Source: Microcystis wesenbergii FACHB-1317
GTDB lineage: Bacteria > Cyanobacteriota > Cyanobacteriia > Cyanobacteriales > Microcystaceae
Direction of reading: 5' to 3'
DNA: 33,246 nt
NCBI RefSeq assembly: GCF_014696875.1
Contig: NZ_JACJQV010000199.1
Span: forward strand, 1 to 33,246
Part shown: positions 1 through 33,246 of the stretch, one piece after another
How the letters are laid out: the number at the start of each line of letters is the position of its first letter
Numbering within the stretch: the first letter of the stretch is position 1
Notes under the pieces: model-generated
Database searches by the model: none
Told to the model about the DNA's origin: nothing
What the model saw: only the letters and a program-made list of their open reading frames with translations
Program-made: the position numbers and the translations under genes

Positions 1-59
1 CGGGGCAAGCAAAGCAAGGCATTTTAAAAATTTTTCAGATATTTGTTCTGAGAAATTGA

Positions 60-110
60 CTGAAAACCTTGCCAGATAAGGATTTGATTGAATGACATTT
101 GCGAGAATGA
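60..110. repeat. fragment of a dispersed repeat in the leading non-coding stretch
   Basis: The first 317 bases hold no gene that I can support. Near 65-83 the sequence AAAACCTTGCCAGATAAGG closely matches AAAACCTTGTTGGATAAGG inside the MITE-like element at about 18.8 kb, so part of this stretch is probably a degraded copy of the same repeat. A HIP1 octamer (GCGATCGC) lies at about 253-260. Nothing else was recognised here. Confidence 0.35.
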
Positions 111-317
111 AACAGCCCTACCCAAACCCCGGAGCGCCTGAGGTTAACTGTGAGATGTTTACACGCGATTGTTCATATTTTTGTACCAATTTAAGAGCCA
201 CCGATAATTGCTGATTGTCAGTATTTCTGCACCGGTGCGATGAAATCTAAGCGGCGATCGCATCATCAACAATCTCTAAGTAGTGCCTCACCTCAAATCT
301 AGAGAACTAACCCTTTC

Positions 318-1259
318 TTAATACCATAATTCGGGGATCAGGTCATAGTAACCAGCTTGTTGGGGTGGGTAAATACCCGCTTCGATTTTTTCGATAATAG
401 TCGGCCAAGCTTGCCTAAAAGCGGCAGAACGCTCGTTGGGGTGCAAAGTCCAACCCTTGGCATTGGTGAGAGTGGCGCGATAGTAGTTGCTTTGTTCTAG
501 GGAGCGAGAAACCATAATTTCCCAAGAATCAAGTTTTCCTTTCCCGGTCAAAATATTGCCCCAAGCTTTTAAACCATCGGGTAGATTATCGAGAAAGGTA
601 TTTTTATAAGAGCGCCAGAGGGGGGTGATCGGTAAAAGGCGATCATAGCGACGACAATTAAGTAAATAGGCACGGCTGCCAAAAAATTTAAATTGATAGA
701 ATCCGTCGGGATTTTTCGTGCAAGGATGGGGAGAATCAATCGTACCATCAGGCCGGGGTGGGCCGGACAAAGGACGCACAAACATCATTTCTGGATGGGT
801 TTCCATTAACTCGATCCCTTCGCGGATCCAACTGTAATCCGGTTCTTGGTAGAGCATCATGTCACTGTCATAATGGACCATATAATCACTGCGACATGCC
901 TCGATTTTGAAGATCGAGCCGAAAATCGGATAACCTTTGTAGTTATGGGTGGAACGGAGGGGACTGCCGAAATGCTTTTGATAGATACGCTGACGATAGC
1001 TGGGATCGTAGTTAAAATCCACTAGGCGATCGATTATGCCATCTTCAACTAATTTTTCAGCACAGGCTCTTAATTCCTCCATTGTACCCAGTCCGGGGCG
1101 ATTAACCTTTTCCCCGCTTAGAGGGGCCGTATCAATAGCGAGTACCTTTTCCTGGAAGGGAAACTGACTCATTTTGACTAGATGGGGAATAGTGTTCATC
1201 ATAAACCAGACATCGGTTCGCGCTGTAAAAAACCAGAGCGAACAACTTGGTAATCCCAT
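318..1259 (-). CDS. glycosyltransferase-like protein (GT-A type, putative)
   Basis: A 313-residue soluble protein with no signal peptide. The N-terminal part (residues 7-45) opens with a hydrophobic strand and a Thr-Ala-Arg segment, and an Asp-Ser-Asp triad lies at residues 131-133 after a run of hydrophobic residues (YMVHYDSDMMLY). That is the usual look of the metal- and sugar-nucleotide-binding DxD motif of GT-A glycosyltransferases. Substrate and product cannot be read from the sequence. The gene is divergent from the sulfotransferase gene at 1350, with 90 bp between the two starts, so they may share a control region. Both families modify glycans, so a joint role in decorating surface polysaccharide is possible but is only inference. 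The start ATG at 1257-1259 is the first in frame; the N-terminus could be about 20 residues shorter. Confidence 0.6.
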   Translation of the reverse strand: MGLPSCSLWFFTARTDVWFMMNTIPHLVKMSQFPFQEKVLAIDTAPLSGEKVNRPGLGTMEELRACAEKLVEDGIIDRLVDFNYDPSYRQRIYQKHFGSPLRSTHNYKGYPIFGSIFKIEACRSDYMVHYDSDMMLYQEPDYSWIREGIELMETHPEMMFVRPLSGPPRPDGTIDSPHPCTKNPDGFYQFKFFGSRAYLLNCRRYDRLLPITPLWRSYKNTFLDNLPDGLKAWGNILTGKGKLDSWEIMVSRSLEQSNYYRATLTNAKGWTLHPNERSAAFRQAWPTIIEKIEAGIYPPQQAGYYDLIPELWY

Positions 1260-1349
1260 TTTGTATAAACCTCACTTTTGTTTGGGTCTTAAATGGGATA
1301 CATTATAGGGGAATCTTAGCGACAAGTTGACACAATTCCTGATGAACCT

Positions 1350-2171
1350 ATGACTATAGCCCTCGATCGCTTACCCCAATCTTGGCAGGGTTTAACCCAT
1401 CGTTTAACTTATAAGTATTTTCAGGTACGCATTGATACACCCAAAGACCCCTATAAAATTCTCTTTCGTCCCCAACCCTATCAGGTTTTATTTATTCTTA
1501 GCCACATGCGATCGGGTTCGTCTTTATTGACCCATATCCTCAATTCTAATCCTGAAATTATCGGTTTTGGCGAAACTCATCTGGTTTATGAGAGTGAACA
1601 GGATTTTAAAACTTTAATGTTTCAACTCTACTGGCGTTTGAAAGATTTAAACATGAATCATAAATATATTTTAGATAAAGTTCTTCACGATCAGAAGTTT
1701 TTAGATCATAGTTTTTTGCAATCTGATGGGGTTAAAACCATATTTTTACTACGAGAACCGCAACGCACTTTAGCTAGTATTCTAGATATTAAACCCCATC
1801 AAAACGAGCAGCACGCCCTGGGTTATTATACCGGTCGTTTAGCCACCTTAGAAAGTTATGCTCGTTTAATTAACAGCAAAGAAAAGAGTTTATTTATCAC
1901 CCACGATCAAGTATTAAACCAAAGTCAGTTGGTTTTTAATAGTTTACAGAGTCATCTCGATACGAAAACGGGATTTTCTGAAGAATATCGAGTTTTAAAA
2001 ACCACTGGTACTCGTGGTATAGGAGATTCTTCCGAGAATATCAAAGCGGGTAAAATTATTAAACAAGCCAGAAAATTAGATATAGAAATTTCCGACGCTG
2101 TTTTAACCCAAGCCCAAAAAGCCTACGATCGATGCTACGAAACCCTCAGCCATTATTGTCATTGTATCTAA
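1350..2171 (+). CDS. sulfotransferase family protein
   Basis: A 273-residue protein with the two PAPS-binding signatures of the sulfotransferase fold. The 5'-phosphosulfate loop is at residues 50-60 (LSHMRSGSSLL), with a conserved ending at ETH (75-77). The 3'-phosphate-binding segment is at residues 131-145 (IFLLREPQRTLAS), with Arg135 and Ser143 in the expected places. Enzymes of this family move sulfate from PAPS to a hydroxyl or amino group of a sugar or small molecule. No signal peptide is seen, so it should act in the cytoplasm. It is AT-rich and divergent from the putative glycosyltransferase at 318-1259. A hairpin with a T-run follows the stop codon. The acceptor is unknown. Confidence 0.8.
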   Translation: MTIALDRLPQSWQGLTHRLTYKYFQVRIDTPKDPYKILFRPQPYQVLFILSHMRSGSSLLTHILNSNPEIIGFGETHLVYESEQDFKTLMFQLYWRLKDLNMNHKYILDKVLHDQKFLDHSFLQSDGVKTIFLLREPQRTLASILDIKPHQNEQHALGYYTGRLATLESYARLINSKEKSLFITHDQVLNQSQLVFNSLQSHLDTKTGFSEEYRVLKTTGTRGIGDSSENIKAGKIIKQARKLDIEISDAVLTQAQKAYDRCYETLSHYCHCI

Positions 2172-2234
2172 GCTGAATTGGGGATTAGTAATAGCTTTCA
2201 TTCTCTCCTCCGAGTGCTAAGAAAATCCCCCTAA

Positions 2235-2256
2235 CTCAACTCTAAGTTGAGCTTTT
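2235..2256 (+). terminator. intrinsic terminator after the sulfotransferase gene
   Basis: Perfect 7-bp stem CTCAACT / AGTTGAG with a three-base loop (CTA), followed by CTTTT. It lies 64 bp past the sulfotransferase stop codon. Its T-run suits plus-strand transcripts; the convergent small gene at 2268 ends just beyond it. Confidence 0.6.
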
Positions 2257-2267
2257 AGCCAGTCAGA

Positions 2268-2483
2268 TTAGCCTTCAATATTAGCAATTGTAAAGCCCAT
2301 CTGACACTCGTAGAGATTGGGCTGTTGGCTGCCCCCTTTGCCCAAGGAGTGACCACAGCCTAGTTTACCCTCTCGCCACCGGGGTTGCCCCTGCTGGTTG
2401 GCTAAAAGACAGCCCTGACAGACAGAACCCGGATCGAGAATGTGTTCGTCGGTTAAAATCACTAACATGACGTTCACCCCCAT
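2268..2483 (-). CDS. small cysteine-containing protein of unknown function
   Basis: 71 residues, not recognised as a named family. It contains a CxxC pair (Cys22, Cys25), then Cys43-Gly-His45 and Cys60. This spacing could bind a metal such as zinc or iron, but no known zinc-ribbon pattern is complete. There is no signal peptide or membrane segment. Two starts are possible: the ATG at 2481-2483, preceded by GGAGA at close spacing, and the ATG at 2466-2468 (residue 6), preceded by a weaker GGTGA. It stands alone, convergent with the sulfotransferase gene and divergent from the hydrolase gene at 2632. The ordered cysteine pattern argues for a real gene, but coding status is not certain. Confidence 0.55.
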   Translation of the reverse strand: MGVNVMLVILTDEHILDPGSVCQGCLLANQQGQPRWREGKLGCGHSLGKGGSQQPNLYECQMGFTIANIEG

Positions 2484-2631
2484 TAATCTCCGATCATTTT
2501 TGTCTCTATTGTAAGGGGTTTTTTCTGAGATGTAGTGATGCGCTATACAGTCCTTCCCCTTTCCTAGCCGTCACTTAACCTGACGGTATATATTAAGAAA
2601 AGCAACAAATACTTTACAGATAAACAAAAGT

Positions 2632-3522
2632 ATGCAGCAAATTCTAGGATTAGAGACACAAGCAAAAATCTGGCATTGGCGGGGATTCAAAATCACCTAT
2701 CAAAGTGCGGGGGAGACAGGGCCAGCGATCGTGCTTGTGCATGGATTTGGGGCATCTTGGGGACATTGGCGGAAAAATATCCCCGTTTTAGGCGAAAAAT
2801 GTCGCTGTTTTGCCCTAGATTTAATTGGTTTTGGCGGTTCCGACAAACCCGAACCAAAAAACCAGATCGATTACACTTTCGAGACTTGGGGGGCGCAAAT
2901 TGCCGATTTTTGTCGGGAAGTGGTGGGTGGTCCTGCTTTTTTGGTGGGTAATTCCATCGGTTGTGTGGCTATTATGCAGGCTGCCGTCGCTCATCCCGAT
3001 TTTGTCCTTGGGGTGGCGGCGATTAATTGTTCCCTCCGACTACTGCACGAAAGAAAACGGGGGGAATTAGCCTGGTATCGTCGTTTCGGCGCGGATTTTG
3101 CCCAAATAATTCTAAAAAATAAGGCAATTGGGGCTTTTTTCTTCCAACAGATCGCTAAACCCCAGACAGTGCGTAAAATTCTCCTGCAAGCTTATCGGCG
3201 CTCGGAAGCGGTAACGGAGGAATTAGTAGAAATAATCTTAAAACCCGCCAGAGATCCAGGAGCGATCGAGGTTTTCCTCGCTTTTACCGGTTATTCTGGC
3301 GGACCACTGCCGGAAGACCTACTGCCGATTCTCCCCTGTCCGGCTATTCTGCTTTGGGGTAGCGAGGATCCCTGGGAACCATTGTCCTTGGGCCAAGAAT
3401 TAGCACGATTCCCGACAGTAAAACAGTTTATCCCCTTAGCCGGTTTAGGCCACTGTCCCCAGGATGAAGCCCCAGAAATAGTTAATCCGATTTTATTAGA
3501 CTTCCTGCAAGCTCCTATCTAA
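2632..3522 (+). CDS. alpha/beta-fold hydrolase
   Basis: A 296-residue protein with the full alpha/beta hydrolase layout. The oxyanion-hole motif HGFG is at residues 37-40. The nucleophile elbow GNSIG at 106-110 places the catalytic Ser at 108. The acid Asp246 lies in GSEDPW, and His274 in GLGHCPQDEAPE completes the triad. An aromatic-rich cap domain fills residues about 135-225. It looks like the cyanobacterial group related to haloalkane dehalogenases and meta-cleavage hydrolases, but the substrate cannot be told from sequence. It lacks a signal peptide and is probably cytoplasmic. It is transcribed alone and ends a few bases before the convergent gene at 3529. Confidence 0.85.
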   Translation: MQQILGLETQAKIWHWRGFKITYQSAGETGPAIVLVHGFGASWGHWRKNIPVLGEKCRCFALDLIGFGGSDKPEPKNQIDYTFETWGAQIADFCREVVGGPAFLVGNSIGCVAIMQAAVAHPDFVLGVAAINCSLRLLHERKRGELAWYRRFGADFAQIILKNKAIGAFFFQQIAKPQTVRKILLQAYRRSEAVTEELVEIILKPARDPGAIEVFLAFTGYSGGPLPEDLLPILPCPAILLWGSEDPWEPLSLGQELARFPTVKQFIPLAGLGHCPQDEAPEIVNPILLDFLQAPI

Positions 3523-3528
3523 GTCCCT

Positions 3529-4359
3529 CTAGTAACCAGAAGACCTCGTATTAATGGGTTGTTGAATGGTGAAGCCTCGGTTAGTAGTTTGAGGGGGAAC
3601 TTGATTGGGGGTGCCATTATTGTTAGGTGGCATTTCTTGATTAGGATAACCAGTGACGTTAGGTTGATTGCCATAGACGGGGGCCTGATATACGGGGGGT
3701 TGATAATAGTTGGATTGGTTGCTAGAGCCAGGTACCGGGTTAGGGTTGGCATTATTCTGGAAGGGTAGGGGCGGAACATTTTGTTGATCAGGGGAATAAT
3801 TTCCCTGGGGGTTGACTTGATTCGGGTTGCCCCCGGGGTTGAGATTAGGAGAATTATTCAAGTTAGCAGTCCGCGAGCGCTTTTCGATTTCCCTTTGTAA
3901 AGGATAATTGCTATTGTTGCCACTAATCGGTTGCACTTGAATCGGTTGCAGACTTTTACTAGCCTTCGGTGGCTGATTTTGCTTAGTCTGCGGCATTAAC
4001 GGGGCGAATAAAGAGGGTTCCTGGTTGTTATTGGGATTAGTATTTAAAGGCTCAAAAGTACCAGTCGAGGAAGGTTTCCTCAGGGGAGCGGTATTATTAT
4101 CGACAGGAATGGCCGGCAGTGGTACAGCAATGGGGGGAGGAGAATCGGTAATCTGGTCAGCCCGGATTTCCCGTTCCTCCAAGGACATTCTTGGGGTATC
4201 TGATACCGAACCCAACCATTGAGGATTCTGTTGATATACCCAGAAAGCAATTAGAGCCAAGGAAAATATCCCTAACGGTAGCCAAAATAAAGGTTGGGCA
4301 AAGGGTTTTAATCCTGCCAAGAAATAGCGCATGGAAGAAGAATCTTTATAGCCACTCAT
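3529..4359 (-). CDS. membrane-anchored Asn/Pro/Gln-rich low-complexity protein
   Basis: 276 residues, function unknown. One hydrophobic segment at residues about 22-42 should anchor it. The rest is low in complexity, with no recognisable domain: a Pro-rich stretch near residues 72-95, then Asn/Gln/Pro runs (NPNNNQEP, GNPNQVNPQGN, PPNNNGTPNQ) to the C-terminus. This composition suits an extended linker or periplasmic tail. There is no catalytic motif. It is convergent with the hydrolase gene and leaves almost no gap. The opposite-strand reading frames in this stretch are shadows caused by the biased composition. Confidence 0.65.
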   Translation of the reverse strand: MSGYKDSSSMRYFLAGLKPFAQPLFWLPLGIFSLALIAFWVYQQNPQWLGSVSDTPRMSLEEREIRADQITDSPPPIAVPLPAIPVDNNTAPLRKPSSTGTFEPLNTNPNNNQEPSLFAPLMPQTKQNQPPKASKSLQPIQVQPISGNNSNYPLQREIEKRSRTANLNNSPNLNPGGNPNQVNPQGNYSPDQQNVPPLPFQNNANPNPVPGSSNQSNYYQPPVYQAPVYGNQPNVTGYPNQEMPPNNNGTPNQVPPQTTNRGFTIQQPINTRSSGY

Positions 4360-4405
4360 ACCGCTTCACTCTCTATAGGTTCTCCTCTATGCTATCAAAT
4401 CACAG

Positions 4406-4475
4406 TTATCAGTGATCAGTTATCAGTGATCAGTTATCAGTGATCAGTTATCAGTGATCAGTTATCAGTGATCAG
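4406..4475. repeat. tandem repeat, five perfect copies of a 14-bp unit
   Basis: The unit TTATCAGTGATCAG is repeated five times without change. It is two heptamers, TTATCAG and TGATCAG, related to the TTATCAG heptamer arrays at 9754, 16999 and 23561. It lies just upstream of the start of the 3529-4359 gene and before the group II intron region. Confidence 0.9.
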
Positions 4476-4505
4476 TTCACTGAGAAAACTCCCCACACCT
4501 CCCTG

Positions 4506-4535
4506 CCCCCCCGATGTCGGGAGGGTTGGGGGGGC
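4506..4535. repeat. C/G-rich inverted repeat, dispersed hairpin element
   Basis: CCCCCCCGA-TG-TCGGGAGGG forms a 9-bp stem with one mismatch and a two-base loop, followed by a second G-run. An almost identical element lies at 18973-19000, where the stem is perfect. CACACC-type tracts flank both copies. The group II intron starts 3' of this copy, at 4542. Confidence 0.75.
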
Positions 4536-4541
4536 ACACCC

Positions 4542-5326
4542 GTTACAGTAGAGCAGGAAGTCGCCTTCCCACCCCCTGCTTCAAAACCGGACTTACGACT
4601 TTCGCCGTATCCGGCTCCTGAGTAACTAGGCTACTGTCATTAGTAGAATAATAATGGGAATTATTATTTCCTTGTCTATTCAACTCTCTTGGCTGTATCC
4701 CCACCAGACAAGATTGTTGGTTTTAGGGCGTATATGACCGTTGATTGTTGCTTAGACTTCCTAGTTACCCGTCCTTTGTCAGCATATCTTTGATATTACT
4801 CAAAGCCTTGGCTTTTAAGGACATCCTCTCCCTCTATTGACTTGCGGATGGTTTCCTACTGCCCCGAACGGGCAGAGTCAATCAGGGTTACTTCGTTCCC
4901 TATAACCATTGGTTGAACCGTATTTGATGATACTGTCCACAACAGAGTAACGGGAATGCCTTACTGATAGTGGTATGAGCTATCAGCCCCAACTCTGTTA
5001 ACTTTTGTTTCGAGCCTGTCAGCCTTTTGGCTCGTGGGTGTTGACGATGGTTAATTCGTATCTTCGCCCCAGGGCTATCGATATGTTCTGGCTCAACGGG
5101 TTTCTGATTTAGGCTATCAGATACCGCTTTTTTTCCTCGCTCACTACCTCAGATGTACCAAGTCTAAAGCAGCAGGAAATGCCGTCACTCTAGGCATCTA
5201 GAGGACAGGACTAAGGTTATTACTAACCCGCACCTGTAGGGTTATAAAGTTATCAAGGTACTACATTTACCAAGCGGCTAATCCTCTAAACGTCTTACTG
5301 TCTAGTTTCTAGCCAACGAATCGCAC
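4542..5326 (-). ncRNA. group II intron without an internal ORF
   Basis: Read on the minus strand, the element starts with GTGCGATTCG, a typical group II 5' end, and ends with CTACTGTAAC, a typical 3' end with a candidate bulged branch A eight bases from the end. Just before this is domain V at 4584-4617: 34 nt, AGC triad, GAAA tetraloop, 8-bp lower stem, two-base bulge and 6-bp upper stem. Domain VI follows at 4542-4583 with an AGCAGG/CCTGCT stem. The 785-nt length matches the RNA domains alone, and no reverse transcriptase/maturase ORF is present, so splicing or movement would need a maturase encoded elsewhere. A possible EBS1 (ACACCC, plus positions 5036-5041, about 285 nt from the 5' end) can pair with GGGTGT just upstream of the intron, offset one base from the junction. 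Confidence 0.85.
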
Positions 5327-5470
5327 CACACCCTACACCCTACACCCCACACCCCACACCCCACACTGTTCACCGAATAGGTACTGATACTATTTGGGAA
5401 CGATTGTCAAACAATTGTAAAACTTCGTTATATTTAAGGAACATTTGAGAGACTAAGGAGCAGCGGAGTT

Positions 5471-6511
5471 GTGGCTTTATACGCGGATTTGCATCGGCAT
5501 TTAGGGGGATCGGTAGTACCGAGAATTCTCTGGCGCTACTTTCACAGACATGAGCGGGATTTAGCGGCCAAATTCCCAGAATACCCCGCTTTTGAGGAAT
5601 TTTACACCCGCGAACGCAATAGTTTAGATGAGTATTTAGAATTACACACCCTTGTGGAAAGTGTTCAAACCGCCCAAACTTTGCCCTATTTTATCTATCG
5701 TCTGATTCGCGGTGCTTACATCTTCGAGAATCTGGCCTATTTAGAATTGCGCTATACTCCTTACTATCGCACCGACGAACATTTGAACCAAACAGAGCGC
5801 ATCGAGCAAATGCGATCGATTGTCGAGATCGTTGGTCAAGCCTCGAAAATGAGCGAATATCCGATTATTACCAGTCAAATTCTCTGTATGCACTCGCGAC
5901 TTCCCTACGAAATCAACAAAGCGATCGTTGATCTGGCCCTAGGGATGAGAGAATACGTCTGTGCGATCGATATTGCTGGGGGTGATTCCTACTACCAAAC
6001 TCGACTAGAGGAATTTGCTGGTTTATACAGTTATGCCAGGGAAAACGGTTTAAATACCACCGGCCATCTTTACGAAACAAAGAACGGTTGTTATCCCCAA
6101 TTACTGCCCTATCTGCAAAGAATTGGTCACGGTATTCAAATTCCCCTACAATACCCAGAATTGCTGCCGGAAGTTGCCCGTCGTCATCAATGTTTAGAAG
6201 TCTGTCCCACCACCTATTTAAAAACTGGTACCCTTGAGAGTTTATCGCAATTAAAGATAGTCTTCGATCGCTGTTTGGAAGCGGGGGTTGATATTGCTAT
6301 CTGTACCGATAATGCTGGTTTACACAATGTCCGGCTGCCCTTCGAGTACGAAAATTTACTCACCCTAGATGTGATCGATTTCCGACAATTACAAGCTTGT
6401 CAAGATGCGGCTTTTCGCCATGCTTTTGCTTGGCCCTATAGTCAAAAACCCGCCTCACTTTTAACCGGTTTGTTATCAGTGGATAATGCCAAATTACCGG
6501 TTTATCAGTAA
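5471..6511 (+). CDS. adenosine deaminase family protein
   Basis: A 346-residue metal-dependent deaminase of the amidohydrolase superfamily. Zinc and catalytic residues are visible in order: HxH at His8/His10, His199 and Glu202 in GHLYE, His220 in RIGHG, and Asp280 in CTDNAG. The segment CPTTYLKTGTLESL (245-258) matches the family's CPTSN-x-KT region. In the canonical enzyme the TD is followed by a second Asp that contacts the purine; here it is Asn281, so the substrate may not be adenosine. Translation starts at GTG (5471), supported by AAGGAG ten bases upstream; no nearby ATG fits the HxH N-terminus. It is monocistronic, with a hairpin terminator after it. Confidence 0.85.
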   Translation: MALYADLHRHLGGSVVPRILWRYFHRHERDLAAKFPEYPAFEEFYTRERNSLDEYLELHTLVESVQTAQTLPYFIYRLIRGAYIFENLAYLELRYTPYYRTDEHLNQTERIEQMRSIVEIVGQASKMSEYPIITSQILCMHSRLPYEINKAIVDLALGMREYVCAIDIAGGDSYYQTRLEEFAGLYSYARENGLNTTGHLYETKNGCYPQLLPYLQRIGHGIQIPLQYPELLPEVARRHQCLEVCPTTYLKTGTLESLSQLKIVFDRCLEAGVDIAICTDNAGLHNVRLPFEYENLLTLDVIDFRQLQACQDAAFRHAFAWPYSQKPASLLTGLLSVDNAKLPVYQ

Positions 6512-6524
6512 CAAAATTAACCTT

Positions 6525-6572
6525 AGTTCGGGTTAGGCAAATTCTTTACCGCTCCCGAACTATAGCGTTTTT
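6525..6572. terminator. hairpin terminator between convergent genes
   Basis: AGTTCGGG (6525-6532) pairs perfectly with CCCGAACT (6554-6561) across a 21-base loop, and a T-run follows at 6568-6572. It lies between the deaminase gene and the convergent MAPEG gene. The T-run favours the plus-strand transcript. Confidence 0.5.
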
Positions 6573-6601
6573 CCACTCTCCTGCATCTGGTTTCGGTAAT
6601 T

Positions 6602-7009
6602 CTACTGAATCTTGATTAAACTTAACCCAAAGAGAGTATAAGTACAGAGAGAACCAAGACCGAACATCAGGGAACGAGCGATCGGGATATTAGTGATATA
6701 AAAAAGGGAAAATAGAAGCCGGAGGATCACGAAAGCGATCGCACAGGCAGCGGCCAGGGATGAGGGGACTCCCGTGACGTAGGCCATGAGAGCGGCAGCA
6801 CTATAGATCATAAAGGTTTCAAAACCATTTTGATGAGCCCAAGTTGCTCGTTTAGCGTAGTCTGGGAGTTGCTCGAACATGGCCCGGGGGGCGGAGGTAT
6901 CGTAACCCACCTTAGCTCTAGCGTAGGCCACCAGCAGAAAAGGTAGATAGACAGAGATAGCGGCAGCCACGATCGAATAGAGAAGAATGGCACTGACGGA
7001 GAGATTCAT
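6602..7009 (-). CDS. MAPEG family membrane protein
   Basis: A 135-residue integral membrane protein with four predicted hydrophobic helices (about residues 5-30, 62-82, 84-105 and 112-133), the length and layout of MAPEG proteins (membrane-associated proteins in eicosanoid and glutathione metabolism). The loop after helix 1 carries the family-like stretch with PRAMFEQLPDYAKRA and AHQNGFE (residues about 42-64). Members include glutathione transferases and peroxidases, and bacterial ones are mostly uncharacterised; the substrate here is unknown. It starts 8 bp after the stop codon of the gene at 7018-7524 on the same strand, so the two are probably co-transcribed. Confidence 0.8.
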   Translation of the reverse strand: MNLSVSAILLYSIVAAAISVYLPFLLVAYARAKVGYDTSAPRAMFEQLPDYAKRATWAHQNGFETFMIYSAAALMAYVTGVPSSLAAACAIAFVILRLLFSLFYITNIPIARSLMFGLGSLCTYTLFGLSLIKIQ

Positions 7010-7017
7010 CGCTGAAT

Positions 7018-7524
7018 TTAGTCAAAATAAAATAGGGTAACTAGCTTGCGTTGATCTTCCGCTTCCGCGCAGGTTTGCAAAAGGGTTTGACTGTCGTGGA
7101 AAGCAAAACAGATTAACTGTTGACAACGATTGATAATCTCCCGATTACAGAGGCTGCTGGCTTCCCCTAGGGATAGATGGTCATTTTCGGGACATTCCAC
7201 CAGATGGATAACCTGCTGGAGTTGTTCTTGGGATTCCAGGGGCTGGCGATCGAGACTTTGGGGTAAGATCACGGTTAACAGATTAGGATCTGCCCGCATT
7301 GCCCCCTTAATGACGGCGGAATTGGTTCCCGTCGCCCCGGAGGTCATAATCCGATTGCCCGCCAGCACGAGGGCATAGGCCATCATTTCGATCAATTGCT
7401 GGTGGGTGATGGGAACGTGACGGGAACCCAATAAGGCGACGCGCTTAGAACCGGTCTGCTGAATGGCGGCTAGTTCTTGAGCTAGAGTGTCTAGGGTGTT
7501 AGTGGTATCTACAGATTGACTCAA
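7018..7524 (-). CDS. SLOG/DprA-like Rossmann-fold protein
   Basis: 168 residues. A central nucleotide-binding-like core is visible: VALLGSR (29-35), then an alpha helix, then MTSGATGTNSAVIKGAM (60-76), followed by VILPQSL. The GSR and SGxxGxxxxxxxGA pattern is that of the SLOG superfamily (DprA/Smf, LOG lysine decarboxylase-like, Rossmann type). It lacks the PGGxGTxxE motif of LOG cytokinin-activating enzymes and the long DprA frame, so neither function should be assigned. It is the first gene of a probable two-gene unit with the MAPEG gene downstream. Confidence 0.6.
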   Translation of the reverse strand: MSQSVDTTNTLDTLAQELAAIQQTGSKRVALLGSRHVPITHQQLIEMMAYALVLAGNRIMTSGATGTNSAVIKGAMRADPNLLTVILPQSLDRQPLESQEQLQQVIHLVECPENDHLSLGEASSLCNREIINRCQQLICFAFHDSQTLLQTCAEAEDQRKLVTLFYFD

Positions 7525-7732
7525 AGACTTTTACTGCAAATTCGGACTGATTAACCGTCCGTTATTGTAGCATCGAATTGTCATGATTGGAAATTTGGAC
7601 TAAAAAACCCCAGATGCTCATCGAGGTGTCCTTTCTGTGGCCCCCTTGAGCCGTCAGAAATTGTTATCGATGCAGAAGTGCCTCTAGATTCTGCGGTAAG
7701 ATGGGTGCATAGACGATATTTACCCCAGAGCC

Positions 7733-8974
7733 ATGACCACTTCTCCTGTTCCTCAAGGGGACGATTTTAGCGATCGCCCAATCCGTCCCGTACAGTATCG
7801 GGATTTGGAAGACATTGAAGCTTTAACCCTAGATGACTTCGATGAGGATATTGATCGTCGCGCCCAAAATTTCCGCACGCAGGTGCAACGGGTGCGGCCT
7901 TGGTTTGGGTTGTTTAAAATTCTCAGTTTTTTTCCCAATCCTCTGCAACACCGTTTTCATGTCTATGTGGCCGAGTCCCTGGCCAATCGGGGAGAAGAAG
8001 GGAAAATTCGCGGGGCCATCCAAGTCACTCCTTTTAATAGTAGTCGCAGCACTTGGCGGGTGGAACAGGTGCGGGTGCATCCGGCGGAGTCTTTAGGCGA
8101 ACCCAAGGGCATCGGGGCGCAATTACTGCGTTATTGTCTAGAAACGGTTTGGGAAGCGCGCACCTGGGTGTTAGAGGTTAATATCAATCAAAAGGACAGT
8201 TTAGCCCTTTTTCGGCAACACGGTTTTCAGCCTTTGGCAGAATTAACCTATTGGTCTTTACCGCCGCAATTATTACAGGAATTGAGCAAACAAGAGGCAG
8301 ATTTACCGAATTTACTGCCTGTGAGCAATGCTGACGCTCAATTGCTCTATCAGTTAGATTGTGTGTCTATGCCACCGTTACTGCGTCAGGTATTTGATCG
8401 CCATATCCAGGATTTTAAAATCAGTTTAGTTGATAGTTTGTTCGGTCGCTGTCAAAGTTGGTGCGGCGGTCCGCAAATTAGTCGCGGTTACGTTTTTGAA
8501 CCACAACGAAAAGCGGCGATCGGTTATTTTGAATTAATCCTATCTAACCAAGATGAGCGACCCCATCAAGCGAAATTAATTGTCCATCCCGCCTACACTT
8601 GGCTCTATCCTAAGTTATTGATCCAGATGGCCCAGATCACGCACAAGTATGTCCCTCGATCGCTAGAGTTGATATCGGCTGATTATCAGCACGAAAGACG
8701 GGAATATCTGGAACAATTGGGAGCAATCCGCAGTTCCCACACCCTGATGATGTCGCGCTCGGTATGGCACAAAATCCGCGAAACTAAGCCGGAAAATTCC
8801 GCCCTGGCAGAAATGCTGCAGGGTTTACAACCGGTGCCGCGAACTCCTATCCCTAGTCGGATGTCTTGGTTAAAATGGCCTAATAATCCCCCCCTAGACT
8901 CCCTCGACAGTACGGGGGAACTTCCCCCAGTCAAACCGCCCTCGGAACCCCCCGATCAGGGGCATCCAGTGTGA
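7733..8974 (+). CDS. GNAT-family N-acetyltransferase
   Basis: 413 residues, much longer than a single GNAT domain. The acetyl-CoA-binding motif A is visible in the first half: a strand WRVEQVRVHP (residues about 104-113), then GIGAQLLRYCLE, the pyrophosphate-binding loop and helix, and the usual NxxSLALFRQHGFQ segment further on. The second half (about 185-360) has no clear motif and may be a degenerate second GNAT domain. The last 50 residues are Pro-rich. The stop codon overlaps the ATG of ruvX (TGATG), so the two genes are translationally coupled. The substrate is unknown. Confidence 0.75.
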   Translation: MTTSPVPQGDDFSDRPIRPVQYRDLEDIEALTLDDFDEDIDRRAQNFRTQVQRVRPWFGLFKILSFFPNPLQHRFHVYVAESLANRGEEGKIRGAIQVTPFNSSRSTWRVEQVRVHPAESLGEPKGIGAQLLRYCLETVWEARTWVLEVNINQKDSLALFRQHGFQPLAELTYWSLPPQLLQELSKQEADLPNLLPVSNADAQLLYQLDCVSMPPLLRQVFDRHIQDFKISLVDSLFGRCQSWCGGPQISRGYVFEPQRKAAIGYFELILSNQDERPHQAKLIVHPAYTWLYPKLLIQMAQITHKYVPRSLELISADYQHERREYLEQLGAIRSSHTLMMSRSVWHKIRETKPENSALAEMLQGLQPVPRTPIPSRMSWLKWPNNPPLDSLDSTGELPPVKPPSEPPDQGHPV

Positions 8975-9408
8975 TGGAAAGAGTCGCCGCTTTGGGCTTA
9001 GATATCGGCAAAAAACGGGTAGGAGTGGCAGGCTGTGACGGCACCGGTTTAATCGCCACCGGTTTGACCACGATTATCCGTTCTTCCTTTGTTGCTGAGG
9101 TAGCACAGTTTGAGGCGATTGTCAAGGAAAGAAATATTAAGATTTTGGTAGCGGGACTGCCCTATACCATGGCGGGAGAGTTAGGATTTCAGGCTAAACA
9201 GGTACAAAAATACGCCCAGAAACTAGCGATCTGCTTGGATTTGCCCCTCGAATACATTGATGAGCGTTGCACGTCCCTAGAGGCGGAAGAATTCTTAAAA
9301 GCCAAAAAACAGTTTTCCTCTTGGGATAAGGGAGCGATCGATCGGGAAGCGGCGGCGATTATTTTACAACAATGGCTTGATCGCCGACGGCATCGACAAC
9401 GCATCTAA
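8974..9408 (+). CDS. ruvX: putative pre-16S rRNA nuclease / Holliday junction resolvase-like YqgF
   Basis: 144 residues, the normal length for YqgF/RuvX, with the RNase H-like fold. LGLDIGKKRVGVA gives the first acidic residue (Asp10); VAGLPYTMAGELG is the family's conserved glycine-rich strand; YIDERCTSLEAEE carries the second acidic site; and KGAIDREAAAIILQQWL gives the last Asp and closing helix. In E. coli the homologue trims the 5' end of 16S rRNA; a resolvase role has also been proposed. The ATG at 8974 overlaps the upstream GNAT stop codon; the GTG one codon earlier is less likely. Confidence 0.9.
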   Translation: MERVAALGLDIGKKRVGVAGCDGTGLIATGLTTIIRSSFVAEVAQFEAIVKERNIKILVAGLPYTMAGELGFQAKQVQKYAQKLAICLDLPLEYIDERCTSLEAEEFLKAKKQFSSWDKGAIDREAAAIILQQWLDRRRHRQRI

Positions 9409-9417
9409 AAGCAGTTG

Positions 9418-9708
9418 TCATCGCCCGTCTCGCTCTTGGCGAATCAATACCGTACTGTCTAGCCATTCCACATCATTGGGGAATTCCCGATAGCGTTGTT
9501 TGACTGCCTCGATCAAAGCGGGAATCGACTGGCAGCGGCGATCGGGAGTTTGAGAGTTTTCTGGCGATGCGGACAAGTTCGGACTAGCTTCTGATTCCGG
9601 CGACGACAAGAGACGTGTGGCTAGAAATTCGGTAAAATCCAAGACCTCTCTCTGTTTGTCTGGCGGCAAATCACGCCATCTCGATAGCAATAACTGTTCG
9701 CTGTTCAT
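9418..9708 (-). CDS. DUF2281-like small protein (possible antitoxin-type)
   Basis: 96 residues from the ATG at 9706-9708. The N-terminal segment, WRDLPPDKQREVLDFTEFLATRL (residues 11-33), is the typical LPxxxQxEVLDFxEFL helix pair of DUF2281 proteins, many of which sit beside PIN toxins as antitoxins. The middle is Ser/Pro-rich and the C-terminal 40 residues are a separate helical part. No toxin gene adjoins it: apcF lies upstream and ruvX is convergent, so it is either a solitary antitoxin-like gene or has another role. Confidence 0.6.
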   Translation of the reverse strand: MNSEQLLLSRWRDLPPDKQREVLDFTEFLATRLLSSPESEASPNLSASPENSQTPDRRCQSIPALIEAVKQRYREFPNDVEWLDSTVLIRQERDGR

Positions 9709-9753
9709 CAAAAGAATCCACTAAGAAACTCGGTCACTGATTGAACGAACAAA

Positions 9754-9786
9754 ACTGATAACTGATAACTGATAACTGATAACTGA
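9754..9786. repeat. heptamer tandem repeat (ACTGATA)n
   Basis: Four full copies of ACTGATA plus ACTGA. It is the reverse complement of the TATCAGT/TTATCAG heptamer seen at 16999 and 23561. It lies directly after the 3' end of apcF. It resembles the short tandemly repeated (STRR) sequences known from cyanobacteria. Confidence 0.9.
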
Positions 9787-9788
9787 AT

Positions 9789-10298
9789 TTAGATAGACAC
9801 TTCGCTTAATTCGCGAGTGAGATGATCAAAGGGTTCAGCGATCAAAGAGGTGTCGGCAATACCCGCCTCAACAGCCATGGTTTGAATCATTTCGCTCATG
9901 ATTTGGATACCGCGCACCGTCGGACCGATGGGAACACCGAGGGAATTATAGGTTTCCCGCAGTCCTTGCAGTACCCGCTCATCTAGAACATTAGTATCGG
10001 CAGCCACCAGCGCATAACTGGCATAGCGGAGATAGTAATCCATATCCCGCAGACAGGCAGAATAACGACGGGTGGTGTAGGCATTACCCCCGGCGCGGAT
10101 CAATTCGGGAACTTCTTCAAATAGACGAATCGCCGCCCCACGCACGAGCGCCGCCGAATTAGCGTTAATGAGGGCGGCGGCAGCTAGACGGGCAGTTCCC
10201 GAGGCAAAATATTGTTTAAGATTATCGATCGCATCTCGATCGAGATAACGTCCGGTGACATCGTATTTTCTAATCAGGCTAGTTACCGCGTCTCGCAT
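9789..10298 (-). CDS. apcF: allophycocyanin beta-18 subunit
   Basis: 169 residues from the ATG at 10296-10298, the exact family length; GGGAG lies about ten bases upstream. It has the globin-like phycobiliprotein fold. Cys82, in YSACLRDMDYYLRYASYAL, is the phycocyanobilin attachment site, and Asn72 in GGNAYTTRR is the position that is gamma-N-methylated in beta-type subunits. The sequence fits ApcF (beta-18), a minor phycobilisome core subunit beside the ApcE linker in the terminal-emitter trimers, better than ApcB. Reading back to 10382 would add 28 residues with no counterpart in the family, so that part is leader. It is monocistronic here, away from the main apcABC genes. Confidence 0.92.
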   Translation of the reverse strand: MRDAVTSLIRKYDVTGRYLDRDAIDNLKQYFASGTARLAAAALINANSAALVRGAAIRLFEEVPELIRAGGNAYTTRRYSACLRDMDYYLRYASYALVAADTNVLDERVLQGLRETYNSLGVPIGPTVRGIQIMSEMIQTMAVEAGIADTSLIAEPFDHLTRELSEVSI

Positions 10299-10480
10299 TA
10301 TTAAGTTTCTCCCAACAGCAATAAAGACATTTTTGAGTTTCGCTTTATTTATAATCTCACAGGGTTGAACTTCGGGGGACATCCCCAGTCTAACTCTCTT
10401 GCTTGTCTAACAATTTGTTGTTTTTTTGAGACATTTCTTTACATTTAAGGCATTGGCTGGACCGGCGCTGGGTGGCGGAA

Positions 10481-11620
10481 TTATCCTTTATTAGTCGAGG
10501 TAGTGGACGAGGCACTCAAAATAACGAGATTATCCCGATGAATAATGGTTTCTGCGGCCATATAACCTAATAAACTGGCAATACGCTCGGAATGTTGACC
10601 TTTCACTCGATCGATCTCCTCACTACTATAATTAACAATTCCCCGGGCCAATTCCCGGCCTTCTCGATCGCACAATTGCACCGATTCCGAGGCGCTAAAT
10701 TCCCCCTCCACTTTGGTAATCCCGGCCGCGAGGAGAGATTTTCCCCCCTGACAAATGGCTTGAATCGCCCCCGCATCGAGATAGATTTGACCCATGGGCA
10801 TTAGTCCGTAGGCGATCCAGCGTTTGCGGGCGTTATCACTGCGTTTTTGTGCTTCAAAACGGGTTCCGATCGCCTCTCCTGCCATAATTTTTAAGATATT
10901 GCTGGGCTGCCGTCCCCTAGTAATCGCCATTTCTACCCCGGCGCTGGTGGCAATTCGGGCCGCTGCCAATTTAGTCGCCATACCCCCGGTCCCCCACTGA
11001 CTGCCACTACTACCGGCATCGATCGATAGTTGCGCTAATTCCGCGGGAGTAACTCGGGCAATGGCCGCCGCTTCGGGAAATAACCGCGGATCGGCACTGT
11101 AGAGGCGATCCACATCGGTGAGGATAAATAACCAGTCAGCCTCGATTAAACTGGCCACAAGGGCTGATAAAGTGTCATTATCGCCGAATTTTAACTCATC
11201 GATCGCCACCGTGTCATTTTCGTTGACAATGGCAATCACCCCTAATTCAAACAAAGCCTGAAAGGTATTATAGGCGTTGACATAACAGGTGCGTTCCATC
11301 AATTCGGGACGGGTGAGCAAAATTTGGGCGATCGGTTGACCAAGACTGGTAAAGAGGTCATCATAGATCCGCATCAGACGACCTTGACCGACGGCAGCGA
11401 TCGCTTGTTTGAGGGCGATTTTTTTCGGTCTTTCCTGTATTCCCAGACGACGGCAGCCCACCCCGACGGCCCCGGAAGATACTAATACCACCCGATGACC
11501 GGCAGCGCGCAACCGGGTGAGGACTTCCACTAAAGCGGCGATCGTGGAGAGGGATAATTGGCCGGTTTCATTATCGGTCAAACTGGAAGTACCGATTTTG
11601 ATCACTATGGTTTGGTTCAT
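10481..11620 (-). CDS. proB: glutamate 5-kinase
   Basis: 379 residues from the ATG at 11618-11620. It catalyses the first step of proline synthesis, glutamate + ATP to glutamyl 5-phosphate. The amino-acid kinase domain (residues 1-260) shows VIKIGTSSL at the N-terminus, [11 protein letters not shown], the substrate loop [31 protein letters not shown], and [19 protein letters not shown] domain follows from about residue 275 to 365, as in long bacterial ProB. In the family, proline inhibits through the kinase domain. proA is not in the window. The gap to recJ upstream holds a large palindromic repeat, so the two may be transcribed separately. Confidence 0.95.
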
Positions 11621-11680
11621 CGTCAAGGCGCTTTTTTTGGAGGTTTTGCTAAGTAGGTAGGCGTTAAAAATTATCAGACA

Positions 11681-11738
11681 CCCCCGTTATCAAGGGTAGG
11701 GTTGATTCATGAATCAACCCTACCTTATTAAGGGGGGC
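11681..11738. repeat. 58-bp imperfect palindrome with a 30-bp perfect core
   Basis: The core at 11695-11724 is a perfect palindrome (arms GGTAGGGTTGATTCA / TGAATCAACCCTACC). Outside it the arms continue imperfectly as CCCCCGTTATCAAGG and CCTTATTAAGGGGGG. The element fills the gap between recJ and proB. It could form a long hairpin in RNA or a cruciform in DNA, and looks like a small dispersed repeat rather than an ordinary terminator, since no T-run follows the stem on either strand. Confidence 0.8.
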
Positions 11739-11788
11739 AGGGGGGATCGAACCTAAAATCGATTTTTAATTTAATTATAACCAGCTAC

Positions 11789-13753
11789 TTAGATAGCCAA
11801 AGCTTTGATGGCAACTTTAATTAAAGTATAAAAACGGGGTTCAGTGACGTTGACTTCTCTAGCTTGTTGCCGATTTTTGCCTAATAAACCAATGCGCTGC
11901 CCTTTCTGCACGACTAAAATATCGCCCTGTTCATTTTTGATGCGAATCTCGTTTAAATCACCCCAAAAACTACATTGATACATTTTATCGGCGTGCATAA
12001 AAATTGCTTTTTTAACATTATCATTTTCTTGGGGTAATCGCACTCCCACTAATTCAATTTCTATGGTTGTATTACCATTCCAAGTATTTTCTTTGAGTTT
12101 ATAGGCAATATCTAAACGAGTTGGTAAAGGACAATATTCGCCCCAACGCCATGCTAGGGCTTGAATTTTGGTATCATCCCTTTGAGCCAGCAATAATTTT
12201 AAATGATTTTTTCCGATGGTTTTCTGTTCCACTACTCGCACGTTAGGAGTCCAAAAAACGGGTAATTCATTGCCGATTCCCCAGGGTTGCAAACTATCAA
12301 TTTGTTGAAAAAGTTCCAGGGTAATTTGTTTAAAGTCGATGATAGTATCAATTTTAATTAAAGGTTTTAATTGTTCTATTTGTAAAATTTTGTGAGAAAA
12401 TTGACTTAATCTTTGTTTAAATGCTAGTAAATTAGCTGTGGGTAAACTAAAACCCCCCGCCATTTTATGACCGCCAAATTTTCCTAGTAAATCTTGGCAA
12501 AATTGCAGGGCTTCAAAAACGTGAAATTCTTCAATTCCTCTGGCAGATCCGCGAATTTTACCCGCATCTTCTTCCTCGTAAGTACCGATAAAAACTGGCA
12601 CTCCGTAGCGTTCCACCAAACGGGAGGCCACAATACCAATTACCCCATGATGCCAATCTTTTTCCACTAATACTAAAACTCGATCTTGTTGCCAAAGAAT
12701 CGGAGTTTCTTCCACTAATTTAATCGCTTCTTCTTCAATTTTTTCGCACAATTCTTGACGGGTACGATTAATTTGTTCGCACTGCATCGCTCTTTCTAAG
12801 GCAATTCCTGCCTCATCGGTGGTTAATAATTCAATAACTATCTGGGGATCACCAATTCTGCCAATGGCATTAATTCTCGGCCCCAATTTAAAGCCAATAT
12901 CATCCGGTTGTAATTGCTTTTGTTCCTCGCTAATTCCCGCTATTTGCATGAGGGATTGAATCCCGACTAATTGGGATTTGGGTAATTTTCTTAAACCCCG
13001 TTTTAACCAGCGACGATTTACCCCGATTAATGGGGCTAAATCTGCTATAGTGCCTAGGGTAAATAATGCTAATAATGACTCGGTTAATCCCTGTAATTTA
13101 CCCATTTTTTGGGCAGTTGTCACCGCTAAAATATAGGCGACTCCCACCCCCGCTAATCCCTGATAGGGAGAGTTCGGGGTTAATAATTTCGGGTTGAGAA
13201 TAGCGGAGGCATTTGGTAAAATTGGCGGCAGATCGTGATGATCGGTGATAATAACTTTTAATCCTAATTCTATCGCTAGGGCGATCGGTTCGTGAGCGGA
13301 AATACCATTATCAACGGTGAGAATCAATCCGACTCCCGATTCGGCAAATTCTTCGACAATGCGCTGATTAATTCCGTATCCCTCTTTCATGCGACTGGGT
13401 ATGGCATGATTTACCCTAGCGCCGAGATGTCTTAAGGCTCTTAACAGTAAAGATGTACTGGTCATGCCATCGGCATCGTAGTCCCCACAGATAGCAATTT
13501 TATCGCCTCTAGCGATCGCTTTTACTAATAAATTGACACTTTTTTCTAAGTCGGGAAATTCTCCCAGGGGAGAGGGTAAGGTATCCACTTCAGGATCTAT
13601 ATAAGTTTTAGCTATTTCTGGGGTATCAATACCGCGATTAATTAAGATAGTTGCTAATAAGGATGATAGTCCCATTTCTCGCGCTAAACCCTCGATTTTT
13701 TCGGGATTAGTTGCGGCAATATACCAGCGTTGGATGGGATATTTGTAGTCCAT
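11789..13753 (-). CDS. recJ: single-stranded-DNA-specific exonuclease RecJ
   Basis: 654 residues. The DHH phosphoesterase core is complete: motif I ICGDYDADGMTSTSLLLRAL (Asp91, Asp93, Asp95), motif II LTVDNGISAHEPI (Asp148), motif III ITDHHDLPP (the DHH triad at 171-173), and motif IV GPRINAIGRIGDP near residue 300. The DHHA1 part has GKFGGHKMAGGFSLP near residue 425. The OB-like C-terminal domain runs on to about 560, followed by an extra 90 residues, as in other cyanobacterial RecJ proteins. The enzyme degrades single-stranded DNA 5' to 3' in RecF-type recombination and mismatch repair. Confidence 0.95.
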   Translation of the reverse strand: MDYKYPIQRWYIAATNPEKIEGLAREMGLSSLLATILINRGIDTPEIAKTYIDPEVDTLPSPLGEFPDLEKSVNLLVKAIARGDKIAICGDYDADGMTSTSLLLRALRHLGARVNHAIPSRMKEGYGINQRIVEEFAESGVGLILTVDNGISAHEPIALAIELGLKVIITDHHDLPPILPNASAILNPKLLTPNSPYQGLAGVGVAYILAVTTAQKMGKLQGLTESLLALFTLGTIADLAPLIGVNRRWLKRGLRKLPKSQLVGIQSLMQIAGISEEQKQLQPDDIGFKLGPRINAIGRIGDPQIVIELLTTDEAGIALERAMQCEQINRTRQELCEKIEEEAIKLVEETPILWQQDRVLVLVEKDWHHGVIGIVASRLVERYGVPVFIGTYEEEDAGKIRGSARGIEEFHVFEALQFCQDLLGKFGGHKMAGGFSLPTANLLAFKQRLSQFSHKILQIEQLKPLIKIDTIIDFKQITLELFQQIDSLQPWGIGNELPVFWTPNVRVVEQKTIGKNHLKLLLAQRDDTKIQALAWRWGEYCPLPTRLDIAYKLKENTWNGNTTIEIELVGVRLPQENDNVKKAIFMHADKMYQCSFWGDLNEIRIKNEQGDILVVQKGQRIGLLGKNRQQAREVNVTEPRFYTLIKVAIKALAI

Positions 13754-13770
13754 TTTTTGTTAAGTAAAAA

Positions 13771-13802
13771 GGTAGGGTGCGTTAGGGAAGCGTAACGCAC
13801 TA
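13771..13802. repeat. small hairpin repeat between recJ and the secreted-protein genes
   Basis: GTAGGGTGCGTTA then GGGAAGC then GTAACGCAC: GTGCGTTA (13778-13785) pairs perfectly with TAACGCAC (13793-13800). This GTGCGTTA/TAACGCAC hairpin type is a common dispersed sequence in cyanobacterial genomes. It lies between the stop codon of the 13813 gene and the recJ start and could also end transcripts. Confidence 0.6.
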
Positions 13803-13812
13803 AAAACAAGGG

Positions 13813-14454
13813 TTAAAAGCGGATTTGGATAGCCCCAGCGGGAGGTTGAAAGGGGAGATTATTATTATTAATTCTCAGGGGAGAAGCAGGTACTACCTGC
13901 ACATTTGGGGTGGTGGGTTGACTTTCGTTGGTACTCAGTAAAGTCAATTGATTAATACTAGAATTAATCGCAAATTGTTGGGTAATGACTCCCGACGGAC
14001 AACAGGAAGGATCCCGGGGGAGAAATCTTCTCATATTGACGGTGATCGTACCATCTTTAGCACTCAGATTATCGACAATTACTCGATCGGCTAACAGGAC
14101 AGTATCGGTGTTAGTGGCAGTACCGTTATTATCAATCACTAGGGCTAAGTAATGTAATTGCTGTTGATTTCTAGTAATCACTCTTAACACGACAATACCA
14201 TCAGTCCTTTGATCATTATTATAGTCCCCCATCAAAGCTTCTCGACTGACTTGCACTCCTAAAATCTCTCCCTCATTGGATTGAAAAATACCATCGCTGA
14301 CAATTACGGAACCCCGATTGGGAATGTTATAGACGGTATTCCTTAAATTATCCACGCTCAGGGGTGTAGATTGGGCAAGTAAGGGCAGAGAATTATTTAA
14401 TAGTAAACTGATACCTAGGAGAATAGATTGAGGTAAAATTGCTAATTTAATCAT
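13813..14454 (-). CDS. exported protein of unknown function (second gene of pair)
   Basis: 213 residues, not recognised. A Sec signal peptide spans residues about 1-27 (hydrophobic core SILLGISLLLNN, likely cleavage after LLAQ). The mature part has a beta-rich region with an Asp-rich loop, MGDYNNDQRTDGIVVL (residues about 70-85), that could bind calcium, and a later RRFLPRDPSCCPSG segment with a Cys-Cys pair. The last 40 residues are Pro/Asn-rich. Its ATG overlaps the stop codon of the upstream exported-protein gene (ATGA), so the two are coupled. The protein is probably periplasmic or outer-membrane facing. Confidence 0.65.
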   Translation of the reverse strand: MIKLAILPQSILLGISLLLNNSLPLLAQSTPLSVDNLRNTVYNIPNRGSVIVSDGIFQSNEGEILGVQVSREALMGDYNNDQRTDGIVVLRVITRNQQQLHYLALVIDNNGTATNTDTVLLADRVIVDNLSAKDGTITVNMRRFLPRDPSCCPSGVITQQFAINSSINQLTLLSTNESQPTTPNVQVVPASPLRINNNNLPFQPPAGAIQIRF

Positions 14455-14912
14455 GGTTTTGATGGGTTGGGTATATTTTCTTGAGTATCGAATAACTGCA
14501 CGTTATTAATGGTACAAACCATCCCCTGTTGTGCGGCTAATTTATCTCGCCATTGCCTTAATTGTTGTTGACCATTACTACCATTTAACCAGTAAACTGT
14601 CAAGATGCCGAGGGTTTGTTCTGGTTCACAGGAAAAGCTGAGAGTTTGATCGGGTATATCGGTATTTCCTTCACCACATTGCCAACCTTGTTTTTCAATT
14701 AATTCTTTCCAACCTTTCTCTTCTTTGGCAGCCACGGCAATGCGTTGATCTCCTCGGTTACAAACCCAATTTTTCTGCTGGGTGGGATCATTCGGTATGT
14801 CACCAAGATTGGGGGAATTTTGCTTAATTGGGGGCAGCGAGGGAACTTGAGCATGAACAGAAAAAATCGGTAGTATTAACCAAGTACCGATGAGCATTTT
14901 TAACAGTTTCAT
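14451..14912 (-). CDS. exported protein of unknown function (first gene of pair)
   Basis: 153 residues, not recognised. A signal peptide at residues 1-21 ends in HAQ. The mature protein has four cysteines (in NWVCNRGDQ, WQCGEGN, SFSCEPEQ and GMVCTINN), suggesting two disulfides in the periplasm. Tryptophans and a predicted alpha/beta mix suggest a small folded domain. The stop overlaps the ATG of the next gene by four bases (ATGA), and the two exported proteins probably work together or in one place. A 74-bp AT-rich gap separates the start from the histidine kinase gene upstream. Confidence 0.65.
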   Translation of the reverse strand: MKLLKMLIGTWLILPIFSVHAQVPSLPPIKQNSPNLGDIPNDPTQQKNWVCNRGDQRIAVAAKEEKGWKELIEKQGWQCGEGNTDIPDQTLSFSCEPEQTLGILTVYWLNGSNGQQQLRQWRDKLAAQQGMVCTINNVQLFDTQENIPNPSKP

Positions 14913-14986
14913 CCTTTAAAATTGCCATATTTAGGGATTTATGCCTTTAGAATATCACGTTTTTGAGGTATGGATAAAATACTCTC

Positions 14987-16996
14987 TTAAGATATGTTTA
15001 AATCTTTAATTATGGTTTCGATCGCATCAAAGGAAAATTCTCTGGCTAACTGTTGTAAACCTTGGGCAAGGGTAGCATAATCGGCGGGAATTTCTGCGGT
15101 TAGGGCGATAATTTTTTCATCATCACATTCTCGCGCCGCTTGTTGCAATTGTCTAATCCAGTCGGGACTGATTAATTTTAATAGGGATTGCAGGGAATCG
15201 AGGAAAACTGGCGAATAATTGGGCTGATTTGGCTCATTATCGGCATAAATATATTTTAATCCTAAATATTCGCTCATTTTTTGCCAGATAACTTCCTCTC
15301 GGAAAGGTTTACGCACGAAATCATCACAACCGGCGGCAATAACCAAGGCGCGATCCTCTTCAAAAGCGCTGGCAGTTAGGGCAATTATCACCGTTTTTCC
15401 GCGATTATCGGCCTCTAACTGCCGAATTTCCCTGGTTGCTTCGTAACCGTCTTTCACTGGCATTCTCATGTCCATCCAGATAAGATGAGGTTGCCATGCT
15501 TGCCAAATTGCGATCGCTTCTTGTCCATTAGCGGCCTCTTGCACGGATAATCCTAGGCTAGTCAGGAGTTTTAGCAACAGTAAACGGCTTTCTGGTCGAT
15601 CATCGACGACTAATATGCGATATTTAGGCTGATTTTCCGCTAAAGCGATCACTTTTGCCCTATTGGTTTCGGTTTTAATCTCATTTTCCCCCACTAAACC
15701 CACCTGAATATCAAAACTAAAAACACTTCCTTGACCCAGAATACTACTAACTCCGATCGCACCTCCCATCAACTCAACAAATTTTTTACTGATAGGTAAA
15801 CCCAATCCTGTCCCCTGTTGGGATTTTCGTCCCGTTTCTGTTTGGTTAAAGGGTTGAAATAGCTTATAAATCTCCTCTGGAGCGATTCCTGCGCCTGTAT
15901 CTTCAATTTCCCAGAGCAATCGCTGATAATCTCCTCTTTTCTCCCCTACTTTTCCCCGGAGAGTTACCCCTCCCGACTCGGTAAACTTCAATCCGTTACC
16001 CAAGAGATTGATGAACACCTGTCGCAATTTACTTTCATCAGTACATATATATTGAGGCAGATCGGAGCTGCGATCAAAAATTAAGCTTAAAGCTTTTGCC
16101 TGCGCTTGTGGACGGAGCATTTCGGCAATATTATCTAAAAGAGCGTATAAATCAAAATTACTAGGGTTAAAAACCGTTCTTCCTGCTTCTATCTTCGACA
16201 TCTCCAGAATATCGTTGATTAACTCTAGTAAATGTTCCCCGCTACGATTGACAATTTCCAAATATTGCCGATATTCACTGCTGATGCTGCTATCCCGGGA
16301 TATTAAGCGAGTAAAACCCAAGATAGCATTAAGAGGAGTGCGTAATTCGTGGCTCATGTTAGCTAGAAACTCACTTTTAGCTTTATTTGCCTTAACCGCC
16401 GCTTCCTTAGCTTCTTTTAACTCTTTTTCCGCTTCACATCTACTTTGTGCGATCGCAATTAATTCTCCCAGCAACCGCACAAAGGTGACATCTTCCCCTG
16501 TCCATTGCTTTTCTGCACTTGCATCCAATCCCAGATAACCCACCGTTATCCCGCAACTATCCCACATGGGAACGATTAAGAGACAGGGAGTAGAACTATG
16601 AGCGAGAATAGTTCTTTCAGGGATAGCAGTAGCGGGTAAATCGTCTAAAGAGTTCAGTTTAACTGGAATACCGTTTAATAATTGTTCGGAAAACCAGGGA
16701 AAGGTTTCCGTCGAGAGATTTTGTGATTGTTCCCGAATCGGGATAACTTGCGGATAGTCGGGGTGACAGTATTCATAAACCATACTCCACTGCTGACGAC
16801 AGGTGGAATATTGAATAATGTAACAGTGAGCGCTCTGGGTAAATTGACAGAGCAGTTCTAGGGTATGATCGATCGCCAAGTGGATATCTTGAGAAATTAG
16901 TAATCTTGTCACCCGTGAGAGAAAATTATCGCGATAGGCCTGCATTTCTAGGGCTTTTTCCCGTTTTTTAGACTCTAGTTCCTCAAAATCACTCAT
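14987..16996 (-). CDS. hybrid sensor histidine kinase with GAF and receiver domains
   Basis: 669 residues, no membrane segment, so a soluble sensor. A GAF-like domain covers residues about 40-185. A short coiled coil (187-208) leads to the HisKA box SHELRTPLN with phospho-acceptor His216. The HATPase domain shows the N box FINLLGNGLKF (328-338), G1 DTGAG (366-370) and G2 GTGLGLPISK (395-404). The receiver domain (460-580) has acidic Asp465/466, phospho-acceptor Asp509 in WMDMRMP and Lys563 in RKPF. About 90 residues follow, an Asp-rich helical tail that might be an HPt-like remnant, though no HPt His motif is evident. The GAF lacks the chromophore Cys context of phytochromes, so the ligand is unknown. 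A heptamer repeat array lies right upstream of the start. Confidence 0.9.
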   Translation of the reverse strand: MSDFEELESKKREKALEMQAYRDNFLSRVTRLLISQDIHLAIDHTLELLCQFTQSAHCYIIQYSTCRQQWSMVYEYCHPDYPQVIPIREQSQNLSTETFPWFSEQLLNGIPVKLNSLDDLPATAIPERTILAHSSTPCLLIVPMWDSCGITVGYLGLDASAEKQWTGEDVTFVRLLGELIAIAQSRCEAEKELKEAKEAAVKANKAKSEFLANMSHELRTPLNAILGFTRLISRDSSISSEYRQYLEIVNRSGEHLLELINDILEMSKIEAGRTVFNPSNFDLYALLDNIAEMLRPQAQAKALSLIFDRSSDLPQYICTDESKLRQVFINLLGNGLKFTESGGVTLRGKVGEKRGDYQRLLWEIEDTGAGIAPEEIYKLFQPFNQTETGRKSQQGTGLGLPISKKFVELMGGAIGVSSILGQGSVFSFDIQVGLVGENEIKTETNRAKVIALAENQPKYRILVVDDRPESRLLLLKLLTSLGLSVQEAANGQEAIAIWQAWQPHLIWMDMRMPVKDGYEATREIRQLEADNRGKTVIIALTASAFEEDRALVIAAGCDDFVRKPFREEVIWQKMSEYLGLKYIYADNEPNQPNYSPVFLDSLQSLLKLISPDWIRQLQQAARECDDEKIIALTAEIPADYATLAQGLQQLAREFSFDAIETIIKDLNIS

Positions 16997-16998
16997 AA

Positions 16999-17044
16999 TC
17001 AGTTATCAGTTATCAGTTATCAGTTATCAGTTATCAGTTATCAG
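16999..17044. repeat. heptamer tandem repeat (TCAGTTA)n
   Basis: Six full copies of TCAGTTA and a partial seventh, directly upstream of the histidine kinase start codon and in the gap to the divergent psb32-like gene. Same heptamer family as the arrays at 4406, 9754 and 23561. Confidence 0.9.
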
Positions 17045-17146
17045 TTTCACTAAAAAAAGCTTCCCATCTGCTGTCTCCTGTCTTCCTAATCAAAAAACAG
17101 TAAACTTTTCCCCTATCATGTTCTATAGGAATTTTACCGAATCAAT

Positions 17147-17830
17147 ATGCTCAAATTATTAGCTTCTCTCCTTCTCTCCTGCTGTATAGCCTTGGGTGTT
17201 TCCCTGTCACCGGCTGCTGCCATGGGAGTCTATGACCTCCCCATTTTAAGCTCTGGAGCGCCCACTTATGTGGTCGATCCCGTTGCGGCCATTAGTGCCG
17301 CTAACGAAGGAAAATTAAATAAGGACCTGAAAAATCTCGCTGAAAAAACCGGCCAAGAAGTGAGAATGGTGGTAGTCCGGCGCTTGGATTACGGTCAAAA
17401 AATTGACAATTTAGCCGATGATATCCTGAGAGAATGGTATCCTAATCCCGAAGATCGTGCCAATCAAACTATCATCGTCCTTGATACTTTAACCAATAAA
17501 ACTGCGATTCGGGTTGGGGAGGAAGCAAAACCCCTATTAACCGATGCTATTGCTGATAGTATCCTCTCGGAAACTATGGCAGTTCCCCTCAAAGATGGGG
17601 GAAAATATAATCAAGCTTTACTCGATGCTAGTCGTCGTCTAACGGCGGTACTTTCTGGAGAAGCGGATCCCGGACCGCCGGAAGTAGCGACAATTAATAT
17701 CGAAAGTACCTTTACTACCGCAGAAGAAACTGACGATAAAAGTGCCACAATTTGGGTGATAGTTTTACTGGTTTTAGCCACAGTAATCCCCATGGTTACC
17801 TATTTTTGGTACGCTGGTTTTGGTCGATAA
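17147..17830 (+). CDS. psb32: TPM-domain protein, photosystem II repair protein Psb32-like
   Basis: 227 residues. An N-terminal signal peptide ends at about residue 25 (SPAAA), the TPM domain covers residues about 38-175 (start VVDPVAAISAANEGKLNKDL; core VRMVVVRRLDYG; then NQTIIVLDT and AIRVGEEAKPLLTDA), and a single C-terminal membrane helix lies at about 198-218. This matches the Psb32 layout: a lumenal domain tethered to the thylakoid membrane, linked to PSII repair and protection from photodamage. The related YgcG proteins share the TPM domain but have Gly/Ser-rich tails, absent here. It is divergent from the histidine kinase gene and monocistronic. Confidence 0.8.
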   Translation: MLKLLASLLLSCCIALGVSLSPAAAMGVYDLPILSSGAPTYVVDPVAAISAANEGKLNKDLKNLAEKTGQEVRMVVVRRLDYGQKIDNLADDILREWYPNPEDRANQTIIVLDTLTNKTAIRVGEEAKPLLTDAIADSILSETMAVPLKDGGKYNQALLDASRRLTAVLSGEADPGPPEVATINIESTFTTAEETDDKSATIWVIVLLVLATVIPMVTYFWYAGFGR

Positions 17831-17953
17831 ATTAAATTAATGTTCTGGGACTGATACAGCTAAAATATTCTCAGGGATAGCTCAATTCTCAGCCTGTATG
17901 AGCAAGATGAAGTAACTTCTAAGTGGGTGGGTGGAATTAAATATAAGATGAAC

Positions 17954-17988
17954 GTAGGTTGGGTTGAAGCATGAAACCCAACGCCCTA
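17954..17988. repeat. short inverted repeat of the GTAGGTTGGGTT type
   Basis: GTAGGTTGGGTT and AACCCAACGCCCTAC face each other around a nine-base loop (GAAGCATGA), between the psb32-like gene and the next gene. The arms pair over GTTGGGTT/AACCCAAC and imperfectly beyond. This kind of hairpin recurs between genes in cyanobacteria. It could end the psb32 transcript but has no T-run. Confidence 0.55.
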
Positions 17989-18062
17989 CAAATAATTGTG
18001 CCTACCTACTTAGTAGATTTTAGTTGTGTCAGTTCACCACATTTGCTTAACCTTAATAACTA

Positions 18063-18662
18063 ATGTCTAGACTGGTAAATAAATTACAATCCTATTATCG
18101 ACAGGAGGAAGGAGCTTACTTAATTGAAATTAAACTTAATCAGTTACAGCAAGTCTTTAATTCTCTCGATCCTTCGCCATTTTTAGATAGAGATTTAGAT
18201 GATAACGCCGAAAATTATATTATTAACTCTGTGGATGAATTTCCCCTCAATACCCCCCTTAAATTAGTCTTTTATCTCCCCAGTCAAGAACAGAATAACG
18301 CCCGAAATCTGTTACCCTCAGCTTTACATAATTATTTTGACTATCGCCAACAGGGAGAACAAAGAAAATTACGCACAATTTGGCGACAGGGACGCATATC
18401 TTTAATAATTGGTCTCTCCTTTCTTTTTGTTTGTTTGAGTCTCAGCGAATTAATTGGTCGTTTTGGCAGCGATACATTTATTCACTTCTTAGAAGAAGGA
18501 TTATTAATTAGTGGTTGGGTGGCCCTCTGGCGACCTTTAGAAATTTTTCTTTACGAATGGTGGCCCGTCAGTTATCAACAAAAGATTTTTGCTAAACTGG
18601 CCTACATCCCCATTGAAATCCGTCTATTAGAGGAACCATCCACCCCAGACTCTTTTCGATAG
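18063..18662 (+). CDS. membrane protein of unknown function
   Basis: 199 residues, not recognised as a named family. A cytoplasmic-looking alpha/beta N-terminal part covers residues 1-112 and contains FPLNTPLKLVFYLPSQ (residues about 60-75), which resembles a small strand-turn-strand core. Two hydrophobic segments follow (about 117-133 and 144-158) separated by a short loop, then WRPLEIFLYEWWP, rich in aromatics, and an acidic tail. It may be a two-helix membrane protein with both ends inside. It stands alone, with repeat-rich gaps on both sides. Confidence 0.6.
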   Translation: MSRLVNKLQSYYRQEEGAYLIEIKLNQLQQVFNSLDPSPFLDRDLDDNAENYIINSVDEFPLNTPLKLVFYLPSQEQNNARNLLPSALHNYFDYRQQGEQRKLRTIWRQGRISLIIGLSFLFVCLSLSELIGRFGSDTFIHFLEEGLLISGWVALWRPLEIFLYEWWPVSYQQKIFAKLAYIPIEIRLLEEPSTPDSFR

Positions 18663-18797
18663 AGCTAATCCTCCCGATGGCTTGTCTTCAAAGTTACAAA
18701 GCTTTTATTTGAAGCAGTTTATAATAAAAGTAACTCTGTACAAAGCTTATCGGGTTTCAGCTTGGCTATTACTTTATTCTCAAACTTTTAACTAAGT

Positions 18798-19042
18798 AGG
18801 GTTTGCTGAATAAATCTAAAAACCTTGTTGGATAAGGCTTTTAGACTTTTTTTCCCTGAAAAAGTGCCTACCATTGGAGTGATTGGGGGGAAAATTTAGG
18901 GATTTTTTCCCTGAAAATTAGGTAATTGACCACCTGAAAATGGGTAAAACCCCACACCCCACACCCCACCTGCCCCCCCGATGTCGGGGGGGGTTGGGGG
19001 GGTCACACCCTGCCCCCACGAAAAACTTTTTCAGCAGCCCCT
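18798..19042. mobile_element. MITE-like element with imperfect terminal repeats
   Basis: Terminal sequences AGGGTTTGCTGAA (left) and the reverse complement of TTCAGCAGCCCCT (right) match at 11 of 13 positions, and CTAAGTAG-like sequence lies at both edges. There is no coding capacity. Inside are CCTGAAAAAGTGCC and CATTGGAGTGATTGGGGGG, shared with 20027-20060, CACACCCC tracts, and the C/G hairpin at 18973-18992. The whole gap 18663-19133 has no gene. Confidence 0.6.
18973..18992. repeat. perfect C/G hairpin (second copy)
   Basis: CCCCCCCGA-TG-TCGGGGGGG: a 9-bp perfect stem with a two-base loop, followed by TTGGGGGGG and TCACACCC. Nearly the same as 4506-4535, where a group II intron sits beside it. 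Confidence 0.8.
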
Positions 19043-19133
19043 AAGTAGTCGGGCCTAACTTTTTTCAGTCTGGCGATTATTGTCGTTTCATCTCTACCAA
19101 TCCTGACAAAATTTCATCTAGATAGGAGTCCTA

Positions 19134-19952
19134 ATGTTAATCCATGTTGGTTATGAATTTGGCTTTGATACACCCTTACCCGTGGTCATGTTGTTAAAAC
19201 TTTATCTACACCCCTCAATTTTAAATCAAGTTAGACAATCGGAAAATTTGCAGGTGGAACCGGCAACAAAAATAGAAGAATTTTTAGATAGCTTCGGTAA
19301 TCGAACCAGTCGTCTAATTTTACCCGACGGACAGATCCGCATTCACAATGAAGCAGTTATCGAGAATGAATGGAAACCCGATATCGTTAATGGGAATGCC
19401 CAAGAAATTCCTTTAGCAGAGTTACCAACCCAAGTTTTTCCCTACCTAATGAGTAGCCGTTATTGTGAAGTAGATTTGCTTTCGGAAATTGCCTGGGAAC
19501 TTTTCGGACAAACTCCCCCCGGTTGGGCAAGGGTACAAGCGGTTTGTGATTGGGTTCATAGTCACATTCGTTTTGGTTATGAATACGCGCGGGTGACGAA
19601 AACCGCCTATGATGTCTATCGGGAAAGAACGGGGGTTTGTCGCGATTTTAACCATCTAGCTTTGACTTTTTGCCGTTGCTTAAATATTCCCGCCCGTTAT
19701 GCCTCCGGCTATCTCGGAGATATCGGTATTTCTCCCCAACCTCTACCGATGGATTTTAGTGCTTGGTTTGAAGTCTATTTAGACCATCAATGGTACACTT
19801 TCGATGCTCGTCATAACACCCCCAGAATCGGGCGAATTTTAATGACTCGCGGCTTAGATGCCGTCGATGCTGCCCTAACAACTTCTTTTGGTCAAGTAAA
19901 TTTAACAAATTTTAAAGTATGGACGATCGATGTTTCCCACCTTTATGCTTAA
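19134..19952 (+). CDS. transglutaminase-like family protein
   Basis: 272 residues. The N-terminal part (1-110) is the beta-rich domain often found before bacterial transglutaminase-like domains. The papain-like core shows the nucleophile Cys169 in RTGVCRDFNHLA, then IPARYASGYLGDIG, and DARHNTPRIGR with Asp224. At the position where transglutaminases normally have the catalytic His (HAWxEV), this protein reads SAW (Ser209 in MDFSAWFEVYL); this may be normal for its subfamily. Such proteins act as proteases or amidases or are non-enzymatic; no substrate can be given. No signal peptide. A cleanly placed ATG follows an AGGAG-type site (ATAGGAGTCCTA). Confidence 0.8.
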   Translation: MLIHVGYEFGFDTPLPVVMLLKLYLHPSILNQVRQSENLQVEPATKIEEFLDSFGNRTSRLILPDGQIRIHNEAVIENEWKPDIVNGNAQEIPLAELPTQVFPYLMSSRYCEVDLLSEIAWELFGQTPPGWARVQAVCDWVHSHIRFGYEYARVTKTAYDVYRERTGVCRDFNHLALTFCRCLNIPARYASGYLGDIGISPQPLPMDFSAWFEVYLDHQWYTFDARHNTPRIGRILMTRGLDAVDAALTTSFGQVNLTNFKVWTIDVSHLYA

Positions 19953-20026
19953 TCAGAGTATTTATTAAACCTCTTGCATAATTAATTTTTGAGGGTTCAA
20001 AAACGGCAAAAATAAGGATTAAATTG

Positions 20027-20118
20027 CCTGAAAGTGCCAGCCATTGGAGTGAACGGGGGGAATAAAACCCTACACCCTACACCCCACACCCCACCAACAA
20101 GCTTTTTGCCGCAAAACC
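20027..20118. repeat. partial MITE-like repeat copy
   Basis: Shares CCTGAAAGTGCCAGCC and CATTGGAGTGAACGGGGGG with the 18.8-kb element (one short indel and few changes), then CCCTACACCC/CACACCCC tracts, and ends with CTTTTTGCCGCAAAACCC, whose reverse complement resembles the left end of the 27.5-kb element. The left end is not clear, though ACCTCTTGCATAATTA at 19971-19986 resembles the inverted repeat of the IS5-type element at 31.8 kb. Confidence 0.5.
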
Positions 20119-20128
20119 CAGATAAAAA

Positions 20129-20935
20129 TTACTTTTCTACCTTAACCCGTTGAGTAACGACAACAATCCCATCTCCTTGAATTAAAATCGCCGATAACCA
20201 ACGATTTTCTGGTGTTGCCGGCGCTTTTACCCGCTTAAACAAACCGCCGGACTGTAATAATTCCAATTCTAGAGGCTTTGTATTAATATAACGTTCAATA
20301 TCTACTTTCTCATCGATCGCCGCTCCGGCCAATAAATCATCCCCTAAAGGTTGGCGAACAATCACATCAAAATCAAATTCTTGACCCACTTTCACCCTTT
20401 CCGGAATTCTCACTTGAATACTGGGGGGATTTTTGCCGGTGCTTAACTCGACTCTTTCGCTTAAAATCTCCTGATAAACCAGTTTATTCCCTTGAAATTG
20501 TTGACGAGAACGAATCGTGGCATTCATTCCCACCACTCGTCCCTGCACCTTTCCCGTCCCAGTAATTTTAGTAATTGTATTGGCCGTTAACTTGTCCCCG
20601 GAACGACTCCAAGATTCGAGAGTCGTGGTGTATTGTAGATTGTTATAACGTTCCCAAAAATGAGTTAAAGCCTTTTTAGTTTTTTCGTAGGTCAAGCCAT
20701 CGGAGTTAGTAAATTTCGGACTATAAAACTCCATTAATTGCTTGAGATCTCGCTCGTTAGCCGCCGTTTCGATTTTGGAGATAAGCGTTTTTAAATTAGC
20801 TGGAGCAGTTTCTGGCTTTTCGGCCCGCAGAGCGGTGGCAAGGGTAAAAGTTAACCCCAAACCTAACAGCAACGATAGGGAAAAATTGAGGGATTGACGA
20901 AAAAATTTATCGGGGATCGTGTTCAAGTTACGCAT
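20129..20935 (-). CDS. exported NTF2-like protein of unknown function
   Basis: 268 residues. A hydrophobic segment at residues about 17-38 after a basic start (FRQSLNFSLSLLLGLGLTFTLATALRAEK) is a signal peptide or anchor. Residues about 48-155 look like an NTF2/SnoaL domain: ISKIETAANERDLKQLMEFYSPKF, then TKKALTHFWERYNNLQYTTTLESW. The C-terminal half (165-265) is a beta-rich domain without a known motif (VRIPERVKVGQEFDFDVIVRQPLG). A periplasmic role is likely. It is divergent from murG by about 80 bp, and nothing in the sequence ties it to cell-wall synthesis beyond that. Confidence 0.65.
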   Translation of the reverse strand: MRNLNTIPDKFFRQSLNFSLSLLLGLGLTFTLATALRAEKPETAPANLKTLISKIETAANERDLKQLMEFYSPKFTNSDGLTYEKTKKALTHFWERYNNLQYTTTLESWSRSGDKLTANTITKITGTGKVQGRVVGMNATIRSRQQFQGNKLVYQEILSERVELSTGKNPPSIQVRIPERVKVGQEFDFDVIVRQPLGDDLLAGAAIDEKVDIERYINTKPLELELLQSGGLFKRVKAPATPENRWLSAILIQGDGIVVVTQRVKVEK

Positions 20936-21016
20936 TAGTGATAGTTTGTGTAAGGATCGATCAATAACTATGGTAGATTATTTCATTCTAGGGCTGAATT
21001 TACCCTCTCTCGAATT

Positions 21017-22090
21017 ATGGCACGCACTCCAACCCGTCTCTTGATTGCCGCTAGTGGTACTGGTGGTCATTTATTTCCCGCCTTGGCCCTGGCCGAGCGC
21101 TTGCCGGATTACGAGATTGAATGGTTAGGAGTTCCAGACCGTCTCGAACAGTCCTTAGTTCCAAAAACCTATCCCCTGCACACCATCCCCATTGAGGGAT
21201 TTCAAACCCGTTTGGGGTTAAAAACTCTCAAGATTCTGTTCAGTCAACTGCGGGCCATTTGGCAAGTGCGTAGTTTAATCAAAAAACGTCAGATAGCGGC
21301 AGTTTTTACCACTGGGGGTTATATCGCGGGCCCGACCATTTTAGCGGCTCGTTTAGCCAATATTCCCGTCATCCTACACGAATCTAACTACATACCGGGC
21401 AAAGTCACGAAAGTTCTCGGTCGCTGGTGCGATACGGTTGCCCTCGGTTTTCAGGGAACCGCCAGCTATTTACCCGGCACTCGCACCACTTGGGCTAGTA
21501 CGCCTGTACGAGAGCAGTTTCTCATTCCCCAGTCCCTAGATTTACCGATTCCAGAGGATGCTTTTTTAATTGTCGTTGCCGGTGGTTCTCAAGGGGCCGT
21601 GGCTCTTAATCAAATTGTCCGGCAAAGCGCTCCCCAATGGTTAGAAAAAGGCATTTATATCGTGCATCTCACGGGAGAAAACGACCCCGAAGCGGATAGT
21701 TTGCGCCATTCTAACTATTTTTCCCAGCCTTTTTACGACAATATGGCAGGATTATGGCAAAGAGCTAATCTGGCTATCAGTCGCTCCGGTGCCGGCACTT
21801 TAACAGAATTAGCGATCACTTGTACGCCTTCGATTTTAATTCCCTATCCTTTTGCTGCCGAAGACCATCAGTTCTATAATGCCCAAGTTTTCGCCGAAGC
21901 TCAAGCCGCTTATCTTTATCGTCAAAATGAGTTAACTGCTCAGTTTTTAAGCGAATTAGTCCTCGATTTATGGTCTAATCCCGAAAAATTGGCCGCCATG
22001 GCTCAACAAGCTTCTCATCTAGCTATTAGTGATAGTGCCGATTTATTAGCCGATTTGTTGAGAAGAAAGAGTCAAAAAGATAATTTTTGA
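21017..22090 (+). CDS. murG: undecaprenyldiphospho-muramoylpentapeptide beta-N-acetylglucosaminyltransferase
   Basis: 357 residues, GT-B fold, family GT28. It adds GlcNAc from UDP-GlcNAc to lipid I, giving lipid II, on the inner face of the cytoplasmic membrane. The N-terminal glycine loop SGTGGHLFPALALAE (13-27), FTTGGYIAGP, the acceptor-side HESNYIPGKVTK, the second-domain GGSQGAVALNQ, and the UDP-GlcNAc site SRSGAGTLTEL with PYPFAAEDHQFYNA are all present. The 3' end overlaps the convergent Uma2 gene by 19 bp. No other mur genes lie in the window. Confidence 0.95.
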   Translation: MARTPTRLLIAASGTGGHLFPALALAERLPDYEIEWLGVPDRLEQSLVPKTYPLHTIPIEGFQTRLGLKTLKILFSQLRAIWQVRSLIKKRQIAAVFTTGGYIAGPTILAARLANIPVILHESNYIPGKVTKVLGRWCDTVALGFQGTASYLPGTRTTWASTPVREQFLIPQSLDLPIPEDAFLIVVAGGSQGAVALNQIVRQSAPQWLEKGIYIVHLTGENDPEADSLRHSNYFSQPFYDNMAGLWQRANLAISRSGAGTLTELAITCTPSILIPYPFAAEDHQFYNAQVFAEAQAAYLYRQNELTAQFLSELVLDLWSNPEKLAAMAQQASHLAISDSADLLADLLRRKSQKDNF

Positions 22091-22662
22091 AACAAATCAG
22101 CTACGGGAAAAGTGAACCCCGGAACCACATCTTCCCCCTCCAAAAAATCTCCTGATGTTAATAATCCCTGCGGTTCGTACCCGGAACGATAAACTAAAAC
22201 ATAGTGTTGACCTGGACTGATAACCCAGAGCAAACGAGTCCCATTGGCAAAATACTCGGCAATTTTGTCCTCGATTTCTGCCACTGTATTCCCTGGAGAG
22301 AGAATTTCTACCACTAAATCTGGCCCACCTTCTAAAAAACCCGTCGGCAATTCTTCCAATCCTTGCAGACGTTCCTTGGCAAAAAAGGCTATATCGGGAG
22401 AACGTTTATTGCCATTTTTCATAGTAAAAGCAGTGCTGGAGTCCAATAATACACCTAGTTTTCGAGATGTTACTAAAGCGAATAAAGCAGCACTTAAAAG
22501 AATGGCAATATAACCGTGTAAAGCCCCAGAATTTCCCATATTAGTTAACTCTCCCTTGACCAATTCGTAACGATTACCATCGTCAGGTAACGCCATAAAT
22601 TCTGCATCAGTCCATACTTTTTTCTCTGGAGTTTTCATCACAGTAGTTTCTCGAATAGACAT
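22072..22662 (-). CDS. Uma2 family endonuclease-like protein (DUF820)
   Basis: 196 residues, of the PD-(D/E)XK nuclease fold group greatly expanded in cyanobacteria. The family pattern is clear: WTDAEFMALPDDGNRYELVKGEL (17-39), SPDIAFF with Asp90, GGPDLVVEILSP with Glu119, and DKIAEYFANGTRLLWVISP (132-150). The nuclease activity and biological role of Uma2 proteins are unsettled; no transposase or partner lies nearby. It starts about 36 bp downstream of the fructosamine-kinase-like gene on the same strand and may be read through from it. Confidence 0.85.
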   Translation of the reverse strand: MSIRETTVMKTPEKKVWTDAEFMALPDDGNRYELVKGELTNMGNSGALHGYIAILLSAALFALVTSRKLGVLLDSSTAFTMKNGNKRSPDIAFFAKERLQGLEELPTGFLEGGPDLVVEILSPGNTVAEIEDKIAEYFANGTRLLWVISPGQHYVLVYRSGYEPQGLLTSGDFLEGEDVVPGFTFPVADLFQKLSF

Positions 22663-22697
22663 AATTTATCCTCGGTAAATATTCACAAGTAAAACCC

Positions 22698-23558
22698 TTA
22701 AAGAATTTCCTGTAACATCCGATTGGCCTGGGAAGCGTAACCACCACCAAATAAATTAAAGTGATTGAGAATGTGGTAGAGATTGTAAAGAGTTTTGCGC
22801 TGTTGATAACCGGCATCGAGGGGGAAAACATCGTTATAACCCCGATAAAAAGCCGCCGGAAAACCGCCAAAAAGTTCCGTCATGGCTAAATCTACCTCCC
22901 GGTCTCCCCAATAGGTGGCCGGGTCTAAAATTACTGGTTCCCCATCGACGGTAATGGCCGCGTTTCCCGACCATAAATCACCGTGGACAAGGGAGGGATG
23001 GGGTTGATGCTGACTCAAAATCTCGCTAATAGCGGGAATAACTTGATCCTCGTCGGGAAAATTGCCGCCGCGCTCCTTCGCAAGTCTTAATTGATAGCCA
23101 ATACGCTGATGAGCGAAAAAATCCGCCCAATTGTTACTAATGGTATTAATCTGGGGAGTAGAACCAATGGTATTATTACAATGCCAACCAAAGCGATCGG
23201 ATAGGGAAACTTGATGTAAATGAGCTAAATTTCGCCCCATTTTTTCCCAGCTTTGACTATTGCCACCGCCGAATTCTAGCCACTCTAGCACTAAATAACT
23301 AGATTTCTCGGCAATTCCCCAACAAATTGGCTCTGGAACCCTGATAGTTTTGGTAGCGTGAATTTGCTTTAATCCTAAAGCTTCGGCTGCAAACATGGCC
23401 TCTTGGTTCGCTTGGTTAATCTTGACAAAATAAATTAAACCATTGCCACTAACGGCATAACCCTGATTGATACAGCCACCACTAACGGGATGACTTTTCT
23501 CAATTTCAAAGGGTTTTTCCGTGGTTTGGGTAATATGTCGGGCAATTTGAGTCCACAT
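22698..23558 (-). CDS. fructosamine kinase family protein
   Basis: 286 residues of the protein-kinase-like fold shared by fructosamine-3-kinase and aminoglycoside phosphotransferases. SGGCINQGY (27-35) forms the P-loop-like strand; Lys47 and Glu59 are the probable ATP-contact pair; VHGDLWSGNA carries catalytic Asp194 and Asn199; ILDPATYWGDREVDLAM gives metal-binding Asp212. It would phosphorylate ketoamine adducts on glycated proteins, freeing the amine (a repair reaction), or small ketosamines. It is followed by the Uma2 gene, and a long heptamer-type repeat precedes its start codon. Confidence 0.88.
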   Translation of the reverse strand: MWTQIARHITQTTEKPFEIEKSHPVSGGCINQGYAVSGNGLIYFVKINQANQEAMFAAEALGLKQIHATKTIRVPEPICWGIAEKSSYLVLEWLEFGGGNSQSWEKMGRNLAHLHQVSLSDRFGWHCNNTIGSTPQINTISNNWADFFAHQRIGYQLRLAKERGGNFPDEDQVIPAISEILSQHQPHPSLVHGDLWSGNAAITVDGEPVILDPATYWGDREVDLAMTELFGGFPAAFYRGYNDVFPLDAGYQQRKTLYNLYHILNHFNLFGGGYASQANRMLQEIL

Positions 23559-23560
23559 AG

Positions 23561-23760
23561 GTTATCAGTTATCAGTTATCAGTTATCAGTTATCAGTTGT
23601 AAGTTTTAAGTTATCAGTTATCAGATGTAAGTTATCAGATGTAAGTTTTAAGTTAATTAGTTATTTAGTTATCAGATGTAAGTTAATTAGTTATTTAGTT
23701 ATTTATTTATTTATTTTCATCTTTATCCCTGTTCACTGATTACTGATTACTGTTCACTGA
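23561..23760. repeat. degenerate heptamer array (GTTATCA and variants)
   Basis: Five exact GTTATCA copies (23561-23595), then variants in phase such as GTTGTAA, GTTTTAA and GATGTAA mixed with further GTTATCA, then GTTAATTA/GTTATTTA units and TTTA runs, ending in TGTTCACTGATTACTGATTACTG. The array fills the gap between the fructosamine-kinase-like gene and the M16 peptidase stop codon. Confidence 0.9.
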
Positions 23761-25050
23761 TTACTGAATTGGTCTTACCACCACCACACCGTAAGCGTGG
23801 GGATTTAAATACTCTTGACAGGCATTTTGAATATCCTCTAAAGTGAGGGCTTCAATGTGTTGGGGATAACAAAAAGCTGGTTGTAAATCACCGATCTGAG
23901 TATGATAATAACCGTAAAGGTTGGCTCGATCGCTCGGTCTTTCATTGCTAAAAATAAACCGATTGGCCACTTGGGTTTTAACTCGTTCCAGTTCAGAAAC
24001 TGTCACAGCTTCCTGTTGAATTTGTCCAATCTGTGCTACTACCTCCCTTTCCACTTGCTCGATATTTTCCGAGGCTAATTGGGCCGACACGGAAAACACC
24101 CCTTGCACTGCTTGGGACATATTACTGGCAGTTATTTGGGAAACTAAGCCCTTTTCTTGGCGCAGAGACTGAAATAATCGCGATACCTTGCCCTGACCCA
24201 GAATAGCCGCTAAAACATCGAGAGGATAGGTTTTTTCTAAGTCTCTCAACCCCGGCACTTTCCAAAATAGGATTAAGCGGGCCTGCTGCAAATTTTCATC
24301 CTCGTATTCTTGACGGATAATCTCGTTAAAGGCAGCTTCGGGCTGTAGATGGGCGATAGGATGGGAAATCAGCCCAGAATTGCCCTTACTGCCTAAAGTA
24401 TCTAGAGAATCGCTCACAATAGCCATTAAATCATCTACAGGCAAATTACCCACCACCGCCACCGTCATCCATTCGGGACGATACCAAGTCCGATGAAAAT
24501 CGCGCATTTGTTGAGCAGTAAGATTTTCAATCACTGCCATCGGACCCAACACCGGACGACGATAGGGTAAAACTTGAAAACAAGTCTCCATGGTGCGATA
24601 AAAAGTGCGCCGACGGGGATTATCCTGAGAACGACGAATTTCTTCTAAAATAACCTGTCTTTCCCGCTCAAAAGCTTCATCGGGGATTAAAGCTTCTAAA
24701 ACCACTTCTAGCTGCAGCGGGGCCAGATGGGGGAAGTCCTGCGGGGCAGTGGTAATGTAATAATGGGTGTATTCTTGGCTAGTGGCGGCATTAGTCACCG
24801 CTCCCCTCGATTCGATCGCCCGTTCAAATTCACCACTGTCTAAGTTACGGGTTCCCTTAAAAACCATGTGTTCGAGAAAATGAGCCATCCCATTGATCTG
24901 ATCCGATTCTAAGGCCGAGCCGACCTGCAGCCAAACATTGAGATTAACCGCTTCTACCGGTTGACTTTCGGCAATAATCGTTAAACCATTAGCAAGACGG
25001 TGCAGAATCGGAGTGTTGAGCGTGGCAGGTTTCCTTAGGATAGCCGTCAT
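23761..25050 (-). CDS. M16 family zinc peptidase (insulinase / processing-peptidase type)
   Basis: 429 residues, the usual length for the short bacterial M16B peptidases. The inverted zinc motif HFLEH (57-61) is followed by MVFKGT and by a downstream Glu-Glu pair near 136-137 (VILEEIRRSQDNP) that supplies the third ligand. GAVTNAATSQEYTHYY (84-99) is the conserved strand after it. The inactive M16 C-terminal domain covers about 200-425. Related enzymes are pitrilysin- and mitochondrial-processing-peptidase-like; the substrate is unknown. No signal peptide. In many bacteria an inactive partner M16 gene lies next door; none is seen here. Confidence 0.9.
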   Translation of the reverse strand: MTAILRKPATLNTPILHRLANGLTIIAESQPVEAVNLNVWLQVGSALESDQINGMAHFLEHMVFKGTRNLDSGEFERAIESRGAVTNAATSQEYTHYYITTAPQDFPHLAPLQLEVVLEALIPDEAFERERQVILEEIRRSQDNPRRRTFYRTMETCFQVLPYRRPVLGPMAVIENLTAQQMRDFHRTWYRPEWMTVAVVGNLPVDDLMAIVSDSLDTLGSKGNSGLISHPIAHLQPEAAFNEIIRQEYEDENLQQARLILFWKVPGLRDLEKTYPLDVLAAILGQGKVSRLFQSLRQEKGLVSQITASNMSQAVQGVFSVSAQLASENIEQVEREVVAQIGQIQQEAVTVSELERVKTQVANRFIFSNERPSDRANLYGYYHTQIGDLQPAFCYPQHIEALTLEDIQNACQEYLNPHAYGVVVVRPIQ

Positions 25051-25161
25051 TCTTTATTAGTCCTCGGTGATCACTCTGGCAAAAATTGTCACTTTTCTCT
25101 ATTGTAGTCCCAGACTTTCACAGAGCCAACAAGATCAGGTGTTGGGTGTTAGGAGTCGGGA

Positions 25162-25232
25162 GACAGGAGACAGGAGATAGGAGATAGGAGATAGGGTGAT
25201 AGGGTTTTGGGGTTTTGGGGTTTTGGGGTTTT
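25162..25232. repeat. G-rich tandem repeats: GACAGGA/GATAGGA units and (TTTTGGGG)n
   Basis: GGAGACAGGAGACAGGAGATAGGAGATAGG-type heptamers (25159-25194) lead into GGG then three TTTTGGGG units and TTTT (25202-25232). Four G-tracts with four-base spacers can in principle form a G-quadruplex. A C-rich tract of CCCCACTT/CCCACTTCCCCCCTT units follows at 25243-25312. The reading frame across it (PTSPLPTSPL) is a by-product of the repeat. Confidence 0.85.
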
Positions 25233-25349
25233 AGTTCAATTTCCCCACTTCCCCACTTCCCCACTTCCCACTTCCCCCCTTCCCACTTCCCCCCTTCCCA
25301 CTTCCCCCCTTGCCTCTGAGAAAAAAAAATGCTACGATCAAACTAAATC

Positions 25350-25530
25350 GGGCTTCTACGTTGGTGACTGCCTTTCAAGTTTTTTGATCTATGCTTGATT
25401 GTGATAAGGGAGCAAATAACCAATTCGTGTGGTAGTAAACCGAGCTTGTACTCGGAAACAGAAACGCGGAATATAAGTTCCCACCTGGTTAACCCAGGTC
25501 ATAAACTTAGGTAAAACGGCGTAGCGGTCT
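25350..25530 (+). ncRNA. ssrS: 6S RNA candidate
   Basis: About 180 nt with the 6S RNA layout, inferred from pairing by eye. The closing stem joins CTACGTTG (25356-25363) and CGGCGTAG (25517-25524), 8 bp. Inside, AAGTTT pairs with AAACTT and GCCT with AGGT. Next, GGGAGC pairs with GTTCCC around the bubble, the 3' side holds a small hairpin CCTGG-TTAAC-CCAGG, and the apical part holds CCGAG-CTTGTA-CTCGG. 6S RNA imitates an open promoter and binds the housekeeping RNA polymerase. Plus-strand reading is assumed from the fold and the direction of the next gene; the strand is not proven. The rest of the 681-bp gap has no gene. Confidence 0.6.
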
Positions 25531-25553
25531 TTGCAAGTTTTTCGAGCAGATCA

Positions 25554-25595
25554 GGCAAAACCAGGGCTTAGTCCTTGTAATCCCTCGGTTTTGCC
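25554..25595 (+). terminator. long hairpin after the 6S RNA candidate
   Basis: GGCAAAACC...AGGG pairs with CCCT...GGTTTTGCC (9 + 4 bp with one offset) around a loop of about 14 bases. No immediate T-run follows, but T-rich sequence lies at 25627-25634. It may end the 6S transcript or be a separate small RNA or repeat. Confidence 0.45.
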
Positions 25596-25665
25596 CTCTT
25601 GGTTGGTCAAAAAAGCCAGTATCTATATTTTTTTCTAGGTTAAAGACTGCTGTTTTCGGTAACGC

Positions 25666-25688
25666 TTGTCACCGCTAAATTGTGACAA
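25666..25688. promoter_or_regulatory. inverted repeat, possible operator of the NDH-2 gene
   Basis: TTGTCAC-N9-GTGACAA, perfect 7-bp arms, 43 bp before the ATG at 25732. The spacing of half sites suits a dimeric regulator. The regulator is unknown; it does not match the NtcA pattern GTA-N8-TAC. Confidence 0.4.
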
Positions 25689-25731
25689 TCCGGACTACAC
25701 TAGGGAAAAATTTATGAATTATTGTTAAGCA

Positions 25732-27111
25732 ATGACTGAAAAACAGCCAAGAGTTGTTATCATAGGCGGCGGATTTGCGGGTTTATACACGGCCAAAGCC
25801 CTAAAAAACGCCCCCGTTCATGTTACCCTCATCGATAAGCGAAATTTCCATCTTTTTCAGCCCCTCCTCTATCAAGTCGCTACTGGGGCGCTATCTCCAG
25901 CCGATATCTCCTCACCTTTGCGCTTAATCCTACGGGGTCATGACAATACAGATATTCTCCTCGATCATGCCATAGATATAGATCCAGTCAAGGGAGAAGT
26001 GATCTTGGAAGATCACCCGCCGATCGCCTACGATCAGTTAGTCATTGCCACGGGAGTCAGTCATCACTATTTTGGCAATGATCAATGGCAACCCTACGCC
26101 CCCGGGTTAAAAACCATTGAAGACGCAGTAGAAATGCGTCGTCGCATCTATCTCGCTTTCGAGAAGGCCGAGAAAGAAATCGATGCCGAAAAGCGGCAAG
26201 CTTTATTAACTTTTGTTATTGTCGGTGGCGGACCGACGGGGGTAGAATTGGCAGGAGCGATCGCTGAAATTGCCCACGGTGCGCTTAGGTCTGATTTCCA
26301 CCAGATTAACCCCACAGAAGCGAAAATTTTGCTCTTAGAAGGGATGGATCGGGTATTACCCCCATATTCGCCCGATTTATCCGCTAAAGCTGCCGATTCT
26401 CTCACAAAATTAGGGGTGACAGTGCAAACTAACAGCATCGTTACCAATATTGTTGAAGGTTGTGTCACCGTCCGTCAGGGAGAAAAAACCACAGAAATCG
26501 CCGCCGAGACAATTTTATGGGCAGCGGGGGTCAAAGCATCGAGAATGGGGCGAATTTTGGCCGAAAGAACCGGGGTAAATCTCGATCGCGTCGGCCGGGT
26601 AATCGTCGAACCCGATTTAAGTATCGCCGGTTATGCCAATATTTTTGTGGTCGGGGATCTGGCCAATTTTGCCCATCAGGGAGATAAACCCTTACCCGGA
26701 GTTGCCCCTGTGGCCATGCAGGAGGGGGAATATCTGGCCAATTTACTAATTTCTCGCCTAAAAGGGCAAAGTATTAAACCTTTTCATTATATCGATCGAG
26801 GTAGTCTGGCAGTGATCGGCCAAAATGCGGCCGTGGTTGATTTGGGATTTGTCAAGTTTTCTGGGTTCATCGCTTGGTTAGTCTGGGTTTGGGCCCATAT
26901 TTACTATCTGATCGAATTTGATAATAAATTAGTGGTGATGGTGCAATGGGGTTGGAATTATTTTACCCGCGGTCGTGGCGCTCGTTTGATTACGGGAGAG
27001 GGGCAGAATTTAGCCTCGGGACAATTGCCGCAAAATAACAGCCAAAATAATAATAATCTCGCCGTTTCTAACCAGACGGAAACTCTCTCTCCACCGATTG
27101 TGAAAGTATGA
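25732..27111 (+). CDS. type II NAD(P)H dehydrogenase (NDH-2 family)
   Basis: 459 residues with two Rossmann folds. The FAD-binding loop VVIIGGGFAGLYTAKAL (8-24) opens the protein; NFHLFQPLLYQVATGALSP (38-56) is the typical NDH-2 follow-on; the NAD(P)H site is FVIVGGGPTGVELAGAIAEI near residue 165; VFVVGDLANF near 300 is the second FAD contact. A hydrophobic C-terminal stretch (IAWLVWVWAHIYYLIEF) binds the membrane side. It moves electrons from NAD(P)H to quinone without pumping protons; in cyanobacteria such enzymes (NdbA/B/C) mainly set redox balance. I cannot assign A, B or C. The tail after about 420 is Asn/Gln-rich and probably disordered. Confidence 0.88.
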   Translation: MTEKQPRVVIIGGGFAGLYTAKALKNAPVHVTLIDKRNFHLFQPLLYQVATGALSPADISSPLRLILRGHDNTDILLDHAIDIDPVKGEVILEDHPPIAYDQLVIATGVSHHYFGNDQWQPYAPGLKTIEDAVEMRRRIYLAFEKAEKEIDAEKRQALLTFVIVGGGPTGVELAGAIAEIAHGALRSDFHQINPTEAKILLLEGMDRVLPPYSPDLSAKAADSLTKLGVTVQTNSIVTNIVEGCVTVRQGEKTTEIAAETILWAAGVKASRMGRILAERTGVNLDRVGRVIVEPDLSIAGYANIFVVGDLANFAHQGDKPLPGVAPVAMQEGEYLANLLISRLKGQSIKPFHYIDRGSLAVIGQNAAVVDLGFVKFSGFIAWLVWVWAHIYYLIEFDNKLVVMVQWGWNYFTRGRGARLITGEGQNLASGQLPQNNSQNNNNLAVSNQTETLSPPIVKV

Positions 27112-27168
27112 AAAAAATAGCCGTGATTATCTAGTTATCAGTTAGCCGGTAAGAACAATCGATCGATC

Positions 27169-27423
27169 ATGAAAATAGAACGTCCTAACAGTCTAGAAAT
27201 TACCCCAGAGGAAAGCCAAGAATTAGAATATTTACGGGTTAAAATTGAACGAGCGATCAAAGATGGTGTAATCACAAGAATAGAATTTGAATCGATTAAA
27301 ACTATCATGTTTTCTAATAAGAAAAATAATCCCGACCAAATCCTCCGGCAAGTGACACTCTATCGCCATTTAGTCGTTGAAAAACTGAATAATGGCGAAC
27401 TAATTTTTGAATCTCCCCAATAG
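27169..27423 (+). CDS. small protein of unknown function
   Basis: 84 residues, not recognised. Mostly charged, predicted helical (residues 16-50 ELEYLRVKIERAIKDGVITRIEFESIK, then 58-75), without membrane segments or cysteines. It starts 57 bp after the NDH-2 gene on the same strand and may be carried on the same transcript. The helical pattern and ordinary codon use support a real gene. Confidence 0.55.
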   Translation: MKIERPNSLEITPEESQELEYLRVKIERAIKDGVITRIEFESIKTIMFSNKKNNPDQILRQVTLYRHLVVEKLNNGELIFESPQ

Positions 27424-27540
27424 GGCGAAATTCCTTTTTTAGCTATTTAGTACAAATGCTCAAACTTCCTCTCCCTTCTTCCCACTCCCCACTATCCTAT
27501 ACCTTTTAAACGGGATTTAGTAAGTAGCTAGACACAATTA

Positions 27541-27761
27541 ATTAGGGTTTGCGGCAAAAAGTACGGGCGAAGCATTCGGATAGAAAATCTCCGGTTTCAC
27601 CGATAGGTTATTGCCCGAATGCTTCGCCCCTACAGGACTCGGGCTGATGAAGACGCAAGGTTTTTAACGACGATTCTCTCAAAATCTTGCACCTGTTTCG
27701 CGAGAAAAGCCATAAAACCCTTACCTTGCCTACATTTCACATTTATTCAGCAAGCCCTAAT
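27541..27761. mobile_element. MITE with a second inverted repeat nested inside
   Basis: Terminal inverted repeats ATTAGGGTTTGC (27541-27552) and GCAAGCCCTAAT (27750-27761) match at 11 of 12 positions. Its right half (27646-27761) is a diverged, reversed copy of 30957-31071. A second inverted repeat, GTACGGGCGAAGCATTCGG / CCGAATGCTTCGCCCCTAC (27561-27633), lies inside the left half. No ORF. The gap 27424-27809 contains nothing else that I can name. Confidence 0.75.
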
Positions 27762-27809
27762 TATACATATCTAACCACCTCTTGCCTTTTGCCTCCGGCC
27801 TTTGTTAGC

Positions 27810-28451
27810 TTATTCTTTTTTGTCGCTACCCGGAAAAGCTCGACCTTGAATATTTTCTAAAGCTGAAACTGCCGCCCTGGAACCGGCGATAATATCTCGT
27901 TCTTCTCCCCCTAAATATAAGCGGCCAAAACTGCCCACGGAAGTAACGTGTAGGATATTAATTAAAGCAGCTTTTTCGGCCTGATTAGCGGCCAGGGAAG
28001 CGTAGGCGGCCGGTTGCACTTCTAGAACGTATAAAGTCTGTCCCGCCATTAACATCATACCCCGAGAACTACGGTTAATTAATTGGGCTTGGTAAGCGTC
28101 AATGTTGCGAATAATTTGGCTAGAGACAATTTGCGGTTTCAGACAATCGCGCTGACTAACGCCTAAATACTGCAAAATTGCCTGACCGGCCGCCCTGACC
28201 TCTCCCTGACTGCTAGAATGGAGTTCTAAGAGTCCGTAGAGTCGTTCTACGAATAGAACCCCCGGACGAACCACGGCGGATTTGAGGGCAATATCGGTGA
28301 TGCGATTAATCTCGATGCCGGGGGAAATTTCAATCCAGAGGGAAGCATCCCCGGGTAAGGGTAAAAATCCTTGGGCGACTGTACCGATGTAAGCGGCGTG
28401 TTGAAGCTGTAAATTGTCAAGATAAACGTAACTGCGAAGTTCTACACCCAA
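27810..28451 (-). CDS. ccmP: carboxysome shell protein CcmP (tandem BMC domains)
   Basis: 213 residues, the CcmP length. Two circularly permuted BMC folds in tandem: the first ends with [21 protein letters not shown] (73-93), the second spans [28 protein letters not shown] and [26 protein letters not shown] (residues about 145-205). Trimers of this protein stack face to face and form a gated pore of the beta-carboxysome shell; the gate residues known for CcmP, Glu69 and Arg70, are present (FVERLYG). It stands as a satellite locus, divergent from glk by about 290 bp, away from the main ccm genes. Confidence 0.93.
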
Positions 28452-28704
28452 GCTAATTTCTCCCTCTCTGGTTTATCTTAAAAGTTATGGGGACAGTGAT
28501 AGGTTCTGCCGCCCTATCGATCGCCTTGAGGCGACAGTTAGACCTAAAATGTCTTTAAGTCCCGTTTCTGTCCTCTGGCAAATCCCCATTCCAACCTCGG
28601 AGCGACGATTAATCAATCCTTAATTAGGGCTTAGGCATTACCATCTTTCACTATAGTATAGAATTAGTGGCCTTTAAATTTGCCTGGTAGAAAGGGTAAA
28701 AAAC

Positions 28705-28710
28705 TATAAT
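28705..28710 (+). promoter_or_regulatory. possible -10 box upstream of glk
   Basis: TATAAT, 30 bp before the glk ATG. The best -35-like hexamer upstream is TTGCCT, 19 bp away, longer than ideal. A second AT-rich box (TATAGTATAGAAT) lies about 50 bp further up. Confidence 0.35.
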
Positions 28711-28739
28711 TATGGGGACAAACTCAGGGAAAAACCAGC

Positions 28740-29786
28740 ATGACGATTCTTTTAGGGGGAGATATCGGGGGAACTAAAACAATCCTGCGTTTAGTGGATT
28801 GCCAAAACTCATCGGATAGTCCCCAACCCCGGCTAATTACTCTCGATCAAGAAATTTATCCTAGTGAACAATACCCCGATCTGGTGCCGATCGTCCAGCA
28901 GTTTTTGGCCCGACAAACCACTATTCCCTCGGTGGCAAAAGCTTGTTTCGGTATTGCTGGTCCTGTGGTTAACAATAGTTCCGAATTGACTAATTTAAGC
29001 TGGTCTCTAACTGGCGATCGCCTAAGCCACGAGCTGCAGATTGAGCGGGTAAAATTAATTAATGATTTTGCGGCGATCGGTTATGGGGTGTTAGGATTAG
29101 CCCCAGAGGAGCTGCACAATCTACAGTCAGCCCCGGCAGTACCGGATGCCCCGATTGCGGTTATCGGTGCAGGAACGGGGTTAGGAGAGGGTTTTTTGAT
29201 TCCTGTGTCGAAGGGTAAATATCGGGTGTTTGCTAGTGAGGGTTCCCACGCCGATTTTGCCCCTCGATCGAGTTTGGAATATCAACTATTAAATTATCTC
29301 TTGGAACTCTATGATATCGAGCGCATTTCGGTGGAGCGAGTGGTTTCTGGCCCTGGAATCACTTCTATCTATCGATTTCTCCACGATAATAACTATAGTC
29401 AGTCATCACCAGCCATGGCGGAAATTTACCGCACTTGGTTAGAAGAAATGGGTAAACCGCAAAAAACCGTCGATTTAGCGGCTAAAATTGCCAGTTTTGC
29501 CCAAGATAACTCGGATTATCTCTGTTATCAAACCATGAAAATCTTTGTCGAGGCCTACGGTGCGGAAGCGGGCAATTTAGCCCTCAAGTTGCTTCCCTAC
29601 GGAGGATTATACATCGCGGGAGGGATTGCGGCCAAAAATCTTCCCCTAATGACCGAGGGTAGCTTTATGAAGGCTTTTCGGGCTAAAGGTCGGATGAGGG
29701 AGTTATTAAGCAATATTCCCGTTCATATCGTCCTTAATGCCCAAGTGGGACTAATGGGGGCAGTTTCCTGCGCTAGTCAGCTATGA
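28740..29786 (+). CDS. glk: glucokinase
   Basis: 348 residues, the ATP-glucokinase (Glk) family rather than ROK: no ROK zinc motif. LLGGDIGGTKTILRLVD (4-20) is the phosphate loop; ACFGIAGPVVNN (68-79) the second phosphate strand; LINDFAAIGYG contains the catalytic base Asp109; VIGAGTGLGEGFL and ASEGSHADFAPR complete the glucose and ATP sites. It phosphorylates glucose to glucose 6-phosphate for glycogen/sugar use. Its stop codon overlaps the next ATG (ATGA), so it is co-transcribed and coupled with the acyl-CoA-dehydrogenase-like gene. Confidence 0.93.
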   Translation: MTILLGGDIGGTKTILRLVDCQNSSDSPQPRLITLDQEIYPSEQYPDLVPIVQQFLARQTTIPSVAKACFGIAGPVVNNSSELTNLSWSLTGDRLSHELQIERVKLINDFAAIGYGVLGLAPEELHNLQSAPAVPDAPIAVIGAGTGLGEGFLIPVSKGKYRVFASEGSHADFAPRSSLEYQLLNYLLELYDIERISVERVVSGPGITSIYRFLHDNNYSQSSPAMAEIYRTWLEEMGKPQKTVDLAAKIASFAQDNSDYLCYQTMKIFVEAYGAEAGNLALKLLPYGGLYIAGGIAAKNLPLMTEGSFMKAFRAKGRMRELLSNIPVHIVLNAQVGLMGAVSCASQL

Positions 29787-30850
29787 GCGATGGTTTACTG
29801 GAGATGGCTAAGGATTATTTTCAGAATAGGATCGCCCCGCAAGCGGCCCGGATTGATCGCAACCCGATCGCCCTACAATTAGCTTTACAGGGTATGGGTG
29901 ATCGCTGTTTGTTAGCTTTGCGTGTTCCCAGAGAATGGGGGGGTGCGGGATGGGAGGAACGCACCTATCGACAATTCCAAATCCTGGGCGCTCGTTATTC
30001 CGGCGCTTTAACTTTTCTGCAAACCCAACACCAAAGCGCCGCTAATCAATTAGCCACCAGCAGTAACCAAGACCTGAAAAAGTTTTATCTTCCCAAAATG
30101 GCCCGGGGCGAAAAGCTAGTGGGGGTGGGGTTTTCGCAACTACGTCGTCCGGGGGAACCAATGATGAAAGCGTTTCCCGTGACCGGCGGCTATCAACTCT
30201 GTGGACAGGTTCCCTGGGTGACGGGATGGGGCTTTTTTGAAGATTTTATCATCGGGGCGACCCTCCCGGACGGGCGATCGCTGTACGGTCTTTTACCGCT
30301 GCAGGCTCTCCCCGGTCTGCAATGCAGTCCCCCGATGAAATTATTATCGATGAGTGGGACTAATACGGTGAGCCTTACCATACAAGACTACTTTTTGTCA
30401 AGGGATTTTATTGTTAGTTTACAACCGGCGGATGCGATCGAGGCCAGCGATCAAAAAAATGTTCTCCATCACGGTTTTCATGCCCTTGGCTGTGCTTGGG
30501 CGGGCTTAGATGTTATTTTTGGTGTTTATCGACAAAAAGGGCTAGAAAGCCTAAAAAATGCCCATCAACAGCTAGAAAAGGCCCTACTGTCCTGTCAAGA
30601 AAAAATGTTAAATTCCCACCAGGCCAGTTTTGCCGACAAATTGCACTGGCGCGGTCGGGCGATTAATTTGGCTCTACAATGCGCTCAAGGGGCAGTGATT
30701 GCCTCCGGTGGGGCGGCGAATATTATTGATCATCCGGCGGGGCGAGTCTATCGGGAAGCTTTACAGTTTAGCGTTTCTGGACAAACCGGCGCGGTGATGG
30801 AAAACAGCCTAGGGCAGTTGCTCTGGCTGGGGGGTCAATGCTATGATTAG
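29783..30850 (+). CDS. acyl-CoA-dehydrogenase-like flavoprotein
   Basis: 355 residues, somewhat shorter than the usual 380-400. The N-terminal helical domain ends with VPREWGGAGWEERTYRQFQ; the middle region VGVGFSQLRRPGE and PWVTGWGFFEDFIIGA lies where acyl-CoA dehydrogenases bind FAD; the C-terminal helical bundle holds CAQGAVIASGGAANIIDHPAGRVYREALQFSVSGQTGAV. At the place of the usual catalytic Glu (YEGT motif) it reads VSGQTG, so the ordinary dehydrogenase reaction is doubtful; a monooxygenase-like or other flavin reaction is possible. Cyanobacteria mostly lack beta-oxidation. The ATGA overlap with glk suggests a link with sugar metabolism, which is only inference. Confidence 0.75.
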   Translation: MSDGLLEMAKDYFQNRIAPQAARIDRNPIALQLALQGMGDRCLLALRVPREWGGAGWEERTYRQFQILGARYSGALTFLQTQHQSAANQLATSSNQDLKKFYLPKMARGEKLVGVGFSQLRRPGEPMMKAFPVTGGYQLCGQVPWVTGWGFFEDFIIGATLPDGRSLYGLLPLQALPGLQCSPPMKLLSMSGTNTVSLTIQDYFLSRDFIVSLQPADAIEASDQKNVLHHGFHALGCAWAGLDVIFGVYRQKGLESLKNAHQQLEKALLSCQEKMLNSHQASFADKLHWRGRAINLALQCAQGAVIASGGAANIIDHPAGRVYREALQFSVSGQTGAVMENSLGQLLWLGGQCYD

Positions 30851-30860
30851 GAAGACTTTT

Positions 30861-30932
30861 GCGGGTATAGTTCAGTGGTAGAACGTCACCTTCCCAAGGT
30901 GAATGTCGCGCGTTCGAGTCGCGTTACCCGCT
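30861..30932 (+). tRNA. tRNA-Gly (anticodon CCC)
   Basis: Full cloverleaf. Acceptor GCGGGTA/TACCCGC, D stem GTTC/GAAC, anticodon stem TCACC/GGTGA with loop TTCCCAA (anticodon CCC at 30893-30895), T stem GCGCG/CGCGT with loop TTCGAGT. The CCA end is not encoded. It reads GGG codons. It lies 10 bp past the stop codon of the acyl-CoA-dehydrogenase-like gene, so it may be processed from a shared transcript. Confidence 0.95.
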
Positions 30933-30956
30933 TCTGAGGACAATTGTGACGATAAC

Positions 30957-31071
30957 TAGGGCGGGCTGAATAAATGTGAAATATAGATTAGGTAAGGGTT
31001 TTGGAGCTTTTGGATGGGAAACAGGTGCAAGGTTTTGAGGGATAGTGGTTCAAAAACCTTGCGTCTTCATC
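30957..31071. mobile_element. partial copy of the 27.6-kb MITE, opposite orientation
   Basis: CTAGGGCGGGCTGAATAAATG, then GTAAGGGTTTTGG, ACAGGTGCAAGGTTTTGAGG, and AAAACCTTGCGTCTTCATC all have counterparts, in order, in the reverse complement of 27646-27761. It starts 24 bp after the tRNA gene. The far terminal repeat is not seen, so the copy is partial. A further GATGAAGACG fragment is at about 31306. Confidence 0.7.
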
Positions 31072-31374
31072 GGCGCTTGCGCTCTGATACTAAATCCGGT
31101 TATTAAAGACTGATTATTTGGCGTTGTCAAATTGAAAGATGCTCCGAATCAGCCCGGAACTGAAATTACTTGGTGTTGTCAGATGTAAAGATGAATCAAG
31201 CAAAAGTGTAGGGAACTGGAACATCCTTAAACTTAAGGTAATGAATTAGAAGCGGTAGGGAATTTTCTAACATTTTGACACATTTTGAATAGCAGAGAGT
31301 CTGACGATGAAGACGCGCTAAGTAATGACGTAATCTTGTATTTTCTCCCTCTACCCTTGTCATATAAGTTTTGC

Positions 31375-31843
31375 GGCTCTTTTGGTTTTTGTGTGTTAAT
31401 TTTTGTTATGAATTAAAGCAAGCAAACAGCTTAAGTCGAAGATGTTCAAAATTGGTAAATCCATAACTCATTCTTTTAATAAGCTTTATTTTGGTATTCA
31501 TTCCCTCAATTAATCCGTTGGTTGTCTGATTTTCAAAGTAATTACAAATACCAGGCCAATGCTTCTGGATCATGCTGGCACTACTTTGATATAATATCCC
31601 GCCTATTCTTATCCATTTTTCCAATTTTCTCTCAGCACCTCTGAAGGTTCTACTACTTTGATAAATTTGTCTAATTTCTTCTTTCATTTCCCAGGCTATT
31701 CCCAAGCATGGATGTTCTTTCAGGATAACTTCTAGTTGTTGTTTTTGCTCGTCCTTTAAGTCCTCTTTATTCTTCCATAATAAATGAGGTAATCCTTTTT
31801 CATGCACCCCTATTAACTTTCTCAATTTATTAAGCTCGTCATT
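31375..31843 (-). pseudogene. ISL3-family transposase, 3' remnant
   Basis: The minus-strand frame ending at 31406 carries the C-terminal part of an ISL3-type transposase: KWIRIGGILYQSSASMIQKHW, then NYFENQTTNGLIEGMNTKIKLIKRMSYGFTNFEHLRLKLF, which is the conserved end with the catalytic Glu in GLIEGMNTK. The N-terminal two thirds are missing: at 31844 the frame runs into the IS5-type element. Beyond the stop, GGCTCTTTTGGTTTTTGTGTG at 31375-31395 fits an ISL3 terminal repeat, so the true end of the element is probably 31375. The protein start upstream of 31843 comes from the IS5 sequence and is artificial. Confidence 0.75.
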
Positions 31844-31844
31844 A

Positions 31845-32789
31845 GATCTCTTGCAAAAGTAATCAAGATATATATTTTTGTCGGTAACGAAGTTCGTAAT
31901 TGTAGATACCAGCAATCAAATTCAATCTCAGACCAAATCGCCGTCTGCGATTTCTGTATCTTGATGAAAGTATCCGAAATATTTTGAGACGACGATGAAT
32001 ATGTTCTATAACTATGCGCCGTTGTGATAACTGACGATTGTCTTTTTTTTGCTCTTTACTTAGTTTTTCTTTTTTCTTTTTTTTATGAGGAATTTGACTG
32101 TTTTGATGGATTTTCTGAATTCCTTGATAGCCTTTATACCCTAATATTTCTATTTCCTTATTTAACCTTATTTTGCTTTCTTTCCACAGTCGAAAATCAT
32201 GGACTCTTCCTTTCTCACAACGGACACAGATTACCTGTTCGCTTTTTTGGTCGCAACGCGCTCGCTGCGCGAGATCGGCAACGACTTGCGACTTTAATGT
32301 GTGGTATCCCTGCTTGCCACTATAGTATGATTTCTGTTTTTTTTTGGGTCTTTCTATCTCCTGTTCCAACCCATCTACCACCACTACTTCTATTTCGCTA
32401 TTGCTTTCTACTAGGGCTTTTTTCCCCGGTAGATTAAACAGACCTGATTTGCTCAGAATATTCTCCACTTTCCTAACAATTCTATACGCCGTTGATTCGT
32501 TCACACCCCAACTATTTCCCCGATGAAAATAGGTGCGATATTCTCGCCAATACTCTGGGGCTATTAGTAGTTGGTTTTCTGTACTCAATTTGCTCGGTCT
32601 GCCTGTCTTTTTTTGCCATACTTTTTCTGCCGCTAGGACTGTTACCATATCCTTAAATGTCTCTGGATACAAGACCCACAGGCGTTTAAACTCTGTTGAC
32701 TTTAAAGTTTTTACTTGTTCGTAAGTCATCTTTCACTCTTAACTCTTGAACTATTTTATCTTATTTTGTCTAGACTTATGCAAGAGATC
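31845..32789 (-). mobile_element. IS5-type insertion sequence
   Basis: Ends are inverted repeats GATCTCTTGCAAAAGT (left) and the reverse complement of ACTTATGCAAGAGATC (right), 15 of 16 matching, with a TA at each edge (31843-31844 and 32790-32791) that may be the target duplication. The element is 945 bp and carries one transposase gene (31863-32729). It has inserted into or beside the ISL3 remnant on one side and a plus-strand gene fragment on the other. Confidence 0.8.
31863..32729 (-). CDS. IS5-family transposase, probably inactive
   Basis: 288 residues. Helix-turn-helix region WGVNESTAYRIVRKVE (74-89), then the DDE core: Asp119 in VVVVDGLEQE, the second acidic position in ILGYKGYQGI, and Glu242 in RRIVIEHIHRRLKIFRIL. 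The second catalytic Asp, normally in a (A/G)DKGYQG motif, is Tyr198 (codon TAT in place of GAT), so catalysis should fail. Residues about 154-161 (AQRARCDQ) come from a GC-rich palindromic stretch in an AT-rich gene and look inserted in frame. The reading frame is otherwise open. Confidence 0.8.
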   Translation of the reverse strand: MTYEQVKTLKSTEFKRLWVLYPETFKDMVTVLAAEKVWQKKTGRPSKLSTENQLLIAPEYWREYRTYFHRGNSWGVNESTAYRIVRKVENILSKSGLFNLPGKKALVESNSEIEVVVVDGLEQEIERPKKKQKSYYSGKQGYHTLKSQVVADLAQRARCDQKSEQVICVRCEKGRVHDFRLWKESKIRLNKEIEILGYKGYQGIQKIHQNSQIPHKKKKKEKLSKEQKKDNRQLSQRRIVIEHIHRRLKIFRILSSRYRNRRRRFGLRLNLIAGIYNYELRYRQKYIS

Positions 32790-32791
32790 TA

Positions 32792-33133
32792 ATCTTTGAG
32801 TTACGGGATGAGTGCGAACGGCTGCGGGCGCAGTTACGCCAGTTGACCCTGCCCGAAACTACACCTAAAGTTATTCCCCTCCATTCCCCCTCTAGAAAAC
32901 CTCAAACTCCTGCAACCATTCCATCAATTGAACAAGAATTAGAGCAACTGGGCATTCCTTTAAACAGCACCCTCAAGAAAACCCTCAAAGCTGCCTCAGA
33001 AGAAACGGTTATCAATGCCATAGAAGCCCTCAAAGACCAGTTGAGCAGGCAAGAGATACCCAATCCTGGAGGCTGGTTAACGGGACTTAAACGCTCAACA
33101 AGAGTAGAATCGAGTATAATCGTTACAGAGTAG
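32792..33133 (+). pseudogene. 3' fragment of an interrupted gene of unknown function
   Basis: An open frame runs without stop from the IS edge (codon ATC at 32792) to TAG at 33131-33133. It reads IFELRDECERLRAQLRQLT, a coiled-coil-like segment, then a Pro-rich linker, then EQELEQLGIPLNSTLKKTLKAASEETVINAIEALKDQL and IPNPGGWLTGLK. The NPGGWL ending resembles the C-terminal part of some plasmid/phage-type helical proteins with an AIEALK...NPGGxL pattern, but I cannot name the family. The TTG at 32843 is not a convincing start: the sense upstream of it fits the same protein. The last residues after GLKR may be frameshifted. Confidence 0.6.
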
Positions 33134-33157
33134 GCATTTTACGTTGAGAGATTAGCG

Positions 33158-33246
33158 ATGAAAGAGACAACCCCAGCCGCGATGCCCCCGTGCTTTGACC
33201 GATGGTGTCGGCGGTTTGACAATTGCTTCAAGAGCGAAGCGCAAAA
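33158..33246 (+). CDS. start of an ORF cut by the window edge (possible transposase)
   Basis: An ATG at 33158 opens a frame that is still open at the end of the window: MKETTPAAMPPCFDRWCRRF and onward. The Trp/Cys/Arg-rich start is like the N-termini of DDE transposases of the IS701 type, which would suit the mobile-element zone, but only 29 codons are visible. The AGCGATG context lacks a strong ribosome-binding site. Confidence 0.35.
   Translation, partial: MKETTPAAMPPCFDRWCRRFDNCFKSEAQ

What the first reader, a model, noticed from the sequence alone, without database searches (positions are those of the whole stretch)
4542..5326. ORF-less group II intron in an intergenic position
Minus-strand 5' end GTGCGATTCG, a full domain V with AGC triad and GAAA tetraloop, domain VI with a candidate branch A, and a TAAC 3' end are all visible within 785 nt, yet there is no maturase gene. 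The ORF track has nothing here, so automatic gene calling would miss it. It must depend on a maturase in trans or be a fossil ribozyme.
Basis: partly seen in the sequence, partly recalled or inferred. Interest (0 to 1): 0.7.

Follow-up and report, generated by a model that had tools for sequence, protein, structure and literature searches.

The report
Maturase-less intron in heptamer repeats
The finding is a real, complete, maturase-less group II intron whose relatives in several cyanobacteria sit at the unit boundaries of 7-base tandem repeats, with guide loops that match the repeat each one occupies, so it looks like a mobile catalytic RNA that has specialised on simple repeats as its landing sites.

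Summary
Confirmed. Window 5326-4542 (minus) is an intact 785-nt group II intron without a maturase (RF00029, 55.0 bits), with a covarying fold. It splits a (GGGTGTA/G)n heptamer array at a unit boundary; 0 of 8 other genomes with the same upstream flank carry it there. A complete genome of the same genus (G008) has 36 hits with the same domain V score. Of 34 5' junctions read, 32 follow GGGTGTG and 2 follow another copy's 3' end with zero gap; 36 of 36 3' junctions have G at +1. ORF-less relatives in other genera (65-71% identical) sit in other heptamers (GGGAATA; AGTAATG type), and their EBS1/EBS2 loops change to match. Occupied G008 sites have G at -1, are free at -8, and favour A at -15 (30 of 32; empty sites 17 of 62; weaker against one site per array, 10 of 20), a base that T. 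elongatus maturases select. Best reading: a retrohoming intron that reads two consecutive heptamers, is mobilised in trans, and leaves its target intact so that copies can stack. Splicing, mobility and the driver maturase are untested.

The parts
4542..5326 (-). ORF-less group II intron, 785 nt, 5' GTGCG ... GTAAC 3'
   Evidence: RF00029 hit; same unit and ends in G008 copies
4583..4618 (-). domain V with AGC and GAAA loop
4545..4579 (-). domain VI; bulged A778 at window 4549 is the candidate branch point
5036..5041 (-). EBS2 ACACCC (intron 286-291), pairs with GGGTGT at -14 to -9
   Evidence: pairing and comparison with relatives
4972..4977 (-). EBS1 CATACC (intron 350-355), loop of a covarying hairpin, pairs with GGTGTG at -6 to -1 with one G-U
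4935..4935 (-). candidate EBS3 (C392), unpaired in the consensus, would pair with G at +1
   Evidence: C where +1 is G, T where +1 is A; but 10 alignment columns show that pattern, so chosen by position only
5327..5361 (-). 5' exon: five heptamer units (GGGTGTG/A), holding IBS2 and IBS1, A at -15
4535..4541 (-). 3' exon: next heptamer unit GGGTGTG, +1 = G

Best explanation
This is one copy of a mobile, ORF-less group II intron lineage of cyanobacteria that targets heptamer tandem repeats. EBS2 and EBS1 each read one repeat unit (-14 to -9 and -6 to -1), and reverse splicing places the RNA at a unit boundary, where +1 probably pairs with EBS3. A maturase/reverse transcriptase made elsewhere in the cell supports splicing and mobility; its preference for A at -15 may be visible in the occupied sites. 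The arrays are mostly intergenic and numerous, so insertions are cheap and sites plentiful. Because the 5' exon keeps IBS1 and IBS2 and the intron itself starts with G, the upstream junction stays a complete pairing target, so another copy can insert directly in front of the first. Shown: anatomy, exact target, match of guide loops to target across genera, polymorphic absence, zero-gap tandems. Inferred: splicing, retrohoming as the route, action in trans, the tandem mechanism.
For: Exact 785-nt unit and domain V. In G008 32 of 34 5' junctions at GGGTGTG, 2 of 34 at another copy's 3' end, 36 of 36 3' junctions with G at +1; target sites are 62 of 770,000 strand positions in 385 kb sampled from that genome. 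19 of 30 uninterrupted copies identical, so the spread is recent. EBS1 pairs 6 of 6 with its own exon in window, G122, G138, G110a and G110b (with 1, 0, 0, 0 and 2 G-U), and 3-5 of 6 with exons of another repeat type; EBS2 6 of 6 in the window, 5 of 6 in the others. G138's 5' exon was read after its loop had been aligned and fits, though it shares genus and loop with G122. 0 of 8 genomes with the upstream flank have the intron there; G003 has an uninterrupted array with both flanks. G at -1 in 32 of 32 against 62 G and 32 A in empty sites (p 2.7e-5), -8 unconstrained (p 0.43), A at -15 in 30 of 32 against 17 of 62 (p 4.6e-10); A-15 is selected by T. elongatus maturases (PMC2882425, passages). 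G008 has an intact maturase, L154, in the clade of maturases from introns with similar ribozymes.
Against: No RNA evidence. In the window's genome the only maturase-domain hit is of the other clade and at a contig end, and the window copy is the only one found there. L154's ribozyme is only 60-66% like this one, in stretches. The -15 bias was noticed after the fact; with similar flanks merged it is 21 of 23, against 17 of 62 (p 1.4e-7) but against one site per array 10 of 20 only (p 0.005). Some G008 copies share flanks (34 junctions in 24 clusters), so not all insertions are independent. A 5' fragment in G002 and a second one in G122 show no best period of 7.
Confidence: 0.78

Rival explanations
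1. The window copy is an immobile leftover: the lineage was mobile elsewhere, but here the driver maturase is missing, and the copy at most splices.
For: Single copy in the window's genome; only maturase hit there belongs to another clade; truncated remnants in G005, G002 and G010.
Against: The copy is full length with all named parts intact and about 99% like the G008 copies. The assembly has 248 contigs, and repeated introns lie at contig ends, so a maturase could be missing from it. This rival concerns the window copy and is compatible with the main reading of the lineage.
Confidence: 0.35
2. Copies spread as DNA, by recombination between arrays or on a transposable element that contains the heptamers, and not by retrohoming.
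For: 6 of 34 G008 junctions share one flank family and 4 share another; part of the copies sit in similar repeat flanks.
Against: Most flanks differ (24 clusters of 34); every copy has the same exact ends; base rules at -1 and loop-target matches across genera follow RNA pairing.
Confidence: 0.1
3. Zero-gap tandems arose by recombination or by insertion of a concatemer, not by re-insertion at the 5' junction.
For: Only two in G008 plus one remnant in G203; unequal crossing-over between nearby copies could give tandems.
Against: Crossing-over between copies in arrays would leave heptamers between them, as seen for the pair 21 bases apart (L131); the zero-gap joints are exact intron ends.
Confidence: 0.35
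4. The intron splices and moves without any maturase.
For: No ORF; an ORF-less bacterial intron that splices without a maturase in the genome is described (PMC3919590, passages).
Against: Spread needs reverse transcription, and the A at -15 bias lies outside the EBS2 pairing and resembles maturase recognition.
Confidence: 0.08

Closest known systems
ORF-less TeI3 introns of Thermosynechococcus elongatus (PMC2882425; passages read)
   Same: Cyanobacterial ORF-less group II introns, moved in trans by maturases of other introns, split into families with different EBS sequences; A-15 selected by the TeI4h maturase and, with A-14, in TeI3c/4c.
   Different: Their target families are intron ORFs, an IS element, intergenic sites and genes; heptamer arrays and head-to-tail stacks are not mentioned in the passages read ('tandem' occurs 0 times). 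No TeI sequence was compared here.
Maturase-bearing introns of the same order (L170-L186, L230) and L154 of G008
   Same: Similar 5' ends and stretches of ribozyme; intact RVT_N, RVT_1, GIIM and HNH domains in L154 and L230.
   Different: They carry the maturase; the 16 examined have no heptad period in the 5' exon (2-6 of 14 matches at shift 7).
Reverse transcriptases of M. aeruginosa NIES-843 (PMC8934634; passages read)
   Same: Seven group II RTs, six 97-99% alike and one at 51% to them, as in G008: L157-L160 97-100% alike and L154 at 51%. Fits G008 being that strain, whose length I recall.
   Different: An RT survey cannot see introns without an RT; the ORF-less copies are not mentioned in the passages read.
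Heptamer repeats of cyanobacteria (PMC4692102, PMC4679880; passages read)
   Same: Abundant intergenic 7-bp repeats, also noted for M. aeruginosa NIES-843.
   Different: No link to group II introns in the passages; 'intron' occurs once in the first, in a eukaryotic context, and 0 times in the second.

Membership tests
group II intron | domain V and VI with branch A | tested here: met
   RF00029 55.0 bits over 1-77 of 77; bulged A778
group II intron | 5' GUGYG and 3' AY ends (consensus recalled) | tested here: met
   GTGCG at 5326, AC at 4543-4542; same ends in G008 copies
group II intron | domain I fold with EBS1-IBS1 and EBS2-IBS2 | tested here: met
group II intron | splicing through a lariat | not testable with these tools
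   needs RNA
subgroup IIB | EBS3-IBS3 pairing in the coordination loop (recalled) | tested here: inconclusive
   C392 changes with +1, but 10 columns show that pattern
subgroup IIC | insertion after terminators, no EBS2 (recalled) | tested here: not met
   an EBS2-IBS2 pairing of 6 of 6; site is a repeat array
retrohoming (mobile) group II intron | same exact insertion at many copies of one target, with empty sites | tested here: met
   G008 junctions, empty site in G003; the reaction itself not tested
T. elongatus TeI3-type ORF-less introns | mobilised by a partner maturase in trans | tested here: inconclusive
   L154 is a candidate in G008; no partner of that clade found in the window's genome

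The most novel reading that the evidence does not exclude
A lineage of group II introns has evolved to use simple heptamer repeats as its standing target. The 7-bp period puts two guide loops in register, and the repeat's one variable base is read three ways: fixed as G at -1 by EBS1, ignored at -8, and preferred as A at -15 by a protein supplied in trans. Insertion does not use up the site, so copies can stack head to tail, and the lineage has re-targeted as the prevailing repeat differs between genera.
Probability: 0.5. Interest if true: 0.78.

Novelty: new variant of a known kind. Interest (0 to 1): 0.65.

Why it matters
A mobile intron normally has few sites, and each insertion occupies one. 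A version that lands in abundant, mostly intergenic 7-mers and leaves the guide-paired part of its site in place gives a testable route to high copy number without a gene for its own spread. It would give the heptamer repeats of cyanobacteria a use as landing tracks for a mobile RNA, and the genera with different repeats offer a natural series of matched guide and target changes.

Tried and rejected
EBS1 was first sought at the loop of intron 284-291, whose pairing with -7 to -2 looked good; comparison with relatives showed that this loop is EBS2 and that EBS1 is the next hairpin. A better-scoring match at intron 595-603 was dropped because it lies outside domain I. A phage or plasmid home: no phage match, only partial matches (6-12% of the query) on 9 plasmid records, no viral contig with a 22-nt pattern. 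The genome-contig scan with a junction pattern found nothing; records near the window's genome may be left out there, so it says little.

No anchored EBS1 test was made on maturase-bearing relatives; an unanchored scan of 14 gave clear exon pairing in only some, so the covariation claim rests on the ORF-less lineage. For the heptad check, 19 loci were at hand (L170-L186, L154, L230); 16 with a located 5' end were used, L180, L181 and L182 left out, and some 3' ends (L154, L230) are approximate. In one search, L222 (67% to G110a, same intron as L230) is a close relative that carries a maturase and sits in no heptamer.

The genome searches scored only part of their first-look candidates (5 or 2 per genome; 150 of 335 in G008), so copy numbers and the 15 of 388, 4 of 386 and 9 of 388 genomes with a match are lower bounds. 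After joining flanks, an ORF of 120 aa or more spanned the insertion point in 5 of 30 copies, not followed up; so 25 of 30 are intergenic by that test. The target-pattern counts came with a backward control nearly as high, because the repeat also holds the backward pattern; they are not used as evidence. The maturase tree has 10 open forks of 21 and does not settle the driver.

Literature: ten searches; one search listed 15 of 94 papers and 10 of 20. No listed title or passage seen links group II introns with bacterial heptamer repeats. A Microcystis mobilome paper (PMC11448079, passages) names group II intron RTs only in passing. The NIES-843 genome paper and a 2008 survey of ORF-less introns are not held, so these copies may already be catalogued.

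Full report
The intron is real. cmscan finds RF00029 at 4619-4542 minus, 55.0 bits with a cut-off of 40. The unit from GTGCGATTCG (5326) to GTAAC (4542) has domain V with AGC and GAAA, and domain VI with a bulged A eight nucleotides from the end. No ORF of 80 aa or more lies in it. A consensus fold of seven ORF-less sequences has 182 pairs, 67 with a two-sided change.

Copies. A search of 98 related genomes found the unit, 1-785, in G008, a one-contig genome of the same genus. G008 is 5,842,795 bases long, which I recall as M. aeruginosa NIES-843; its maturases (four 97-100% alike, one at 51% to them) fit the published account of that strain (six at 97-99%, a seventh at 51%; PMC8934634, passages). 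G008 has 46 domain V hits, 36 with the window's score (150 of 335 candidates scored). I fetched the surroundings of these 36. 30 are uninterrupted and full length at 97.8-99.1% to the window, 8 distinct sequences, 19 identical. Four more have both ends but are split by inserts, and two have no 5' end in the fetched DNA.

Target. Of 34 5' junctions, 32 follow GGGTGTG and 2 follow another copy's CTGTAAC with no base between. Of 36 3' junctions, 36 have G at +1; 26 start GGGTGTG or GGGTGTA, 2 start with the next intron and 8 with other sequence. In 385 kb sampled from G008 the two-unit target is 62 of 770,000 strand positions. In the window the intron parts five units at 5361-5327 from another at 4541-4535. 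The upstream flank was found in 8 other genomes; none has the intron there. In 5 of the 8 the downstream flank was found too, and G003 shows an uninterrupted array between them. Partial copies occur in G005, G002 and G010.

Guide loops. ACACCC (intron 286-291) pairs with GGGTGT at -14 to -9. CATACC (350-355), the loop of a covarying hairpin, pairs with GGTGTG at -6 to -1 with one G-U. Searches of 388, 386 and 388 genomes found ORF-less relatives 65-71% identical in other genera. G122 lies in GGGAATA-GGGAATA|GGGAATA, G138 after GGGAATA three times; G110 has three copies at AGTAATA-AGTAACG|AGCAATG, AGTAATA-AGTGATG|AG and AGTAATG-AGTAATG|AGTAATG; a 5' fragment in G160 follows AGTAATG-AGTAATA-AGTAATA. 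At the same columns EBS1 reads TATTCC in G122 and G138 and CGTTAC in G110a, 6 of 6 with its own exon in each; across repeat types it pairs 3-5 of 6. EBS2 pairs 5 of 6 in these. G138's exon was seen only after its loop was aligned, but it shares genus and loop with G122. Of 16 maturase-bearing relatives, all have 2-6 of 14 matches at shift 7 in the 5' exon; seven full-length ORF-less copies have 7-14; of four 5' fragments, two show no best period of 7.

The variable base. The repeat varies A/G at its seventh base. In occupied G008 sites it is G at -1 in 32 of 32 (empty sites 62 G, 32 A; p 2.7e-5), free at -8 (8 A, 24 G; empty 11 A, 51 G; p 0.43) and A at -15 in 30 of 32 (empty 17 of 62; p 4.6e-10). 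With similar flanks merged it is 21 of 23 (p 1.4e-7 against all empty sites, p 0.005 against one site per array, 10 of 20). -1 is paired by EBS1, -8 lies between the pairings, -15 just outside EBS2. A-15 is selected by the TeI4h maturase, and with A-14 when the TeI4c maturase drives the ORF-less TeI3c (PMC2882425, passages). The preference was noticed after the fact.

Helper protein. G008 has five maturase-domain hits: four of a multi-copy Microcystis clade and L154, 586 aa with RVT_N, RVT_1, GIIM and HNH, among the maturases of introns with similar ribozymes. L154's ribozyme matches only in stretches of 60-66%. In the window's genome the one hit is at a contig end and of the multi-copy clade. 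The driver is therefore open.

Mechanism, inferred. The RNA splices out of transcripts, reverse-splices into heptamer arrays through EBS2, EBS1 and probably EBS3, and is copied by a maturase acting in trans. Insertion leaves IBS2 and IBS1 in place and puts a G at +1, so the upstream junction can be used again. The zero-gap pairs in L052 (6655, 7439) and L133 (1785, 2570) and a remnant in G203 fit this; another pair lies 21 bases, three units, apart. In 25 of 30 copies no ORF of 120 aa or more spans the joined site.

Novelty. Trans-driven ORF-less introns with changed EBS are known from T. elongatus, and heptamer repeats are known from cyanobacteria. I found no paper that joins the two in ten searches of the held library, with the limits told under Tried and rejected. 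I rate it a new variant of a known kind.

Noticed in passing
window 4416-4464, 9759-9786, 16999-17040, 23565-23592: Runs of the heptamer TAACTGA (or its complement), a repeat described in cyanobacteria and Beggiatoaceae (PMC4679880, passages); the first run lies just downstream of the intron.
   Followed up: partly
window 4498-4535: G+C-rich inverted repeat (CCCCCCC...GGGGGGG) overlapping the end of the intron's 3' exon unit and absent from the G003 allele.
   Followed up: no
L112 and L166 (G098), flanks of several G008 copies: A repeated element with AGGGTTTGC / GCAAACCCT ends that itself contains GGGTGTG units lies at the orthologous place in G098; similar flanks surround some G008 copies.
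   Followed up: partly
L113 (G009) and L114 (G007): At the orthologous place the array consists of another heptamer, GGGAAAT type, so the repeat itself differs between strains.
   Followed up: no
L052, L132, L142, L145 (G008): Intron copies split by inserts of 87 nt to about 2.2 kb; the one in L052 holds a 557-aa ORF that looks like a transposase by eye.
   Followed up: no
window 31406-32729: Two overlapping ORFs on the minus strand that look like a transposase in two frames, by eye.
   Followed up: no
G000:C75:36897-37400 (L013): A reverse transcriptase hit just over the Pfam cut-off with a 650-codon frame and no maturase domain hit.
   Followed up: no
window 25347-25534 and 30861-30932: 6S RNA (82.2 bits) and tRNA-Gly(CCC).
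   Followed up: no
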